DNA from: an uncultured Clostridia bacterium
Lineage (GTDB): Bacteria > Bacillota > Clostridia > Oscillospirales > Acutalibacteraceae
Length of the DNA stretch: 64,000 nt
Direction: 5' to 3'
Assembly (NCBI GenBank): GCA_944380765.1
Contig: CALWIO010000001.1
Location: 1-64,000, forward strand
The translations under genes and the position numbers were made by a program. The notes under the pieces are model-generated. The model saw nothing but the letters and a program-made list of their open reading frames with translations, was not told the DNA's origin and made no database searches. Shown piece by piece: positions 1 to 64,000 of the stretch (position 1 is the stretch's first letter; each line of letters starts with the position of its first letter).

Positions 1-239
1 TTTATTTCTTCGTACATATCGGCGGCGGACTGTTTTGTGGCGTATTCGGACACGCTGAGCACCCGGTATTTTGAAACTTTTTCGCCGAAGCGGATTTCAA
101 GTATGTCGCCCTCTTTTACATCATAAGAGGCTTTTACCGTTCTGCCGCCGACGCAGATATGCCCCGCGTCGCAGACCTCGTTTGCTACGGTACGGCGTTT
201 GATTATTCTTGAAACCTTTAAATATTTATCAAGTCGCAT
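1..239 (-). CDS. rqcP: S4-domain RNA-binding protein RqcP/YabO-like (partial)
   Basis: The reading frame starts with ATG at 239 and runs off the left edge, so about 79 codons are visible and the C-terminus is missing. The protein begins MRLDKYLKVSRIIKRRT, the typical S4 RNA-binding fold start, followed by the S4 pattern VGGRTVKASYDVKEGD. RqcP family proteins are about 80-90 residues long and act on stalled 50S subunits in ribosome quality control with RqcH. In Bacillus this gene (yabO) follows mazG/yabN, and here it also follows mazG and hup, which supports the call. A purine-rich site (aagagga) precedes the ATG. It lies downstream of the hup terminator, so it may depend on read-through or an unseen promoter. 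Confidence 0.85.
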   Translation of the reverse strand, partial: MRLDKYLKVSRIIKRRTVANEVCDAGHICVGGRTVKASYDVKEGDILEIRFGEKVSKYRVLSVSEYATKQSAADMYEEI

Positions 240-289
240 AACTTTCCTCTTTTCAGGCGGCTGCGCCAATTTCTCGGTATATAAAAAAG

Positions 290-311
290 CAGGGAGTATT
301 TAAGCTCCCTG
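290..311 (-). terminator. Terminator after hup
   Basis: CAGGGAG and CTCCCTG are separated by eight bases and flanked by A and T runs on either side, so the hairpin could work in both directions. On the minus strand it closes the recJ-to-hup transcript just before rqcP. Confidence 0.8.
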
Positions 312-334
312 TTTTTTTATTACAAAAGTTTTGA

Positions 335-607
335 TTATTTAACAGCTGCTTTAAGAGCCGCGCCTGCTTTGAAAGCGGGAACTTTTGTTGCCGGAACAGT
401 CATTGTTTCGCCTGTTCTGGGGTTGCGGGCCTGCTTCTCAGCGCGAGCGCGAGCTTCAAAAGTACCGAAGCCGATAAGCTGAACCTTATCGCCGTTCGCA
501 AGAGCCTCTGTTACGGCTGCGATAACCGCCGCTACTGCTGCGTCTGCGTCCTTCTTCGAGATACCTGCTTTGTCAGCTACCGCTGCTACAAGTTCTGTCT
601 TGTTCAT
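335..607 (-). CDS. hup: HU family DNA-binding protein
   Basis: This is a 90-residue protein, the usual HU length. It begins MNKTELVAAVADKAGISKKD and carries the HU signature GFGTFEARARAEKQARNPRTG, whose RNPRTG tip forms the beta-arm that bends DNA. HU is a homodimeric nucleoid protein. A strong ribosome site (ggagga) precedes the ATG. The gene lies 40 bases after mazG in a long minus-strand operon, followed at once by a terminator, a frequent arrangement in Clostridia between mazG and rqcP. Confidence 0.96.
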   Translation of the reverse strand: MNKTELVAAVADKAGISKKDADAAVAAVIAAVTEALANGDKVQLIGFGTFEARARAEKQARNPRTGETMTVPATKVPAFKAGAALKAAVK

Positions 608-647
608 TTGCTATTCCTCCAAATTTTTCTCATTTATCTCAAAAGGA

Positions 648-1454
648 TTATTCCTTTTTTGATGCTTTTGCAATATCCCAGAGCCTGTCAAGCTCCGCCA
701 GGTCCGCGGATTTCATATCAATTCCCCGATCGCCCGCCATTTTTTCAACCTTTGAAAATCTTTCTATAAATTTATCGGTCGCCGCCGCAAGCGACTCCTC
801 AGAATCGGCTCCGACAAATCTTGAAACATTCACTACCGAAAAGAGCAAATCGCCCAATTCCTCGAAAACCTGAGCCGCAGAGCCGTTTTTATAAGCCTCT
901 TTAAGCTCGCCGAGCTCCTCGGTCACCTTATCGAACGCCCCGTCCGCGCTGTCCCAGTCAAAGCCTGCCTTGGCGGCTTTTTTCTGGACTTTGTCGGCCC
1001 GCATAAGAGCGGGAAATTCACGAGGCACGCTGAGCATTGACTCGGTCTGGGTTTTCTGCTTTTTGGTGCGTTTTTTAATTGTATCCCAATTTTCAAGCAC
1101 CTGCTCGCTTGTTTCGGCAGAAGCGTCCGCAAACACATGAGGGTGGCGCTCAATCATCTTTTTACAGATACCGTCGGCTACATCGTTAAAATCAAAGACG
1201 CCGTTTTCGGTTTCAATCTGAGCGTGAAAGACAACTTGCAGCAAAACATCGCCGAGCTCTTCCTTTAAAAGCTCCGTATCCTCTTTATTTATAGCCTCGA
1301 TAACCTCATAGGTTTCTTCAAGGAAATCGCGCCTTATTGTTTTATGGCTCTGCTCACGGTCCCACGGGCAGCCGCCGGGCGCGCGGAGTATGCCAACGAT
1401 TTTTACAAGGTCATGCACATCGTAATTCTTTTTAAATTCAAAGTCCTTTACCAT
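648..1454 (-). CDS. mazG: Nucleoside triphosphate pyrophosphohydrolase MazG
   Basis: MazG hydrolyses NTPs or dNTPs to the monophosphate and pyrophosphate as a house-cleaning enzyme. Two MazG repeats are visible: the first with GGCPWDREQSHKTIRRDF, EETYEVIEAI and EELGDVLLQVVFHA (metal-binding EExxE and ExxD), the second with EELGDLLFSVVNV. At about 268 residues it matches the E. coli type. It lacks the N-terminal tetrapyrrole-methylase domain found in Bacillus YabN. I place the start at ATG 1454 because AGGTG sits six bases upstream; a GTG three codons earlier overlaps that site. It lies between spoVB and hup in one operon. Confidence 0.93.
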   Translation of the reverse strand: MVKDFEFKKNYDVHDLVKIVGILRAPGGCPWDREQSHKTIRRDFLEETYEVIEAINKEDTELLKEELGDVLLQVVFHAQIETENGVFDFNDVADGICKKMIERHPHVFADASAETSEQVLENWDTIKKRTKKQKTQTESMLSVPREFPALMRADKVQKKAAKAGFDWDSADGAFDKVTEELGELKEAYKNGSAAQVFEELGDLLFSVVNVSRFVGADSEESLAAATDKFIERFSKVEKMAGDRGIDMKSADLAELDRLWDIAKASKKE

Positions 1455-1481
1455 TGCAGTCACCTTTTTTCTCTACTTATT

Positions 1482-3260
1482 TTACTCTATAAATCCGTAT
1501 TTTGCAAGTATTTTTGCTATTTTTTCTCCTTTTGGAAGCATTACAATGTCATCTTTAGCTATTCCCTTGACCAAAAGCATTGATATTAAGTAAACAAGTC
1601 CGCCCATACAGATTGCTACCGCGAGGGCAAAAATATTTTTAACCGAGTGTCCCGCGAGCTGAAATTCGGGGACAAATCTGTTCAAAAGCCCGAAAGAAGT
1701 ATAAGCCGCCGCTCCGCAGAGTATTCCGCAGAAAATCGGCTTAACCGCTACGGAAACCAGATTTATTCTGACTCTTGATTTATAAACAAGGGCGAAGAAG
1801 TTTATAACCACTATTAAAAGATAGCATATAATTGTTCCTATGACCGCGCCGTTGACATTTATTGACGGAATCGCGACAAGAATGTAGTTTGAAACCACTT
1901 TCGCTATCGCGCCGATTGTGAGTGAAACCAAGGGGATTTTCGCCATATCCAGAGCCTGAAGCATATTTGTCATGGGCTGTGAAAGCGACATTAAAGCTAT
2001 TGAATAACCGTAAACCGCCATTACGGGAGCGGCTATGGATATTCCGGCGGCTGAGTTGCCGCTGCCGTAAAACACCGCGAGTATAGGCTGTGAAAGCACG
2101 CCCATACCTATTCCGCATGGCATGGCAATCAGCATGGTAACGCGCAGAACAGACTCGATTGACACCTTTATCTGACGCTTGTTTTTTACCGCCCATGCCG
2201 CTGAAAGAGTGGGAATAGCGCTTATGCCCAGCGGCATTGTGATTGACGGAATAAGATTTTTAAAATCCAGCGACAGCGAATAGGCTCCGTAAAGGAAATT
2301 CTTTACATCGGCGTCAAGAACGCCGGCGAGCTCCTCAGCGTAAATGCTGCGCACATAATCCATATTGTTGGCTATCATATATTCCAGACGGTTCTGGATT
2401 GTTACGGAGTCGATAAGGTTTGTTATGCTGAACACCAAAGAGCTTGCCACAACGGGTATGGCGAAAACAATCAGCTTTTTCGCCACATTGCCGGAGCTTG
2501 CAGGCTTTGGCGAAGAGGCAAGCTCGGTTTTTGTTATCTTATCGCCTTTTATTCGGTGAAGTATCAGAAGATAAATCATTCCCACAACCGTGCCGAGCGT
2601 TACGCCTGCGGCGGCGGCGGCCGCCGCATAAGGATATATGGCGCTGAGAGCTTCGCTCTCGCTTGAAACAGTCTGCCCGTAAACGGTAAGACCTGCCTCA
2701 AAGCGGGAATATCCGTAGCTTATTACAAAACGGGCGCACAGAAGCCCGAACACAAGTTTGCCTGCCGCCTCAAACACCTGAGAAACGGCGGTCGGGTTCA
2801 TATTGCGCAGTCCGTTATAGTAACCGCGGTAGCTTGACATTATGCAGCAGAAAAATATTGCCGGCGTTGTTACGAGTATTGCCGGGATTACATTCAGGTT
2901 TTTGGCTGACAGAGCGTAGGGGTAAGCCAACAGAAGCATTAAAAGCGTTCCGGTTATGCCCATTATAAGGAACAGCCTTTTCGCCACTCGGTGTATAAGC
3001 CTTACATCGCGGTATCTGCCGAGGGCGAGCTGCTGCGAAACCATTTTTGAAACGGCTACCGGAAGTCCCGCCATTGAAATTGTATAGATAGGAACATAAA
3101 GGCTGTACGCCGAGTCAAAATACCCTCTGCCGACGGTTCCTATCATATTTGAAAGCGGTATCTTGTATATTACGCCTATCACTTTTACGATAAGCGTTGA
3201 GATACTGAGTATCAGCGCGCCGTTAAGCAATGTCTGGCTTTTTCTTTTGTTCTCTGCCAA
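1482..3260 (-). CDS. spoVB: SpoVB/MurJ-like polysaccharide flippase
   Basis: This 592-residue integral membrane protein of the MATE/MOP superfamily has about 14 hydrophobic segments. The N-terminus, with LNGALILSISTLIVKVIGVI then YKIPLSNMIG, is typical of the SpoVB/YtgP polysaccharide-biosynthesis family. Members flip lipid-linked wall precursors; SpoVB itself is needed for spore cortex. The start appears to be TTG at 3260, with aaaggtg about ten bases upstream. Its place directly before mazG and rqcP matches Bacillus yabM-yabN-yabO, which favours SpoVB over a general MurJ. Whether the organism sporulates cannot be judged from this gene alone. Confidence 0.88.
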   Translation of the reverse strand: MAENKRKSQTLLNGALILSISTLIVKVIGVIYKIPLSNMIGTVGRGYFDSAYSLYVPIYTISMAGLPVAVSKMVSQQLALGRYRDVRLIHRVAKRLFLIMGITGTLLMLLLAYPYALSAKNLNVIPAILVTTPAIFFCCIMSSYRGYYNGLRNMNPTAVSQVFEAAGKLVFGLLCARFVISYGYSRFEAGLTVYGQTVSSESEALSAIYPYAAAAAAAGVTLGTVVGMIYLLILHRIKGDKITKTELASSPKPASSGNVAKKLIVFAIPVVASSLVFSITNLIDSVTIQNRLEYMIANNMDYVRSIYAEELAGVLDADVKNFLYGAYSLSLDFKNLIPSITMPLGISAIPTLSAAWAVKNKRQIKVSIESVLRVTMLIAMPCGIGMGVLSQPILAVFYGSGNSAAGISIAAPVMAVYGYSIALMSLSQPMTNMLQALDMAKIPLVSLTIGAIAKVVSNYILVAIPSINVNGAVIGTIICYLLIVVINFFALVYKSRVRINLVSVAVKPIFCGILCGAAAYTSFGLLNRFVPEFQLAGHSVKNIFALAVAICMGGLVYLISMLLVKGIAKDDIVMLPKGEKIAKILAKYGFIE

Positions 3261-3274
3261 AGCTGTTCACACCT

Positions 3275-4192
3275 TTATATCAAAAATTCTCTGAGCAGCG
3301 AATCCTGCGGTACAAGCGAAGGGTCGATAGTTACAAAGGCTTCAAGCGCCCGCCTGAGCTTTGCCGCGTCCTTTCGGAACTCCTCGCTTATATCGCTGCC
3401 GAGAAGTTCCAGCGCCCTCTGCTTTAAAACGCACGGCTCATAAAGATGAATAGTATTTATTCTTATATCGGCGTTATCCCGATAAGGGAAAAGATATTTA
3501 TCTTCACCCGCCATTACATTTTTCCACAATTTGTAAGTATTGTCGACCGTACTGTTGCGGAAAGTGTAATCGCGCACCATTCTTCTTACGAAACGCAGGT
3601 TACGCTTGTTAAGCACAATTTTATCGCCGTCATAAATGCGCGAGGACACGCTTATATAAATTTTCAGAAGTTTTCCCCTGATTTTTTCGGTTATAACGGG
3701 GTTTAAGGCGTGAAGCCCCTCGATTATTACGGCGTCACTCTCGCCCAAAGTTATCTTATTGAATTTATCCGCGCTTCTTTTTCCCGTTGTAAAATCGAAC
3801 ACGGGCGACATTACGGTTTCGCCCGACAAAAGCGCGTTTACCGTTTTCTGAAAACAGTCAAGGTCAAGGGCGTAAACCGTTTCAAAATCCCTTGTGCCGT
3901 CCGAGAGCAGAGGAATATCGTCCCGGTCAAGATAAAAATCGTCAAGGCTGAGCACATAGGTCTTGACTCCGTTTTGCGAAAACGCTTCGGACAGTTTTTT
4001 GGCGGTGGTGGTTTTGCCCGAGGAAGAGGGACCCGCGAGCATTACGATTTCCCTGCCCTTATCCTCACAGACGCGCCGGCTGATGTCGTCAATTATATTT
4101 TTGTATCTCTCCTCGCTTTTTTCAATAAGCTCAACGGGCGCGTTCGCCGCCATTGAGTTTATATATTCAAGCTCGTTATTGATATTCGCCAT
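3275..4192 (-). CDS. Uridine kinase/phosphoribulokinase-family nucleoside kinase
   Basis: A P-loop kinase of 305 residues. The Walker A motif is in MLAGPSSSGKTTTAKKL (about residues 52-68), followed by DDFYLDRDDIP, the nucleoside-binding segment of uridine kinases, and VIIEGLHALNP. These features match the uridine kinase family that phosphorylates nucleosides using NTP. Many clostridial relatives are longer, with TGS and threonyl-tRNA-synthetase-like N-terminal domains; here only about 50 residues precede the kinase core, so it is a short form. It sits between hemZ and spoVB with gaps of under 20 bases. The exact substrate cannot be read from the sequence. Confidence 0.85.
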   Translation of the reverse strand: MANINNELEYINSMAANAPVELIEKSEERYKNIIDDISRRVCEDKGREIVMLAGPSSSGKTTTAKKLSEAFSQNGVKTYVLSLDDFYLDRDDIPLLSDGTRDFETVYALDLDCFQKTVNALLSGETVMSPVFDFTTGKRSADKFNKITLGESDAVIIEGLHALNPVITEKIRGKLLKIYISVSSRIYDGDKIVLNKRNLRFVRRMVRDYTFRNSTVDNTYKLWKNVMAGEDKYLFPYRDNADIRINTIHLYEPCVLKQRALELLGSDISEEFRKDAAKLRRALEAFVTIDPSLVPQDSLLREFLI

Positions 4193-4209
4193 TTAACTAC
4201 CTCTTTTTT

Positions 4210-5640
4210 CTAAAAATATGTACGGTAAAACTCCGTTATTCTTTTCTTGCGCGCGAGAAGCTCGTCAAAATCGGAAATATATTCAAAGGGATATTTAAAA
4301 TTAAAAATTCTTTCAATCACTCCGCTGTTATATGCTTTCAGCTTTGTTACCGCTCCGCCTCCGCAGGCGAGCACGGTATGGCACTCCTCCATCATAAACA
4401 CATTATAGACGCACTCGAACCCGGCCTTGCTCCAACCGGTATTTTCAAGGCTTGAAGCCGAATTTGACTGGCGGTACATATAATAAGGAGAATATTTTTC
4501 GCTGAGCTTTTTATAGGCGTAATCAAGCATTTTACGGGCGTTTGAGGCGTTCACTGCCGCCGTTTCAGGGGAATTAAGCCCAATGCCTGACGCTCTTTTA
4601 ACCGCGAGGGTATGCACGGTTATATTTTCCGGGTCAAGCTCACACGCGCGGTTTAACGAATGCTCAAAGCTTTCGGGAGTGTCGCCGGGAAGCCCGGCTA
4701 TCAAATCCATATTTATATTGCCGAAGCCGATTTCCCGCGCGAGGAAATACGCTTTTTCGGTCTGCGCCGAGGTATGGCGCCTGCCGATATTCGCAAGCAC
4801 CTTATCGGAAAAGGTCTGGGGATTTATGCTTATCCTGTCAGCAGGACTTTCTTTTATCGCCGTCAGCTTTTCGGCGGTTATTGTGTCCGGTCTGCCCGCT
4901 TCCACGGTAAATTCACGGCAGGAGGACAAATCCACGCTGTTTTTAACCGTGTTCAGAACTGCGCTCAGACTTTCGGCGCTCAGAGTTGTGGGAGTGCCGC
5001 CGCCTATATACACGCTTTCAAGGCAGAGTCCCAGTTTTTCGGCGATTTTTCCCGTCTGCTCAATTTCCGTTTTCAGCTTTTCGGTGTACTCGAGCAGTAC
5101 TGACGCCGCCTTTTCGTTTTCGATTGAATGGGAAACAAAGGAACAGTAACTGCACCTTGAAGGGCAGAAGGGAATTGACACATAAAGGCTGTAAGACATA
5201 GGCTTTGACGACTCTATTATCTTTTTTTCGGCCGCGGATACGCTTTTGGCAAGCTCGTATTTTTCGCCGCTTACAAGCAGTTCCTCTTTAAAATATTTTT
5301 CGGCTCCGCCCTCGCCCAGCTTTTTCTGGGTACTGATAAGCAGTTTTGAGGGTCTTACTCCCGTAAGCACGCCCCACGGCGGATAAAATCCCGTGTACTC
5401 GCTCAAAATACGGTACACCATACGCCCCATCTGCATTTCGTTATCGGCGCACAAGGGCGCGGTAAGGGTTTTATTAAAATTCTCAAAAGCCGCACTTACC
5501 GATATTTCGCCGCCGACTGCCGTTACAAGCTCGCAGCCGTCTTTTGAGTCTGTTACTTCAATTTTTTCGCCGGGCATAAAAATCCTGACGAGTTTTTCCA
5601 TTTCATAGCGGTAGCTATGGTTTATTACGGCAAGTTTCAT
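4210..5640 (-). CDS. hemZ: HemZ-like coproporphyrinogen dehydrogenase (radical SAM)
   Basis: A 476-residue HemN/HemZ-family radical SAM protein. The iron-sulfur motif CPSRCSYC has cysteines at residues 159, 163 and 166; GGGTPT and the glycine-rich SAM site follow. An N-terminal region of about 150 residues precedes the radical SAM core, as in Bacillus HemZ rather than HemN or HemW. The assigned role is oxygen-independent oxidation of coproporphyrinogen III, but several relatives are heme chaperones, so the reaction is inferred. No other heme genes are in the window. Its ATG overlaps the end of the upstream metallo-hydrolase gene by four bases, indicating tight co-translation. Confidence 0.87.
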   Translation of the reverse strand: MKLAVINHSYRYEMEKLVRIFMPGEKIEVTDSKDGCELVTAVGGEISVSAAFENFNKTLTAPLCADNEMQMGRMVYRILSEYTGFYPPWGVLTGVRPSKLLISTQKKLGEGGAEKYFKEELLVSGEKYELAKSVSAAEKKIIESSKPMSYSLYVSIPFCPSRCSYCSFVSHSIENEKAASVLLEYTEKLKTEIEQTGKIAEKLGLCLESVYIGGGTPTTLSAESLSAVLNTVKNSVDLSSCREFTVEAGRPDTITAEKLTAIKESPADRISINPQTFSDKVLANIGRRHTSAQTEKAYFLAREIGFGNINMDLIAGLPGDTPESFEHSLNRACELDPENITVHTLAVKRASGIGLNSPETAAVNASNARKMLDYAYKKLSEKYSPYYMYRQSNSASSLENTGWSKAGFECVYNVFMMEECHTVLACGGGAVTKLKAYNSGVIERIFNFKYPFEYISDFDELLARKKRITEFYRTYF

Positions 5641-6287
5641 TGTTTACTCCGCGCGTGAACTCTTACATATCTGTTAAACTGACGCTCAAAATCAAGCGTA
5701 GTTTCTTCGCCGTGGCCGGGAAGCACACGGTAGTCGCCTGCAAGCGAGGCGATTTTTGAAAGAGACCTTACCTCCTCACGGGCGCTGCCGCCTGGAAAAT
5801 CGGTTCTTCCCGCCGACAGGCGGAAAAGCGTGTCGCCCGTAAAAATTACCCGGTCTTTCCCGAAAATATAACAGCAGCCGCCGGGAGTATGCCCGGGCGT
5901 GCGCATAAGCTTAACAGAGCCGCCGCCGAAAGGCAGGCTTTCGTTATCGCCAAGGGTTATATCGGCGGTGATTTCCGGCATCTTTTCGCCGGGGAATTGA
6001 AGCAAAAAAAGGTTTTTTTCTCCGTCTTTGAGCCTTTCCGCTTCATCTGCGCATATTACCGTTTCGGCTCCCGTCAGTTCTTTTATCGACGGCACGCCGA
6101 GTATATGGTCAAAATGAGCGTGGGTAAGCAGAATATAGCGCACATTCCGCCCTTCAAGAAAATTCAGAAGCGCGCTGTCGGCAACCGCCGGGTCAACTAC
6201 CGCGCACTCGCCGGTTTCAGAGTCGGTCACCACATAGGTATTTGTTTCAATTTCGCCGAGCACGAAAGTTTCAATTTTTATACTCAA
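5637..6287 (-). CDS. MBL-fold metallo-hydrolase (glyoxalase II-like)
   Basis: A 216-residue metallo-beta-lactamase fold protein. The zinc motif is THAHFDH near residue 55, with GHTPGG, GDTLF and LPGHGEET further on, as in short YcbL/hydroxyacylglutathione-hydrolase-like enzymes. These hydrolyse thioesters such as glutathione or bacillithiol adducts, but substrates for clostridial members are mostly unknown. The start seems to be TTG at 6287. It is embedded between dtd and hemZ, a frequent clostridial order (rel-dtd-MBL-hemZ), which supports a housekeeping role rather than antibiotic hydrolysis. Confidence 0.85.
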   Translation of the reverse strand: MSIKIETFVLGEIETNTYVVTDSETGECAVVDPAVADSALLNFLEGRNVRYILLTHAHFDHILGVPSIKELTGAETVICADEAERLKDGEKNLFLLQFPGEKMPEITADITLGDNESLPFGGGSVKLMRTPGHTPGGCCYIFGKDRVIFTGDTLFRLSAGRTDFPGGSAREEVRSLSKIASLAGDYRVLPGHGEETTLDFERQFNRYVRVHARSKQ

Positions 6288-6292
6288 TTTTA

Positions 6293-6751
6293 TTACTTCT
6301 TTCTCCAGATTTCGGAATCGTACAGGATTGTTACGGGGCCGTCGTTTAAAAGCTCAACCTTCATATCCGCTTTGAAAACGCCTTTTTCCACATTTTTTAC
6401 GCCGTTTTCTTTGAGCTTTTCGCAGTAGTACTCATAAAGCGCGTTAGCTCTTTCGGGAGCCGCTGAACGGATAAACGAGGGACGGTTGCCCTTTCTGACA
6501 TCGGCGCACAGGGTAAACTGCGAAACCGCAAGCACCTCGCCGCCCACGCTTAAAATATCAAGATTCATTTTGCCCTCGGCGTCCTCAAAAATCCTGAGCG
6601 AAGCCGTTTTTTTAGCCATAATCTCCGCGTCCTGCTCGCTGTCGTCATCCATTACGCCTAAAAGCACCAGATACCCGGCGCCGATTTTGCCGCGGATTTC
6701 GCCGTCAACCGTTACGCCGGCGTATTTTACTCTTTGAATTACCGCTTTCAT
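6293..6751 (-). CDS. dtd: D-aminoacyl-tRNA deacylase
   Basis: A 152-residue protein beginning [17 protein letters not shown], the standard Dtd start. It carries the SQFTL motif ([20 protein letters not shown]) and a C-terminal segment LNDGPVTI corresponding to the G-P proofreading motif. Dtd removes D-amino acids (and glycine mischarged on tRNA-Ala) from tRNA. It directly follows rel in the operon with a four-base gap, the common pairing in Firmicutes. Confidence 0.96.
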
Positions 6752-6755
6752 TCTT

Positions 6756-8969
6756 TCACCTTTCGACGCTCAAAACGCCGTCAACCTTTTCTATTTTTGA
6801 GATAAGATTTTTCAAGTGCTCTATACCGCTGACCTTTACGGTAATGCTTATTATACATCTGCCGTCCTTGGTGTCGCGGCTGTTGATGTCGCTAATATTA
6901 ACGCGCATATTGGCGACCTGCATACTGACATCAGCCATAAGCCCTATTCTTGAAAGGCAGGTCATACTGATTGTCGCCTTGTACTCCTCTTTTACATCTT
7001 TGTTCCACATGGCTTTTACCCAGCGGTCCGGCTCGGCGCAGTTATTTATATCGCGCGGGACATTGGTACAGCCCTGTTTGTGAATGGAAACGCCGTGCCC
7101 CCTTGTGATAAACCCTATAATCGGGTCGCCGGGCAGAGGATTGCAGCAGCGAGAAAACTTGATAAGGCAGTTGTCGATACCCTCGACCGTAACGCCGTCG
7201 GTATTCTTTTTGGAAGCGGTTTTTACGGGAAGCTCCTTTACCTCCTCGCGGCTCTTGTCGTAATTTCTGTGGTATTCCTCTTTGATATACGGCATAAGGC
7301 GGTTTACGGAAAGTCCGCCGAAGCCGATAGCCGCGTAAAAATCGTCAAGCGAATCCATGTGCTGGCGCTCGGCAAGCTTTTTCATGAACGCCTCATAGTC
7401 CTCGTCGCTTAAACGGATATAGTTGCGCTTAAACTCGCGCTCCACCTCCGCTTTGCCCTCGGCTATGTTTTCATCACGCCTTTCGCGCTTGAACCATGTT
7501 CTTATCTTACTGCGCGCCTGACTGGATTTGGCTATATTCAGCCAGTCGCGGCTGGGGCCCTTGCCGGGCTGCGAGGAAGTCAGAATTTCAACAATCTCAC
7601 CGGTTTTAACCACATAGTCGATTGGCACCATTCTGCCGTCAACCTTGGCGCCGGTCATTTTGTTGCCGACTTCGGTATGAATGGCATAGGCAAAGTCTAT
7701 TACCGTTGAGCCCTGCGGAATATTTATTACATCTCCCCTGGGCGTATATACGAACACCTCGTCGGGGATAAGGTCGGTTTTGATTGACGAAACAATTTCA
7801 CGCACATCGCCCGTTTCCTGCTGGGCTTCAAGCATTTCGCGAATCCATTGAAGTCCCTCGTCAAAGCTCTTTTTGCTGTTGCTTATGCCGAGTTTGTATT
7901 TCCAGTGGGCGGCTATTCCGTATTCCGCGGTATGGTGCATTTCCCATGTTCTTATCTGCACCTCAAAGGGTATGCCCTCCTTGCCGATTACGGTGGTATG
8001 AAGCGACTGGTACATATTCGGCTTGGGAGTGGAAATGTAGTCCTTGAACCTGCCGGGAAGAGGCTTATACATATCGTGAATTATACCAAGACAGTTATAG
8101 CAGTCAATTACCGTATCCACAATTATGCGTACAGCGTAAATATCGTAAATCTCGTCAAACTGCTTGCCGTGCATATACATTTTTCTGTAAATGCCGTGAA
8201 CGCTCTTGATTCTTCCGCTTATCTGCGCGCCCGGTACGGTTTTCTGCACGCGCGCCAAAATCTTTTCTTTTGTGTTTTCAAGAAAATCGTTGCCGGAACG
8301 GCTTAAATTTCTTAAATTTTCCTCAATAGCCGCATACGCCACCGGGTCAAGGAATCTGATTGCCCTGTCCTCCAGCTCCTCTTTGAGCGAACGGATACCG
8401 AGCCTGTGGGAAATAGGCCCGTAAATTTCCAGAGTTTCAAGCGCCTTGTCGCGCTGTTTCTGAGGGCTTACAAATTCAAGCGTACGCATATTGTGAAGCC
8501 GGTCGGCAAGCTTGACTATAATTACCCTTATATCCTTTGACATAGCCAGCAGCATTTTGCGCACATTCTCCGCCTGCTGCTCCTCTCTTGATTCGCGCGT
8601 GGGCGCCGAGGAGTCCCTTGAATTTATCTGCACCTTGCCGAGTTTTGTTACTCCGTCAACAAGAGTCGCCACCTCTTCGCCGAAATTGTCGCGAAGCTGT
8701 TCAAGAGTATAAGGGGTATCCTCGACCACATCATGAAGCAAAGCCGCCACAAGCGACTGGCAGTCCATTCCCAAATCGGCAAGTATTCCGGCAACGGCTA
8801 TCGGGTGAATTATATAGGGCTCGCCCGAACGGCGCAGCTGGCCGTTATGGTACTGCCTGGCGGTTTCAAACGCCCTGTCGATTATTTTCAGTTCGTCCTC
8901 GCCGTGAACCGCCGCTATTTTCTCACGCAGTTCCCCGTAGAGTTTTTCAACATTAACCTCCGCTGCCAT
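6756..8969 (-). CDS. relA: Bifunctional (p)ppGpp synthetase/hydrolase Rel
   Basis: Full-length 737-residue stringent-response enzyme. The N-terminal HD hydrolase domain shows HDVVEDT at residues 79-85. The synthetase domain contains RFKDYIS, the RXKD form of the substrate loop seen in bifunctional Gram-positive Rel, and YQSLHTTV with EVQIRT. A TGS domain ([16 protein letters not shown]) and a C-terminal ACT domain follow. The protein makes pppGpp/ppGpp from GTP or GDP and ATP on starved ribosomes and also degrades it. It lies between recJ and dtd in one operon. Confidence 0.97.
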
Positions 8970-8975
8970 CTCTCA

Positions 8976-11015
8976 TCACTCCCCTGTGACATTAGCTAAA
9001 TCGTTAAGTATTTCAGAACTCGACAAATCGGCTTTTTTGCCGTTTGCTTCAAATATTATTATGCCGTTTTCACGGCGTATAAATCCCAGTTCCTCCAAAA
9101 CATCAAGAGAAACAAGCATTTTGCACAGATTTTCGGGCGGACATTTAGCCCTTATGAGCATACTTTCCGTATCAAAAGTCCAGCCGCCGTATGATTTAAG
9201 AAAAGAATACGCCCCCAGCAGAAAATCCCTTGACGGGGTTAAAAATCTTGCTTCGCGCGCGGCGAGTTTTTCACGGCGCATATACTTTTCATACAAGGCG
9301 TAGGATTTAAACAGCTTATCCTCGTCAACTCCCGAAAATCTTATATCCTTAATCTGTACCGAGGCTTTTATTTCGCCGCGGTACTCGTTTTTCTCAATTC
9401 TCACCGCCAGATCGACCAAGTCGCCGCAGCGGTAAGGAAAATCCGAAAGGGTGGCGGAAAACTTTACGGCGGTAAACTGCGTGCCGCCCTTATTAAAGCT
9501 CAAAAACAGGTGTTTGCCCTCGCCTATCGGTCTTATTGAAGAAAGGCAGACCGAAAAAATTCCGAAAACGGGCTGAGGATTGCCGGCTCCGAAAGGTTCA
9601 AGCGCTTCAAGATTCTGCGCCAGCGCGCCGTTTATATAAGCAGGATTGAGCTTGCAGTCAAGAGTCAGCTCCGGCTGAATTTCAGCGCCGAGAGATGCCG
9701 CGTATTCATTCACCGCCTCAAAAAACCGCCCGGCGTTCTCACGGGATATTCCAAGCCCTGCCGCCATTGTGTGGCCGCCGAAATGAGTCAGCAGCTCAGA
9801 GCAGGATTTAACGGCGTCATAAATTGAAAAATCGCCCACGCTCCTTGCCGAGCCGGTTCCCGAGTCGCCGTCAAAGCCGATAACCACCGCCGGTTTTCCG
9901 TATAGCTCCGTTAATCTCGCCGCGACAATTCCGAGCACTCCGTGGTGCCAGCCGTCGCCGCAGACGACTAATACTCTCGCGTGTTTAAGGCGGCTGTCCG
10001 CCTCGATAATCTCAACCGCCTCCGATATTATTCCGCTTTCGACCTGATGGCGCATAGCATTACACTCGTTTACCTCTTCGGCAATACCGAGCGCCTCAGC
10101 CAAATCTTCGCACAGCAGAAGCCGCAGCGCCGTATTTGCCGACGCCATTCTGCCCGCGGCGTTTATTCTGGGCACAAGCGAAAACGCCGCCGAGGTTGAA
10201 TTAAGAGCGCGCTCGCCCACCCCGGCTATCTGGCGCAGGGCGTTTATACCGCTGCACGGGGCGGAATTTATTTTAGCCAGCCCGTATTTTACTATCGCCC
10301 GGTTTTCGTCCTTTAAATCGACTACATCTCCTACCGTGCCGAGCGCTATAATATCGGCGTAACGACTGAGTGTTTCATGATAGTCGCCGTTTTCAAGAGC
10401 GCAGACTACCTTAAACGCCACGCCGACTCCCGCCCAGTCCTTAAACTGAATGTTGCAGTCCTCCCTGTGGGGGTCGACAACCGCCACAGCGTCGGGCAGC
10501 ACTTCGCCCGCCTTATGATGGTCGGTGACAACTGTTTCGATTCCGAGCTGTTTGGCGTAAGCTATTTCGGAAACCGCAGAAATGCCGTTGTCAACCGTTA
10601 CAATCAGTTTTACTCCCTGCTCTTTAAGCTCGTCTAACGCTGAGGCGGACATTCCGTAGCCCTCGGTTATTCTGTCGGGAATACGGTAAACGACATCCGC
10701 CCCGCGCGAACAGAGATACGAATACATAAGCGCTGTCGCCGTTACCCCGTCGGCGTCATAGTCGCCGTAAACGCATATACGCTCAAAATTTTCAAGAGCC
10801 TTATTTATCCTTTCAGCCGCTTTGTCCATATCCTTGATAAGATACGGGTCGCAGAAGCTGAAATCGTTGTCAAAAAATTCCTCCACATCTTCGTACTCGG
10901 TTATACCCCTTGAAACGAGCACAAGGGACACAAAGGGGTCAAGGCTGTGCTGCTCGGCTACAAGCGCCGCGGCGTCCTTATCAATATGAGCTGTTATCCA
11001 TTTTTTGCGGCTCAC
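8976..11015 (-). CDS. recJ: Single-stranded-DNA-specific exonuclease RecJ
   Basis: A 679-residue DHH-family nuclease. Motifs appear in order: GDYDADGVTATAL (motif I), TVDNGI, TDHHKAGE (the DHH), DPHRED and GGHTMAAG (DHHA1). A C-terminal OB-fold segment is also present. RecJ degrades single-stranded DNA 5' to 3' in recombination and mismatch or base-excision repair. The start is GTG at 11015, preceded by an AAGGGGGG ribosome site. It is the first gene of the long minus-strand operon, just below a good promoter. Confidence 0.95.
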   Translation of the reverse strand: MSRKKWITAHIDKDAAALVAEQHSLDPFVSLVLVSRGITEYEDVEEFFDNDFSFCDPYLIKDMDKAAERINKALENFERICVYGDYDADGVTATALMYSYLCSRGADVVYRIPDRITEGYGMSASALDELKEQGVKLIVTVDNGISAVSEIAYAKQLGIETVVTDHHKAGEVLPDAVAVVDPHREDCNIQFKDWAGVGVAFKVVCALENGDYHETLSRYADIIALGTVGDVVDLKDENRAIVKYGLAKINSAPCSGINALRQIAGVGERALNSTSAAFSLVPRINAAGRMASANTALRLLLCEDLAEALGIAEEVNECNAMRHQVESGIISEAVEIIEADSRLKHARVLVVCGDGWHHGVLGIVAARLTELYGKPAVVIGFDGDSGTGSARSVGDFSIYDAVKSCSELLTHFGGHTMAAGLGISRENAGRFFEAVNEYAASLGAEIQPELTLDCKLNPAYINGALAQNLEALEPFGAGNPQPVFGIFSVCLSSIRPIGEGKHLFLSFNKGGTQFTAVKFSATLSDFPYRCGDLVDLAVRIEKNEYRGEIKASVQIKDIRFSGVDEDKLFKSYALYEKYMRREKLAAREARFLTPSRDFLLGAYSFLKSYGGWTFDTESMLIRAKCPPENLCKMLVSLDVLEELGFIRRENGIIIFEANGKKADLSSSEILNDLANVTGE

Positions 11016-11052
11016 GCTGCGTCCCCCCTTTTCTGAGTTTTTCTAAAAGAAA

Positions 11053-11081
11053 ATTATACCATTAAATACGCTTTATTTCAA
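11053..11081 (-). promoter_or_regulatory. Promoter of recJ-rel-...-hup operon
   Basis: On the minus strand TTGAAA and TATAAT are separated by 17 bases, about 40 bases before the recJ GTG. Gaps between downstream genes are under 45 bases down to hup, so this probably drives nine genes. Confidence 0.75.
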
Positions 11082-11097
11082 GGCTTTGAGCCAAAAA

Positions 11098-11127
11098 AGC
11101 GGCACCGCTGAGCATTACGGCGCCGCT
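11098..11127 (-). terminator. Terminator after glycosyltransferase gene
   Basis: AGCGGC and GCCGCT form the outer stem with an inner CCG/CGG pair; on the minus strand the hairpin is followed by a T run. It separates the glycosyltransferase transcript from the recJ promoter. Confidence 0.75.
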
Positions 11128-11132
11128 GAAAA

Positions 11133-12053
11133 TTATTTTTTTGCGTCAGTCCTTTTTGACACTATATAGCGGGGGCGCCCCTTGACCTCCTTATAAATCG
11201 CGGCGATATATCCGCCGATTATACCGAGCGCCATCATAATTGAGCCGCCTATTAACAGCAGCAGCAGAATTACGGTTGTAAAGCCCTCCGCAGCGCTGCC
11301 GAGCAAAAATCTTATAAGAGTCTGCACGGACATACCCGCCATAAACAGAAGAAGTATTCCGCCGAACACGGTTATGAGCTGAAGAGGCGCCGTTGTAAAG
11401 GAAATAATATTTGTTACCGCGTATTTTATAAGGGATTTATAATTCCATTTGCTTTTTCCGTTTTCCCTTTCGCGCACCTCAAAAGTGACCTGTGTTGATT
11501 TAAATCCCGCCCAGAACGACAGAGCGCGGAAAAACGTATTCCTCTCTGGCAGAGCGGTCAGCGCGTCAATAACTTTGCGGTCAATCAGCTTGAAATCCGA
11601 TGTGCTTTGCATATCCACGCCGACAAAACCGCTCATCAGTTTATAAAAGCTCTTCGCGAACAGGCGGTAGAAAAAAGGCTCTTTTCCACGGCTTTCCTTA
11701 ATCCCCTCAACCACCTCGTAGCCGTCAAGCCAGAGGCTGTACATCTCGGCTATTTTTTCAACGGGAAACTGCAAGTCGCAGTCGGTAATCACGGCGCAGT
11801 CGCCCTCAGCCTCGTCAAGCCCGGCGCACATAGCCGCTTCTTTTCCGAAATTGCGTGAAAATCCCACGCCCTTTATACGGCTGTTTTTTTCGGCGCAGGC
11901 GCATATTTTCTCATAAGTCCTATCAGAGGAGCCGTCGTCAACGAAAATTATCTCGTACTCGATTTTTTCCTTTTCAAGAAGCTTTACCGTTTCGTTTGCG
12001 GCTTTTTCAATATTCTGTTCCTCGTTGTATGACGGAATTATTACTGACAGCAT
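11133..12053 (-). CDS. GtrB/DPM1-type family 2 glycosyltransferase, membrane-anchored
   Basis: A 306-residue GT2 enzyme beginning MLSVIIPSYNEEQNI, with VDDGSSDRT (nucleotide-sugar binding), DCDLQFP (the DXD-like metal site; most relatives read DADLQ) and a KSKWNYKSL segment typical of polyprenyl-phosphate glycosyltransferases. Two hydrophobic segments near residues 225-248 and 257-286 anchor it in the membrane. Such enzymes load glucose, mannose or aminoarabinose onto undecaprenyl phosphate for wall or lipid modification. The sugar and acceptor are not determinable. It is monocistronic, with its own promoter and terminator, and divergent from glmU. Confidence 0.88.
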   Translation of the reverse strand: MLSVIIPSYNEEQNIEKAANETVKLLEKEKIEYEIIFVDDGSSDRTYEKICACAEKNSRIKGVGFSRNFGKEAAMCAGLDEAEGDCAVITDCDLQFPVEKIAEMYSLWLDGYEVVEGIKESRGKEPFFYRLFAKSFYKLMSGFVGVDMQSTSDFKLIDRKVIDALTALPERNTFFRALSFWAGFKSTQVTFEVRERENGKSKWNYKSLIKYAVTNIISFTTAPLQLITVFGGILLLFMAGMSVQTLIRFLLGSAAEGFTTVILLLLLIGGSIMMALGIIGGYIAAIYKEVKGRPRYIVSKRTDAKK

Positions 12054-12113
12054 ATTTTTCCTCCGGCTGTTTATATATAGAATGTGCGCTTAAACTGTTT
12101 CAAACATACTTTA

Positions 12114-12142
12114 AATATAGCATTGAGCCGGAGTTTTGTCAA
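12114..12142 (-). promoter_or_regulatory. Promoter of glycosyltransferase gene
   Basis: On the minus strand TTGACA and TATATT are separated by 17 bases, roughly 60 bases upstream of the ATG at 12053. It lies back to back with the glmU promoter. Confidence 0.75.
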
Positions 12143-12154
12143 TCAAACAAAGTA

Positions 12155-12183
12155 TTGAAATGCGGGGATATTTGTGGTAATAT
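12155..12183 (+). promoter_or_regulatory. Promoter of glmU-pth-mfd
   Basis: TTGAAA and TAATAT with a 17-base spacer, about 48 bases upstream of the glmU start. The three downstream genes are spaced by 14-16 bases. Confidence 0.7.
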
Positions 12184-12230
12184 TATGGTGAGTAAATATC
12201 TTTGTATATGTCAGGCGGAGGGGATTTTTT

Positions 12231-13616
12231 ATGATGAGAAACGACATGGCCGTTATCATGGCCGGAGGCGCGGGAATGTACCTTAAATCGGGTATGCCGC
12301 CCGTTATGGCGGAGATAATGGGCAAGCCCATGGTAGCGAGAGCCGCGGCGGCGGCTGTAAACTCCGGAATAGGAACGGTTGTAGCCGTTGTTCCGGCTAA
12401 GGACACGCATATTTCAGAATACCTTAAATCGGAATTTCCGGGGAAGACGATACACTGCGTTGAGCAGGCTGTTCCGATGGGAACGGCTCACGCTGTTTTA
12501 CAGGCTTACGAGCACATTAAAAACTGCGCCGAAGCCGGCGGAAATGTGCTTATTTTAAACGGCGACACGCCTTTTCTTGACGCGAACACGGTCTGCTCGG
12601 CGTATGCCTGCCACAAGTCGGCGGACAATGATGTTACGGTTATAACCGCCATTGTTTCAAAGCCCTTCGGCTACGGCAGAATAATACGCGACACCGAAAG
12701 GCGTTTCAAAGGAATTGTTGAAGAGCAGGACGCCGACAGCGAGGTTAAAAAAATCAACGAGATTTCAGCCGGCACTTACTGGTTCAAGGCTGAGAAGCTG
12801 CTTGAAATAATCGACCGTATTCCGCCGAGGGCAAACGGTCACTACAATATGGTTGACGCCGTTTCAATGATTATCAGTTCCGGCGGCTCGGCAGGGACAT
12901 TCTTCGCTCCCAAGCCCGACATTATACTCGGCGCAAACAACAGGATACAGCTTATGGAGCTTAACGAGTACGCCAAAAGGCAGGAAATTGAAATGCACCT
13001 TACCGCCGGCGTTGACATACCTTTCCGCGACGGCGTTATTATCGAGCCGAGCGTTGAGATAGGAATAGGCACCTGTATTCTTCCCAACACCATGCTTAAA
13101 GGTAAAACAAAAATCGGCAAGGGCTGCACAATAGGTCCCAATACCGTTGTAACCGACAGCACCATAGGCGACAATGTTAAACTCAACAATGTTCAGTGCA
13201 CTCTTTCGGTGGTCAAGAACAACGCCGACATAGGCCCCTTTGTTCAGATACGCCCGAATTCGGTTATAGGCGACAGCGTTCACCTGGGCAACTTTGTTGA
13301 GGTTAAGAACTCCAACATTGACACGGGCACAAAGGTTTCGCACTTAACTTATGTGGGCGACTCAGATGTGGGCAAGCGCGTTAACTTCGGCTGCGGCACG
13401 GTCACGGTCAACTACAACGGCAAGGCTAAATTCCGCACCACCATAGGCGACGATGTTTTTATAGGCTGCAACACGAATCTTGTGGCGCCCGTAAAGGTCG
13501 GTGACGGAGCTTACACGGCCGCCGGCTCGACTATTACCGAAGATGTTCCCGACTGCGCTCTGGGCATAGCGAGGGCAAGGCAGGTTAACAAAATCGGCTG
13601 GAAACTCAAGAAATAG
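12231..13616 (+). CDS. glmU: GlmU-like bifunctional UDP-GlcNAc synthesis protein with altered N-terminal motif
   Basis: A 461-residue protein with GlmU architecture: an N-terminal nucleotidyltransferase (about 1-225) and a C-terminal left-handed beta-helix acetyltransferase. The C-terminal half keeps the family residues (IRPNSVIGD, GNFVEVK, SHLTYVGD, NFGCGTVTVNYNG). The N-terminal half keeps NGDTP and GYGRII. However, the signature written GxGTRM...PK in GlmU reads GAGMYLKSGMPP here, so the arginine and lysine equivalent to E. coli R18 and K25 are Tyr and Pro. EINTG reads EISAG and GEYY reads GHYN. The acetyltransferase activity is likely intact; the uridylyltransferase is doubtful. A GGAGGGG ribosome site precedes the ATG. 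The order glmU-pth-mfd matches Bacillus with prs and ctc missing. Confidence 0.85.
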   Translation: MMRNDMAVIMAGGAGMYLKSGMPPVMAEIMGKPMVARAAAAAVNSGIGTVVAVVPAKDTHISEYLKSEFPGKTIHCVEQAVPMGTAHAVLQAYEHIKNCAEAGGNVLILNGDTPFLDANTVCSAYACHKSADNDVTVITAIVSKPFGYGRIIRDTERRFKGIVEEQDADSEVKKINEISAGTYWFKAEKLLEIIDRIPPRANGHYNMVDAVSMIISSGGSAGTFFAPKPDIILGANNRIQLMELNEYAKRQEIEMHLTAGVDIPFRDGVIIEPSVEIGIGTCILPNTMLKGKTKIGKGCTIGPNTVVTDSTIGDNVKLNNVQCTLSVVKNNADIGPFVQIRPNSVIGDSVHLGNFVEVKNSNIDTGTKVSHLTYVGDSDVGKRVNFGCGTVTVNYNGKAKFRTTIGDDVFIGCNTNLVAPVKVGDGAYTAAGSTITEDVPDCALGIARARQVNKIGWKLKK

Positions 13617-13632
13617 AGGTAACAAACAAAAT

Positions 13633-14244
13633 ATGTTCAACAGATTCAGAAAACAAAACGCTGTTTCTGCCGGCACACCTGAATTTATTGTCGCGGGGCT
13701 TGGAAATCCCGAGGGAAAGTACACCCTGACGCGGCATAATTCGGGGTTTTTGTGCGTTGATATGCTGGCGCAGAAATACGGCTTTAAAATTGACCGCCTT
13801 AAATTCAAATCGCTTATCTGCGACACAGTTATAAACGGACACCGCTGCATAGTTATGAAGCCGCAGACCTTTATGAACAACAGCGGCGAGGCTGTGCGCG
13901 ACTGCGCGGAGTTTTACAAAATCAAGCCGGAAAACATTATAGTTATTTTTGACGATATTTCCCTTGACATAGGCAAGCTGCGCATACGCCGCAAGGGCAG
14001 CGACGGCGGTCACAACGGCATTAAAAGCATTATTTATCACTTGAACAGCGATAATTTTCCGCGCGTTAAAATAGGCGTGGGCAAAAAGCCTGACCCCGAC
14101 TACGATTTAGCCGCGTGGGTGCTTTCAAAATTTACCGAGCCGGAGCTTAAAACGCTTGAACCGGCTCTTGAAAAAGCCTGTGACGCCGCCGTTCTTTTAA
14201 TGGACGGGGAATGCGACAAAGCCATGAATCTTTATAACGGCTGA
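13633..14244 (+). CDS. pth: Peptidyl-tRNA hydrolase
   Basis: A 203-residue Pth enzyme. The family start FIVAGLGNPEGKYTLTRHN carries the asparagine and the catalytic histidine in TRHNSGF. MKPQTFMNNSGEAV and the SDGGHNGIKSI motif follow, all standard. It recycles peptidyl-tRNAs that drop off the ribosome. About 17 extra residues precede the usual beta-strand. It lies between glmU and mfd, as in Bacillus. Confidence 0.96.
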   Translation: MFNRFRKQNAVSAGTPEFIVAGLGNPEGKYTLTRHNSGFLCVDMLAQKYGFKIDRLKFKSLICDTVINGHRCIVMKPQTFMNNSGEAVRDCAEFYKIKPENIIVIFDDISLDIGKLRIRRKGSDGGHNGIKSIIYHLNSDNFPRVKIGVGKKPDPDYDLAAWVLSKFTEPELKTLEPALEKACDAAVLLMDGECDKAMNLYNG

Positions 14245-14258
14245 CCGGAGGTTTTACT

Positions 14259-17200
14259 ATGTCCGCAATTATAAAGGCCGCCGCTGACTGGGGCGAATTC
14301 CGCGCGGTGCGCGACAGCATAAAAAAAGGCTCTCTGCCGCAGGGTGTTTTAGGACTTATCCCCTCACAGAAAGCCTATATAATATCAGCGCTTACCGAGA
14401 GCCTTGAAAAAAAGGCTCTTATTGTTGTGCCCGATGAGAGCACAGCTTTTAAGCTCTGCGACGACCTTGCCGCTTTCGGGCTCAGGGCGCTTCACTACCC
14501 GTCGAGGAGCTTTTCGTTTTACAGCACCGACGGGCAATCCTACGAATACGAGCAGAAGAGAATACGGGTACTGCGCCGTATGCTTGACGGCAGCTGCGAC
14601 GCCGTTGTTGCCTGCGCCGAAGCCGCGGCCTCCTACACGGTGCCGCCCTCTGTGCTGGCGGAAAAATCCCTGCTGTTAAAAAAAGACGCGGAAATCTCGC
14701 TTGACGCTGTTTTATTCGCTTTAAACGCCGCCGGATACACCCGTGTTGACGCGGTGGAGGGCATAGGTCAGTTTTCCTGCCGGGGCGGAATTGTGGATTT
14801 CTTTTCGCCCGACGATGACGAGCCTGTGCGGATTGAGCTTTGGGGCGACACGATTGACGCTATGTGCCGTTTTGATATTCAGTCGCAGCGGCGCACAATG
14901 AACATTGACGAGATTCTGATAGCACCCTCGCGCGAGATAATCATTGACGATTCGGCCCTTCTCTGCGAAAAAATAGAAAAACTGGCGTCGGGCATAAGGG
15001 GCAAAAACTCCGCCGCCGTTAAAGAAAAGCTTTTTGACGACTGCGAAAGGCTTAAAAGCGGGTTAAAACCCGGCTCAGCCGACAAATATCTGCCGCTTAT
15101 TTACTCCCCTGCCACAGTTTTTGACTACGCGCGGGACTATCTGCTTTTCTCTGCGGAAACGGGCTCCGTAAAAGAGAGGTTTTCGGCATTCACGAAATTG
15201 CAGAACGAGGATATTAAAGCCTGTTTTGCCGACGGCACTCTTTGCAGGGGGCTTGACAAGTTTTCGCTGAGCTTTGCGGAAATTATAAAAAAATACGAGG
15301 AATTTCCCACCACCTATCTTGACAGTTTCGCGAGGGGCAGCTTTGACACGCCCGTTAAGAGTCTGACAGCTTTCAGCGCCTCTACGCTGCCTGTATGGAA
15401 CGGCAAGCTTGATGTTTTGTGCGAGGATATTGCTCCCGTAACTGCCGCGGGCGGCACGGCGGTTGTATTTGCCGGCACCGAAAAAAGCGCAAAAAATCTT
15501 GCCGAGGCTCTGAATGTGGAAGACATAAGCGCTGTGTATTTTCCGGTTATTCCGGCTCAGTTCCCGAAAAAAGCCGTCAGCGTTCTGCCCGGCTCAATAA
15601 GTTCGGGTTTTGCCTTTGAGAGAGAAAAATTCTATGTTTTTACCTACTCAAAAATATACACTTCAAAATCCAGACGCCGCAACTCCGGCTTTAAGGCGAG
15701 GGATACCATTCACTCCCTTGACGAGCTGAAAAAGGGCGACTACATTGTTCACGCTGTTCACGGAATAGGAATTTTTGACGGAGTGACGCAGCTTGAATCG
15801 GGCAAAATCATAAAAGATTATATCAAGATAAAATACGCCAAAGGAGACGCTCTGTATCTTCCCGTTACGCAGCTTGACCTGGTTTCAAAATACATCGGCC
15901 CTCACGAGGACGACTCAAAGCCTTTAAAGCTCAACAGACTCGGTTCAAACGAGTGGGAGAAAACAAGAAGCAAGGTGCGCGCCGCCGTTAAGGATATGGC
16001 GGACGGACTTATTAAGCTGTACTCTCAGCGTATGAATTCAAAGGGCTACGCCTTTTCGCCCGACACGGATATGCAGTCGGACTTTGAGAGCCGTTTTGAG
16101 TTTGAGGAAACGGGCGACCAGCTTCGCTGTATTGACGAAATCAAAAGCGATATGGAAAAGCCGTATCCCATGGACCGTCTGCTCTGCGGAGACGTGGGCT
16201 TCGGCAAAACAGAGGTTGCGCTCCGGGCGGTTTTCAAATGCGTTGCGGACGGCAAGCAATGCGCTATTCTTGTGCCTACCACAATACTCGCGCTCCAGCA
16301 TTACCAGACGATTATAAGGCGTTTTGACTCGTTCCCGATTGAGGCGGAAATGCTTTCACGCTTCCGCACGCCCGCGCAGCAGGCCAAAATCATAAAGGGA
16401 GTAAACAGCGGATTTATTGATATAATAGTCGGCACTCACCGCCTTATTTCAAAAGATATTAAATTTAAGGATTTAGGGCTTTTAATAGTTGACGAGGAAC
16501 AGCGTTTCGGCGTTGCTCAGAAAGAAAAGCTAAAAGAAAAATTCCCGGGAGTTGATGTTCTTACGCTTTCGGCTACGCCCATTCCGAGAACCCTCAATAT
16601 GGCTATGTCGGGAATACGGGATATGTCGGTAATCGAGGAGGCTCCCGCCGACCGTTTTCCCGTTCAGACCTATGTTGTGGAACACAGTCTGCCGCTTTTG
16701 TGCGAGGCTATGGAAAAAGAGCTGCGCCGGGGAGGTCAGGTATATTACCTGCACAACCGCACCGAAACCATTGATGCCGCCGCTGCCGCCATAAAGGAAT
16801 ATCTGCCTGACGCGCGCATAGCGGTGGCTCACGGAAAAATGAACGAGGAACAGTTAAGCGATATCTGGCGCGACCTTATGAACGGGGAAATTGATATTCT
16901 TGTCTGCACCACGATAATCGAAACGGGCGTTGATGTTCCCAACGCCAACACGCTGATTATTGAGGACGCCGACCGGCTCGGGCTCGCTCAGCTTCATCAG
17001 CTCAGAGGGCGTGTGGGCAGAAGCGCGCGCCGGGCAAGCGCCTACCTCACCTACAAGCGTGACAAAAATCTTACCGAGACAGCCTACAAGCGGCTTCAGG
17101 CCATAAGAGAATACACGCAGTTCGGCTCCGGCTTTAAAATAGCCATGCGCGACCTGGAAATAAGAGGAGCGGGAAATCTTCTCGGCGCTCAGCAGCACGG

Positions 17201-17741
17201 TCATTTAGCCGCCGTGGGATACGATATGTATATGAAGCTTCTCTCGGAGGCTGTCGCAGGGGAAAAGGGCGAGCCTGAAAAGAAAACAAGGGAATGTCTT
17301 ATCGACCTGCAAATCAACGCTCACATACCCGAAAAATACATCAGCTCCCTGCCGCAGCGTCTTGCCGTTTACCGCAGAATCGCCGATGTGCGCACCTTTG
17401 AGGACGCGGAAGATGTGCGCGACGAGCTGCGCGACCGCTTCGGCGATATTCCGCCCTCGGTTGACGGGCTTATTGAGGTTTCGCTAAGCCGCAACACCGC
17501 CTCGTCAATGGGAATTTTTGAAATAGGTCAGCGCGGCGACATAATAGCCCTTTACTGCGACGAGATTGACGCTTCGCTTGTGCTTGACATATCCTCTGTT
17601 CTCCGTTCGAGAGTAAGCGTTACCTCCACGGGCAGAAAGAGCATAAATGTCAGAAAGCTTGAAAACCAGACTCCGCTTGACACATTAAAGGAGATTTTCG
17701 CCGCCGTTGAAAGCCTCAGAAATTTCTCCAATCAAAATTAA
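14259..17741 (+). CDS. mfd: Transcription-repair coupling factor Mfd
   Basis: A 1160-residue Mfd, the expected size. Domains in order: a UvrB-like N-terminal region (about 1-330), the RNA-polymerase interaction domain (DYIVHAVHGIGIFDG, about 490-560), and a RecG-like translocase with Walker A GDVGFGKTEVALR near residue 645, DEEQRFG near 745 and QLRGRVGRS. A C-terminal UvrA-binding domain follows. Mfd pushes stalled RNA polymerase off lesions and recruits UvrA. In Bacillus spoVT and spoVB would follow; here the operon ends at a terminator instead. Confidence 0.98.
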   Translation: MSAIIKAAADWGEFRAVRDSIKKGSLPQGVLGLIPSQKAYIISALTESLEKKALIVVPDESTAFKLCDDLAAFGLRALHYPSRSFSFYSTDGQSYEYEQKRIRVLRRMLDGSCDAVVACAEAAASYTVPPSVLAEKSLLLKKDAEISLDAVLFALNAAGYTRVDAVEGIGQFSCRGGIVDFFSPDDDEPVRIELWGDTIDAMCRFDIQSQRRTMNIDEILIAPSREIIIDDSALLCEKIEKLASGIRGKNSAAVKEKLFDDCERLKSGLKPGSADKYLPLIYSPATVFDYARDYLLFSAETGSVKERFSAFTKLQNEDIKACFADGTLCRGLDKFSLSFAEIIKKYEEFPTTYLDSFARGSFDTPVKSLTAFSASTLPVWNGKLDVLCEDIAPVTAAGGTAVVFAGTEKSAKNLAEALNVEDISAVYFPVIPAQFPKKAVSVLPGSISSGFAFEREKFYVFTYSKIYTSKSRRRNSGFKARDTIHSLDELKKGDYIVHAVHGIGIFDGVTQLESGKIIKDYIKIKYAKGDALYLPVTQLDLVSKYIGPHEDDSKPLKLNRLGSNEWEKTRSKVRAAVKDMADGLIKLYSQRMNSKGYAFSPDTDMQSDFESRFEFEETGDQLRCIDEIKSDMEKPYPMDRLLCGDVGFGKTEVALRAVFKCVADGKQCAILVPTTILALQHYQTIIRRFDSFPIEAEMLSRFRTPAQQAKIIKGVNSGFIDIIVGTHRLISKDIKFKDLGLLIVDEEQRFGVAQKEKLKEKFPGVDVLTLSATPIPRTLNMAMSGIRDMSVIEEAPADRFPVQTYVVEHSLPLLCEAMEKELRRGGQVYYLHNRTETIDAAAAAIKEYLPDARIAVAHGKMNEEQLSDIWRDLMNGEIDILVCTTIIETGVDVPNANTLIIEDADRLGLAQLHQLRGRVGRSARRASAYLTYKRDKNLTETAYKRLQAIREYTQFGSGFKIAMRDLEIRGAGNLLGAQQHGHLAAVGYDMYMKLLSEAVAGEKGEPEKKTRECLIDLQINAHIPEKYISSLPQRLAVYRRIADVRTFEDAEDVRDELRDRFGDIPPSVDGLIEVSLSRNTASSMGIFEIGQRGDIIALYCDEIDASLVLDISSVLRSRVSVTSTGRKSINVRKLENQTPLDTLKEIFAAVESLRNFSNQN

Positions 17742-17748
17742 CCGGCAA

Positions 17749-17782
17749 AATCCCGTCCGTTACAAAAAAACGCGCGGGATTT
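17749..17782 (+). terminator. Terminator after mfd
   Basis: AATCCCG pairs with CGGGATT around a 20-base loop with an internal GTT/AAC pairing, followed by a T-rich tail. Confidence 0.7.
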
Positions 17783-17793
17783 ATTTTTTGCTG

Positions 17794-17822
17794 TTGACTT
17801 TAACGGTAAAAAGTGTTAAAAT
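17794..17822 (+). promoter_or_regulatory. Promoter of aryl-acid operon
   Basis: TTGACT and TAAAAT with a 17-base spacer, 55 bases upstream of the first ligase ATG. Genes down to the PaaK-type ligase are spaced by at most about 35 bases, so one transcript is likely. Confidence 0.75.
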
Positions 17823-17877
17823 GCAAAAGTGAATTATTCAGGGAAAGTTCTGCCCTGTTATTTAAGGAGAAATTAAA

Positions 17878-19515
17878 ATGCTTATCACCGAATTGCTTGA
17901 AAGAAACGCAAGGCTTTACGGCTCGGAAACCGCCCTTGCGGAGATTAACCCCTCCGAGGAGCGCGACAGAGCCGTTACATGGCGTGATTTTAATCTTATT
18001 GAAAGCAGCTGCGAGTATATGCCGTACCGCAGGGAAATGACCTGGAAGGATTTTGACAGGCGCGCGAACCGCTTTGCGAATTTACTGCTGAGCCGCTCGG
18101 TCAAGCGAGGCACAAAGGTTGCCATTCTGCTTATGAACTGCCTTGAATGGCTGCCGCTGTACTTCGGTATTTTAAAGGCGGGCTGTATTGCCGTGCCGAT
18201 GAATTTCAGATACACAAGCGACGAGATAAAGTACTGCCTTGAACTTGCCGATGTTGAGGTGCTGTTGTTCGGGGAGGAATTTATTTCGAGAATGGACCCG
18301 ATTGTTGATTCGCTGACAGGGCTTAAAATGATTTTCTTTGTAGGCAAAGACGGTCCCGCCTACACGGAAAACTGCCTTGAGCTTGTCAACTACTGTTCTT
18401 CGAGCGCTCCGCCTGTGGCGCTTTGCGAAAACGACAACGCCGCTATTTATTTTTCCTCGGGCACGACAGGCTTTCCGAAGGCCATTTTACATACTCATCA
18501 CGCTCTTGCGGCTTCGTGCGAAACCGAGCAGAAGCACCACTCGCAGACAAGGGACGATGTTTTTCTCTGCATTCCCCCGCTTTATCACACGGGCGCGAAA
18601 ATGCACTGGTTCGGCTCGCTGATTTCAGGCAGCAAGGCGGTTCTTTTAAGAGGCGTTAAGCCCGAATGGATACTGCGCGCCGTAACCGAGGAAAAATGCA
18701 CGATAGTCTGGCTTCTGGTGCCGTGGGCGCAGGATTTGCTTGATGCCATTGACAGCGGCAAGGTTGACCTTGACCATTACTACCTTGACCAGTGGAGGCT
18801 TATGCACATAGGCGCTCAGCCTGTTCCGCCGAGCCTTATACACCGCTGGCAGAAAATATTCCCGCACCATCAGTACGACACCAACTACGGACTTTCGGAA
18901 TCCCTGGGGCCCGGCTGCGTTCATCTGGGCGTTGAGAATACCGGAAAGGTCGGGGCGATAGGCAAGCCCGGTTACCACTGGGAATCCAAAATCGTTGACG
19001 AAAAAGGCGTACCGGTCGGCGCCGACGAAATAGGCGAACTGATTGTAAAAGGTCCGGGAGTTATGCAGTGCTACTACAAAAACCCGGAAGCCACAGCCGA
19101 GGTTTTAAAGGACGGCTGGCTTTATACCGGCGATATGGCAAAAGCTGACAGCGACGGATTTATATATCTTGTGGACAGGAAAAAGGATGTTATAATTTCG
19201 GGTGGCGAAAACCTGTATCCCGTTCAGATTGAGGACTTTTTAAGAGCCTGTGACAAAATTAAAGATGTGGCGGTAATAGGTCTGCCCGATTCAAGGCTCG
19301 GCGAAATAGCCGCCGCTATTATAGAGATAAAAGACGGCGCCGAGTGCACCGAAGAGGAAATCAGGCAGTTCTGCGAGGCTCTGCCCCGTTACAAGCGCCC
19401 GAAAAAGATTTTCTTTGACATTATTCCGAGAAATCCCACCGGAAAAATTGAAAAACCCGTATTGAGGGAAAGATACTGCCACGGCAGGCTTGTTGAAGCG
19501 CAGATTACGGGTTAA
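17878..19515 (+). CDS. Acyl/aryl-CoA synthetase, AMP-binding
   Basis: A 545-residue class I adenylate-forming enzyme. Core motifs are YFSSGTTGFPKAILHTH (P-loop-like A3), YGLSES (A5), YTGDMAKADSDGFIYLVDR (A7-A8) and the terminal PTGKIEKP containing the catalytic lysine (A10). Such enzymes activate a carboxylate with ATP to an acyl-AMP and transfer it to CoA. The substrate cannot be read directly. Being first in an operon with iorAB, a symporter and a PaaK-type ligase, it likely handles an aryl or branched-chain acid. AAGGAG precedes the ATG. A fatty-acyl-CoA ligase is the main alternative. Confidence 0.85.
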   Translation: MLITELLERNARLYGSETALAEINPSEERDRAVTWRDFNLIESSCEYMPYRREMTWKDFDRRANRFANLLLSRSVKRGTKVAILLMNCLEWLPLYFGILKAGCIAVPMNFRYTSDEIKYCLELADVEVLLFGEEFISRMDPIVDSLTGLKMIFFVGKDGPAYTENCLELVNYCSSSAPPVALCENDNAAIYFSSGTTGFPKAILHTHHALAASCETEQKHHSQTRDDVFLCIPPLYHTGAKMHWFGSLISGSKAVLLRGVKPEWILRAVTEEKCTIVWLLVPWAQDLLDAIDSGKVDLDHYYLDQWRLMHIGAQPVPPSLIHRWQKIFPHHQYDTNYGLSESLGPGCVHLGVENTGKVGAIGKPGYHWESKIVDEKGVPVGADEIGELIVKGPGVMQCYYKNPEATAEVLKDGWLYTGDMAKADSDGFIYLVDRKKDVIISGGENLYPVQIEDFLRACDKIKDVAVIGLPDSRLGEIAAAIIEIKDGAECTEEEIRQFCEALPRYKRPKKIFFDIIPRNPTGKIEKPVLRERYCHGRLVEAQITG

Positions 19516-19548
19516 GCTTAAATTCAGCAAAAGGAAGAATGAATTATT

Positions 19549-21114
19549 ATGGAACTGGCTATCAAAATTATAATGCTCGCCGTATTTTTCGGCGTTATGG
19601 TATTTATAGGAATTTATTGCAGAAAGCACGCCACCGATGTTAACGGCTTTGTACTCGGCGGCAGAAGCGTAGGCCCGTGGCTTACGGCTTTCGCCTACGG
19701 AACCTCATATTTTTCGGCGGTTGTTTTTGTAGGCTACGCCGGTCAGTTCGGCTGGAAATACGGTATTGCAGCCACCTGGGCGGGAATAGGCAACGCGCTT
19801 TTAGGCTCTTTGCTCGCGTGGGCTGTGCTCGGACGCCGCACAAGGGTTCTCACCCAGCACCTTGACAGCTCGACAATGGCGCAGTTCTTCGGTTCGCGCT
19901 TCAACAGCGAGGGCATAAAGCTTGCGGCTTCGGCGATTATATTTGTTTTTCTTATTCCCTATACGGCTTCACTCTATAACGGACTCAGCCGTCTTTTCGG
20001 AATGGCGTTCAATATTGACTACTCGGTATGCGTTATAGCCATGGCGGTGCTGACGGGTGTTTATGTTATAGCGGGCGGATATATGGCGACCGCCATAAAC
20101 GATTTTATTCAGGGAATTATAATGCTTGTCGGAATTGTGGCGGTTATTGCCGCGGTTTTAAAAACTCAGGGCGGATTTTTGGCTTCTCTTGACGGACTCG
20201 CAAGGGTTACTGACGAAGCCGTTTCAAAAACTCCCGGCGTTTTCGCCTCGTTCTTCGGGCCCGACCCGCTGAATCTGCTGGGAGTCGTCATGCTCACTTC
20301 GCTGGGCACCTGGGGACTGCCGCAGATGGTGCAGAAATTCTACGCCATAAAAAGCGAAAAGGTTATCAACAAGGGAATGATTATTTCCACCGTTTTCGCT
20401 GCAATCGTCGCCGGCGGCTGTTACTTCCTCGGCGGATTCGGCAGACTTTTCTCGGACAGGGTAGATGTCGCCGCGGACGGCTATGACGCGATTATTCCCG
20501 CCATGCTCTCAGACCTTTCGCCGTTTCTTATAGCGGTTGTTGTGCTTTTGGTGCTTTCGGCGTCAATGTCCACCCTTTCCTCTCTTGTTCTTACTTCCAG
20601 CTCAACGCTCACGCTGGACTTTATTAAGGAAAAACTCGTAAAAGACCTTAAAGAAAAATCACAACTTCTTATAATGAGGCTTTTAATTGTTGTATTTATT
20701 TTAATTTCTGTTATAATAGCAATTATACAGTATAAATCAAATGTTACCTTTATAGCTCAGCTTATGGGTGTTTCGTGGGGAGCGCTCGCAGGAGCTTTTC
20801 TCGCTCCGTTTCTTTACGGGCTTTACTGGAAAAGAGTTACCAAGGCCGCGGTCTGGGTTAACTTTATTTTCTCCTGCGCGGTTATGACCGCCAACATCTT
20901 TTTTGGCTCGTATTTCCCGGCTTTTCTTCGCTCGCCCATAAACGCGGGTGCTTTCTGTATGATTGCAGGTCTTGTTATTGTACCGGTTATCAGCCTTATC
21001 ACAAAAGCCCCCTCAAAGAAACATGTTGATTATGTATTTTCGTGCTACGACCGCAAGGTTGTAGTATCAGCCAAGGATTCAATCGGTGAACCTGTGAATG
21101 AGGAGGAAAAATAA
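19549..21114 (+). CDS. Sodium:solute symporter (SSS family)
   Basis: A 521-residue membrane protein with about 13 hydrophobic helices. It shows the SSS core FVLGGRSVGPWLTAFAYGTS near residues 35-54, YVIAGGYMATAINDFIQGII (sodium-solute family signature region), and a C-terminal charged tail. Members take up acids, amino acids or sugars driven by sodium. It lies between the first CoA ligase and iorA, and its stop codon overlaps the iorA start (TAATG). The operon context suggests import of an aryl carboxylate. Substrate assignment is inference only. Confidence 0.88.
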   Translation: MELAIKIIMLAVFFGVMVFIGIYCRKHATDVNGFVLGGRSVGPWLTAFAYGTSYFSAVVFVGYAGQFGWKYGIAATWAGIGNALLGSLLAWAVLGRRTRVLTQHLDSSTMAQFFGSRFNSEGIKLAASAIIFVFLIPYTASLYNGLSRLFGMAFNIDYSVCVIAMAVLTGVYVIAGGYMATAINDFIQGIIMLVGIVAVIAAVLKTQGGFLASLDGLARVTDEAVSKTPGVFASFFGPDPLNLLGVVMLTSLGTWGLPQMVQKFYAIKSEKVINKGMIISTVFAAIVAGGCYFLGGFGRLFSDRVDVAADGYDAIIPAMLSDLSPFLIAVVVLLVLSASMSTLSSLVLTSSSTLTLDFIKEKLVKDLKEKSQLLIMRLLIVVFILISVIIAIIQYKSNVTFIAQLMGVSWGALAGAFLAPFLYGLYWKRVTKAAVWVNFIFSCAVMTANIFFGSYFPAFLRSPINAGAFCMIAGLVIVPVISLITKAPSKKHVDYVFSCYDRKVVVSAKDSIGEPVNEEEK

Positions 21115-22853
21115 TGAAAACACTTATGCTCGGAAACGAAGCCGTCGCCAGAGGTCTCTGGGAGGCCGGCTGCAGCTTCGCGTCAAGCTATCCGGGCACG
21201 CCCAGTACGGAAATTACCGAGGCTGTCGCCAAATACAGCGAGGTTTACGCCGAATGGGCGCCCAATGAAAAAGTAGCGACGGAAGCGGCTTTCGGAGCCT
21301 GTCTTGCCGGTCACCGCAGCTTCTGCGCTATGAAGCATGTAGGTCTTAATGTGGCGGCAGACCCGCTGTTTACCATCGCTTATACCGGAGTTAACGCCGG
21401 TATGATAATCGCCGTCGCCGATGACGCCGGTATGCACAGCTCGCAGAACGAGCAGGATTCGCGCCACTACGCGAAATCCTCAAAAGTACCTATGCTTGAA
21501 CCTTCGGACTCGGCTGAGGCTCTGGAATTTACCAAGCTCGCCTATGAAATTTCCGAAAAGTTTGACACCGCCGTTCTTTTAAAAATGTGCACGAGAGTTT
21601 CGCACTCGCAAAGCGTTGTCGAAACAGGCGAAAGAGTTGAAACGGTAAAGGAATACGCTAAAAATCCGCAGAAATACATAATGATGCCCGGAAACGCGAA
21701 ACGCCGTCACCCCGTTGTGGAGGAGCGTACCGCGGCTCTTACCGAATTTGCCGAAAACACCGAAATAAACCGCGTTTTTGACGGAAGCGACAAGAGCATG
21801 GGCATTATCACAGCCTCAACCTCCTTCCAGTATGTCAAGGAGGTTTTCGGCGACCGTTACCCGGTGCTTAAACTCGGTATGGCGTGGCCTATGCCCGTTA
21901 AAAAAATCCGTGATTTTGCCGCTTCGGTTGACAAGGTAATTGTTGTTGAGGAGCTTGACGCTTTTATTGAGGAACACTGCCGCAACATAGGCGTTGAAGT
22001 TCAGGGCAAGAGCATTTTCCCGTGCATTGACGAATTAAGCCAGAATAAAGTCGCCGAAGCTCTGGGCGTTAAGGTTCATCACGGAGAGGCGCTTGACGAG
22101 GCTATCCCCGCCCGTCCGCCCGTTATGTGCGCGGGCTGTCCGCACAGAGGTCTGTTCTACACTCTCGCCAAAAACAAGCTGACGGTACTCGGCGACATAG
22201 GCTGCTATACTCTCGGAGCGGTACCTCCCCTTGCGGCTATTGACACCACTATATGCATGGGCGCTTCCGTTTCAGGTCTTCACGGCTTTAACAAGTCGGG
22301 AACCGGTGAAAGCGAGGGCAAAACGGTTGCCGTTATAGGCGATTCAACATTTATGCACTCGGGCATTACCGGACTTGTAAACATAGCGTACAATGATTCA
22401 AACTCAACGGTTATTATTCTTGACAACTCAATTACCGGTATGACAGGTCATCAGCAGAACCCGACCACCGGCTACAACTTAAAGGGCGACCCCGCGGCTA
22501 AAATCAACCTTGAAGAGCTTTGCCGCGCCGTGGGCATAAACAGAGTACGGGTTGTGGACCCCTACAACCTTGCGGAGTGCGAAACGGTTATAAAGGAAGA
22601 GCTTTCTGTAAACGAGCCTTCGGTAATCATTTCGCGCCGTCCCTGCGCTCTTCTTAAATATGTCAAGCACAACAAGCCCCTTGTTGTTGACGCCGACAAG
22701 TGCAGAAGCTGCAAAATGTGCATGAAAATCGGCTGTCCCGCAATCAGCATGATAGGCGGGAAAGCCAAGATTGACAACACGCTCTGCACCGGCTGCGGCG
22801 TCTGCGAGCAGCTTTGCAAATTTGACGCGCTGAAAGCGCCCGAGGAGGACTGA
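21114..22853 (+). CDS. iorA: Indolepyruvate:ferredoxin oxidoreductase, alpha subunit
   Basis: A 579-residue IorA. The N-terminal pyrimidine-binding domain (GNEAVARGLWEAGCSFASSYPG), a TPP-binding domain with GDIGCYTLG and GDSTFMHSGITGLVN, and a C-terminal ferredoxin domain are visible. The last carries two 4Fe-4S sets: CxxCxxCxxxxC at residues 530-541 and CxxCxxCxxxC at 558-568. With IorB it interconverts aryl pyruvates and aryl-acetyl-CoA plus CO2 with ferredoxin, reversibly. It is flanked by a transporter and CoA ligases, so it may run in the reductive carboxylation direction (aryl acid to aromatic amino acid) or the oxidative one. Confidence 0.95.
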   Translation: MKTLMLGNEAVARGLWEAGCSFASSYPGTPSTEITEAVAKYSEVYAEWAPNEKVATEAAFGACLAGHRSFCAMKHVGLNVAADPLFTIAYTGVNAGMIIAVADDAGMHSSQNEQDSRHYAKSSKVPMLEPSDSAEALEFTKLAYEISEKFDTAVLLKMCTRVSHSQSVVETGERVETVKEYAKNPQKYIMMPGNAKRRHPVVEERTAALTEFAENTEINRVFDGSDKSMGIITASTSFQYVKEVFGDRYPVLKLGMAWPMPVKKIRDFAASVDKVIVVEELDAFIEEHCRNIGVEVQGKSIFPCIDELSQNKVAEALGVKVHHGEALDEAIPARPPVMCAGCPHRGLFYTLAKNKLTVLGDIGCYTLGAVPPLAAIDTTICMGASVSGLHGFNKSGTGESEGKTVAVIGDSTFMHSGITGLVNIAYNDSNSTVIILDNSITGMTGHQQNPTTGYNLKGDPAAKINLEELCRAVGINRVRVVDPYNLAECETVIKEELSVNEPSVIISRRPCALLKYVKHNKPLVVDADKCRSCKMCMKIGCPAISMIGGKAKIDNTLCTGCGVCEQLCKFDALKAPEED

Positions 22854-22855
22854 TT

Positions 22856-23431
22856 ATGGATACAAAAAACATTATGATTGTCGGCGTAGGCGGTCAGGGC
22901 AGTCTTCTTGCGTCAAAACTGCTCGGAAAACTGCTGCTCATGAAAGGCTATGACACCAAAGTTTCGGAAGTTCACGGAATGAGTCAGCGCGGAGGAAGCG
23001 TTGTTACCTATGTACGCTTCGGCGACAAGGTGTACTCACCCATTATTGACAAGGGCGAGGCTGATTTTATTGTTTCCTTTGAGCTGCTTGAAGCCGCGCG
23101 CTGGACTGAATATTTAAAGCCCGGCAGCGGCAAAATCGTTACGAACACCCAGCAGGTCAACCCCATGCCCGTTATTACGGGCGCTGCCGAATATCCCGAA
23201 GGTCTTGTTGAGAAAATGCTCGCAAAAGGCATTGATGTGGCGGCTGTTGACGCTCTTTCCCTTGCCGAGCAGGCAGGTTCCGCGAAAGCCGTTAACATTG
23301 TGCTTATGGGCAAGCTTTCAAACTATTTTGATTTTACCGAGGAAGAATGGCTTACCGCCGTTGAGGAGAGCGTTCCCCAAAAATTCCTCGAGCTTAACAA
23401 AAAGGCGTTTTTGCTCGGCAGAAACGCATAA
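22856..23431 (+). CDS. iorB: Indolepyruvate:ferredoxin oxidoreductase, beta subunit
   Basis: A 191-residue IorB of normal length. It begins IMIVGVGGQGSLLASKLLG, the gamma-domain nucleotide-like GGQG motif of 2-oxoacid oxidoreductases, then VSEVHGMSQRGGSVVTYVRFG, the conserved GMSQRGG segment. It forms the heterodimer with IorA encoded two bases upstream. No separate gamma or delta subunits are present, as expected for the aryl-pyruvate enzyme. Confidence 0.95.
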   Translation: MDTKNIMIVGVGGQGSLLASKLLGKLLLMKGYDTKVSEVHGMSQRGGSVVTYVRFGDKVYSPIIDKGEADFIVSFELLEAARWTEYLKPGSGKIVTNTQQVNPMPVITGAAEYPEGLVEKMLAKGIDVAAVDALSLAEQAGSAKAVNIVLMGKLSNYFDFTEEEWLTAVEESVPQKFLELNKKAFLLGRNA

Positions 23432-23448
23432 TATAAGGAGTGGTTAGG

Positions 23449-24747
23449 ATGAGCAATTATTATCAGCCTGAAATTGAGACCGCCTCACACGAGCAAATCC
23501 GCAAGTGGCAGGACGAGCGGCTTGTAAAACAGGTAAAAAATGTGTGGGACAATGTTCCCTACTACCGCAAAAAGATGGAGGAAAAAGGCGTTACGCCCGA
23601 CGATATTAAAAGCGTTGACGACCTTTACAAGCTCCCGTTTCTGACAAAGGACGATTTAAGAGAGGCATACCCCTACGGTCTTATGGCAAGACCTTTAAAG
23701 GACTGCGTGCGTATTCAGTCAACCTCCGGCACAACCGGCAGGCGCGTTGTGGCTTTCTACACTCAGCACGATATTGATCTCTGGGACGAGTGCTGCGCCC
23801 GCGCCATTGTAGCTGCCGGCGGTACTAACGAAGATGTATGCCATGTCTGCTACGGCTACGGACTTTTCACGGGCGGTCCCGGACTCAACGGCGGCTCCCA
23901 CAAAGTAGGCTGTCTTACTCTGCCGATGTCCTCAGGCAACACCGACCGTCAGCTTCAGTTTATGACCGACCTCGGTTCAACAATCCTTTGCTGCACACCC
24001 TCTTACGCCGCTTATCTTGCGGAATCAATAATAGAGAGAGGTCTGCGCGACAAAATCAAGCTTAAAGCCGGAATTTTCGGAGCCGAGGCGTGGAGCGAAA
24101 ATATGCGCCGCGACATTGAGGAAAAGCTCGGAATCAAGGCTTATGATATTTACGGACTTACCGAAATTTCAGGTCCCGGCGTCAGCTTTGAATGCTCGGA
24201 GCAGACGGGAATGCACATAAACGAGGACCACTTTATTGCCGAAATCATCAATCCCGAAACCGGAGAAGTACTGCCCGAGGGCGAAAAGGGCGAGCTTGTT
24301 TTCACCTCGATTACAAAAGAGGCTTTCCCGCTTCTTCGCTACCGCACGCGCGACATCTGCGTACTTACACGCAAACCCTGCTCCTGCGGCAGAACTCATG
24401 TTAAGATGAGCAAGCCCATGGGCAGAAGCGATGATATGCTTATCATAAAGGGCGTTAATGTATTCCCCTCGCAGATTGAGACCGTACTCCTTGAACGGGG
24501 CTATCCCGCAAACTATCAGATTATAGTTGACAGGGTAAACAACTCCGACACGCTTGAAGTTCAGGTTGAAATGACCGCCGAGAACTTCTCAGACTCATTA
24601 AGCAAAATCAACGAGATGGAAAAGAACCTTGTTTCCGCTCTTAAATCCATGCTCGGAATTTACGCCAAGGTCAAGCTGGTTGCTCCCAAGACAATCGCGA
24701 GAAGCGAAGGCAAGGCTGTGCGCATTATTGACAATCGCAAGATATAA
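23449..24747 (+). CDS. paaK: Phenylacetate-CoA ligase (PaaK-like)
   Basis: A 432-residue PaaK family AMP-forming ligase. Typical features are YYRKKMEEKGVTPDDIKSVDD near the start, the P-loop QSTSGTTGRRVVAF, YGLTEISGPGVSFEC, YRTRDI and the C-terminal GVNVFPSQIE with the ACT-like domain. PaaK converts phenylacetate or related arylacetates to the CoA thioester. I choose ATG 23449 because AAGGAG lies eight bases upstream; a GTG nine bases earlier overlaps that site. The iorAB-paaK pairing is common in anaerobes and archaea using arylacetates. Confidence 0.94.
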   Translation: MSNYYQPEIETASHEQIRKWQDERLVKQVKNVWDNVPYYRKKMEEKGVTPDDIKSVDDLYKLPFLTKDDLREAYPYGLMARPLKDCVRIQSTSGTTGRRVVAFYTQHDIDLWDECCARAIVAAGGTNEDVCHVCYGYGLFTGGPGLNGGSHKVGCLTLPMSSGNTDRQLQFMTDLGSTILCCTPSYAAYLAESIIERGLRDKIKLKAGIFGAEAWSENMRRDIEEKLGIKAYDIYGLTEISGPGVSFECSEQTGMHINEDHFIAEIINPETGEVLPEGEKGELVFTSITKEAFPLLRYRTRDICVLTRKPCSCGRTHVKMSKPMGRSDDMLIIKGVNVFPSQIETVLLERGYPANYQIIVDRVNNSDTLEVQVEMTAENFSDSLSKINEMEKNLVSALKSMLGIYAKVKLVAPKTIARSEGKAVRIIDNRKI

Positions 24748-24762
24748 GCCACACATCACGCT

Positions 24763-24792
24763 TTGTATTGCTACAACAAGCCGTGATATACT
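24763..24792 (+). promoter_or_regulatory. Possible internal promoter before ACT gene
   Basis: TTGTAT and TATACT are separated by 18 bases within the 76-base gap between the PaaK-like gene and the ACT gene. The -35 match is weak, so the ACT gene may simply be read from the operon promoter. Confidence 0.35.
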
Positions 24793-24823
24793 TATTTTGT
24801 AGCGGAAAGGCTATGGGAATTTT

Positions 24824-25255
24824 ATGCATATAAATCAGATTTCTGTTTTTTTGGAAAACCGTACCGGCGGACTTGCGGAAATTACCCGCCTGCTTGCCGA
24901 AAACAATGTAAATCTTCGCGCGCTCTCTATTGCGGAATCCGCTGACTACGGCGTTCTCCGCATAATAGCGGACGACTCAAAAAAAGCCTCCTCAGTGCTC
25001 CTTTCAAGCGGCAATATTCTTTCTATGACTCCCGTTATGGCTGTTGCCGTTCCCGACAAGCCGGCAGGACTCAACGAGCTGCTTGAAGTTCTTGCGGAGG
25101 GCGATATTTCAATAGAATATATGTACTCCTACAACACCAGAGAGGACGGAACGGCATATATGATTTTCCGTATTTCGGACGAGAAGAAATTCCTTGAAGT
25201 TCTCGCGAAACACGGTATGAAGCCCGTTTGCCCCTCTGACCTCAACATAAAATAA
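24824..25255 (+). CDS. Tandem ACT-domain protein
   Basis: A 143-residue protein made of two ACT domains: residues 1-70 (INQISVFLENRTGGLAEITR) and about 71-140 (VMAVAVPDKPAGLNELLEVL). ACT domains bind amino acids and control enzymes allosterically. Proteins of this type commonly follow paaK or iorAB in anaerobes and are thought to sense aromatic amino acids, although the mechanism is not established. No DNA-binding domain is present. It is the last gene of the aryl-acid operon, ahead of a strong terminator. Confidence 0.85.
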   Translation: MHINQISVFLENRTGGLAEITRLLAENNVNLRALSIAESADYGVLRIIADDSKKASSVLLSSGNILSMTPVMAVAVPDKPAGLNELLEVLAEGDISIEYMYSYNTREDGTAYMIFRISDEKKFLEVLAKHGMKPVCPSDLNIK

Positions 25256-25322
25256 CCGAAATCCGGTAAAGAGCATACTCTGCCGGTTAAGGCTGTAAGC
25301 TGAGGCTTTATATGAATTAAGA

Positions 25323-25356
25323 AAAGCGGTTTCGCCTGTGAGGGCGGAGCCGCTTT
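25323..25356 (+). terminator. Terminator after aryl-acid operon
   Basis: AAAGCGG and CCGCTTT form the base of a long hairpin with inner CGCC/GGGCG pairing, followed by a T-rich stretch. It lies between convergent genes and may serve both. A second, weaker inverted repeat is at 25263-25287. Confidence 0.75.
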
Positions 25357-25384
25357 GTTTGTTTTATTCGCTTTTTTACGGTTT

Positions 25385-25858
25385 TTAATTTATAACGGCG
25401 GTTGCGAGATTTAAATACCCCGCGAAGAGCAGCCAGATAAAATAGGGTATGTTGATATATGCCGCCGCCGGACGGATTTTATAAAAGCTCAGCATCATAA
25501 GGGCTACCGCCGCCGTCAGCGCGAGCAAAACCGCAAAAGCCAGCCACAGAGCCTCAAAGCGGAAGAAAATTATACTCCACGAAAAATTAAGGGCAAGCTG
25601 AACTGCGTACAGTATAAACGCCGTTTTTTTCTCGCTTTGAGGAGCGTCCGCCTTATAAATCCAGTAGGCGGAAAGTCCCATTAAAGCGTAGAGAACAGAC
25701 CATGCCACAGGAAAAACCCACGGCGGCGGCAGCAGGGGCGGCTCTTTATAGGTATTAAAGAAGTCGCTGTAACCGCCGGCGAGCAGGGCGGAAAGTCCTC
25801 CGACCGCCTCGGCAGACGCTATAAACAAAAGCGGCGTTATAATATTTCGTTTTTTCAT
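25385..25858 (-). CDS. tspO: TspO/MBR family tryptophan-rich membrane protein
   Basis: A 157-residue five-helix membrane protein. The TspO hallmarks are PPLLPPPWVFPVAWSVLYAL near residues 35-55, then a WIY segment, NFSWSIIFF and a final helix around YFIWLLFAGYLNLATA. TspO binds porphyrins and cholesterol-like ligands and is linked to tetrapyrrole and stress responses. I place the start at ATG 25858, eight bases after a GGAGGT site; the upstream extension lacks a ribosome site. Its function in a strict anaerobe is unclear. Confidence 0.93.
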   Translation of the reverse strand: MKKRNIITPLLFIASAEAVGGLSALLAGGYSDFFNTYKEPPLLPPPWVFPVAWSVLYALMGLSAYWIYKADAPQSEKKTAFILYAVQLALNFSWSIIFFRFEALWLAFAVLLALTAAVALMMLSFYKIRPAAAYINIPYFIWLLFAGYLNLATAVIN

Positions 25859-25946
25859 AAAACACACCTCCGTACCGGTATATTTTATGTAAAACACCTT
25901 TTGTTTATATCCTGAAACGGCTTAAAGCGGTTTTTGCCGTGTTTTT

Positions 25947-26753
25947 TCAGCTTTCCTTAAAGAAGTCCCTTTTATTGAACGCCGCCGTCATAAACCGCCA
26001 CGCTGCCTTTTTATTGGTAAGCCACTCGATTTTCGCGTTGTTCTGAGTGTTCTTTATCATTCCGTTCACAAGAAAATCAGCTACAACATCGGGATAGTCG
26101 CCCAGAATGTTATACACCTTTTTGGTTTTTTCGGACAGGTTGATTTTCTCCTTATTGCCGAGAGCGTTGGTAATAAAATCGGTTATCATAATTCCGGGAC
26201 TTAATCTGCCCACAATAACGCCCGTATTTTTCTCGGCGCTCTCTTTCGCGAGAGCCTGCGTAAAATAGGTTACCGCCCTTTTGCTTGTGCCGTAAACCGA
26301 AAGTCCTAACATCATAGCGTCATTACTGCCGTAACCCTCAATGTTGTAAATAGCTCCCCTCTTCTGCTTCGCCATTTCCTGCATAACGAGTCTTGAACCC
26401 ATTACAGCGCCTTTTAAGTCAATATCAATTACCGCGTTAATCTCGTCCTCGGTAAGCTCCCAGACGGCCTTTTCCGGCTGATTTACGCCGGCGTTGTTTA
26501 TCCAGATATCTATTTCCCCGAACTTTTCTTTCGCGAAGGCAATCAGTCCCGAAATATCCTCTGACGCGGTCACATTACACACGCAGATTTCCGCGCTGGC
26601 CGCGCTTTCAATTTTTTCAAGCTCCCGCTTAGCCTGTTCGAGCCTTTCTAAGTTAATATCGCTTAATACCGTATTATATCCGTTTTTCCTGAACACCTTT
26701 GCCATTTCAAAGCCCAGTCCCCTGGCGCTGCCTGTAATAACTACGGTTTTCAT
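25947..26753 (-). CDS. Short-chain dehydrogenase/reductase
   Basis: A 268-residue SDR with a classical NAD(P) fold. The dinucleotide motif ITGSARGLGFEMAKVF is at residues 6-21, NNAGV near residue 88, and the catalytic tyrosine and lysine in YGTSK near 155. An aspartate after the second strand (LSDIN) suggests NAD rather than NADP preference. The substrate is unknown. A good ribosome site (GGGAGA) precedes the ATG. No pathway partner is evident nearby. Confidence 0.9.
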   Translation of the reverse strand: MKTVVITGSARGLGFEMAKVFRKNGYNTVLSDINLERLEQAKRELEKIESAASAEICVCNVTASEDISGLIAFAKEKFGEIDIWINNAGVNQPEKAVWELTEDEINAVIDIDLKGAVMGSRLVMQEMAKQKRGAIYNIEGYGSNDAMMLGLSVYGTSKRAVTYFTQALAKESAEKNTGVIVGRLSPGIMITDFITNALGNKEKINLSEKTKKVYNILGDYPDVVADFLVNGMIKNTQNNAKIEWLTNKKAAWRFMTAAFNKRDFFKES

Positions 26754-26854
26754 AAGTATTCTCCCTTCCCTTATTTATAATACTCCGTTTAGGATTTTCT
26801 TACATATATATGATAGCACAAAAGCAAAAATATTGCAAAAGACCTTAAACGCAA

Positions 26855-26886
26855 AACCGCCCCGAGGTTTTACCCTCAGGGCGGTT
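26855..26886 (-). terminator. Terminator after ppdK
   Basis: AACCGCCC and GGGCGGTT with inner GAGG/CCTC pairing, followed on the minus strand by a short T-rich stretch. Confidence 0.7.
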
Positions 26887-26922
26887 ATCGGCTTATAGTT
26901 TTACAAAACAACCGTCAGACGA

Positions 26923-29553
26923 TTATTTCATATCCTTGATAGCGGCCTGCGCGGCGGCAAGACGAGCTATCGGTACACGGAAGGGTGAGCAGGATACATA
27001 GTCAAGTCCGATTCTGTGGCAGAACTCAACGGATACGGGGTCGCCGCCGTGCTCGCCGCAGATGCCGCAGTGCATTTCGGGACGAACAGCCTTACCCATC
27101 TTAACCGCCATTTCCATCAGCTTGCCGACGCCTGTCTGGTCAAGCTTGGCGAAGGGATCGTTCTCGTAAATCTTTGTATCATAGTATGCCGAAAGGAACT
27201 TGCCGGCGTCGTCACGGCTGAAGCCGAAGGTCATCTGCGTAAGGTCATTGGTACCGAAGCAGAAGAACTCGGCGTCCCTGGCGATTTCATCGGCAACAAG
27301 GCACGCTCTCGGGATTTCCATCATTGTGCCGACCTCATATTTAAGGTCCATACCGGCGGCTGCGATTTCCGCGTCGGCGGTTTCAACAACGATGTTCTTA
27401 ACAAACTTGAACTCCTTGGACTCGCCTACAAGAGGAATCATAATCTCGGGAACGATGTTCCAGTCGGGGTGATTCTTCTTGACATTGATTGCAGCGCGGA
27501 TAATCGCTGTTGTCTGCATCTTGGCGATTTCGGGATATGTTACGGTAAGACGGCAGCCGCGGTGACCCATCATCGGGTTGAACTCGTGAAGAGAAGCGAT
27601 GATGTTCTTGATGTCGGCAACAGTCTTGCCCTGAGCCTTGGCGAGAGCCTCAATGTCGGCTTCCTCAGTGGGAACGAACTCGTGAAGAGGCGGGTCAAGG
27701 AAACGGATTGTAACCGGGCAGCCTTCAAGAGCCTCATAAAGAGCCTCAAAGTCGCCCTGCTGATAAGGCATAATCTTGGCGAGAGCCTTTTCTCTCTCCT
27801 CAACGGTGTCGGAGCAAATCATCTCGCGGAAAGCGGCGATTCTTGTCTCCTCAAAGAACATGTGCTCTGTACGGCAAAGACCGATTCCCTCGGCGCCCAG
27901 CTCACGGGCCTTTTTAGCGTCTGTGGGTGTGTCGGCGTTGGTGCGTACTTTAAGTGTTCTGTATTTATCAGCCCAAGCCATGATTCTGCCGAACTCGCCT
28001 TCGATTTCAGCGTCAACGGTGGGGATAATTCCGTCATATATGTTACCTGTTGAGCCGTCGATTGAAATGTAGTCGCCCTCGTGATAAACTTTTCCGGCAA
28101 GCTCAAACTGCTTGTTGTCTTCGTCCATCTTGATGTCGCCGCAGCCTGATACGCAGCAGGTACCCATTCCGCGGGCAACAACGGCAGCGTGAGAAGTCAT
28201 ACCGCCGCGAACGGTGAGAATACCCTGTGAAGCTTTCATGCCCGTGATGTCCTCGGGAGAGGTTTCAAGACGAACAAGAACAACTTTTTCGCCCTTGGCG
28301 TTCCACTCAACAGCGTCTTCCGCGGTGAATACAACCTTACCGCAGGCAGCTCCGGGAGAAGCGCCCAGACCCTTGCCGGCAGGTGTGGCGGCTTTAAGAG
28401 CCTTTGCGTCAAACTGCGGATGAAGAAGTGTGTCAAGGTTTCTCGGGTCAATCATAGCGACGGCCTGTTTCTCGTCAATCATGCCCTCGTCAACGAGGTC
28501 GCAAGCGATTTTAAGAGCCGCTTTTGCTGTTCTCTTACCGTTTCTGGTCTGAAGCATATAGAGCTTGCCGGCCTCAACCGTGAACTCCATATCCTGCATA
28601 TCTCTGTAATGGTCCTCAAGGATTGCGCAGACCTTTGTGAATTCTGCGAACGCCTCGGGGAATTCTTTTTCCATCTGAGCGATGGGCATGGGAGTGCGCA
28701 CGCCGGCAACAACATCTTCGCCCTGTGCGTTTTTAAGGAACTCGCCCATAAGACCTTTTTCACCGGTAGCGGGGTCGCGGGTGAACGCAACGCCTGTGCC
28801 GCAGTCGTCGCCCATGTTGCCGAAAGCCATCATCTGAACATTAACGGCTGTACCCCATGAATAGGGAATATCGTTGTCGCGGCGGTAGACATTGGCGCGG
28901 GGGTTATCCCATGAACGGAATACCGCTTCAACAGCGCCCATAAGCTGCTCTTTGGGGTCGGAGGGGAAATCCTTGCCGATTTTCTCTTTATACTCGGCTT
29001 TGAACTGACCGGCAAGCTCTTTAAGGTCGTCGGCGGTAAGCTCAACATCTTGAGTAACGCCTCTTTCCTCTTTCATCTTGTCGATAAGCTGCTCGAAATA
29101 TTTTTTGCCGACTTCCATAACAACATCGGAATACATCTGAATAAATCTTCTGTAGCAGTCCCAAGCCCAGCGAGGGTTGCCTGATTTAGCCGACATAACC
29201 TCAACAACATCCTCGTTAAGGCCGAGGTTGAGGATTGTGTCCATCATGCCGGGCATTGAAGCGCGGGCGCCGGAACGAACCGAAACAAGAAGAGGATTTT
29301 CTTTATCGCCGAACTTTTTGCCGGTGATTTCCTCCATCTTGTCGATGTATTCCATTATCTGCGCCTGAATTTCATCGTTAATTTTTCTGCCGTCTTCATA
29401 ATACTGAGTGCATGCCTCTGTGGTGATTGTGAAGCCCTGGGGAACGGGAAGACCGAGACTTGTCATTTCTGCAAGGTTGGCGCCCTTACCGCCGAGAAGC
29501 TCACGCATGCCTGCGTTACCTTCTTTAAAAAGGTAAACAAACTTCTTGCTCAT
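26923..29553 (-). CDS. ppdK: Pyruvate, phosphate dikinase
   Basis: A 876-residue PPDK, the usual length. It starts MSKKFVYLFKEG with GGKGANLAEMTSLGLPVPQG (nucleotide-grasp domain), has the phosphohistidine loop GGMTSHAAVVARGMGT near residue 455, and ends with the PEP/pyruvate barrel containing HCGICGEHGGDP. It interconverts ATP, phosphate and pyruvate with AMP, pyrophosphate and PEP, and in anaerobes often replaces pyruvate kinase. I chose ATG 29553, seven bases after GGAGG; an upstream in-frame extension of 19 codons has no such site. It is monocistronic with a strong promoter and terminator. Confidence 0.97.
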   Translation of the reverse strand: MSKKFVYLFKEGNAGMRELLGGKGANLAEMTSLGLPVPQGFTITTEACTQYYEDGRKINDEIQAQIMEYIDKMEEITGKKFGDKENPLLVSVRSGARASMPGMMDTILNLGLNEDVVEVMSAKSGNPRWAWDCYRRFIQMYSDVVMEVGKKYFEQLIDKMKEERGVTQDVELTADDLKELAGQFKAEYKEKIGKDFPSDPKEQLMGAVEAVFRSWDNPRANVYRRDNDIPYSWGTAVNVQMMAFGNMGDDCGTGVAFTRDPATGEKGLMGEFLKNAQGEDVVAGVRTPMPIAQMEKEFPEAFAEFTKVCAILEDHYRDMQDMEFTVEAGKLYMLQTRNGKRTAKAALKIACDLVDEGMIDEKQAVAMIDPRNLDTLLHPQFDAKALKAATPAGKGLGASPGAACGKVVFTAEDAVEWNAKGEKVVLVRLETSPEDITGMKASQGILTVRGGMTSHAAVVARGMGTCCVSGCGDIKMDEDNKQFELAGKVYHEGDYISIDGSTGNIYDGIIPTVDAEIEGEFGRIMAWADKYRTLKVRTNADTPTDAKKARELGAEGIGLCRTEHMFFEETRIAAFREMICSDTVEEREKALAKIMPYQQGDFEALYEALEGCPVTIRFLDPPLHEFVPTEEADIEALAKAQGKTVADIKNIIASLHEFNPMMGHRGCRLTVTYPEIAKMQTTAIIRAAINVKKNHPDWNIVPEIMIPLVGESKEFKFVKNIVVETADAEIAAAGMDLKYEVGTMMEIPRACLVADEIARDAEFFCFGTNDLTQMTFGFSRDDAGKFLSAYYDTKIYENDPFAKLDQTGVGKLMEMAVKMGKAVRPEMHCGICGEHGGDPVSVEFCHRIGLDYVSCSPFRVPIARLAAAQAAIKDMK

Positions 29554-29622
29554 TTTTATACCTCCAAAAAAATTAAATACTGCATTTTGTAAAGTGTTTA
29601 TGAGATACACTTAACCTTTGAA

Positions 29623-29651
29623 ATTATAACAGAGTTTACCGTTGATTTCAA
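29623..29651 (-). promoter_or_regulatory. Promoter of ppdK
   Basis: On the minus strand TTGAAA and TATAAT are separated by 17 bases, giving a leader of about 60 bases before the ATG at 29553. Confidence 0.78.
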
Positions 29652-29721
29652 TACTTTTGCAATACTTTTTTGCCTTTGTGTATTTATTTGTTGATTATTC
29701 CCGAAAAAAGCTCAACTTCAA

Positions 29722-29750
29722 TAGACTTTTATGCTTTTTTGTGTTATATT
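29722..29750 (+). promoter_or_regulatory. Possible promoter abutting the GH89 gene
   Basis: TAGACT and TATATT with a 17-base spacer. The -10 box ends only four bases before ATG 29755, which would give a leaderless or nearly leaderless message. The -35 match is moderate. Confidence 0.4.
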
Positions 29751-29754
29751 TTTT

Positions 29755-32259
29755 ATGGTGATTGATTTGGAGCTCTTAAACTATGAAATATTAAACGCCA
29801 CCGGCGAAGCGGATAAAAACTCGATACCCATGTTTTCCTGCGACACATACCCGTGCTTTCTTGATCTGGCTTTTCCCAAAAACATGAGCGTTCACGATGT
29901 GATAGCCGTTTTTCCCGAAGAAGCCGAAACCGAGTACGAGATTTTTTCAAGCCTTGACGGGGTTAATTTTTACACTCTCGGCAAAAGCCCTAAAATAGCG
30001 AGATTTATAAGAATTTTTATAAAATATTACAGCGGCAGCCGCCCGACTGTCAACAATGTGGAAATACTCGGAGAGGACTGCACTTTTCCGCAGAAAAAAA
30101 CGGTGTTTCACGAGCCCTGCATTTTTGAAGAATCCCCCTACTGCGCTCCTGTTACCGACGAGGATATTCTGGAAGATGTAAAGGGGATAATTTCGCGCGC
30201 GATAGGCGAAAAATATGTTGAGCAGTTTGAGTTAAAGCTCGACCGCAGGCTTAAAGACGATTATTTTACGGTTGAGTCGCTGAGAGGAAAAGTAAGGCTT
30301 ATTTCAAACAGCGGAATAGGACTTGCCTGCGCCTTTAACTGCTATCTTAAAGAGGTTTGCAAGTGTCATATTTCCCGTTTCGGCAAGCAGGTAAAGCTGC
30401 CGGCTAATCTGCCCGCGGTAAACGGCAAAATTGACCGCCGAACAGATTTTAAGTACCGTTATGTTTACAACCCCTGCGTTCACGGATACTCGGCGGCTCT
30501 GTGGGGCGAAGAGGAATGGCAGAGGGAAATTGACTTTCTGGCGATGAACGGAGTAAACCTTGTGGCCGACCTTACGGGCATGGCTGAGGTTTACCGCAGG
30601 TTTCTCTCAAAGCTCGGCTACCGTTTAAGGGAAATAAAGAATTTTCTGACCGGGCCTTTTTACCTGCCGTGGCTGAGCATGGGAAATGTTTACGGAATCG
30701 GCGGCCCTGTTCACGATGATTTCTTTTTTGAAAGCTGCGAACTGGCAAGAAAAAATCACCGCCGTATGAAAATTCTGTCAATGGATATTGTTTTGCAGGC
30801 TTACACGGGAACAGCTCCCTGCGACATAAACAAAAAAGACCGCGATGTTCCGGTTATTCCTCAGGGAAAATGGAACTCGCTTCAACGCCCTTTAATCATA
30901 AATCCCGACAGCGTTTCGTTTATTAAATTCGCTTCTCTTTTTTACGAGGCGCAGAAAGAGGTTTTCGGCGATATTACTCACTTTTACGCCGGGGACATCT
31001 GTCACGAGGGCGGCAGCTTAAAGGACGCCGACCGCAAGCAGTCTTACTCAAACATTATTGAGAGTCTTCTCGCCTTTGACAAATCGGCTGTGTGGGTTAT
31101 GCAAAGCTGGGGCGACAATCCCTCAAAGCAATTTACGAAAGCCGTAAAGCCCTACCGTGACGAGCATATTCTTATGCTCGATTTATACGCCGAAAAAGAC
31201 AGCAAAAACGAGGGGCGTTTCGCTCCCCTCGCTAAATTCAACTGCCTTTTCGGAGTGCTCAACAATTTCGGCGGAAGAAACGGCCTGTTCGGAGATATTT
31301 CGTCTATACCTGAAAAAATTTACTCAGCCGCGCAAAAGGAAAACTTAAAGGGAATTGCGCTGACCTCCGAAAGCGTTTCGGTTAACCCGGCGGTTACCGA
31401 TATGTTCTTTTCCTGCGTGTGGGAGAAAATAACCGACCCGAAAAAATGGCTTTATGAATACGCCGTTCGCAGATACGGAAAAGAAAGCGAAAATATCGCC
31501 CGAAGCATGGATTTGCTGCTCGAAACGGTTTACAGCGGCAAGAACGAGTCCCGCGGCGAGGGCGCTCCCGAATGCGGTTTGTGCTGCCGTCCTCAAAGCT
31601 CTTACAAATCGGCAAGCGCGTGGGGAGGAATGAAAATAGCTTATTCCTCAGAAGATTTTGACAAGGCCGCCGGGCTTTTCCTTGCCGATTACGACAAGTT
31701 CAAGAAAAACGAGTGCTATATCTATGACGCCGTTGATATTTTGCGGCAGGCGCTCTCAAACCGCATTACCGACACGGTGAAAAACATACGCGCGGCTTAC
31801 AAGGCTCAGGATTATTTTACGGTGAGCGAAAACGGTGAGCGGCTTTTACAGCTTGCAGATTTGCTTGACCGGACACTTTTAAACTGCCGCGAGTTCTCGC
31901 TCTCGTCATATCTCGGCCGTGTGTGCGAATATTCCGAAAAGCTGGACGATTTCACGAGAGAAATATATATTATCGGCGCGAAGGCGCTTATTACCACCTG
32001 GTACTCGCGCCCCGCCTCGGAAAGAGGAAAGCTGCACGATTACGCCAACAGGCAGTGGGGCGACCTTATTCCTCAGTTTTATAAAATGCGCTGGGAGAAG
32101 TTTTTAAGCCGCGTTAAAACGGAGATGGACGGGGGAAAAGCTCCTGAGATTGACTGGTTCAAGACCGAGTGGGACTGGGTTCTGGAAGAACCCAAATACA
32201 CAAAGCGGGTTCGTGAGGACAGCCTGAAAGCGCTGGCAAAGCAGATTTTTGAACAGTAA
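29755..32259 (+). CDS. GH89-like alpha-N-acetylglucosaminidase
   Basis: An 834-residue protein related to NAGLU (glycoside hydrolase 89). The N-terminal ~110 residues look like a discoidin/F5-8C-type beta-sandwich (YEIFSSLDGVNFYTLG). The barrel carries FKYRYVYNPCVHGYS, EEWQREIDFLAMNGVN, LTGPFYLPWLSMGN and GGPVHDDFF, matching NAGLU. The two family catalytic glutamates appear kept, in FYAGDICHEGG (about residue 418) and in LTSES (about 539). The usual GQEA segment reads GMAE. No signal peptide or membrane segment is seen, so it is probably cytoplasmic, unlike secreted relatives. Expected activity: removal of terminal alpha-GlcNAc. No clear ribosome site precedes the ATG. Confidence 0.8.
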   Translation: MVIDLELLNYEILNATGEADKNSIPMFSCDTYPCFLDLAFPKNMSVHDVIAVFPEEAETEYEIFSSLDGVNFYTLGKSPKIARFIRIFIKYYSGSRPTVNNVEILGEDCTFPQKKTVFHEPCIFEESPYCAPVTDEDILEDVKGIISRAIGEKYVEQFELKLDRRLKDDYFTVESLRGKVRLISNSGIGLACAFNCYLKEVCKCHISRFGKQVKLPANLPAVNGKIDRRTDFKYRYVYNPCVHGYSAALWGEEEWQREIDFLAMNGVNLVADLTGMAEVYRRFLSKLGYRLREIKNFLTGPFYLPWLSMGNVYGIGGPVHDDFFFESCELARKNHRRMKILSMDIVLQAYTGTAPCDINKKDRDVPVIPQGKWNSLQRPLIINPDSVSFIKFASLFYEAQKEVFGDITHFYAGDICHEGGSLKDADRKQSYSNIIESLLAFDKSAVWVMQSWGDNPSKQFTKAVKPYRDEHILMLDLYAEKDSKNEGRFAPLAKFNCLFGVLNNFGGRNGLFGDISSIPEKIYSAAQKENLKGIALTSESVSVNPAVTDMFFSCVWEKITDPKKWLYEYAVRRYGKESENIARSMDLLLETVYSGKNESRGEGAPECGLCCRPQSSYKSASAWGGMKIAYSSEDFDKAAGLFLADYDKFKKNECYIYDAVDILRQALSNRITDTVKNIRAAYKAQDYFTVSENGERLLQLADLLDRTLLNCREFSLSSYLGRVCEYSEKLDDFTREIYIIGAKALITTWYSRPASERGKLHDYANRQWGDLIPQFYKMRWEKFLSRVKTEMDGGKAPEIDWFKTEWDWVLEEPKYTKRVREDSLKALAKQIFEQ

Positions 32260-32274
32260 CAGACTTTATAAGAC

Positions 32275-32306
32275 AAAAACGGCGCGGAAAATTCTGCGCC
32301 GTTTTT
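32275..32306 (+). terminator. Terminator between GH89 and PAP2 genes
   Basis: AAAAACGGCGC and GCGCCGTTTTT form a symmetric hairpin between convergent genes and can act in both directions. Confidence 0.8.
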
Positions 32307-32325
32307 TCGTGCCTGATATTATGTT

Positions 32326-33366
32326 TTAAAATTTTCTTGCCGGAAGTATTCCCCTTTCGGTAAACTGCTTATAAAGCAGATATGTAAACAGGAACACGGT
32401 ATAGCCGATAAGCGCGCCCGAAGCCACATCGGTAAGGTAATGGGCGCCCTCAACAATTCTTGTAAGCCCCATAACATAGACATAGGCGCTTGAAAAGAGC
32501 ATGGCAAGGGGCATATATTTATGCAGTTTTTCCTTTGCCGCCGTTACGAGTATTAAAAGGAAAGTCACAGTAGCGGACATAGTGTGTCCGGACGGGAAAG
32601 AGTCCGCCGAATTATAAACACCCATATCGTCGCCCTTAATATACCACCGGGTAAACGCCGAAAAGTCGCTGCCCGCCATCATTGAACGGGAAGTCCGCGG
32701 CATGAGTTTGTCAAGAGAGCCGTGGCTTAACCCGTTTTCGTCAAAAATTCCGTTGGACGCCGCCACCATTTCACGGAAGCGGACTCTGTTTGAAATCGGC
32801 TTTAAAGACATACACATACGGATAATAATTGACATTACAAAAAACGCAAGCGAAAGAGTTTCAAGCTTATTGAGCGTTTTTTTATCAATTTTTCTGACTA
32901 TAAGCACAGCCGCGGCGGCAATTACAGCGCAAAGAGCGAAATAGCCGAGCTGCGGAATATCCACAAATTTTTTAGCCACATTCTCAATAATCTTTTTATA
33001 GCCGATTACGCTCACCACGAAGAAGCCCACCGAAGTTATGACTTTAAGCAGGAAGTTAAAAAAGCGGTAAGGCTTGGAGCCTGTGTCTGCAACGGGTTTT
33101 ACAAAAGGAAAAATCCTGCCTAAGATTTCAAGGCTTTCGTTAAGGTCGTGACGGCACACAAACAGCACCGTGAACATCGGCCCCCAAAGCGCCCACGCTA
33201 CGGCTTCGCCGAAAGCCTCAAAGAAAATGCTTATTTTGCTTTGCGGATTAAAAAGCGCCTGGCTTACCTGCAAGTCATAAAAGGTGCCGTAAATCATCAA
33301 AGCGCCGGTAACCGCGTAAAACAAAACCGAAAAAATCAAAAGAGATTTATTCTTCTTGATTTTCAC
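32326..33366 (-). CDS. PAP2-family membrane phosphatase
   Basis: A membrane protein of about 346 residues with six or more hydrophobic segments. The PAP2 phosphatase motifs are SFPSGHTMSATV and RIVEGAHYLTDVASG (Arg, then the catalytic His and Asp). Such enzymes dephosphorylate lipid phosphates such as phosphatidate or undecaprenyl pyrophosphate. The first motif (KX6RP) is not clear. I favour GTG 33366 as start because GGGGGTGG lies just upstream; alternatives at 33375 and 33381 overlap that site. Confidence 0.82.
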   Translation of the reverse strand: MKIKKNKSLLIFSVLFYAVTGALMIYGTFYDLQVSQALFNPQSKISIFFEAFGEAVAWALWGPMFTVLFVCRHDLNESLEILGRIFPFVKPVADTGSKPYRFFNFLLKVITSVGFFVVSVIGYKKIIENVAKKFVDIPQLGYFALCAVIAAAAVLIVRKIDKKTLNKLETLSLAFFVMSIIIRMCMSLKPISNRVRFREMVAASNGIFDENGLSHGSLDKLMPRTSRSMMAGSDFSAFTRWYIKGDDMGVYNSADSFPSGHTMSATVTFLLILVTAAKEKLHKYMPLAMLFSSAYVYVMGLTRIVEGAHYLTDVASGALIGYTVFLFTYLLYKQFTERGILPARKF

Positions 33367-33429
33367 CGTATCCACCCCCAAATTATTACTTTTATTTTAC
33401 TAAAAATTTTATAAAATTGCAACACAAAA

Positions 33430-33455
33430 AACCGGCTCCCGAAAGGGAACCGGTT
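33430..33455 (-). terminator. Terminator after groEL
   Basis: AACCGG-TCCC and GGGA-CCGGTT pair around a short loop; a T run follows on the minus strand. Confidence 0.8.
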
Positions 33456-33474
33456 TAAATTCAGCAGGATTTTA

Positions 33475-35121
<1,647 letters not shown>

Positions 35122-35131
35122 TTACCTCCAA

Positions 35132-35416
35132 TTATTCAACTACTGCCAGAATCTCAGACTGACGGACAATGGTGTATTCCTCTTTATCAACCTTAACTTC
35201 AGTGCCGGAATATTTGCCGGTGATTACCTTATCGCCGACCTTTACATACATTGTGACCTCATGGCCGTCAACTACGCCGCCGGGACCTACCGCGACAACC
35301 TCGGCAACCTGGGGTTTTTCCTGTGAGGAAGCGGCAAGAACAATTCCGCTTTTTGTTGTTTCCTCAACCTCGCATGCTTTTAAGACAACTCTGTCCGCAA
35401 GTGGTTTAATCGTCAT
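35132..35416 (-). CDS. groES: Co-chaperonin GroES
   Basis: A 94-residue GroES of normal size. It begins MTIKPLADRVVLKACEVEE and shows the mobile loop region ETTKSGIVLAASSQEKPQ, then the conserved VVAVGPGG. It forms the heptameric lid of GroEL. An AGGAGGTAA site precedes the ATG. It is the first gene of the groESL operon, under a promoter and CIRCE operator. Confidence 0.97.
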   Translation of the reverse strand: MTIKPLADRVVLKACEVEETTKSGIVLAASSQEKPQVAEVVAVGPGGVVDGHEVTMYVKVGDKVITGKYSGTEVKVDKEEYTIVRQSEILAVVE

Positions 35417-35452
35417 TTTATATTACCTCCTGAAAGATTAAATATATATTTG

Positions 35453-35479
35453 TTAGCACTCGTCTTGTCTGAGTGCTAA
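35453..35479 (-). promoter_or_regulatory. CIRCE operator (HrcA binding site)
   Basis: TTAGCACTC, nine bases, then GAGTGCTAA: a perfect match to the CIRCE inverted repeat bound by the heat-shock repressor HrcA. It sits just after the groES -10 box and before the gene, the standard location. hrcA itself is not in the window. Confidence 0.96.
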
Positions 35480-35483
35480 ATAT

Positions 35484-35512
35484 ATTGTAGCCACATTCTT
35501 CCAAAAAATCAA
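35484..35512 (-). promoter_or_regulatory. Promoter of groESL
   Basis: On the minus strand TTGATT and TACAAT are 17 bases apart, and CIRCE lies a few bases downstream across the expected start point. Confidence 0.78.
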
Positions 35513-35585
35513 GTACTTTTTTTGAATTTAATAATTTTTTAACATTTTTATTCAAACAGACTGTAAGCAGGTCTTGCACGGCGCA

Positions 35586-35618
35586 AAAAAGCGCCGGAAA
35601 TACCGCTTCGCGCTTTTT
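35586..35618 (-). terminator. Terminator after mazF
   Basis: AAAAAGCGC and GCGCTTTTT pair around a loop that can itself pair CGG/CCG; T runs follow on both strands. A separate GC-rich inverted repeat (GCCCCG/CGGGGC, 35681-35707) lies nearer the mazF stop but lacks a T run on the minus strand. Nothing else recognisable lies in 35513-35718. Confidence 0.65.
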
Positions 35619-35718
35619 AAGTTTTTTCGGCTTTTTTATGTACGGCGGCAAAATAGCTGAATTTTAATTCCGCAAACATCTGCCCCGTCCGTTTTCACAG
35701 GCGGGGCGTTTTATTGCT

Positions 35719-36063
35719 TTAAACTAAGCCGAGGCTTACATTAAGAGCGCGGTTTATCTTATTCATATCGTTCGGCGACAAATTGCCCATACGCTCTTTA
35801 AGCCGCTGCTTGTCGAGCGTTCTTACCTGTTCGAGCAGCACAACGGAATCCTTTGACAGTCCGCAGTCGCAGGCGTTGACGCTGATATGCGTTGGCAGCC
35901 TTGTTTTTTCCTGCTGGCTGGTTATTGCCGCCGCTATGACAGTCGGGCTGTACTTGTTGCCCACATCGTTCTGAACGATAAGTACCGGTCTTACTCCGCC
36001 CTGCTCGCTGCCTACAACGGGACTTAAATCGGCGTAATATATGTCCCCTCTTTTTACATTCAT
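35719..36063 (-). CDS. mazF: MazF/EndoA-type mRNA interferase toxin
   Basis: A 114-residue PemK/MazF family endoribonuclease. It begins [20 protein letters not shown] with [22 protein letters not shown] and [15 protein letters not shown], very close to Bacillus EndoA (NdoA). These cut mRNA at short sequence motifs. In Bacillus an antitoxin gene sits directly upstream; here the upstream gene is a lipoprotein gene and no antitoxin-like frame is found in the 128-base gap. A GGAGAG site precedes the ATG. It may be kept in check by an antitoxin encoded elsewhere. Confidence 0.94.
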
Positions 36064-36191
36064 TACTGTATCACTCTCCTGAATCTTTCTTCACAATTAT
36101 TTTTACCGATTATTTACACAAATAAACATAAAGGGCAAAAAAATCGGGGAGCAATACATTTTATTCCGTTTTGGGGCGGTATGTCCCGCTT

Positions 36192-36698
36192 TTAATATGT
36201 AAATTTGAAATTTTCAAAGAACACGGCGTCGCTTCCGTCAACGGCGAGCTTTACAAACGCTCCGCTTTCCTTTTCGGTATAGAGCGAGCAAAGATGCCCG
36301 CCGGCGTTATAGGCGTAAACTAAAAAGCCGTTTTTTTCCTCGGGGGTTTTTCCCATTGCGTTTTTAAGGCAGTTTTCCACAGAGCTGCAAAGCATATCAA
36401 ATGGCAGCTTTTCGCCGGAAAAGCTGAGCGTGATACCGTCTTTTTCGAGCTTGTATTCGCCGTCGGCGCAGGTGATTTCAAGTCCGCTGACGGTTTTTGG
36501 GGAATTCATGACAAAGCTAAGCGAAGCCCCCTGCGTATAGCTTACCCGGGCGCTGACTTTTATGCCGTTTAACTCGGTATAAGCCGTAGTATTAAAGCCG
36601 CTGACTTCCAGCGGCTTTTTTTCAACTTCCTTTGCCTTCAATGACGAGCATCCGCCCAGAAGCAAAACGCTCAATAAGGCGCAAAGGATTTTTTTCAT
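36192..36698 (-). CDS. Small lipoprotein (possibly YdcC-like)
   Basis: A 168-residue secreted protein. A lipoprotein signal is clear: LSVLLLGGC with the lipobox cysteine near residue 17. The rest is beta-rich with no motif I can name (VKVSARVSYTQGASLSFVM and GLEITCADGEYKLEKDG). Its position between nnrDE and mazF matches that of the LolA-fold lipoprotein YdcC in Bacillus (acpS-ydcC-alr-ndoAI-ndoA), so I suspect a diverged YdcC relative. That is inference from context only; family membership is not shown by sequence. Confidence 0.7.
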   Translation of the reverse strand: MKKILCALLSVLLLGGCSSLKAKEVEKKPLEVSGFNTTAYTELNGIKVSARVSYTQGASLSFVMNSPKTVSGLEITCADGEYKLEKDGITLSFSGEKLPFDMLCSSVENCLKNAMGKTPEEKNGFLVYAYNAGGHLCSLYTEKESGAFVKLAVDGSDAVFFENFKFTY

Positions 36699-36708
36699 AA
36701 ATATCTAC

Positions 36709-38244
36709 CTATTCAAATTTTTTCAGCACAAAGGGAAGTTCGCCGATAATCTTAGACGGAGTGGTGCCCATCATGGAGTATTTTGCCGCCGCCGAGTCGC
36801 CTGCCGCGCCGTGGACATACACGCCCGCCGCCGCGCTTAAAAAAGGTGACAGCCCCTGAGCCGCGAACGAGGCGATTATTCCCGAAAGCACATCTCCGCT
36901 GCCGCCCGTTGCCATTCCCGGATTGCCGTTTGGATTTACATATATACTGCCGTTTTCAGAGCCGCCCACCAAAGTAGAGGCGCCTTTGAGCACAAGCACC
37001 GACCTGTGAGCGCTTATAAACGCGCTGACCGCCGCTGAGCGCCCGTTTTCTATCTGCCGCACATCAGTACCCGCAATCCTTGACATCTCCTTAGGGTGAG
37101 GCGTAAGAATTACATCCGCCTTAGCGCTGTCAATCAATTCTATGCGCCCTTTTAAGCAGTTTATGCCATCGGCGTCAACAATAACCGGAACAGGCGAATT
37201 TTCAAGCACGAATTTTACCACCGCTTTTGTATCCTCATCGACTCCCATTCCGCAGCCTATTACAACACAGGAGCATTTTTCAAGCTCGGTTCCGATACGC
37301 CGCACCGCGTTCTGCGAAATTCTGCCGTTTTTATTGCTTTCAAGAGGAATTAAAACCTGCTCGTAAGTTTTGGGCGCAATCGCCTTATATGCCGCCGCGG
37401 GAAAAGCGAGCTTTACTATTCCCGCTCCGCTGTCCGCCGCCGCCTGAGAAGCGAAATACGCCGCGTTGGGCATTTCATAGCTTCCGCCGATTACAAGCAC
37501 CGTGCCGTAGGTTCCCTTATGACTGTCCGCCTCTCTTTTCTTAAAAAGTCTTTTAACCTCGCTGTTGTCCATAGTAAAAAGCGCCGATTTTACCGCTTCA
37601 AAGCATTTTTCGGGTATTCCTATTGAAGCGGTCACAATCTGTCCGCAGAAATACCGGGAAGGTTTCAGCACATGAACCGGTTTCAAAGCCATTACCGCAA
37701 CGGTAAGGTCCGCCTTTACGCACTCGCCGTCCGCCCTGCCGCTGTCGCCGCTAAGTCCGCTGGGGACATCAATGCTGACGGTTACCGCCGGTGAAGCGTT
37801 GATTTTGCCGAAAAGTCCGGCGGTCTGTTCGTCAGGCTCGCCGTGAAATCCTATTCCGAAAATACAGTCAACTATTATTTCAGCGTTTTCAAAGGCTCTG
37901 TCAGTTGCGCCGTTCCTGTCATAATATATGATATTTACACCCATCGCCCTGATTCTCGAAAGCATTTCGGAGGATTCGCTGTCAGAGGGCAGTCCCATAG
38001 CCATCATAACGGTGACAGAATAGCCGTCCTCAGACAGCTTTCTGGCTATAACGCAGCCGTCGCCGCCGTTGCGCCCCTTGCCGCAGATTACAAGGACTCT
38101 CTTTTTGCTTGTGTTAGCGAAGGTCTTTCTTATAACCCGCGCACAGTATGAGCCTGCGTTTTCCATAAGCTGCAAATAGGATATTCCGCTTTCGTTGGCA
38201 AGAGCTTCAGCCTCTCTTGTATTTTTTACCGTTAACACTCTCAT
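36709..38244 (-). CDS. nnrD: Bifunctional NAD(P)HX epimerase/dehydratase
   Basis: An 511-residue fusion of YjeF_N (NnrE, about residues 1-205) and the carbohydrate-kinase-like NnrD (about 215-510). The N-terminal half shows LVICGKGRNGGDGCVIARKL; the C-terminal half shows LTPHPKEMSRI and MATGGSGDVLSGIIA, the dehydratase signature. It repairs damaged hydrated NAD(P)H: the epimerase interconverts S and R forms and the dehydratase restores NAD(P)H using ATP or ADP. Start at ATG 38244, after GGAGGT. It is followed by a lipoprotein gene ten bases on. Confidence 0.94.
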   Translation of the reverse strand: MRVLTVKNTREAEALANESGISYLQLMENAGSYCARVIRKTFANTSKKRVLVICGKGRNGGDGCVIARKLSEDGYSVTVMMAMGLPSDSESSEMLSRIRAMGVNIIYYDRNGATDRAFENAEIIVDCIFGIGFHGEPDEQTAGLFGKINASPAVTVSIDVPSGLSGDSGRADGECVKADLTVAVMALKPVHVLKPSRYFCGQIVTASIGIPEKCFEAVKSALFTMDNSEVKRLFKKREADSHKGTYGTVLVIGGSYEMPNAAYFASQAAADSGAGIVKLAFPAAAYKAIAPKTYEQVLIPLESNKNGRISQNAVRRIGTELEKCSCVVIGCGMGVDEDTKAVVKFVLENSPVPVIVDADGINCLKGRIELIDSAKADVILTPHPKEMSRIAGTDVRQIENGRSAAVSAFISAHRSVLVLKGASTLVGGSENGSIYVNPNGNPGMATGGSGDVLSGIIASFAAQGLSPFLSAAAGVYVHGAAGDSAAAKYSMMGTTPSKIIGELPFVLKKFE

Positions 38245-38310
38245 AACAGACCTCCGGTGGCTTTTACGATTTTGTTTATTATACCACAAGCGGCAAAAAA
38301 TGACAAATAA

Positions 38311-38337
38311 AAAAGAGAGCTTAAAAGCTCTCTCTTT
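38311..38337 (-). terminator. Terminator after YabE-like gene
   Basis: AGAGAGC and GCTCTCT around a six-base loop, flanked by A and T runs, eight bases past the gene end. Confidence 0.82.
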
Positions 38338-38344
38338 TTCTCAA

Positions 38345-39622
38345 TCAGAGGATATAAATTGTTACATTACGGGCGCCCCACTGGTAGCACTGGCTTGTGC
38401 TGCTCATATAGAGATCGACCACGAATGTGTTTTTCTGAGCAAATCCGCCGGTGTCCGCCGCGATAGCGTAGCCGTAAACAACGCCGTCGTTTGAAACAAT
38501 CCACATTTCGGTTCCGTAGGGTATCTGATTGGGATTAACCGCGATATATCCGGGTTTAACCTTTTTGCCCGTCGCGGTTGTTCCGCCGGGGATACAGTAT
38601 GCCGCAGCCTTGCCGGTTATGACTTTCTTATAGCTTGTAGGCACATTGTTTGCTCCGATTGAATACTTGGAAGGCAGCGCGATTTCCGAAATCGGCTTGC
38701 CGTTCTTTTCGATTTTTTTGTTTCCGAGTCCTGTTGAAGCGGAAGTTGCCGTTGTCACAAGCGTTCCTACCGTTTTAACCTGGGTTACGGGTTCTTTGAT
38801 TACTTTTTCGCTTTCAACAGTCGTTGACTGGACTTCTCCGTTTACTACCTTGTCTTTGTAAACAACTGTTTTTTCACCGTTGACGCCCTTAGTAGTAATC
38901 TTTGTTGTTCCCTTGGCGAGAGCCGCTGAGTTTACGGTTTTCGTTTCAAAGGCGATTATTTCCTGCTCCTCGCGGGTTACATACTCAACTCTGAGCACAT
39001 CAACTGCCATTCCGTTTTGAATTTCGGTTTCCTCAGACGGTGACACTTCGTCGTCGCCGTCAAGCACTATACCCTGCTCGTCAAGCAGCTCGCCTACTGT
39101 GCGCGCCGTTGATTTTACCGTTTTTGTTTCACCGTCAACATTTATCGTGAGTCCGTTGGCACTTAAAATGCGGACCTCCATATTGTCAGTCACAACAGCG
39201 TCAATGTCCACGCTTGAAACAAAATCGTCGCCGAGGGTTATGCCCATCGATTCAATAAGTTCGTTCACCGTTCCGGCAAACATAATTTCCTGAGCCTCTG
39301 AATCAGGCCCTATGAATGTTACTTTACTCTCGCGGCAGATAACAATTACGCTGTCCGCGCCGGGAGTAAACTCATCAAGCAAAAGCTTGTCGTTAGCGGA
39401 AAGCTCAATTCCCGCTTCGTCAACAACAGCCATAGCATCGTCAGCCGATGTTTCGACTCTTGTTATCAGCGAACCGTCATACACATCAACCGTATAACGC
39501 TCGCCTGTGGCGGCAAAAGCCGTTCCCGCGCAGAGTACCGCAATCGCGAGTACCATTGCCGTTACGCGCACAAGAGTTTTGTGCGACACCTTTGCAACGC
39601 CTTTTAAATTTAAGTTCATCAT
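38345..39622 (-). CDS. YabE-like cell-wall protein with DUF348, G5 and 3D domains
   Basis: A 425-residue secreted protein. A signal peptide (VLAIAVLCAGTAFAA) is followed by two or more DUF348 repeats (VDVYDGSLITRVETSADDA; VDIDAVVTDNMEVRILSAN), a G5 domain (EEQEIIAFETK ... GVNGEK) and a C-terminal 3D domain with IPYGTEMWIV and ADTGGF, whose Asp residues give the domain its name. YabE and Rpf-like proteins remodel peptidoglycan; 3D domains resemble lytic transglycosylase MltA. Strong promoter and ribosome site (AAAGGAG) upstream, with a leader of about 125 bases. Confidence 0.9.
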   Translation of the reverse strand: MMNLNLKGVAKVSHKTLVRVTAMVLAIAVLCAGTAFAATGERYTVDVYDGSLITRVETSADDAMAVVDEAGIELSANDKLLLDEFTPGADSVIVICRESKVTFIGPDSEAQEIMFAGTVNELIESMGITLGDDFVSSVDIDAVVTDNMEVRILSANGLTINVDGETKTVKSTARTVGELLDEQGIVLDGDDEVSPSEETEIQNGMAVDVLRVEYVTREEQEIIAFETKTVNSAALAKGTTKITTKGVNGEKTVVYKDKVVNGEVQSTTVESEKVIKEPVTQVKTVGTLVTTATSASTGLGNKKIEKNGKPISEIALPSKYSIGANNVPTSYKKVITGKAAAYCIPGGTTATGKKVKPGYIAVNPNQIPYGTEMWIVSNDGVVYGYAIAADTGGFAQKNTFVVDLYMSSTSQCYQWGARNVTIYIL

Positions 39623-39747
39623 TCTGCTCCTTTAATAAGCTGTGCTAACCGCAGTACATTATGTGCCGTGTGCCTTGCCCGAAATTAACTTGGAAAAGCA
39701 ATTTCAAGCTCAGCCGAAAGCGCAGCCGTTATTCTCGCTTTGTGACT
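39623..39747 (-). promoter_or_regulatory. 5' leader of YabE-like gene, possibly structured
   Basis: The predicted transcript has about 125 untranslated bases. It contains paired stretches (AGCTTG with CAAGTT around 39691-39713; CGGCTG near 39715-39728) and three GGCAC repeats, at both ends of the leader. I could not match it to the c-di-AMP (ydaO) or c-di-GMP riboswitch consensus, although wall-hydrolase genes often carry the former. It may be a regulatory RNA or ordinary leader. Confidence 0.35.
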
Positions 39748-39753
39748 TGTGCC

Positions 39754-39782
39754 ATTATATTAAGACTTTTTTTAAAAGTCAA
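39754..39782 (-). promoter_or_regulatory. Promoter of YabE-like gene
   Basis: On the minus strand TTGACT and TATAAT with exactly 17 bases between them. Confidence 0.82.
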
Positions 39783-40080
39783 ATTTTTTGCAAATACTTT
39801 TTTGTTCAAATTGTCTAAATGCAGTAGCTTTTTTTTGACTAAAAATACCTTTTTATCCTTTTTTTACACTATATATAGTGTTTATTAAGCCAAAGTTTGT
39901 AATTTTTTTTGTGAGATTTTTAAAAAAGTAACAAATTATTACAAAACGGTTACAAAATTTGAGCTGTCCCACCCCCTTTTTATAGTTCGGCACATACATA
40001 TTTTACGCGGCAAAAATCAAAAATATACCAAAAATTGTTATACTATTATATATATATTGTTTTTTTGAGTAATTTCGCAT
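39783..40080. other. AT-rich intergenic region without genes
   Basis: About 300 bases, strongly AT-rich, between the YabE promoter and the azlCD terminator. No reading frame looks real. A 16-base perfect palindrome (ACACTATATATAGTGT, 39866-39881) is the only distinct element. Confidence 0.7.
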
Positions 40081-40085
40081 AAAAA

Positions 40086-40107
40086 AACGGGGAAAAATTT
40101 CCCCGTT
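40086..40107 (-). terminator. Terminator after azlCD
   Basis: AACGGGG and CCCCGTT around an A/T loop, followed by seven Ts on the minus strand. Confidence 0.83.
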
Positions 40108-40143
40108 CAGACTTTGATAAAAAATTTTTTGAAAAATTGTTTT

Positions 40144-40479
40144 TCAGACAAAAACATACTGCACCAAAATCATATAAAGAACCGTTCCGGTTCCTATGCT
40201 CAGCAGATTGTTCCGCTTGAAGATATGAAGAGCCGCGACAACGGCCGCTGAAATAATTTCAGGCAGTCCGTAAGGATACGAAAGCGGCGTTATGCCTTTA
40301 AGACAGTATATTACGAGCATACCTATAACCGCGGGCGGAAGCATTTTTCCAAGAGCTTTTACGGCTTTCGGCACCTTTTTGCCCGAAGGAAACAGGGCGA
40401 AAGGGGCAAGCCTTGTAGCGAAGGTAACCGCGGCAACCAATACTATTATAATAACAGACCTTGAAAAGCTGACAGGCAT
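40144..40479 (-). CDS. azlD: AzlD-like branched-chain amino acid transport subunit
   Basis: A protein of about 111 residues with three to four hydrophobic helices, typical of AzlD (VTFATRLAPFALFPSGKKVPK and ALGKMLPPAVIGMLVIYCL). It pairs with AzlC to export branched-chain amino acids. The chosen ATG at 40479 overlaps the azlC stop (TGATG), with GGAGGGTG eight bases upstream; a TTG one codon earlier is less well spaced. Confidence 0.93.
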   Translation of the reverse strand: MPVSFSRSVIIIVLVAAVTFATRLAPFALFPSGKKVPKAVKALGKMLPPAVIGMLVIYCLKGITPLSYPYGLPEIISAAVVAALHIFKRNNLLSIGTGTVLYMILVQYVFV

Positions 40480-41195
40480 CAATCGTCACCCTCCTCTTCT
40501 TTTCCGGATTTCAGCTTTCTGCGCGCGGGCAAAATAACAAGCACGCACAGCATAGCGGGAAGTATGAAGTTTTCCCTGCCGAAAATCAGTATGCAGATTA
40601 CGCTCATAACCGCTCCGCACGCCGCCGCAAAGCGGTTCTTTTTATCGAGCCACTGTTCCACAAAAATCACTATAAACAAAGCGGTCATAGCAAAGTCAAT
40701 GCCCTCGGAATTAAACGGTATAACGCTGCCGGCGACCGCGCCTATAACAGAGCCGGCAATCCAGTAAAGCTGGTCAAGAGAGGCTATTGCGAAAAGGAAT
40801 TTTCCCTCGTCAACGCCGGGAGGGGTTTTGGTAAGAAAATAAAGCGAATAGGTTTCATCAGTCAGCGAAAAAATCATATAGGGCTTTTTCTTTTTACACA
40901 CCTGAAAACGGTCAAGCAGTGACAGCCCGTAAAACACATGGCGGATATTAACCATAACGGTCATAAACAGCACCTGCGCAAGGCTTACCGAAGGGTCAAA
41001 GAAATTGACCGCCAGATACTGCCCCGAGCCGGCGTAAACGAGCAGGCTCATAACGCCTGCCCAGATAAAATTATAACCCTTATCCGCGAACATAACGCCG
41101 AAAGCTATGCCTATAAACAGGTATCCGGTAAGCACCGGCAGAGTATGCGGAAACGCCGCCCTATAAGCGGCACGGTAGGAATTTTGCTCTTTCAA
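40479..41195 (-). CDS. azlC: AzlC-like branched-chain amino acid exporter
   Basis: A protein of about 238 residues with seven or eight hydrophobic segments. The N-terminal AAFPHTLPVLTGYLFIGIAFG and SLLVYAGSGQYLAVNF are typical of AzlC. In Bacillus AzlCD exports leucine analogues and other branched-chain amino acids. The start appears to be TTG at 41195, five bases after AGGTGA; GTG 41204 would overlap that site. A consensus promoter lies about 35 bases upstream, with no sign of an Lrp/AzlB regulator gene nearby. Confidence 0.92.
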   Translation of the reverse strand: MKEQNSYRAAYRAAFPHTLPVLTGYLFIGIAFGVMFADKGYNFIWAGVMSLLVYAGSGQYLAVNFFDPSVSLAQVLFMTVMVNIRHVFYGLSLLDRFQVCKKKKPYMIFSLTDETYSLYFLTKTPPGVDEGKFLFAIASLDQLYWIAGSVIGAVAGSVIPFNSEGIDFAMTALFIVIFVEQWLDKKNRFAAACGAVMSVICILIFGRENFILPAMLCVLVILPARRKLKSGKEEEGDD

Positions 41196-41228
41196 TAAAA
41201 TCACCTGAATTAAAGTCTGCGAAAACTT

Positions 41229-41257
41229 ATTATATCGCAGTAAAGCTCAAAGTTCAA
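41229..41257 (-). promoter_or_regulatory. Promoter of azlCD
   Basis: On the minus strand TTGAAC and TATAAT with 17 bases between. The -35 box overlaps the end of a transporter gene remnant. Confidence 0.75.
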
Positions 41258-41363
41258 CATTATTTTGAGGCGTTTTTTCATATTCGCTTTTTCTTTTCAT
41301 TATATAAAGCAGCACGGAAACGGCATAACTGATTGCAGGAATAAGAGTCATAAGCAAAAATTA
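41247..41363 (-). pseudogene. Remnant: C-terminal tail of a membrane protein
   Basis: Upstream of azlC a minus-strand frame encodes about 37 residues ending at the stop 41247-41249. It contains FLLMTLIPAISYAVSVLLYI, then KRKSEYEKTP, so a single hydrophobic helix followed by a charged tail. It has no start and is joined upstream to a repeated rpsI-end sequence. The helix-plus-tail pattern resembles the C-termini of GPH/MFS-type transporters. I read it as what is left of a transporter gene after a recombination, but so short a piece cannot be assigned firmly. Confidence 0.45.
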
Positions 41364-41370
41364 CCGGCAA

Positions 41371-41464
41371 GCGAGGATGCCGCAGTTCTTTTGGCAACTA
41401 AAAAAACAGCACCCTTTCGGGTGCTGCGTAAACAACAGATATTCTGTTATCTCTTGGAGAACTG
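41371..41464 (-). repeat. Direct repeat copy 1: duplicated rpsI 3' end and terminator
   Basis: 94 bases nearly identical to 41526-41618 (one substitution and one A-run length change). On the minus strand it carries the last codons of rpsI (Gln-Phe-Ser-Lys-Arg-stop) and the rpsI terminator hairpin (41407-41426). The similarity to rpsI stops exactly at the CAGTTCTCC codons. Confidence 0.92.
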
Positions 41465-41510
41465 TAAAAGCGTTGAGAAAATATGCCTGTGGCATATTTT
41501 TAGCTTTTAC
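41464..41510. repeat. Nested palindrome between the rpsI-end repeats
   Basis: GTAAAAGC and GCTTTTAC enclose AAAATATGCC-TGT-GGCATATTTT, a perfect 10-base stem. It lies exactly between the two copies of the rpsI-end repeat. It could be a terminator, a recombination remnant or a small palindromic repeat. Confidence 0.75.
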
Positions 41511-41525
41511 CGCAGCAGCTGCGCT

Positions 41526-41618
41526 GCGAGGATGCCGCAGTTCTTTTGACAACTAAAAAACAGCACCCTTTCGGGTGCTGCGTAAACAACAGATATTCTG
41601 TTATCTCTTGGAGAACTG
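41526..41618 (-). repeat. Direct repeat copy 2: functional rpsI 3' end and terminator
   Basis: The copy attached to the intact rpsI gene. It includes the last six codons and stop of rpsI plus about 75 downstream bases with the terminator. See copy 1 at 41371-41464. Confidence 0.92.
41561..41580 (-). terminator. Terminator of rplM-rpsI
   Basis: CAGCACCC and GGGTGCTG around a four-base loop, followed by a T run on the minus strand. The same hairpin recurs at 41407-41426 in the duplicated segment. Confidence 0.85.
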
Positions 41619-41999
41619 GGGTGCGCGGCGGGCGCCTTTGAGACCGTACTTCTTTCTCTCTTTCATTCTGGGGTCTCTGGTAAGGAAACCTGCCTTTTTG
41701 AGAGCGGGACGAAGGTTTTCGTCATACTGAAGAAGGGCTCTTGAAAGTCCGTGACGGATTGCGCCGGCCTGACCGGTTACTCCGCCTCCGCCTACGCGGC
41801 AGACTATATCGAATTTATCAGCCGTGCCTGTTAAAGCGAGAGGCTGACGGACGATGAGCTTTAATGTTTCAAGTCCGAAATAATCGTCAATATCTCTGTC
41901 ATTGATTGTTATTTTGCCTGTTCCGGCATATACGCGAACGCGGGCGATTGATTTTTTTCTTCTGCCTGTTCCGTAAAAATAAGGATTTGTTTCGTACAT
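41601..41999 (-). CDS. rpsI: 30S ribosomal protein S9
   Basis: A 132-residue S9. It shows [20 protein letters not shown] and the family signature [19 protein letters not shown], and ends with the basic tail [16 protein letters not shown] that reaches the P-site tRNA. It follows rplM by 18 bases, the universal L13-S9 operon. Its final codons are duplicated 150 bases downstream. Confidence 0.98.
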
Positions 42000-42017
42000 C
42001 TTTTAAGCCTCCCTTTC

Positions 42018-42446
42018 TTAAAATTCTCTTACTTCGGGCTTCTGAGCCTCATGCTTGTGCTCAGCTCCGGCATATACGCGAAGTCTTGTAAGAGCCTGTC
42101 TGCCGAGCGTATTGTCGGGAATCATTCCCTTAACCGCTTTTGTAACGGCAAATTCGGGCTTGGTCTTCATAAGAGTTTTATACTTAACCTCTTTCATATT
42201 ACCGATGTAGCCTGTGTGATGATAGTATGTTTTCTGCTCGAGCTTGTTACCCGTGAGAACTACCTGAGCCGCGTTGATTATGATTACATGGTCGCCGCAG
42301 TCGGCGTTGGGTGTAAATGTAGGCTTATGCTTGCCTCTTAAAAGCACGGCGGCTTCGGCTGCTACTTTACCGAGGGGCTTGCCGGCGGCGTCAAGCACAT
42401 ACCAGTTACGGGTAATATCGCCCTTTTTAGGCATATAAGTTGACAT
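42018..42446 (-). CDS. rplM: 50S ribosomal protein L13
   Basis: A 142-residue L13. It contains [20 protein letters not shown] near the start, then [20 protein letters not shown], and [21 protein letters not shown] toward the end. It assembles early in 50S formation. GGAGGAAAA precedes the ATG. It is the first gene of the rplM-rpsI operon, with a near-consensus promoter. Confidence 0.98.
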
Positions 42447-42486
42447 AGAACTTTTCCTCCCACAAATTATTTTTCATTGCCCGATG

Positions 42487-42515
42487 ATTTTAACACAAGG
42501 GTATGCTTATGTCAA
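42487..42515 (-). promoter_or_regulatory. Promoter of rplM-rpsI
   Basis: On the minus strand TTGACA and TAAAAT with a 17-base spacer. The leader would be only about 35 bases, too short for the structured L13 leader known in other Firmicutes. Confidence 0.82.
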
Positions 42516-42680
42516 CAAAATTTTTCAAAAAATTTACGCAGCATTTAATAATCTCTTTTTTTCTCTTGTTTTTTCGTTTTTTCGGTATATTTTCTCTTTA
42601 ATTATTTTAAAAAATTTTTGTTTACTTTTACCCTCTTATATAATAAAATATCGTTAATATTCATAAAAGGAGTTTTTGTT

Positions 42681-43397
42681 TTGCAGCAGCTTTTAAGTCT
42701 GGTACGCGCCGCGGCTGACAAATACAATATGATAGACGAGGACGACAGAATAGCCGTCTGCGTTTCGGGCGGAAAGGACAGTATGTGTATGCTGATGTCG
42801 CTAATCGCCCTTAAAAGATTTTACCCTAAAAAATTCGAGCTGTGCGCCGTTACGGTTGACCCTGTGTTTTTCGGAGAGGAATCGGACTTTTCAAAGATTG
42901 AGAAAATCTGCTCTCAAAACGGCGTTGAATACAAAATAAAGCGCACCGACCTTTACAAGGTTATATTTGAGGACAGGAAAGAGGAAAACCCGTGCAGTCT
43001 GTGCGCGAGAATGCGCAGGGGTCTGCTGCACGACACCGCGAAGGAACTGGACTGCGGAAAAATTGCGCTGGGGCACCATTCAGATGACGCCGCCGAAACT
43101 TTTCTGATGAATCTTTTTTCGGGCGGGCGCGCGGAGTGTTTTTCGCCGGTTTCGTATCTTTCGCGAAAAGACTTATACATGATAAGGCCGATGATTTTCT
43201 GCAGTGAAAAGGATATTGAGCGGGTGGTCAAAAAGGAAAACATTCCCGTTGTGAAAAGCAGATGTCCCGCTGACGGCAGCACTCACCGCGAAGAAACGAA
43301 AGAACTGATACGCGAGCTTGAAAAAAAGTACCCCGGTCTGAAAAATAAACTTACAGGCGCGCTTGAACGCGGCTCAATAAGCGGCTGGCATATATGA
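42681..43397 (+). CDS. TtcA/TilS-like PP-loop ATPase (tRNA thiolation family)
   Basis: A 238-residue PP-loop protein. The ATP-binding motif is VCVSGGKDSMCMLMSLI (about residues 27-43), with a Cys pair in NPCSLCARMRRGLL and LGHHSDDAAETFLMNLF, both diagnostic for the TtcA group. Family members thiolate tRNA (2-thiocytidine at position 32) using an iron-sulfur cluster held by conserved cysteines; CPADGSTHREETK supplies the third. The start is TTG at 42681, eight bases after AAAGGAG. Whether it modifies C32 or another base cannot be told. Confidence 0.88.
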   Translation: MQQLLSLVRAAADKYNMIDEDDRIAVCVSGGKDSMCMLMSLIALKRFYPKKFELCAVTVDPVFFGEESDFSKIEKICSQNGVEYKIKRTDLYKVIFEDRKEENPCSLCARMRRGLLHDTAKELDCGKIALGHHSDDAAETFLMNLFSGGRAECFSPVSYLSRKDLYMIRPMIFCSEKDIERVVKKENIPVVKSRCPADGSTHREETKELIRELEKKYPGLKNKLTGALERGSISGWHI

Positions 43398-43416
43398 TTT
43401 TAAGCGGCCGTTATCT

Positions 43417-43445
43417 TTGACAACGCTTTCAGATTATGGTAATAT
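43417..43445 (+). promoter_or_regulatory. Promoter of phosphoglycerate mutase-metY
   Basis: TTGACA and TAATAT with 17 bases between, about 37 bases upstream of the TTG start at 43483. Confidence 0.75.
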
Positions 43446-43482
43446 TATTTTATATTTTCAGTTTTTCAGGAGATGATACATA

Positions 43483-44691
43483 TTGAAATATGTAGTTGTA
43501 TTATATGACGGTATGGCGGATTATCCCGTTCCCGAGCTGGGCGGCAGAACGCCGATGGCGGTAGCCTGCAAGCCGAATTTTGACTCGCTGGGCAAAAAGG
43601 GTACCGTGGGGCTTGTCAGAACCGTTCCGGACGGTATGAAGCCCGGAAGCGATGTGGCTAATATGAGCGTAATGGGATTTGACCCTTCAATATATTACAC
43701 CGGCAGAAGCCCCCTTGAAGCGGCAAGCATAGGCGTTGACTTAAAGGACACCGATGTTACTCTGCGCTGTAATCTGGTTACGCTTTCCGATGAGGAAAAC
43801 TATGAGGACAAAACAATGGTTGACTACTGCGCCGGCGATATTTCGACCGAGGAAGCCGCCGAGATTATAAAGAGCGTTGACGAGCGTTTCGGCAGCGAGA
43901 TTTTTAAATTTTACAGCGGAGTCAGCTACCGCCACTGTCTTGTGTGGGACTGCGGCACAACCGATTTAGGCTCAATGACTCCTCCGCACGATATTTCGGG
44001 ACGGGTTGTGGGCGAATATCTTTCAAAATCCGAAAACGCAAAGCCGCTTATACAGATGATGAAAGACAGCTATGAATTTTTAAAAGACCACCCCGTAAAC
44101 AAAAAAAGAGCTGCCGAGGGAAAACGCCCGGCAAACTCCATCTGGCTGTGGGGCGAGGGAAAACGCCCGGCTCTTTCGCCCTTTGAGCAGCTTTACGGCA
44201 TAAAGGGCGCTGTGATTTCGGCGGTTGACCTTTTAAAGGGTATAGGAAAATGCGCCAAGATGGAAACTCCCGAAGTAGAGGGCGCTACCGGATATATCGA
44301 CACGAATTTTGAGGGCAAGGCGCGCGCCGCGGTTGAAGCGCTTAAAAACGGCTGCGATTTTGCGTACATTCACCTTGAAGCGCCCGACGAATGCGGTCAC
44401 AGGCGCGAGCCGGAGAACAAGGTAAAATCCATTGAGATGATTGATTCAAGGGTTCTGCCCATTGTTCTTGACGGACTTGAAGAGTATGACGATTACAAGA
44501 TAATGATACTCCCCGACCACCCGACTCCCATAGTAACTGCTACTCACGCGCCCGACCCGGTTCCCTTTATGATTTATCAGAAATCGAAGCCGCATAAGGG
44601 CGTTGAAACCGTAAACGAAGAAACCGCCAAAGCGACCGGACTGTTTTTGAACAGCGGCGTTGAGCTTATGAAAAAATTTTTAGAGGTGTAA
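43483..44691 (+). CDS. apgM: Cofactor-independent phosphoglycerate mutase, archaeal type
   Basis: A 402-residue alkaline-phosphatase-superfamily enzyme of the ApgM/ThrH-like family. It begins KYVVVLYDGMADYPVPELGG (metal-binding Asp), has GSDVANMSVMGFDP with the likely phosphoserine near residue 62, and a late EAPDECGH with the metal-binding His. It interconverts 3- and 2-phosphoglycerate; some relatives have been annotated as homoserine kinases. TTG start at 43483 after CAGGAG. It lies two bases upstream of metY, so a homoserine-kinase-like role is a serious alternative. Confidence 0.88.
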   Translation: MKYVVVLYDGMADYPVPELGGRTPMAVACKPNFDSLGKKGTVGLVRTVPDGMKPGSDVANMSVMGFDPSIYYTGRSPLEAASIGVDLKDTDVTLRCNLVTLSDEENYEDKTMVDYCAGDISTEEAAEIIKSVDERFGSEIFKFYSGVSYRHCLVWDCGTTDLGSMTPPHDISGRVVGEYLSKSENAKPLIQMMKDSYEFLKDHPVNKKRAAEGKRPANSIWLWGEGKRPALSPFEQLYGIKGAVISAVDLLKGIGKCAKMETPEVEGATGYIDTNFEGKARAAVEALKNGCDFAYIHLEAPDECGHRREPENKVKSIEMIDSRVLPIVLDGLEEYDDYKIMILPDHPTPIVTATHAPDPVPFMIYQKSKPHKGVETVNEETAKATGLFLNSGVELMKKFLEV

Positions 44692-44693
44692 AA

Positions 44694-45968
44694 ATGAGCG
44701 ACTACAAAATAGAAACAAAATGCGTGCAGGGCGCGTACAGGCCCAAAAACGGAGAGCCGAGAGTTCTTCCCATTTACCAGAGCACAACCTATAAATATGA
44801 CACAAGCGAAGCTATGGCTAAGCTTTTCGACTTGGAGCCGGGATATATGTACACCCGTCTTGCTAACCCCACAAACGATATGGTGGCTCAGAAAATCACC
44901 ATGCTTGAAGGCGGTTTCGCGGGCGTTCTCACCTCCTCCGGCCAGGCCGCAAACTTTTTCTCGCTTATCAATATTTTAGGCGCGGGCGACCACTTTATAA
45001 GCTCCGCCACAATTTACGGCGGCACTTTTAACCTTTTCAATGTAACAATGAGGAAAATCGGAATTGATGTGACCTTTGTTGACCCCAACGCGAGCGAAGA
45101 AGAGCTGAACGCGGCTTTCAAGCCGAACACAAAGGCTGTTTTCGGCGAGACTGTCGCCAACCCCTCTCTTGATGTTCTTGACATTGAAAAATTCGCGAGG
45201 GTGGCTCACGCGCACGGTGTTCCGCTGATTGTTGACAACACATTCCCCACCCCAATAAACTGCCGTCCCTTTGAATTCGGCGCGGACATAGTAACCCATT
45301 CCACCACAAAATACATGGAAGGTCACGCAAGCATTATCGGGGGCGCGGTTATTGACAGCGGCAACTTTGACTGGGAACAGAACGACAAATTCCCCGGTCT
45401 GACCGAGCCTGACGAGAGCTATCACGGCGCGGTTTACACAAAGGACTTCGGCAAAGCCGGATACATTACAAAAATCGTGGCTCAGCTTCTGCGCGACTAC
45501 GGCTCGACTCCCGCTCCGCAGAACAGCTTTTATCTCAACCTCGGGCTGGAAACGCTCGCCCTCAGGGTTGAGCGTCACTGCAAAAACGCTCAGGCGGTTG
45601 CCGAATTCCTTGAAAAGAACGATAAAATCGCGTGGGTCAACTATCCGGGACTCAAAAGCAGCAAATATTACGAGCTGGCGCAGAAATATATGCCCGGCGG
45701 CACCTGCGGAGTAATCTCTTTCGGCGTTAAAGGCGGAAGAGCAGCGGCGGAAAAATTTATGAACTCCTTAAAGCTTGCCGCCATTGTAACTCATGTGGCG
45801 GACGCGAGAACCTGCGTTCTGCACCCCGCCTCCTCCACTCACCGTCAGCTTTCGGACAGCGAGCTTGTTGAGTGCGGAGTTTCGCCCGACCTTATAAGAT
45901 TCTCTGTGGGAATCGAGAATGTTGAGGATATTATAGACGATATAAAGCAGGCGCTTGCTGCGCTTTAA
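44694..45968 (+). CDS. metY: O-acetylhomoserine sulfhydrylase
   Basis: A 424-residue Cys/Met-metabolism PLP enzyme. The lysine that binds PLP is in THSTTKYMEGH (near residue 205). Other marks are IYQSTTYKYDTSEA, YTRLANPTNDMV, EGGFAGVLTSSGQAA and a terminal RFSVGIENVEDIIDD. The length and the internal insertion after the lysine match MetY rather than MetB/MetC. It makes homocysteine from O-acetylhomoserine and sulfide. It is translationally linked to the upstream mutase gene (2-base gap) and ends at a strong terminator. Confidence 0.93.
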   Translation: MSDYKIETKCVQGAYRPKNGEPRVLPIYQSTTYKYDTSEAMAKLFDLEPGYMYTRLANPTNDMVAQKITMLEGGFAGVLTSSGQAANFFSLINILGAGDHFISSATIYGGTFNLFNVTMRKIGIDVTFVDPNASEEELNAAFKPNTKAVFGETVANPSLDVLDIEKFARVAHAHGVPLIVDNTFPTPINCRPFEFGADIVTHSTTKYMEGHASIIGGAVIDSGNFDWEQNDKFPGLTEPDESYHGAVYTKDFGKAGYITKIVAQLLRDYGSTPAPQNSFYLNLGLETLALRVERHCKNAQAVAEFLEKNDKIAWVNYPGLKSSKYYELAQKYMPGGTCGVISFGVKGGRAAAEKFMNSLKLAAIVTHVADARTCVLHPASSTHRQLSDSELVECGVSPDLIRFSVGIENVEDIIDDIKQALAAL

Positions 45969-45987
45969 TCCCCAAAATACAGCTTAC

Positions 45988-46006
45988 GCCCGGCCTTATG
46001 CCGGGC
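45988..46006 (+). terminator. Terminator after metY
   Basis: GCCCGGC and GCCGGGC around a five-base loop, followed by six Ts. Confidence 0.88.
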
Positions 46007-46037
46007 TTTTTTCGCGCCGTCAGCGCTCCTTTGGCGA

Positions 46038-46066
46038 TTGACTTTTTCCTTTCGCTCGTGTACTAT
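46038..46066 (+). promoter_or_regulatory. Promoter of metallophosphoesterase gene
   Basis: TTGACT and TACTAT with a 17-base spacer, 35 bases upstream of ATG 46102. Confidence 0.65.
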
Positions 46067-46101
46067 ACGAAGTAGGATTGATTCTGATTGGAGATGGGAA
46101 A

Positions 46102-47508
46102 ATGGCGGAGCCTTTTAGTTTTTTTCTTATTACGGATACGCATATTTTTGCCCGGGCTCTGGGCACGCAGGGCGAGGCTTTTGAAAAGTTTGACAAGTAC
46201 GGCAGCACCTGTCACAAGGCGTCCGGCGCTCTGTTTGACGCTGCGGCAAAGCTCATGCTTAATGACGGAGAATGCAACACCGTACTGGTGTGCGGAGATA
46301 TTTCGGACAACGGGCAGTATCTGAGCAACATTGAGGCTTCCGGGCGTTTAAAAGCGCTGCAAGACGGCGGCAAACGGCTGATTGCTATTACCGCCACTCA
46401 CGATTACACAAGCGACGGCAGATACCCCGACAGGGTTATTGACTCGTTTTCATTTGACGGCGGCTCGGTTGTTCCCGCCCGCGGCACAAAGCGTTCGGAG
46501 CTTGACGGTTTTTACGGTCAGTTCGGAAAAGACGGTGCGCTAAGCGTTCACGCCGACAGCGGCTCCTACTGCGTACAGCTTCAAGAGGGATACCGGCTTT
46601 TATGCCTTAACGATGACGGCGACGGCGTTATATGCGGTTACAGCAGCAGCTGTATGGACTGGATTCACGAAAATATTACAGAGGCGCAGGCGGCAGGTGA
46701 TTTTATTTTCGCCATGACTCATCACCCGGTTGTGCCGCCCTCGCCCGTTTTCCCGCTTGTCAGCAAACGGGATATGTTAAAGGATTACGAAGCCGTTGCC
46801 GACACATTTGCCAAGTGGGGGCTGACTCTTATATTTACCGGTCACACCCATGTACAGTGTATAAGAAGCCGCAAAACTCCCTGCGGGCGTACATTTTACG
46901 ATGTGGGCACGGGCGCGCTGGTGAGTTACCCCGTACCCGTAAGAAAAGTGGAAATTTCACAAGACACGGTTAAGATAAAGACGCTTTTCCCTGAGACCTT
47001 TGAAATGGATTCAAAAATTTACAGCGTCAGCGAATATACAAAAAAGCGTTTTGACAGCACGGTTTACGGCGCAATCGACGGCGCGCGGCATGATATTGAC
47101 CGTCTTGCGGCGGTTTTAAACGGACTGAGTATAGGAAGAAAAGGAATTGATAAGCACAAAATACTTGTTAAAATTGCCGGCTTTACAGCGGACAAAATCA
47201 CGGTGGGAGCGGCTGACCGTATTCTGCTTCTGCACAGCGGCGTGCGCAAAATAAAAAAGGTCAAGCTCAAAGACCTGCTCGCGGACTGTTTCAGGGGTTT
47301 TTACGCCGGCGAAAGATTTGTAAAAGAAAACAGCGAGGAACACCGCTTCCTGCGCGCTCTAACCGCAAAGGGTGTAAAAATCGCCGTAAAAGCAAAGCTG
47401 AAAACCTCCGGGGGAAATCCGCAGGAAACCGCCCTGGCTATCTTGGACAGCATTGTTCTTCCGCCGGAAATCAACCCGAACAACACGGTTATAAAGCTGG
47501 ATACATAA
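46102..47508 (+). CDS. Calcineurin-like metallophosphoesterase
   Basis: A 468-residue protein with an N-terminal calcineurin-like domain. Metal-site motifs are LITDTHIF (residues 8-15), VCGDISDNGQ, MTHHPVVP and FTGHTHVQ. The motif normally written GNHD reads ATHD here, so the metal-binding Asn is Thr. The C-terminal 150 residues have no recognised domain. No signal peptide. Such proteins hydrolyse phosphodiesters or monoesters; the substrate is unknown. ATG 46102 is chosen because GGAGA lies about seven bases upstream. Confidence 0.83.
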   Translation: MAEPFSFFLITDTHIFARALGTQGEAFEKFDKYGSTCHKASGALFDAAAKLMLNDGECNTVLVCGDISDNGQYLSNIEASGRLKALQDGGKRLIAITATHDYTSDGRYPDRVIDSFSFDGGSVVPARGTKRSELDGFYGQFGKDGALSVHADSGSYCVQLQEGYRLLCLNDDGDGVICGYSSSCMDWIHENITEAQAAGDFIFAMTHHPVVPPSPVFPLVSKRDMLKDYEAVADTFAKWGLTLIFTGHTHVQCIRSRKTPCGRTFYDVGTGALVSYPVPVRKVEISQDTVKIKTLFPETFEMDSKIYSVSEYTKKRFDSTVYGAIDGARHDIDRLAAVLNGLSIGRKGIDKHKILVKIAGFTADKITVGAADRILLLHSGVRKIKKVKLKDLLADCFRGFYAGERFVKENSEEHRFLRALTAKGVKIAVKAKLKTSGGNPQETALAILDSIVLPPEINPNNTVIKLDT

Positions 47509-47510
47509 AA

Positions 47511-47540
47511 AACCTCCTCTGCCTGGCGGCAGAGGAGGTT
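47511..47540. terminator. Bidirectional terminator
   Basis: A perfect 13-base stem (AACCTCCTCTGCC with its complement) around TGGC, with A and T runs on either side, between convergent genes. Confidence 0.9.
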
Positions 47541-47557
47541 TTTGTTTTGACTGTGTT

Positions 47558-48946
47558 TTAAGCGTTTTGACCGTCGGCGGAGGGTTGCTCCTGCCTTCTT
47601 GATTTAATATCATCGGAAATACGCTTTACAAGGTCGGGTTTTAACTTGAACCCTTTAAGGTATATAAGCAGGGCGCCTATTACTATTAAGGGCGGCAATA
47701 CAAACATAATTATCTTTATACAGCGCACCGCTTCGTCGGTGGCGGTTGTGGCGTTTTCGCCTCCGAAATTCACTATTGAGAAGCCTACCATTGTAATCAT
47801 GGAGCTTAAAGCCGCGGCAATCTTGCTTAAAAATGTGAGAGTTGAGAAGATTATGCCCTCGTTGCGCTGTCCGTTTTTCCACTCGCCGTAATCGACCGCG
47901 TCCGCAAGCATAACATTCTGCATAACATTCATTGAGCCGAAGCCTATGCTCATCACGCACGCCGCAGCCGCGAAAAACGGAAAGCTGCCGCCGAGCAGGG
48001 CGTTGACAAGGAACATAAGAAGATAGCCGAAGCACGGCAGTATAAACGAGAAAACATAGACCTTATTCCTGCCGAACCATTTTGAGAAGAAAGGAAATCC
48101 GAACAGTCCTATCGCCTGAGCCGCGCCGAGCAGTATTGAGAACATACTGTACATATTTTTATCCTCGATTACAAAGGCAAAATAGAAAGGCGAAACGGCG
48201 TTTGTGAGGTTGATGGCGAGATTAAACAAAATCATTATGCCCACAATTACAAGAGTCTGGTCGTTAGTAAAGAGTATGCGCGCCGCCTTTACAAGGGAGA
48301 AGCTCTCTTTTTCCTTTTTTACAGGCTCTACATTTTCCTTGGCGGTCATAACGCAGACGACGGAAGTTACGACATACACCGCCGAGGTTATCATGGCGTA
48401 GCGCAGGTAGCCGCCGTTGATGACGGGGCCGCCGAGCTTATCGACAATCTGCATTGTAAACGCGCCGATAATGCCTGCCGCTCCGCCGATTATGCGAGGA
48501 AGCATTGATACCTGGTCGCGCTCCTTGCTGTCAAGAGTCAGGGCGGGAATCATTGACCAATAGCTGACATCAATCATTGTATAAGAGGCGTCCCACAGCA
48601 GATACATCACCGTCGCGAAAACATAGAGCGCCGCGCCTTTCAGCCCCGGCTGCCAGAAAAGCCCTATTGTGACCAGCGCGTTTGTAAGCGCGCCCGAAAG
48701 CACCCACGGCCGGAATTTGCCGAATTTTGATTTGGTGTTGTCAATTATAGTGCCCATCAATAGGTCGTTGACGCCGTCCCATATACGCGCGGCAAAGAAC
48801 ATAGCCGCTAAAAACTCCGTTCTCAGCCCCAGAACGGACACGAAATACATTGAAATAAAGCCGTTGGCGAGTCCGTAGCTCATACTTTTGCCGAAAGCTC
48901 CGAAGCCGTAGCCGAACTTTGATTTCCAAGACAGTTTTTTACCCAT
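47558..48946 (-). CDS. GPH-family (MelB-like) sugar:cation symporter
   Basis: A 462-residue, twelve-helix transporter. The N-terminal KFGYGFGAFGKSMSYGLANG and the DGVNDLLMGTIIDNTKSKFG region (acidic residues for cation coupling) and KFRPWVLSGA are hallmarks of the glycoside-pentoside-hexuronide family. A cluster of Lys and Arg at the C-terminus follows the last helix. It imports a sugar or glycoside with sodium or protons. No sugar enzyme is adjacent, so the substrate is open. Confidence 0.92.
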   Translation of the reverse strand: MGKKLSWKSKFGYGFGAFGKSMSYGLANGFISMYFVSVLGLRTEFLAAMFFAARIWDGVNDLLMGTIIDNTKSKFGKFRPWVLSGALTNALVTIGLFWQPGLKGAALYVFATVMYLLWDASYTMIDVSYWSMIPALTLDSKERDQVSMLPRIIGGAAGIIGAFTMQIVDKLGGPVINGGYLRYAMITSAVYVVTSVVCVMTAKENVEPVKKEKESFSLVKAARILFTNDQTLVIVGIMILFNLAINLTNAVSPFYFAFVIEDKNMYSMFSILLGAAQAIGLFGFPFFSKWFGRNKVYVFSFILPCFGYLLMFLVNALLGGSFPFFAAAACVMSIGFGSMNVMQNVMLADAVDYGEWKNGQRNEGIIFSTLTFLSKIAAALSSMITMVGFSIVNFGGENATTATDEAVRCIKIIMFVLPPLIVIGALLIYLKGFKLKPDLVKRISDDIKSRRQEQPSADGQNA

Positions 48947-48983
48947 AAAAATTCCCCCGAAATCACCTTTTTTATATAAAAAA

Positions 48984-49012
48984 TTATATTGTACCGCCGT
49001 ATAAAAGTCAAT
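48984..49012 (-). promoter_or_regulatory. Promoter of GPH transporter gene
   Basis: On the minus strand TTGACT and TATAAT with 17 bases between, about 38 bases upstream of the ATG at 48946. The stretch 49013-49145 up to the divergent promoter shows nothing recognisable. Confidence 0.8.
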
Positions 49013-49145
49013 AAGAAGAAAGCCTTAACCGCCAAAAAAGCGGAGTTTTTCGGCGCTTTTTCCTGCCGGAAACAGACGAAAAGCAAAGGCGGATTTTTTA
49101 AACCCGCGCGGCGCATAAAAAAATCAAAATCCGGCAAATTTTTTC

Positions 49146-49174
49146 TTTACAAAAGCGCTTTGTTATGGTATTAT
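49146..49174 (+). promoter_or_regulatory. Promoter of nucleobase permease gene
   Basis: TTTACA and TATTAT with 17 bases between. The gene starts about 185 bases further on. Confidence 0.75.
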
Positions 49175-49180
49175 AAATCG

Positions 49181-49364
49181 AATTGAGTTCATTTTCGGCG
49201 GATTATGACGACGGGATGCGAAATATTCGCGGGCAAAGGCGTCCGTTTTTTAAAAATCTTGTCGTCGGGCAAGGTTATTTTTTTATCCGGCGGAAATAAA
49301 TTTTCAAATAATGCGGAGGCTCCCCTTTACGGGAACCACCGCAAATAAAACGGAGGATATGAAA
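49181..49364 (+). promoter_or_regulatory. Long structured 5' leader of nucleobase permease
   Basis: About 184 bases of leader. GACGAC (49207-49212) can pair either with CGTC at 49240-49243, which is followed by a T run, or with GTCGTC at 49261-49266. Between them GCGAA/TTCGC makes a small hairpin. Just before the ribosome site GCGGaGGcTCCC pairs with GGGAaCCaCCGC. This looks like attenuation or a riboswitch. I found no match to the purine riboswitch or PyrR-binding consensus. Confidence 0.45.
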
Positions 49365-50849
49365 ATGGCAAAAAACAAAAAATCGGCAATCCCTGAAACC
49401 GGCATTTATGACGCCAGAAAATTAGGCGTTCCGAAAATGCTTATTCTCGGATTCCAGCACATGTTCGCAATGTTCGGCGCAACGGTACTTGTTCCGCTGC
49501 TGACAGGTCTTGATGTTGCCACTTCGCTTCTTATGGCGGGTCTCGGCACTCTTCTGTTCCACCTTATCACCGGTATGAAGGTTCCCGCCTTCCTCGGCTC
49601 GTCTTTCGCATTCCTCGGCGGTTACGCCGCGGTCGCTCCCATGCTTGATGACGGAAGCGCCAACAAGGAGCTGCTTCCCTACGCCTGCTTAGGCGTTGCC
49701 GTTGCCGGTCTTGTTTACCTTATACTCGCGGCGTTAATCAAGCTTGTGGGCGTCAACAAGGTTATGCGCTTCTTCCCGCCCGTTGTTACCGGCCCTATCA
49801 TCGTCGCAATCGGTCTGGGTCTTTCGGGTTCGGCTGTTGACAACTGCGCCGCTAACTGGCCGCTTGCCCTTATAGCTCTAGCGATTGTTATTGTTTTCAA
49901 CATCTGGGGCAAGGGAATGCTTAAGATTATCCCCATTCTTCTCGGCGTATTAGGCTCTTATGCCATAGCTTTGATTGTCGGAAACGGCTTCGGAGTTGAG
50001 GGCTGGGCAATCGACTTTTCGGCTGTTGCGGACGCCGCGTGGATTGGACTTCCCGTGCACAAGAGCAACACGATTTTCGCCATTGACTGGACGCAGCACA
50101 GCCTTATAATCAGCTCGATTATCGCGATTGTTCCCATTTCGCTCGCTACAATGATGGAGCACATAGGAGATATTTCGGCTATAAGCGCCACAACCGAAAG
50201 GAACTTTATTAAAAATCCCGGTCTGCACAGAACCCTTACCGGCGACGGACTTGCCACAACTTTCTCGGCAATCTTCGGCGGCCCTGCAAACACAACATAC
50301 GGTGAAAACACCGGCGTTCTTGCTCTTTCAAAAGTCTATGACCCCAGAGTTATCAGACTTGCCGCCCTTTTCGCGGTAATACTTTCCTTCTCGCCCAAAT
50401 TCTCGGCGATTGTAAGCTCTATTCCCACGGCTATCATCGGCGGTATATCCTTCGTTCTTTACGGTATGATTTCGGCTATCGGCGTACGCAACGTTGTTGA
50501 GTCCAAGGTTGACTTTACAAAGAGCCGCAACCTTATCACAGCCGCCGTTATCCTTGTATGCGCGCTGGGTCTCGGCACTGCCGCCACCTTCAAAATAGGT
50601 TCGGTTACGATTTCCCTTTCGGCTCTCGCGGTAGCTTCAATAGCCGGTATTGTTCTTAACGCCATTCTTCCCGGAAAAGATTACAGCTTCTCCGAGGACG
50701 AACCCAAAGACACAGGCGTTAACTTCTCGGTAGGCGCCAACTCAAAGCGTCAGGAAAAAGAAGTCAAGGCTGACGCCGCCGAAAAAGCGGAAAAAGCCGA
50801 TGACAAAGAAGTAAAAGCTGACGCTCCGGCTGAAAGCGAACAGGAATAA
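49365..50849 (+). CDS. uraA: Uracil/xanthine permease (NCS2 family)
   Basis: A 494-residue NCS2 nucleobase transporter. It shows QHMFAMFGATVLVPLLTG near the N-terminus, PVVTGPIIVAIGLGLSG, and a late FGGPANTTYGENTGVLALSK, the NCS2 signature. The last 50 residues are a hydrophilic Lys/Glu/Ala tail without known function. UraA-like proteins move uracil, but NCS2 relatives move xanthine or guanine. Two purine operons downstream make a purine plausible. Start ATG 49365 lies eight bases after GGAGG; an ATG at 49359 is too close. Confidence 0.9.
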   Translation: MAKNKKSAIPETGIYDARKLGVPKMLILGFQHMFAMFGATVLVPLLTGLDVATSLLMAGLGTLLFHLITGMKVPAFLGSSFAFLGGYAAVAPMLDDGSANKELLPYACLGVAVAGLVYLILAALIKLVGVNKVMRFFPPVVTGPIIVAIGLGLSGSAVDNCAANWPLALIALAIVIVFNIWGKGMLKIIPILLGVLGSYAIALIVGNGFGVEGWAIDFSAVADAAWIGLPVHKSNTIFAIDWTQHSLIISSIIAIVPISLATMMEHIGDISAISATTERNFIKNPGLHRTLTGDGLATTFSAIFGGPANTTYGENTGVLALSKVYDPRVIRLAALFAVILSFSPKFSAIVSSIPTAIIGGISFVLYGMISAIGVRNVVESKVDFTKSRNLITAAVILVCALGLGTAATFKIGSVTISLSALAVASIAGIVLNAILPGKDYSFSEDEPKDTGVNFSVGANSKRQEKEVKADAAEKAEKADDKEVKADAPAESEQE

Positions 50850-50866
50850 TTTTCAGGCTTTTCTCT

Positions 50867-50890
50867 CCCCTGCGGAACTCTCCGCGGGGG
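50867..50890 (+). terminator. Terminator after permease gene
   Basis: CCCCTGCGGA and TCCGCGGGGG pair around ACTC, followed by a T-rich tract. Confidence 0.85.
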
Positions 50891-50966
50891 GGTTTTGTTT
50901 TGTGTGACGGCGTTTCAGGCAAGCTGCTGTCAAACAGATTTTTCGCCTTGCAAAGCTCCTTTTTGT

Positions 50967-50995
50967 TTGACAATCCCCGGCGTTTTTATTATAAT
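50967..50995 (+). promoter_or_regulatory. Consensus promoter of peptidase-like gene
   Basis: TTGACA, 17 bases, TATAAT: a perfect consensus. The ATG at 51014 is only about 12 bases past the expected transcript start. Its position rules out starts upstream of 51000. Confidence 0.88.
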
Positions 50996-51013
50996 CGCTA
51001 TGAGGTATTTAAT

Positions 51014-51511
51014 ATGGAAAACAAAGATTTTAAAGAAAGCTCGCCTAAAAAGAAAATATCGCTTGCCGAGATATACCCGGTAATATCACAGAAGCTTGAA
51101 GCGGGAGGAAGCGTGGAGCTGCCCATTACGGGTACGAGCATGCTGCCGCTTCTTGTGTGGGGGCGTGATACGGTAACCGTAAAAAAGCAGACGGACTATA
51201 AAAAATACGATATTATTTTTTACCGCAGGGACAACGGGCAGTTTGTTCTTCACAGAATAATAGGAAAAAACGGCAAAGGTTTTATACTCTGCGGCGACAA
51301 TCAGACAACCAGAGAATACGGTATTGAAAACAGGCACATAATAGGCGCCGTGACCGACATTAACCGAAACGGCAGGCGGTTTTCCGTTTTACGCTCTTTC
51401 TACCGCTTTTACAGCAAGATATGGCTTTTTCTTATGCCCGTAAGAAAGCCGTTACTGCTGATTTTAAGAAAAACCGGACTGATAAAAATTAAAAATAATG
51501 GACTGTCTTAA
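51014..51511 (+). CDS. S24/S26 (signal-peptidase-like) serine peptidase
   Basis: A 165-residue protein of the S24/S26 fold. The catalytic serine lies in ITGTSMLPLL (about residue 44), and FVLHRIIGKNGKG supplies a His-Arg in place of lysine, as in the ER/SipW-type signal peptidases. DIIFYRRDNGQ and ILCGDNQTTREYG fill the usual loops. No N-terminal membrane anchor is seen; a hydrophobic stretch near the C-terminus (IWLFLMPVRKPLLLIL) might associate with membrane. The short message leader and GAGG site support this start. Target unknown; the next gene encodes a secreted surface protein. Confidence 0.8.
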   Translation: MENKDFKESSPKKKISLAEIYPVISQKLEAGGSVELPITGTSMLPLLVWGRDTVTVKKQTDYKKYDIIFYRRDNGQFVLHRIIGKNGKGFILCGDNQTTREYGIENRHIIGAVTDINRNGRRFSVLRSFYRFYSKIWLFLMPVRKPLLLILRKTGLIKIKNNGLS

Positions 51512-51514
51512 CGA

Positions 51515-51543
51515 TTGACAACCGCCTTATTTTTTGATATTAT
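51515..51543 (+). promoter_or_regulatory. Promoter of cohesin-like surface protein gene
   Basis: TTGACA and TATTAT with a 17-base spacer, starting four bases after the stop codon of the peptidase gene. The two genes thus have separate promoters. Confidence 0.82.
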
Positions 51544-51582
51544 AAACTTGGTTTTAAGTATTAAGGAAAAGGGGTCACCAAA

Positions 51583-52296
51583 ATGAAAAAATCGGTTAAA
51601 ACTATTTTTGCTCTTTTACTTTCCCTCGCGCTTATTTTGTGCGCCGCGCTGCCCGTATTTGCGGCAAGGGAAGTCAAGGTTACGCTTGATATTGCCGGTG
51701 AAAACGGAAAAGTTTATGTAAGGCTTACCGCTCCCGCGAATTCCGATATTTCGACCATATCGGCCGCAATTAAATTCGACACGGCAAAGCTCGCATACGA
51801 CTCGGTTTCATACATTACCGACGATACGATAGTTTCATACACCGAAGCCGCCCAGAGCGCCGAGGGCATAGTGAAAGCCAACCTTGTTATTGCCGATTCT
51901 CTTACCTCTGAATCAAAAATGTTCACCTATGTTTTCAATCTTGCCGATTCGGCAGAGGGCGATTTGGTTTTCAGCTTTGAAAATATTGAGGCGACGGATT
52001 CCGCCGACCAGCCCGTAAACATTGTTTTCGACAAAGCCGCCACAATGTCGATAAGCGACCTTCAGCCGCTTACGCCCGATGTTGTTCAGCCTGAATTCAA
52101 CGCTCCCACGAGCGAAGAGCCTTCTTCCTCTGAAGCCGAAGAATCAACAACCGATAATACAGGCGACGACAGCGAAGCGCTCCCCAACACATCGGTTAAA
52201 ATTATCGCGGCAGGCACGGCAGTCGGAATCGTAATGCTCGCGGCCGTTATAGTTTTTGTGGTTTACTCGCAGAAAAAAAGAAAAACCGCTGAATAA
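51583..52296 (+). CDS. Secreted cohesin-like domain protein with C-terminal membrane anchor
   Basis: A 237-residue surface protein. A signal peptide (ALILCAALPVFAA, cut near residue 27) precedes a domain of about 135 residues with the cohesin/CBM-like pattern (ISAAIKFDTAKLAYDSVSY; GIVKANLVIADSLT; FTYVFNLADSAEGDLVFSFE). An acidic Ser/Thr/Glu-rich linker follows, then LPNTS at residues 200-204, a hydrophobic helix and KKRK. LPNTS resembles a sortase motif but is not canonical LPXTG. Whether it binds dockerins is unknown; no dockerin is in the window. Confidence 0.7.
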   Translation: MKKSVKTIFALLLSLALILCAALPVFAAREVKVTLDIAGENGKVYVRLTAPANSDISTISAAIKFDTAKLAYDSVSYITDDTIVSYTEAAQSAEGIVKANLVIADSLTSESKMFTYVFNLADSAEGDLVFSFENIEATDSADQPVNIVFDKAATMSISDLQPLTPDVVQPEFNAPTSEEPSSSEAEESTTDNTGDDSEALPNTSVKIIAAGTAVGIVMLAAVIVFVVYSQKKRKTAE

Positions 52297-52320
52297 TTTT
52301 TGCAGAAATATGCACAAAAA

Positions 52321-52340
52321 AGCCCGTAATCAAGCGGGCT
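52321..52340 (+). terminator. Terminator after surface protein gene
   Basis: AGCCCG and CGGGCT around an eight-base loop, flanked by A and T runs. Confidence 0.85.
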
Positions 52341-52368
52341 TTTTTTAATGCGTATTTTGCTGTTTTCA

Positions 52369-52398
52369 TTGACTTTATGATTAAAGATATTATATAAT
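52369..52398 (+). promoter_or_regulatory. Promoter of purA-xthA-guaA
   Basis: TTGACT and TATAAT with 18 bases between. The leader of about 70 bases carries two small hairpins (CGGC/GCCG at 52427-52439 and GTTTCC/GGAAAC at 52443-52460). Confidence 0.72.
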
Positions 52399-52475
52399 TA
52401 TTCTGTAAGTTTATTGTGAATAGGCGCGGCTTTTTGCCGTGAGTTTCCTTTTGGGGAAACGGAAGGAGTAGTATT

Positions 52476-53756
52476 ATGGTTAAAGCTATTGTAGGCGCCA
52501 ACTGGGGCGACGAGGGCAAAGGTAAAATTACCGATATGTTCGCTGAAAAGGCGGATATTGTCATTCGTTTTCAGGGAGGCGCCAACGCCGGTCACACTAT
52601 TATAAACGACAAGGGCAGATTTGCTTTTCACCTTATGCCCAGCGGCGTCTGCTATGACCACACCACCTGCATTATCGGCAACGGAGTTGCCCTTGACATT
52701 GAAAAATTCTGCAAGGAGCTGCAAGATGTAAAAGCCGCCGGCCTTAACCCGAAGCTGCTTGTTTCCGACAGGGCGCAGATACTTATGCCCTATCACATTA
52801 AATTTGACGAATACGAGGAAGAGCGTCTGGGCAAAAACGCTTTCGGCTCAACAAAAAGCGGAATCGCTCCTTTTTTCAGCGACAAATTCGCAAAAATAGG
52901 TATTCAGCTTAACGAGCTGTTTGACGAGGAAACGCTCAGAGCTAAACTCAAAAACATCTGTACTCTTAAAAACCTTACTTTAAAATATGTCTATAACAAG
53001 CCGGAGCTTGACGAGAACGAGCTTTTTGACACCTGTATGAGATACCGCGAAATGATTAAGCCCTATGTTTGCGACACGCACGCTTATCTTTCGCAGGCTA
53101 TAAAAGACGGCAAGGAAATTCTGCTGGAAGGTCAGCTCGGCACGCTTAAAGACCCGGATTTCGGAATTTATCCTATGGTTACCTCCTCCTCTACCCTCGC
53201 GGGTTACGGAGCGGTTGGAGCGGGCATTCCCCCTCACAAAATCGAGGATATTATAGTTGTTACAAAGGCTTATTCCTCCGCTGTGGGCGCGGGTGAATTT
53301 GTTTCGGAAATTCTTGACGAGGAAGAGGCTCAGGAGCTTCGTCTGCACGGAGGCGACAAGGGCGAGTTCGGCGCTACCACCGGCCGTCCCAGAAGAGTCG
53401 GCTGGTTTGACTGCGTAGCCACCCGCTACGGAATAGAGTGTCAGGGAGCCACCACCGTTGTTATGACGGCAATAGACTGCCTTTCTTATCTTGAAGAAAT
53501 CAAAGTCTGCACCGCCTATGAGGTTGACGGCAAGATTATCAAGGATTTCCCCACAACCCCGACTCTTAAAAAGTGCAAGCCGGTTCTTACGACTCTCAAA
53601 GGCTGGCACTGCGACATAAAAGGTATCAGGGAATTTGAAAAGCTGCCGAAAGAGGCTCAGGATTACATAAAGTTTATTGAGAAAGAGCTCGGCTGCCGTA
53701 TCAATATGGTTTCAAACGGACCTGAGCGTGAAGCGATTATTCATATTGACAAATAA
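52476..53756 (+). CDS. purA: Adenylosuccinate synthetase
   Basis: A 426-residue PurA. It begins VKAIVGANWGDEGKGKITDM (P-loop-like GDEGKG with catalytic Asp) and has GGANAGHTI, then VGAGIPPHKIEDIIVV and TGRPRRVGWFD, all standard. It joins IMP and aspartate using GTP, the first step from IMP to AMP. GGAAGGAG precedes the ATG. It is first in an operon with xthA and guaA, so both branches from IMP are co-expressed. Confidence 0.97.
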   Translation: MVKAIVGANWGDEGKGKITDMFAEKADIVIRFQGGANAGHTIINDKGRFAFHLMPSGVCYDHTTCIIGNGVALDIEKFCKELQDVKAAGLNPKLLVSDRAQILMPYHIKFDEYEEERLGKNAFGSTKSGIAPFFSDKFAKIGIQLNELFDEETLRAKLKNICTLKNLTLKYVYNKPELDENELFDTCMRYREMIKPYVCDTHAYLSQAIKDGKEILLEGQLGTLKDPDFGIYPMVTSSSTLAGYGAVGAGIPPHKIEDIIVVTKAYSSAVGAGEFVSEILDEEEAQELRLHGGDKGEFGATTGRPRRVGWFDCVATRYGIECQGATTVVMTAIDCLSYLEEIKVCTAYEVDGKIIKDFPTTPTLKKCKPVLTTLKGWHCDIKGIREFEKLPKEAQDYIKFIEKELGCRINMVSNGPEREAIIHIDK

Positions 53757-53814
53757 AAAAACCGCAAAGGCACAGGCAGAAGCTTGTGTCTTTTGTTTAA
53801 CCGAGGATAGAAAA

Positions 53815-54570
53815 ATGAAGCTGATTTCATGGAATGTAAACGGAATAAGGGCGTGCGTAAACAAGGGCTTTAAGGATTTTTTCAAGGAGCTTGACGCCGA
53901 CATCTTCTGTATTCAGGAAACAAAATGTATGCCAGACCAGATTGATTTGAATTTTGAGGGATACCGCTCATACTGGAACAGCGCCGAAAGGCGCGGATAT
54001 TCAGGTACCGCTGTTTTCACAAGGTATGAGCCGCTCGCCGTTTCTTACGGCATAGGTATTCCCGAACATGATACGGAGGGCAGAGTAATAACCCTTGAAT
54101 TTGAAAATTTCTTTTTGGTGACCGTATATACCCCAAACTCAAAAAGGGAGCTGGAAAGGCTCGGCTACCGTCAGATATGGGAAGACGAAATGCGCAAATA
54201 CCTGCTCTCGCTTGATTGCAGAAAGCCTGTAATTATGTGCGGTGATTTGAATGTTGCTCACCGTGAAATTGACCTTAAAAATCCTAAATCCAACCGCGGA
54301 AACGCCGGATTCACAGATGAGGAACGGCAAAAAATGACCGAGCTTCTGGACTCCGGCTTTACCGACAGCTTCCGCTACAAATATCCCGACAAAACCGACG
54401 CTTACAGCTGGTGGTCATATATGGGCAGAGCCAGAGAAAAAAATATAGGTTGGAGAATCGACTATTTTATTGTTTCAGACAGCGTTAAAGAAAAGATAAC
54501 AGACGCGTATATTTATCCCGCGGTAACCGGCAGCGACCACTGTCCCGTGGGAATAGATATTGAAATTTAA
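53815..54570 (+). CDS. xthA: Exodeoxyribonuclease III
   Basis: A 251-residue AP endonuclease/exonuclease III. Motifs are [29 protein letters not shown] (metal-binding Glu), [13 protein letters not shown] and [13 protein letters not shown]. It cuts DNA 5' to abasic sites and trims 3' ends. Start ATG 53815 lies behind GAGG; a longer frame reaching back into purA has no ribosome site. It sits between purA and guaA, an unrelated pathway but probably the same message. Confidence 0.96.
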
Positions 54571-54595
54571 GCGTTTGAATACCAAGGAGGTTTAT

Positions 54596-56125
54596 ATGGA
54601 GAAAATACTGGTTCTTGATTTCGGCGGGCAGTATAATCAACTGATAGCGAGAAGAGTCCGCGACAACCGCGTCTATGCGGAGATACTCCCCTACACGGCT
54701 TCTCTTGACGAGATAAAGTCGCGCGGTTACAAGGGTATTATCTTTACCGGCGGCCCCAACTCGGTATATGACGAAAGCTCGCCTCACTACGCCAAGGAAA
54801 TTCTTGATTTGGGTATTCCTGTACTCGGAATATGCTACGGCTGTCAGCTTATTTCGTGGATGCGCGGAGGCGAGGTCAAAACGGCTCCCGTTTCCGAATA
54901 CGGCAAAATTGATGTTACGGTCAAAAAGTCCAGTCCGCTTTTTAAAGGTATTCCCGAAAAAAGCGTTGTCTGGATGAGCCACACCGACTATATATCAAAA
55001 GTCCCGGAGGGCTTTGAAATTACGGGCACTACCGGCGACTGTCCCTGCGCGGCTATGGAAAACGCCGGTGAGCGCATTTACGCCGTACAGTTTCACCCGG
55101 AAGTCACGCACTCACAGTTCGGAAAGGAAATTCTGCATAATTTCCTTTATGAAATCTGCGGCTGCTGCGGCGACTGGGTAATGGACGATTTTATTGAAAA
55201 AACAGTCAGCTCTCTGCGTAAAAAAATCGGCTCAAAAAAGGTTATTCTCGGCCTTTCGGGAGGTGTTGACTCCTCGGTTGCCGCAGGACTTTTAAGCCGC
55301 GCGGTAGGCAAACAGCTTACCTGCGTTTTTGTTGACCAGGGGCTTATGCGCAAAGACGAGGGCGATTTTGTTGAAAAGACCTTCACAAGCCTTTTTGATA
55401 TGAATTTTGTGCGCGTTAACTGTCAGCAGGAATTTTTAAGCAAGCTCAAAGGTGTTACCGACCCCGAGCAAAAAAGAAGAGTTATAGGCACGGAATTTTA
55501 CAGTGTTTTCTGGAATGAAATAAGAAAAGAAAACGACCGTGGATTTTTCGCGCAGGGCACAATATATCCCGACTGCATTGAGTCCGGCAAAGGTGACGCC
55601 GATGTTATAAAAACGCACCACAACCGAGTTAAAATGCCCGGTGATATTAAGTTTGAGGGTATTATTGAGCCGCTGAGCGAACTTTTTAAGGACGAAGTCC
55701 GCGCCGTAGGCGAAAAGCTCGGTATTCCAAAGGAGCTTGTCTGGCGCCAACCCTTCCCCGGCCCGGGACTCGGCGTGCGTATTATCGGTGAAATCACCGC
55801 CGAAAAGGTAAAAATCCTTCAAGACGCTGACGCTATTTTCCGCGAGGAGATGGTTAAAACCGGCTATGAGAAAAATTTGAGCCAGTTCTTTGCCGTTCTG
55901 CCCGATGTAAAAACGGTAGGCGTTATGGGCGACCACAGAACATACGACCACCTTATCGCGCTCAGAGCCGTTACAACCGACAACTTTATGACCGCCGACT
56001 GGGCGCATATCCCCTATGACCTGCTCGCCAAGGTCTCAAACCGCATTACCAACGAGGTTGAGCATGTCAACCGCGTAGTCTATGACATCACCTCAAAACC
56101 GCCCGGAACGGTGGAATGGGAGTAA
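54596..56125 (+). CDS. guaA: GMP synthase, glutamine-hydrolysing
   Basis: A 509-residue full-length GuaA. The N-terminal glutaminase has [10 protein letters not shown] (catalytic Cys) and QFHPEVTHS (His and Glu). The ATP pyrophosphatase begins with [16 protein letters not shown] near residue 220, and the C-terminal dimerisation domain ends [18 protein letters not shown]. It aminates XMP to GMP with glutamine. AAGGAGG precedes ATG 54596. It is the last gene of the purA operon; a second, shorter GuaA follows 160 bases on. Confidence 0.97.
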
Positions 56126-56142
56126 AATATTCAAACGATAAA

Positions 56143-56172
56143 CAGACGCTTAATCAAAAAATTAAGCGCCTG
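56143..56172 (+). terminator. Terminator after guaA
   Basis: CAGACGCTTAAT pairs with ATTAAGCGCCTG (one mismatch) around a six-base loop, followed by a T run. Confidence 0.88.
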
Positions 56173-56190
56173 TTTTTTATTGCGTAACGA

Positions 56191-56219
56191 TTGAAAAAAT
56201 TTCAAAAACCGTATATAAT
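56191..56219 (+). promoter_or_regulatory. Promoter of second GMP synthetase gene
   Basis: TTGAAA and TATAAT with 17 bases between. The leader of about 60 bases holds one hairpin (CTGCCG/CGGCAG, 56233-56250). Confidence 0.8.
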
Positions 56220-56287
56220 TAAATCAAGGAGCCTGCCGCGAAACCGGCAGTACGCAAAGAAATTGTGAAAAATCGGAGGGAATTATT

Positions 56288-57268
56288 ATGAACAGCAACA
56301 AAAGGCCTGACTCTTTCGCCCGCATTACCACCGCGCAGGCGGCAAACGCCTTTATTGACGAGCAAGTTGCGGAAATCCGCGCAGCAGTTGGAGATAAAAA
56401 GGTACTGCTCGCTCTGTCGGGCGGGGTGGACTCGTCGGTAGTCGCCGCGCTTCTGATTAAAGCTATCGGCAAACAGCTCGTCTGCGTGCATGTAAACCAC
56501 GGACTTATGCGCAAGGGTGAAAGCGAACAGGTAATCGATGTTTTCGGTAAAAATCTTAACGCCAACCTTATCTATGTTGACGCCGCCGACCGTTTTCTTG
56601 ACCTGCTCGCAGGCGTCAGCGACCCTGAGAAAAAGCGCAAGATTATAGGCGGAGAATTTATTAAGGTTTTCGCTGAGGAAGCCTCAAAGCTTGAAGGAAT
56701 ATCATTCCTCGCGCAGGGTACAATTTATCCCGACATTCTGGAATCTGACGGGGTAAAAGCGCACCACAATGTAGGCGGACTGCCTGAGGATATGGATTTT
56801 GAATTGGTAGAACCCATAAAGCTTCTGTTCAAAGACGAAGTGCGCGTAGTCGGAGAAGCGCTCGGTCTGCCGCGCAGCATGGTTTACCGTCAGCCGTTCC
56901 CCGGTCCCGGACTGGGCGTACGCTGCTTGGGAGCGATAACCAGAGACAGGCTTAACGCCCTGCGTGAAGCTGACGCAATACTGCGCGAGGAGTTTGACAA
57001 GAACGGTCTCAGCGCCAAAGTATGGCAGTATTTTATCGCCGTTCCCGATATGAAAAGCACGGGCGTAAAAGACGGCAAGCGTTACGAGGGCTGGCCGGCA
57101 ATTATCCGCGCCGTAAACACCACAGACGCCATGACCGCCACTATTGAGGAAGTCCCCTACCCCCTGCTCCACCTCATAACCGACCGCATAACAAAAGAAG
57201 TCCCCGGTATTAACCGCGTGGTCCTCGACCTCACCCCCAAACCTGTCGGCACAATCGAGTGGGAATAG
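56288..57268 (+). CDS. GMP synthetase lacking glutaminase domain (GuaAb-like)
   Basis: A 326-residue protein covering only the ATP pyrophosphatase ([17 protein letters not shown], residues 38-54) and the dimerisation domain (NRVVLDLTPKPVGTIEWE at the end). The substrate segments [20 protein letters not shown] and AVPDMKSTGVKDG are present. About 35 residues precede the ATP domain; no glutaminase triad exists. It could use free ammonia or borrow ammonia from another glutaminase, as archaeal GuaAb does with GuaAa. It has its own promoter next to the full-length guaA. CGGAGGG precedes the ATG. Confidence 0.9.
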   Translation: MNSNKRPDSFARITTAQAANAFIDEQVAEIRAAVGDKKVLLALSGGVDSSVVAALLIKAIGKQLVCVHVNHGLMRKGESEQVIDVFGKNLNANLIYVDAADRFLDLLAGVSDPEKKRKIIGGEFIKVFAEEASKLEGISFLAQGTIYPDILESDGVKAHHNVGGLPEDMDFELVEPIKLLFKDEVRVVGEALGLPRSMVYRQPFPGPGLGVRCLGAITRDRLNALREADAILREEFDKNGLSAKVWQYFIAVPDMKSTGVKDGKRYEGWPAIIRAVNTTDAMTATIEEVPYPLLHLITDRITKEVPGINRVVLDLTPKPVGTIEWE

Positions 57269-57432
57269 TATCTAATGGATTGCAAGCGCCCGGGAGTCCT
57301 GCAAAGAAAAGGATTTTGGGGCGCCGTATGTTTTCGCAAAAGTTATGTGCGGCACTTTTGTATAACACATAAGGGAAAAAACTAAAAGGAATAGTGGCAG
57401 GCAGAAAATAATAACGAAAGGAGCGCGCCTCT

Positions 57433-58197
57433 GTGCTAAATTTTTCTAAGAAGAAATCGGAAATCAATACAACGCAAACTGTTGATGAAATTGAGTCGGC
57501 TGTATATGCGCATATCAAGCCGTATGGGTTTAAGAAACACGGCCGCACGCTTCATCGTTTTGTTTCAGGAGATATTTCGCAAGTAATTCATTTTCAAAGC
57601 GGTATGCCCGCGCGCGGAATGGGCGGCTTGCTATGTGTGAATTTAGGAATTCGCATTCCCGAATGTTCCGAGAGTGTTTTTCAAGTCAAAAACGAAAAGA
57701 AAAAATACTACCATGAATATGAGTGTACAATTCGCTCACGATTGGGAATTGTGAGCGGTAAAAATGAAACATGGTATAACCTTAGAAAGAACACGGCAAA
57801 AATTACTGATAGTATTATTAGCGAAACAGATAAATATGTTTTGCCGGCTTATGAAGTCTTAAACAGCAGAGAAGCTATCCTTGCTCACAGAAAAGATTAT
57901 CCCTTGCTTGATAATATGAGTTCGCTTATTCTTTTGGAAGGATGTATGATATACGGTCATCTTGGTAATATTGAAAAAGCAAAAGAATTGTTTGAACTTT
58001 ATTATCAGTCTGCCGTAAATGAATATAACGATTTGGTGAAAAACGGACGCAAGCAATACCTAAAAAAAGGTGAGCGAGTAGTTTTTATGGGACAAGACAT
58101 AACTGCTGAAAAAGACGGTTATGTTACGCTGTACGGCGCAAGCCACGGGCATATTGATTATCTGGACAATTTAGCTGTCAGTCTTGGTTTAAGGTAA
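57433..58197 (+). CDS. DUF4304-like protein of unknown function
   Basis: A 254-residue cytoplasmic protein. The N-terminal half fits the DUF4304 pattern: IKPYGFKKHGRTLHRF, then VIHFQSGMPARG and LCVNLGIRIPE. The rest has no motif I recognise. Start GTG 57433, ten bases after AAAGGAG. Codon choice is clearly richer in A and T than in the flanking purine genes, suggesting recent acquisition. No partner gene is evident. Confidence 0.7.
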   Translation: MLNFSKKKSEINTTQTVDEIESAVYAHIKPYGFKKHGRTLHRFVSGDISQVIHFQSGMPARGMGGLLCVNLGIRIPECSESVFQVKNEKKKYYHEYECTIRSRLGIVSGKNETWYNLRKNTAKITDSIISETDKYVLPAYEVLNSREAILAHRKDYPLLDNMSSLILLEGCMIYGHLGNIEKAKELFELYYQSAVNEYNDLVKNGRKQYLKKGERVVFMGQDITAEKDGYVTLYGASHGHIDYLDNLAVSLGLR

Positions 58198-58303
58198 AAG
58201 CCGCTTGTGTCAGCCTTGTTTGCCGGCAAAATGATAGTATGCTGAATTTTAAGGCTATTTTCGAAATTCTGTCGGCTTGCAGGTAAAATATAATATAAAA
58301 AGC

Positions 58304-58342
58304 AAAGGCATTACTGACTTATTAAGGTCGGTAATGCCTTTT
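58304..58342. terminator. Bidirectional terminator
   Basis: AAAGGCATTAC and GTAATGCCTTT pair with inner GAC/GGTC, between convergent genes, with A and T tracts on both sides. Confidence 0.8.
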
Positions 58343-58372
58343 GATATTGCAAGATATATTATAATTTTATAA

Positions 58373-58825
58373 TCAGAATGTTTTCTTTAACCGGCAATTC
58401 AATTCCCACAGCGCGGTTTTGTTGCTGTCATATTTCAGGCGGTTAAGGGCTTCTTCGTAACCGCACCACTCATACTTTGAATGTTCTGCGGACAAGACAA
58501 TTTTCTTTGTTTCAACTTTGACTGCGAAACAATATTCGGGTATTACATAGCAGTCTTCGCCCCATAATGCCTTTGCGTTTTTAAAACAATTTGCGGGTAT
58601 GCTGCTGACGGTATCAAGTCCAATATATTCATTATGAAAATCAATATTTGCCTCTTCACTCGCTTCACGCTTAGCTGATGACAAAACCGATTCGTCGGAA
58701 TCTTCACCGCCGCCGGCAATAAACTGCCATATATCCGAATCGCTTCTGCAAAACAGACAGTAATGTATACCGCCGTTATCTATGCTATACGGAATCACAA
58801 GCACCTGATACTTCGCCCGCGCCAT
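58373..58825 (-). CDS. Nudix hydrolase
   Basis: A 150-residue Nudix protein. The Nudix box spans about residues 38-60, with GGGEDSDESVLSSAKREA then SEEANI, giving the GX5EX7REUXEE pattern. A preceding segment WQFIAGGGE and a WGEDCYVIPEY loop resemble dATP or diadenosine tetraphosphate pyrophosphohydrolases. The substrate is not certain. Codon use is AT-richer than most of the window. It faces the DUF4304-like gene across a terminator. Confidence 0.88.
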   Translation of the reverse strand: MARAKYQVLVIPYSIDNGGIHYCLFCRSDSDIWQFIAGGGEDSDESVLSSAKREASEEANIDFHNEYIGLDTVSSIPANCFKNAKALWGEDCYVIPEYCFAVKVETKKIVLSAEHSKYEWCGYEEALNRLKYDSNKTALWELNCRLKKTF

Positions 58826-58887
58826 ATTATCAATCCTCCCGGCAAAATATATGAAGCAGCATAAAACATCTGTCAGGTTTTGCCGTA

Positions 58888-59271
58888 TTACAAAGTTTTT
58901 TCCCTGTCGGTTTCGTTTATATGCTTTTTAATGGAATTAAAGGATTTTTCGCTTATAACATGCTCTATTTTGCAGGCGTCCTCAGCCGCCGTTTTTTCAT
59001 CAACTCCAAGCAGCATAAACGCTTTGCTTAGAACGGTGTGGCGGTCATAGATACTGCCCGCAATCAGCGCGCCCTGTTCAGTCAGGGTAATATAACCGTC
59101 TTTATCAACATCAATATATTTTTCTTTTTTTAAAATACCCACGGCGCGGCTGACGCTGGGTTTGGAAAAGCTCATATATTCCGCTATATCGACAGAACGG
59201 ACTCCTGATTTTTTTTGGTTGAGAATATAGATTGTTTCAAGGTACATCTCGCCGGAAGCCTTTAACGCCAT
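58888..59271 (-). CDS. DtxR/MntR-family metal-dependent repressor
   Basis: A 127-residue two-domain DtxR-type regulator. The winged helix covers residues 1-65 (SVDIAEYMSFSKPSVSRAVG is the recognition region; GYITLTEQG the wing). The dimerisation part has EDACKIEHVIS, which supplies the Cys, Glu and His metal ligands. The C-terminal SH3-like domain of DtxR is absent, as in MntR. It is divergent from feoA-feoB and probably binds the palindromes in that promoter when iron or manganese is plentiful. Confidence 0.9.
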   Translation of the reverse strand: MALKASGEMYLETIYILNQKKSGVRSVDIAEYMSFSKPSVSRAVGILKKEKYIDVDKDGYITLTEQGALIAGSIYDRHTVLSKAFMLLGVDEKTAAEDACKIEHVISEKSFNSIKKHINETDREKTL

Positions 59272-59375
59272 AATTACGCTCCAATTTCACTGTATTTTTT
59301 ATTATGATACCACACAAAAAGCAAAAATTCAAATACCGCTTTTTTACAGCCGTCAGGATAATTTTAAAAAAGTTC

Positions 59376-59404
59376 TTGACAAAACGAAAAAATACCGTTA
59401 TACT
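59376..59404 (+). promoter_or_regulatory. Promoter of feo operon
   Basis: TTGACA and TATACT with 17 bases between. The first palindromic operator begins four bases after the -10 box. Confidence 0.82.
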
Positions 59405-59408
59405 CAGT

Positions 59409-59430
59409 TTAGTTAGCAACAGCTAACTAA
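59409..59430 (+). promoter_or_regulatory. Operator 1, palindrome over the feo transcript start
   Basis: TTAGTTAGC-AACA-GCTAACTAA: two perfect nine-base arms. The GTTAG/CTAAC arms resemble DtxR/IdeR-type boxes. It covers the expected transcription start. Confidence 0.8.
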
Positions 59431-59444
59431 TTTTTAAGGCTTTG

Positions 59445-59462
59445 AGTTAGCAACTGCTAACT
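59445..59462 (+). promoter_or_regulatory. Operator 2 upstream of feoA
   Basis: AGTTAGCA-AC-TGCTAACT: two perfect eight-base arms, 36 bases after operator 1 centre to centre, or about 3.5 helical turns. Confidence 0.75.
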
Positions 59463-59484
59463 TTATATGACAGGCGGTATAGAT

Positions 59485-59697
59485 ATGAATTTAAAAACAG
59501 CGCCAGAAGGAAGAGAATACATTATCCGGCAGATAAACACAGACGATGAAGAGCTGAACGCCTTTTTATTTTCGCTCGGCTGTTACAGCGGCGAGGTCAT
59601 CACCCTTATTTCCCGCAGAAAAGGCGGCTGCACCGTTTCCATTAAAGACGGCCGTTACAACATTGACGCCCGTCTGGCGGAGTGTATAGTAGTATAA
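59485..59697 (+). CDS. feoA: FeoA-domain protein
   Basis: A 70-residue SH3-like FeoA protein. It begins MNLKTAPEGREYIIRQI, with LFSLGCYSGEVITLISRRKGG and DARLAECIVV matching the family. FeoA assists the FeoB ferrous-iron channel. I favour ATG 59485 over ATG 59467 because AGGCGG lies upstream, and the earlier ATG abuts operator 2. It is separated from feoB by about 100 bases containing a third operator-like repeat. Confidence 0.88.
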   Translation: MNLKTAPEGREYIIRQINTDDEELNAFLFSLGCYSGEVITLISRRKGGCTVSIKDGRYNIDARLAECIVV

Positions 59698-59725
59698 CAA
59701 AACGAGTTTTCTTTTTTGTCTTTAA

Positions 59726-59741
59726 GTTAGCGGCTACTAAC
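59726..59741 (+). promoter_or_regulatory. Operator-like repeat between feoA and feoB
   Basis: GTTAG-CGGCTA-CTAAC: five-base arms like those of operators 1 and 2. TTGACA follows at 59746 but no well-placed -10 box is found, so an internal promoter is not shown. Confidence 0.5.
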
Positions 59742-59801
59742 CGATTTGACAAAACGCGCAAATTTATCCGAAAGGATTATATAAAGCATGAGGACACTTA
59801 T

Positions 59802-61835
59802 ATGAGAATTGCTTTAACAGGCAACCCTAATTCAGGGAAGACCACTATGTATAACGCTTTGACCGGGCGCAATGAAAAAATAGGCAACTGGGCGGGCGTT
59901 ACGGTGGACAAAAAAGAACACGCCGTCAGGAGGGAATACGCCGGAAAAGAGCAGATTATTGCCGTTGACCTTCCGGGCGCGTACTCAATGTCGCCGTTTA
60001 CAAGCGAAGAAAGCATTACAAGCGATTATGTAAAGAGCGAAAGGCCCGATGTTATTCTCAATATTGTTGACGCGGATAATCTGAGCCGAAGCCTGTTTTT
60101 TACTACGCAGCTTTTGGAGCTTGAAATTCCAGTCGTTGTCGCTTTAAACAAAAGCGACATAGCGGCCAAAAAAGGAAATAAAATTGACGAAAAGGCGCTT
60201 TCGCGAAAGCTCGGCTGTCCGGTAATAAAGACAGTTTCCACCTCGGCGGACGGGTTAAAGGCTCTCATAAAAGCCGCCGAGGCACATGCGGGAAAAGAAC
60301 AGACCGCGCCTTTTATACAGGAAAGCTCAGACTTTCGCGACAAGAATGAGGCAGAGGAAGCCGACCGCAGGCGTTTTGAATTTGTCAATAAAATCGTAAA
60401 AGAAGTTGAGACGCGCAAAGTTCTTACCGGCAGCCGGAATACGGGCGATAAAATTGACGCCGTTCTCACAAACAAATGGTTTGGCATTCCGATTTTTGCC
60501 GCGGTTATGTTCCTTGTCTTTTATATTTCCCAGACGACTCTCGGCGCATGGATTGCGGACGGCGTGGAAATCGGCGGCACATTCGTTCCCGGTCTTGTAC
60601 CGCTTCTGGAAGCTTTTCAGGGCTGGGTCGGAAGCCTTTTGGAAAACACCAATCCTCTTATTTCGGCAATTCTGGTTGACGGCGTAATCGGCGGCGTTGC
60701 CGCGGTTGTCGGCTTTCTGCCGCTTGTTATGGTAATGTACTTTCTTATTGCCCTTCTTGAAGACTGCGGGTATATGTCCCGCGTAGCTGTCATTCTGGAC
60801 CCTGTTTTCAAAAAAGTAGGTCTTTCGGGCAAATCGGTTATTCCTTTTGTTATTACCGTAGGGTGCGCCGTTCCGGGTATTATGGCAAGCCGCACAATCC
60901 GCAACGAGCGTGAGCGCAGGGCAACCGCCATGCTTTCTCCCTTTATGCCCTGCGGCGCAAAAATCCCCGTTATCGCTCTTTTCGCCGGCGCGTTTTTTGA
61001 CGGCGCATGGTGGGTCAGCGCGCTGATGTATTTTGCCGGTATCGCTCTTATTTTTCTCGGAGCTTTGCTTATCAATCTTATTACCGGTTACAAGGCGAAA
61101 AATTCTTTCTTTATAATTGAGCTTCCCGGATACAAGCTCCCCTCGCTTCGCGGAGCGTTCAGGTCAATGTGCAGCCGAGGACGCGCTTACATAGTTAAAG
61201 CCGCCACAATTATTCTGCTGTGCAATATGGCTGTGCAGTTAATGCAGACCTTCACATGGAATCTTACCGTTGCACAAAGCCCCGACTCCTCAATTCTGGC
61301 TTCAATTTCCGCTCCTTTCGCATATTTGCTTGTTCCTGTTACGGGAGTGCTTTCCTGGCAGCTTGCCGCTGCGGCAATTACGGGCTTTATAGCAAAGGAA
61401 AATGTTGTGGGTACTCTTGCGGTTTGCTTTGCCGGTCTCAATAACTTAATCGACACAGAGGAACTGGCTCTTACGGAAGGCTCCGGCGCAGAGGCCGCCG
61501 GTATTATGGCGATTACAAAGGCTGCCGCGCTTGCGTACCTTATGTTCAATCTTTACACTCCCCCGTGCTTTGCCGCCATAGGCGCTATGAATTCCGAAAT
61601 GAAGAGCGCAAAGTGGCTTTGGGGCGGCATAGGGCTGCAATTTGCGGTCGGCTATACCGTGGCATATTTTGTTTACACGGCAGGCACTCTTATCACGGGA
61701 GGCTCGCTTAATATTCCCGCGGCTTTCGGCGGTTTAGGCGCTGTGCTGATTATGGCGGGAGCGGTTGCATTCATCGTTGTGAACAACCGGAAAAAGCTCA
61801 AAGCCGAATACGCTTTAAACAATACGGCAAAATAA
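59802..61835 (+). CDS. feoB: Ferrous iron transport protein FeoB
   Basis: A 678-residue FeoB. The N-terminal GTPase shows MRIALTGNPNSGKTT (G1), GNWAGVTVDKK, DLPGAYSMSPF (G3) and ALNKSD (G4). The membrane part carries the two gate-type repeats with the conserved cysteines in FVITVGCAVPG and AMLSPFMPCGAKIP. It imports Fe(II) in anaerobes. Start ATG 59802 after GAGG; about 40 codons of upstream frame overlap the feoA region and lack a ribosome site. A small Cys-rich partner follows. Confidence 0.96.
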   Translation: MRIALTGNPNSGKTTMYNALTGRNEKIGNWAGVTVDKKEHAVRREYAGKEQIIAVDLPGAYSMSPFTSEESITSDYVKSERPDVILNIVDADNLSRSLFFTTQLLELEIPVVVALNKSDIAAKKGNKIDEKALSRKLGCPVIKTVSTSADGLKALIKAAEAHAGKEQTAPFIQESSDFRDKNEAEEADRRRFEFVNKIVKEVETRKVLTGSRNTGDKIDAVLTNKWFGIPIFAAVMFLVFYISQTTLGAWIADGVEIGGTFVPGLVPLLEAFQGWVGSLLENTNPLISAILVDGVIGGVAAVVGFLPLVMVMYFLIALLEDCGYMSRVAVILDPVFKKVGLSGKSVIPFVITVGCAVPGIMASRTIRNERERRATAMLSPFMPCGAKIPVIALFAGAFFDGAWWVSALMYFAGIALIFLGALLINLITGYKAKNSFFIIELPGYKLPSLRGAFRSMCSRGRAYIVKAATIILLCNMAVQLMQTFTWNLTVAQSPDSSILASISAPFAYLLVPVTGVLSWQLAAAAITGFIAKENVVGTLAVCFAGLNNLIDTEELALTEGSGAEAAGIMAITKAAALAYLMFNLYTPPCFAAIGAMNSEMKSAKWLWGGIGLQFAVGYTVAYFVYTAGTLITGGSLNIPAAFGGLGAVLIMAGAVAFIVVNNRKKLKAEYALNNTAK

Positions 61836-61847
61836 GAGGTTGTATCT

Positions 61848-61985
61848 ATGGAAAACGCGATTGTTATTATAATTTTATCGGCAGTTACGGGTTTTATTCT
61901 GCGTTATCTGCGCAAAGAAAAAAAGCGCGGCAAAAAATGTATAGGCTGCCCTTACGCGAAGCAGTGCGAAAATTCGCGCAAGTGA
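61848..61985 (+). CDS. FeoB-associated Cys-rich membrane protein
   Basis: A 45-residue protein, 12 bases after feoB. It has one N-terminal membrane helix (IVIIILSAVTGFILRYL), a basic stretch, and CIGCPYAKQC at residues 31-40. This matches the small FeoB-associated Cys-rich family found after feoB in Firmicutes; it may help iron delivery, though its role is not established. The ribosome site (AAGAGGTTG) is near the ATG. Confidence 0.85.
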   Translation: MENAIVIIILSAVTGFILRYLRKEKKRGKKCIGCPYAKQCENSRK

Positions 61986-62030
61986 TTTCGCGTTTTAAAA
62001 ATCCGATATTAGCTTTAACAAAAAATCAAA

Positions 62031-62060
62031 GCCGGCGGGGATTTTCCCCGTCAGCTTTTT
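62031..62060 (+). terminator. Terminator after feo operon
   Basis: GCCGGCGGGGA and TCCCCGTCAGC pair with one mismatch and one G-T pair, followed by a T run. A second inverted repeat (TACCGT/ACGGTA) with a following T run lies around 62117-62155. Confidence 0.7.
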
Positions 62061-62266
62061 ATATATGGAGTTCCGCTTGAAATTTATGTGATAAACGGCA
62101 TAACCGGCGGCTGTTTTACCGTATTCAAACGGTACAAACCGAGGGCGGTTTTTTTTGTGCATTATTCGGTCTGTTAAATTTTGGCGCAGATGTTATAATT
62201 ATATTATTATAAAATAGGGGTCTGCGGCAACAGCGCCTTAAAACGCAAACGGAAAAGGGAAATGAA

Positions 62267-64000
62267 ATGAAAGCTGCCGACACGGGAAAAAAATTACTGA
62301 ACGACTTTAAGCTGTACTGGAAAACGCCGCCTAAGGGCAGGTATATGAGCTTTAAGGAAATCACTTCGCTTTCGGTAGGCGGAATAGGCGTAAAGTTTAT
62401 TGTTTACTGCATAAGTCAGATGATTATAGCGGTGGGCAACACTCTTATAGGTAACACCATAGGAATTGAGCCGGGCGCGCTGTATGTTATTTACATTATA
62501 AGCATTTTATCGGGCTTTCCCCTCACCGCGCTGAGGGCTAAGATGATTGACAACACCCGCAGCATGAAAGGAAAATACAGGCCCTACATATTGTCAATGG
62601 GTATTCCTACGGTAATTCTCGGCGCCGGGTTTATCTGGACGCCTTACGAAAATATGAGCAACCTTTCAAAGTGCGCCGTTGTGCTGGCTTTTAACATAGG
62701 CTTTCAGTTCTTCTACAACTTCTACACCGACGCTTACGACAGCCTTATCAATGTTCTGTCGCCGAACAGCATTGAGCGTTCTGATGTTTTATCAATCAAA
62801 TCGGTGGTTGAGAATTTTTCGCCCTCGATAGCGAGCATATTCCTGCCGATAGCAGCGAAACTCATAACGGGAAATTCCACGCTGTACGATATTAAAATTT
62901 ACCGAGTGCTTTTTCCGCCCATGCTTTTGGCGGGATTTTTGATTTCGGTTTTGGTTTATGTGAACACCGAGGAAAAAATCATTCAGGCAAGAACCCATGT
63001 AATTCAGATTAAATTTACCGACGCGTTCCGCGCTATCGCGAGAAACAAATATTTCTGGATTATCTCGCTGGCGGGGTGGCTGGGTTTTCTTGAAAACTCG
63101 TTCAACAGTATTTTGGGCTGGATGTATAACTATCAGCACGCCTGCTCCGCGGCTCAGTATTCCGTGATTATAGCGATTGCGGGCAACGCCTCGTTCTGGC
63201 CGAATCTTATCGCTCCGTTTTTCATAAGAAAATACGGCAAAAAGAAAATTCTTGTTTTTACGAATATTCTGAACATTAGCTTTATTGCGCTTATGCTGCC
63301 GATTGTCAGAATGACGGGCTCCGCGCTCATTATATGGCTGCTGCTTATCTGCACATTTATAAATCAGCTTATAACCTCGCTGGGGCATTTGCTGAATCCC
63401 AGCATAAACGCGGATATCCGCGACTATCAGCAATATATCACCGGCGAGAGAATTGACGGAATGTTCGCGGCTGTCGGTCTTATAGGAAATGTCATAACCC
63501 TCGCGACAGGCTCGGTTTTGCCGGCTCTGTATGAAAAATCCGGGCTTAATAAAGATGTGGCTCTTTCGCTGGGATATGACGGCTCAAATGTTTATGATGT
63601 CCTTTACAATCAGGATTATTTTGTCAGAATATGCAGCGTGCTGATAGTAGCTTCCATAGCCGGAGCCGTGATGAATGTTATACCTTTTTTCTTCTATGAT
63701 TTGAGCGAAACCCGGCAGAAAGCCATGGTAAGCGTGCTTAAAATCCGCGCTATGTTTGAGGATTACGGCAACGGCGTTATTTCTGATGAAGCGCTTATTG
63801 AAAGCGTGGATATTATCCGGGAGGCAAGAGAATACGCCAAGCGCGAGAAGTTATCCGCTGACAACGGCATTGTAAAAGACGCGAAAAAGACGAAGGACAG
63901 GGAAAAAATAAGGCAGGCAAAGGCGGAGCTTAAACGAATCCGGGAGGAAAACGAGAAAATCGAAATTGCCGGCACGGTAATGCGGGAACTGGCGTTTTAT
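62267..64000 (+). CDS. GPH/MFS-type transporter with long charged tail (partial)
   Basis: The frame begins ATG 62267 and stays open to the window end (578 codons), so the C-terminus is missing. It has about twelve hydrophobic segments, with the family-like features KEITSLSVGGIGVKFIVYCI, MIDNTRSMKGKYRPYI (the D-x-T-x(5)-KYRP loop of GPH transporters) and INADIRDYQQYITGERIDGM. After the last helix (about residue 480) comes a long Lys/Glu/Arg-rich helical tail, not usual for MelB. Substrate unknown. GGAAAAGGG precedes the start. Confidence 0.85.
   Translation, partial: MKAADTGKKLLNDFKLYWKTPPKGRYMSFKEITSLSVGGIGVKFIVYCISQMIIAVGNTLIGNTIGIEPGALYVIYIISILSGFPLTALRAKMIDNTRSMKGKYRPYILSMGIPTVILGAGFIWTPYENMSNLSKCAVVLAFNIGFQFFYNFYTDAYDSLINVLSPNSIERSDVLSIKSVVENFSPSIASIFLPIAAKLITGNSTLYDIKIYRVLFPPMLLAGFLISVLVYVNTEEKIIQARTHVIQIKFTDAFRAIARNKYFWIISLAGWLGFLENSFNSILGWMYNYQHACSAAQYSVIIAIAGNASFWPNLIAPFFIRKYGKKKILVFTNILNISFIALMLPIVRMTGSALIIWLLLICTFINQLITSLGHLLNPSINADIRDYQQYITGERIDGMFAAVGLIGNVITLATGSVLPALYEKSGLNKDVALSLGYDGSNVYDVLYNQDYFVRICSVLIVASIAGAVMNVIPFFFYDLSETRQKAMVSVLKIRAMFEDYGNGVISDEALIESVDIIREAREYAKREKLSADNGIVKDAKKTKDREKIRQAKAELKRIREENEKIEIAGTVMRELAFY

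Follow-up and report, generated by a model that had tools for sequence, protein, structure and literature searches.

A Clostridia GlmU orthologue with a probable pseudoenzyme in place of its uridylyltransferase half

GlmU makes a building block of the cell wall and has two catalytic halves. Which enzyme provides UDP-GlcNAc in a bacterium whose GlmU carries a damaged uridylyltransferase half? This question is raised by a glmU orthologue in a 64,000-nucleotide stretch of DNA from a Clostridia bacterium, the whole of which is referred to here as the window. Based on sequence comparisons, we consider it very probable that the uridylyltransferase has been lost while the acetyltransferase has been kept, that another enzyme makes UDP-GlcNAc, and that the N-terminal half of the window GlmU is a pseudoenzyme. 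Two publications (PMC9105790, PMC11947611) present GlmU as a drug target and as the bifunctional enzyme from which bacteria obtain UDP-GlcNAc. The features of the locus are given below; conserved residues are numbered according to E. coli GlmU.

12231–13616, + strand: glmU orthologue (461-aa ORF) with a damaged uridylyltransferase domain and an intact-looking acetyltransferase domain
12231–12938, + strand: N-terminal nucleotidyltransferase-fold domain, approximately residues 1–236, without equivalents of R18 and K25 (Pfam NTP_transferase, 67.8 bits; AlphaFold2; alignment)
12264–12302, + strand: altered signature loop, residues 12–24, GGAGMYLKSGMPP (alignment)
12279–12281 and 12300–12302, + strand: codons of Y17 (for R18) and P24 (for K25), from the alignment to E. 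coli GlmU
12765–12854, + strand: altered positions S179 (N169), R200 (N191), H204 (E195), N206 (Y197) and V208 (T199)
12939–13613, + strand: linker and left-handed beta-helix glucosamine-1-phosphate acetyltransferase domain, the checked catalytic residues of which are kept
13633–14244, + strand: pth, the downstream neighbour marking the orthologous locus (TIGR00447, 190.7 bits)
14259–17741, + strand: mfd, the second downstream neighbour (TIGR00580, 1024.9 bits)

The window GlmU scores above two NCBIfam cut-offs (NF010934, 474.2 bits against 450; TIGR01173, 443.6 bits against 366.85), the curated match extends over the full length, and the gene lies in the conserved neighbourhood glmU-pth-mfd, with a GGAGGGG stretch immediately upstream of its start. 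Adjacency to pth was found in 37/37 genus loci, and mfd was seen at 35 of these, L050 and L052 giving no match in the stretch examined. The top-ranked solved structures for the model of the window protein are GlmU structures, e.g., 3spt and 1g97; because the whole-model rmsd is 10–14 Å for most of the two-domain GlmU rows, only the fold assignment is used. The protein resembles bifunctional GlmU (TIGR01173, NF010934) in its whole-length homology, its gene neighbourhood, its acetyltransferase residues and its fold match (3spt, 1g97), but differs from it by the replacement of R18 and K25 and by changes at N169, N191, E195 and Y197, and in the congeners the N-domain can be shrunken or absent.

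A preliminary description of this locus held that the acetyltransferase half is well kept, and this was borne out by eight catalytic or substrate residues (R333, K351, H363, Y366, N377, N386, K392, and R440) which are invariant in 50/50 aligned copies. The two further acetyltransferase positions compared, ten in all, are S405, which is Cys in all 50 copies, and A423, which is Val in one. C388 (13392–13394) and C413 (13467–13469) of the window protein align with both cysteines of the redox pair of Staphylococcus aureus GlmU, a pair described in the accessible part of PMC11947611.

In the N-terminal half, the signature loop reads G-G-A-G-M-Y-L-K-S-G-M-P-P (residues 12–24), and E. coli R18 and K25, which hold the UTP phosphates, align with Y17 and P24, respectively. 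The signature containing both residues is thus lost, as had been claimed. Lys19 of the window protein corresponds to the Lys following Arg-Met in intact relatives. The loop is free of gaps in a MAFFT alignment of the 19 genus copies that have it whole (that of G036 is truncated by the end of its contig), and the same placement is obtained when the protein is aligned by phmmer to solved GlmU structures; hence no Arg or Lys is hidden at a shifted position. Among 80 GlmU loci from GTDB species genomes, which are the best matches of one scan and not a random sample, 79 have R18 and likewise 79 have K25. The exceptions are L204, itself a member of the genus, which is without K25, and L272, a second damaged copy, which is without R18. 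The latter (L272, 5067–6410; JAAYRX010000041.1) lies outside the genus and carries R18G, T82I, D105N, N169D, E195R, Y197Q, and N227D; the checked acetyltransferase residues are kept despite these seven active-site changes in the uridylyltransferase half.

The conserved residues N169, E195, and Y197, which belong to the sugar site, are Ser (S179), His (H204), and Asn (N206) in the window GlmU; the residues at 169, 197, and 199 line the GlcNAc pocket. The reported change of GEYY to GHYN is recovered in the alignment, with E195 on H204 and Y197 on N206. That of EINTG to EISAG is also present (N169 to S179), but it has no diagnostic value, as EISSG is found in S. aureus GlmU (9dqf), with Ser at 169 and Pro at 199 in the phmmer alignment. 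By comparison with seven intact outgroups, the switches N169S, Y197N, and T199V are fixed in 18/18 genus copies examined, from which G026 (Arg at 197) and G036 (Ala at 169) were left out. In view of Ser169 and Pro199 in S. aureus, only Y197N is without a parallel in 78 background loci.

The window GlmU keeps the equivalents of G81, T82, D105, G140, E154, and N227, so the N-domain is not uniformly eroded; D105 and N227, the metal residues, are present as D112 and N236. Thirty-six N-domain sites are at least 95% conserved in the 78 background loci. In the clade lacking R18, 23 of these sites are kept in 10/10 copies (G81, T82, D105, G140, E154, G225, N227, and others), G14, F175, and L184 are partly changed, and L11, G16, R18, M19, K25, G56, N169, N191, E195, and Y197 are lost in all or most copies. 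The domain is still predicted by AlphaFold2 to be folded, with a pLDDT of 81–96 in most ten-residue blocks and of 52 in blocks 11–30; the altered loop (residues 15–25) is one of four stretches with a pLDDT below 50 in this model, which is of the window protein alone.

The distribution of the domain was followed in 98 genomes searched with the window protein, the window's genome included, 39 of which belong to the genus; the loci were inspected. Twenty of the 39 have an N-domain, six retain a relic that has lost the loop together with much of the domain (G006, G012, G019, G020, G025, and G037), eleven encode the acetyltransferase alone in ORFs of 229–261 aa (G001, G002, G007, G013, G017, G018, G027, G030, G031, G032, and G035), and two (G014 and G016, 76 and 81% complete) gave no GlmU match in the protein search. 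As all 37 genus loci adjoin pth, the domain was lost in place. A model of the shrunken relic domain, made from an alignment of five copies, has a mean pLDDT of 52, too low for any interpretation. Among the 20 N-domain copies, K25 is found in none and R18 in eight (G036 being cut at the contig edge), and position 25 is occupied by P, S, R, N, Y, H, or T, the Arg occurring in three copies (G015, G026, and G033).

These counts bear on two other explanations. Although the window's genome is a 31-contig assembly, the loss of K25 is common to 19 other congener genomes (56–78% identity), the frame is open and the acetyltransferase is conserved; a sequencing or assembly artefact, or a pseudogene, is exceedingly improbable and is refuted by these congeners. 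The domain might also still be a uridylyltransferase whose mode of phosphate binding has changed and whose substrate is GlcNAc-1-P or a different sugar phosphate. The eight genus copies that keep R18 could be partly active, three copies have Arg at 25, and D105, N227, G140, E154, and G81-T82 are kept in all ten copies of the R18-less clade; however, both R18 and K25 are near-invariant elsewhere, K25 has been replaced within the genus by seven different residues, and congeners without the domain exist, so that we regard continued activity as unlikely.

With catalytic residues lost or the domain deleted in the genus, another enzyme must make UDP-GlcNAc. MurB, which adjoins rapZ in the window's genome, leads us to expect that this bacterium needs UDP-GlcNAc, and its presence, together with eleven congeners without the domain and six with only a relic, lends good support to the earlier proposal that a different UTP:GlcNAc-1-P enzyme is required. 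The GlmU orthologue of this Clostridia lineage, its uridylyltransferase half being a putative pseudoenzyme, would then only acetylate GlcN-1-P to GlcNAc-1-P, and UTP would be joined to GlcNAc-1-P by the other enzyme, which may have taken over early in the genus.

The history of the losses was traced on a C-domain tree of 50 rows and 220 columns. The 'C-domain only' label (14 rows, three of them outside the genus) requires at least five changes on the starred branches, and full versus lost-or-relic requires eight over the whole tree. In the labelling, the R18-keepers include G026 (Lys at 18) and G036 (Ser at 18, contig edge), and the intact copies include G047; the full-or-lost count is independent of these three assignments. 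An unresolved fork separates G033 and G026 from the remaining 35 rows of the genus, and because the two do not group with these, it is put no higher than likely that the ancestor of the genus underwent a single loss. The median ratio of N-domain to C-domain divergence is 3.25 in the R18-less clade (10 sequences, 44 pairs), 2.34 in the R18-keeping group (9 sequences including G026, 35 pairs), and 1.3 in the intact outgroups (8 sequences, 28 pairs; G047 not among them). In the six pairs formed by G009, G010, G011, and G038, dN/dS is 0.12–0.16 (about 0.13) for the N-domain and 0.01–0.05 for the C-domain, while the corresponding values are 0.05 and 0.03 for G003-G024 and 0.04 and 0.03 for G022-G023. 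The pairs exclude the window's own species and reach a dS of about 1.3, and as no intact outgroup pair falls under the saturation limit, the yardstick for each N-domain value is solely the C-domain value from the same pair. Selection on the N-domain of the R18-less clade is relaxed, not absent.

Catalytically dead nucleotidyltransferase subunits regulate elsewhere, as in the cases of GMPPA and GlgD. The preliminary description had likewise suggested that the N-domain might use another substrate or regulate the C-terminal half. A repurposed domain would have lost catalysis and still bind a uridine nucleotide or nucleotide sugar, thereby regulating the acetyltransferase half. The kept uridine and metal residues and the shared substitutions look less random than plain decay and, with the dN/dS of about 0.13 in four congeners, suggest that some role is retained by the N-domain. 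The 23/36 conserved sites kept in 10/10 copies, the three switches common to the 18 copies examined and the still predicted fold point the same way. On the other hand, conservation may serve folding alone, S. aureus GlmU also has Ser169 and a residue other than Thr at 199, G026 (Arg197) and G036 (Ala169), outside the 18, differ, and only a relic or nothing is left at 17/37 genus loci. Any retained role is, given the repeated loss of the domain in the genus, dispensable; the earlier suggestion retains some probability, and we judge repurposing to be possible but rather doubtful.

For the preferred explanation, loss of the uridylyltransferase with takeover by another enzyme, the replacement was sought in the window's genome by a PF12804 and PF00483 profile search. 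Eight distinct genes were matched: IspD, an IspD/ribitol-type cytidylyltransferase, RmlA, GlgC, GlgD, GalU, the window GlmU, and a fusion protein with a nucleotidyltransferase part, the loop of which is degenerate. NCBIfam was used to check GalU, the second IspD-like gene, and the fusion; the other names come from sequence reading. The search for a second GlmU or stand-alone pyrophosphorylase that had been proposed thus found none among the PF00483/PF12804 matches of this genome, and UAP-type, GlmR, and GalT enzymes were without a match as well. In G009, the four PF00483 matches were read as GlgC, GalU, the dead GlmU, and GlgD, and in each of G020 and G032 the two matches above the reporting cut-off, out of three, are GlgC and GalU. 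The UAP-type family PF01704 was found in 0/39 genus genomes, with 4/98 order genomes matched by the same search, which covered some but not all genomes outside the genus. GalT-type PF02744 has no match in the window's genome and is matched in 21/39 genomes of the genus. GlmR (PF01933) was found in 0/60 family genomes, the window's genome (G000) included, and in 8/98 overall. The PF01933 and WhiA searches matched neither protein in a B. subtilis control genome, although B. subtilis has both GlmR (PF01933) and WhiA, so that this control is uninformative; the absence of GlmR from the window's genome has independent support in the short rapZ-whiA gap, which is 4 bases.

GalU was matched (TIGR01099) in 38/39 genus genomes, the one without a match, G014, being 76% complete; as no other UTP-type sugar nucleotidyltransferase was found in almost all genomes of the genus, it is a weak candidate for the replacement. 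Like the GlmU N-domain it is a UTP-dependent sugar-1-phosphate uridylyltransferase of the same superfamily, but its known substrate is Glc-1-P, and use of GlcNAc-1-P is a guess. The evidence for a GalU takeover is weak, and GalU is named only tentatively as the UDP-GlcNAc enzyme of the window's genome; we see about an even chance that the replacement belongs to an unrecognised family. Such an unrecognised UTP:GlcNAc-1-P uridylyltransferase in the genus might be combined with a dead GlmU half serving as a nucleotide-sugar sensor which tunes the supply of GlcNAc-1-P, a conjecture that we consider improbable; if true, a pseudoenzyme would act as a switch within the same polypeptide as a live essential enzyme.

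Two possible marks of takeover in GalU were rejected. The GalU of the window's genome has 322.2 bits against a TIGR01099 cut-off of 326.8, but GalU is also below the cut-off in G040 and G044, which have an intact GlmU, and above it in the congeners G009 and G017, so that the scores do not separate GlmU-lost from GlmU-intact groups. The YG to YC/YS change is order-wide and occurs also beside intact GlmU; almost every GalU of the order (L110, 691–1566, and others) has Tyr-Cys or Tyr-Ser instead of the Tyr-Gly motif, which G066 and G090 keep. The acetyltransferase-only genome G046 gave neither a GalU nor a GlmR match.

Outside the genus, the other 59 genomes were classified by match span into 19 with whole-length GlmU, 16 with the C-terminal part only (G063 provisionally, as it lies at a contig edge), three with the uridylyltransferase half only, four with a remote stand-alone relative of that half, 15 with no GlmU, and two (G055 and G091) with a partial match. 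Loops were read in nine of the 19 whole-length genomes. R18 and K25 are both present in eight of these, and relatives in the family have an intact loop; in G047, the exception, K25 is replaced by Ala and N227 by Ser.

In other Firmicutes, the reaction missing here is carried out by GlmR/YvcK (PF01933), which according to the accessible parts of two papers makes UDP-GlcNAc from GlcNAc-1-P and UTP (PMC10128056) and has catalytic aspartates that matter in B. subtilis (PMC13046274); it differs in being of another protein family and in having no match in the 60 family genomes, the window's included. GlmR is present in 6/16 C-part-only genomes outside the genus (G060, G061, G065, G084, G085, and G088) and absent in 10/16. 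The six are all the sampled members of families f2, f3, and f7, and GlmU was matched only in its C-part in each (the locus was read, as C-domain-only or relic, in three of the six, the rest being assigned by match span). Because there are three families, at most three independent events are represented. GlmR was found in 0/19 genomes with whole-length GlmU. Two more genomes have it, G072 beside a stand-alone uridylyltransferase relative and G083 without a GlmU match. The gene follows rapZ in 8/8 order genomes having GlmR, and in seven of them whiA was found at its opposite flank. The two PF00483 matches in each of G065 and G088 are GlgC and GlgD by frame length and position, which leaves GlmR as the only known uridylyltransferase seen in these genomes.

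No published report of a GlmU losing its uridylyltransferase half was found in the literature searched, in which subscription journals were largely outside the scope, and within it the break-up of GlmU in a Clostridia lineage, with an open slot for its replacement, seems to be new. One genus presents, at one locus, the stages of this break-up side by side: K25 gone, R18 gone, domain shrunk, and domain absent. It makes testable which enzyme makes UDP-GlcNAc in the genus. If confirmed, the co-occurrence of C-domain-only or relic GlmU with GlmR in three families would be evidence from nature that GlmR is a full, not an accessory, uridyltransferase.

The opposite split was also observed. In three genomes of the same family without a GlmU acetyltransferase match, only the uridylyltransferase half was found, with the loop Arg and Lys present (L117, 3091–3840; L118, 4129–4887; L119, 1122–1964); that of L118 adjoins prs-, pth-, and mfd-like genes. 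In other families, the loop Arg and Lys are present in stand-alone uridylyltransferases that resemble the GlmU N-domain (L112, 4179–4937; L113, 4067–4819; L114, 3914–4657; L116, 3839–4603), which are candidates for separate UDP-GlcNAc pyrophosphorylases; two of these genomes, G079 (L114) and G075 (L116), gave neither a GlmR nor a GlmU acetyltransferase match. Elsewhere in the window's genome, a 789-aa protein with a nucleotidyltransferase-like N-terminal part and a degenerate loop (L111, 6012–8381; G000:C4) scores 66 bits with PF00483 against up to 184 in similar long frames of congeners, and is perhaps a second dying nucleotidyltransferase. Finally, two neighbouring ORFs of the window, at 54560–56125 and 56288–57268, start like the parts of a GMP synthase, the former glutaminase-like and the latter PP-loop ATPase-like.
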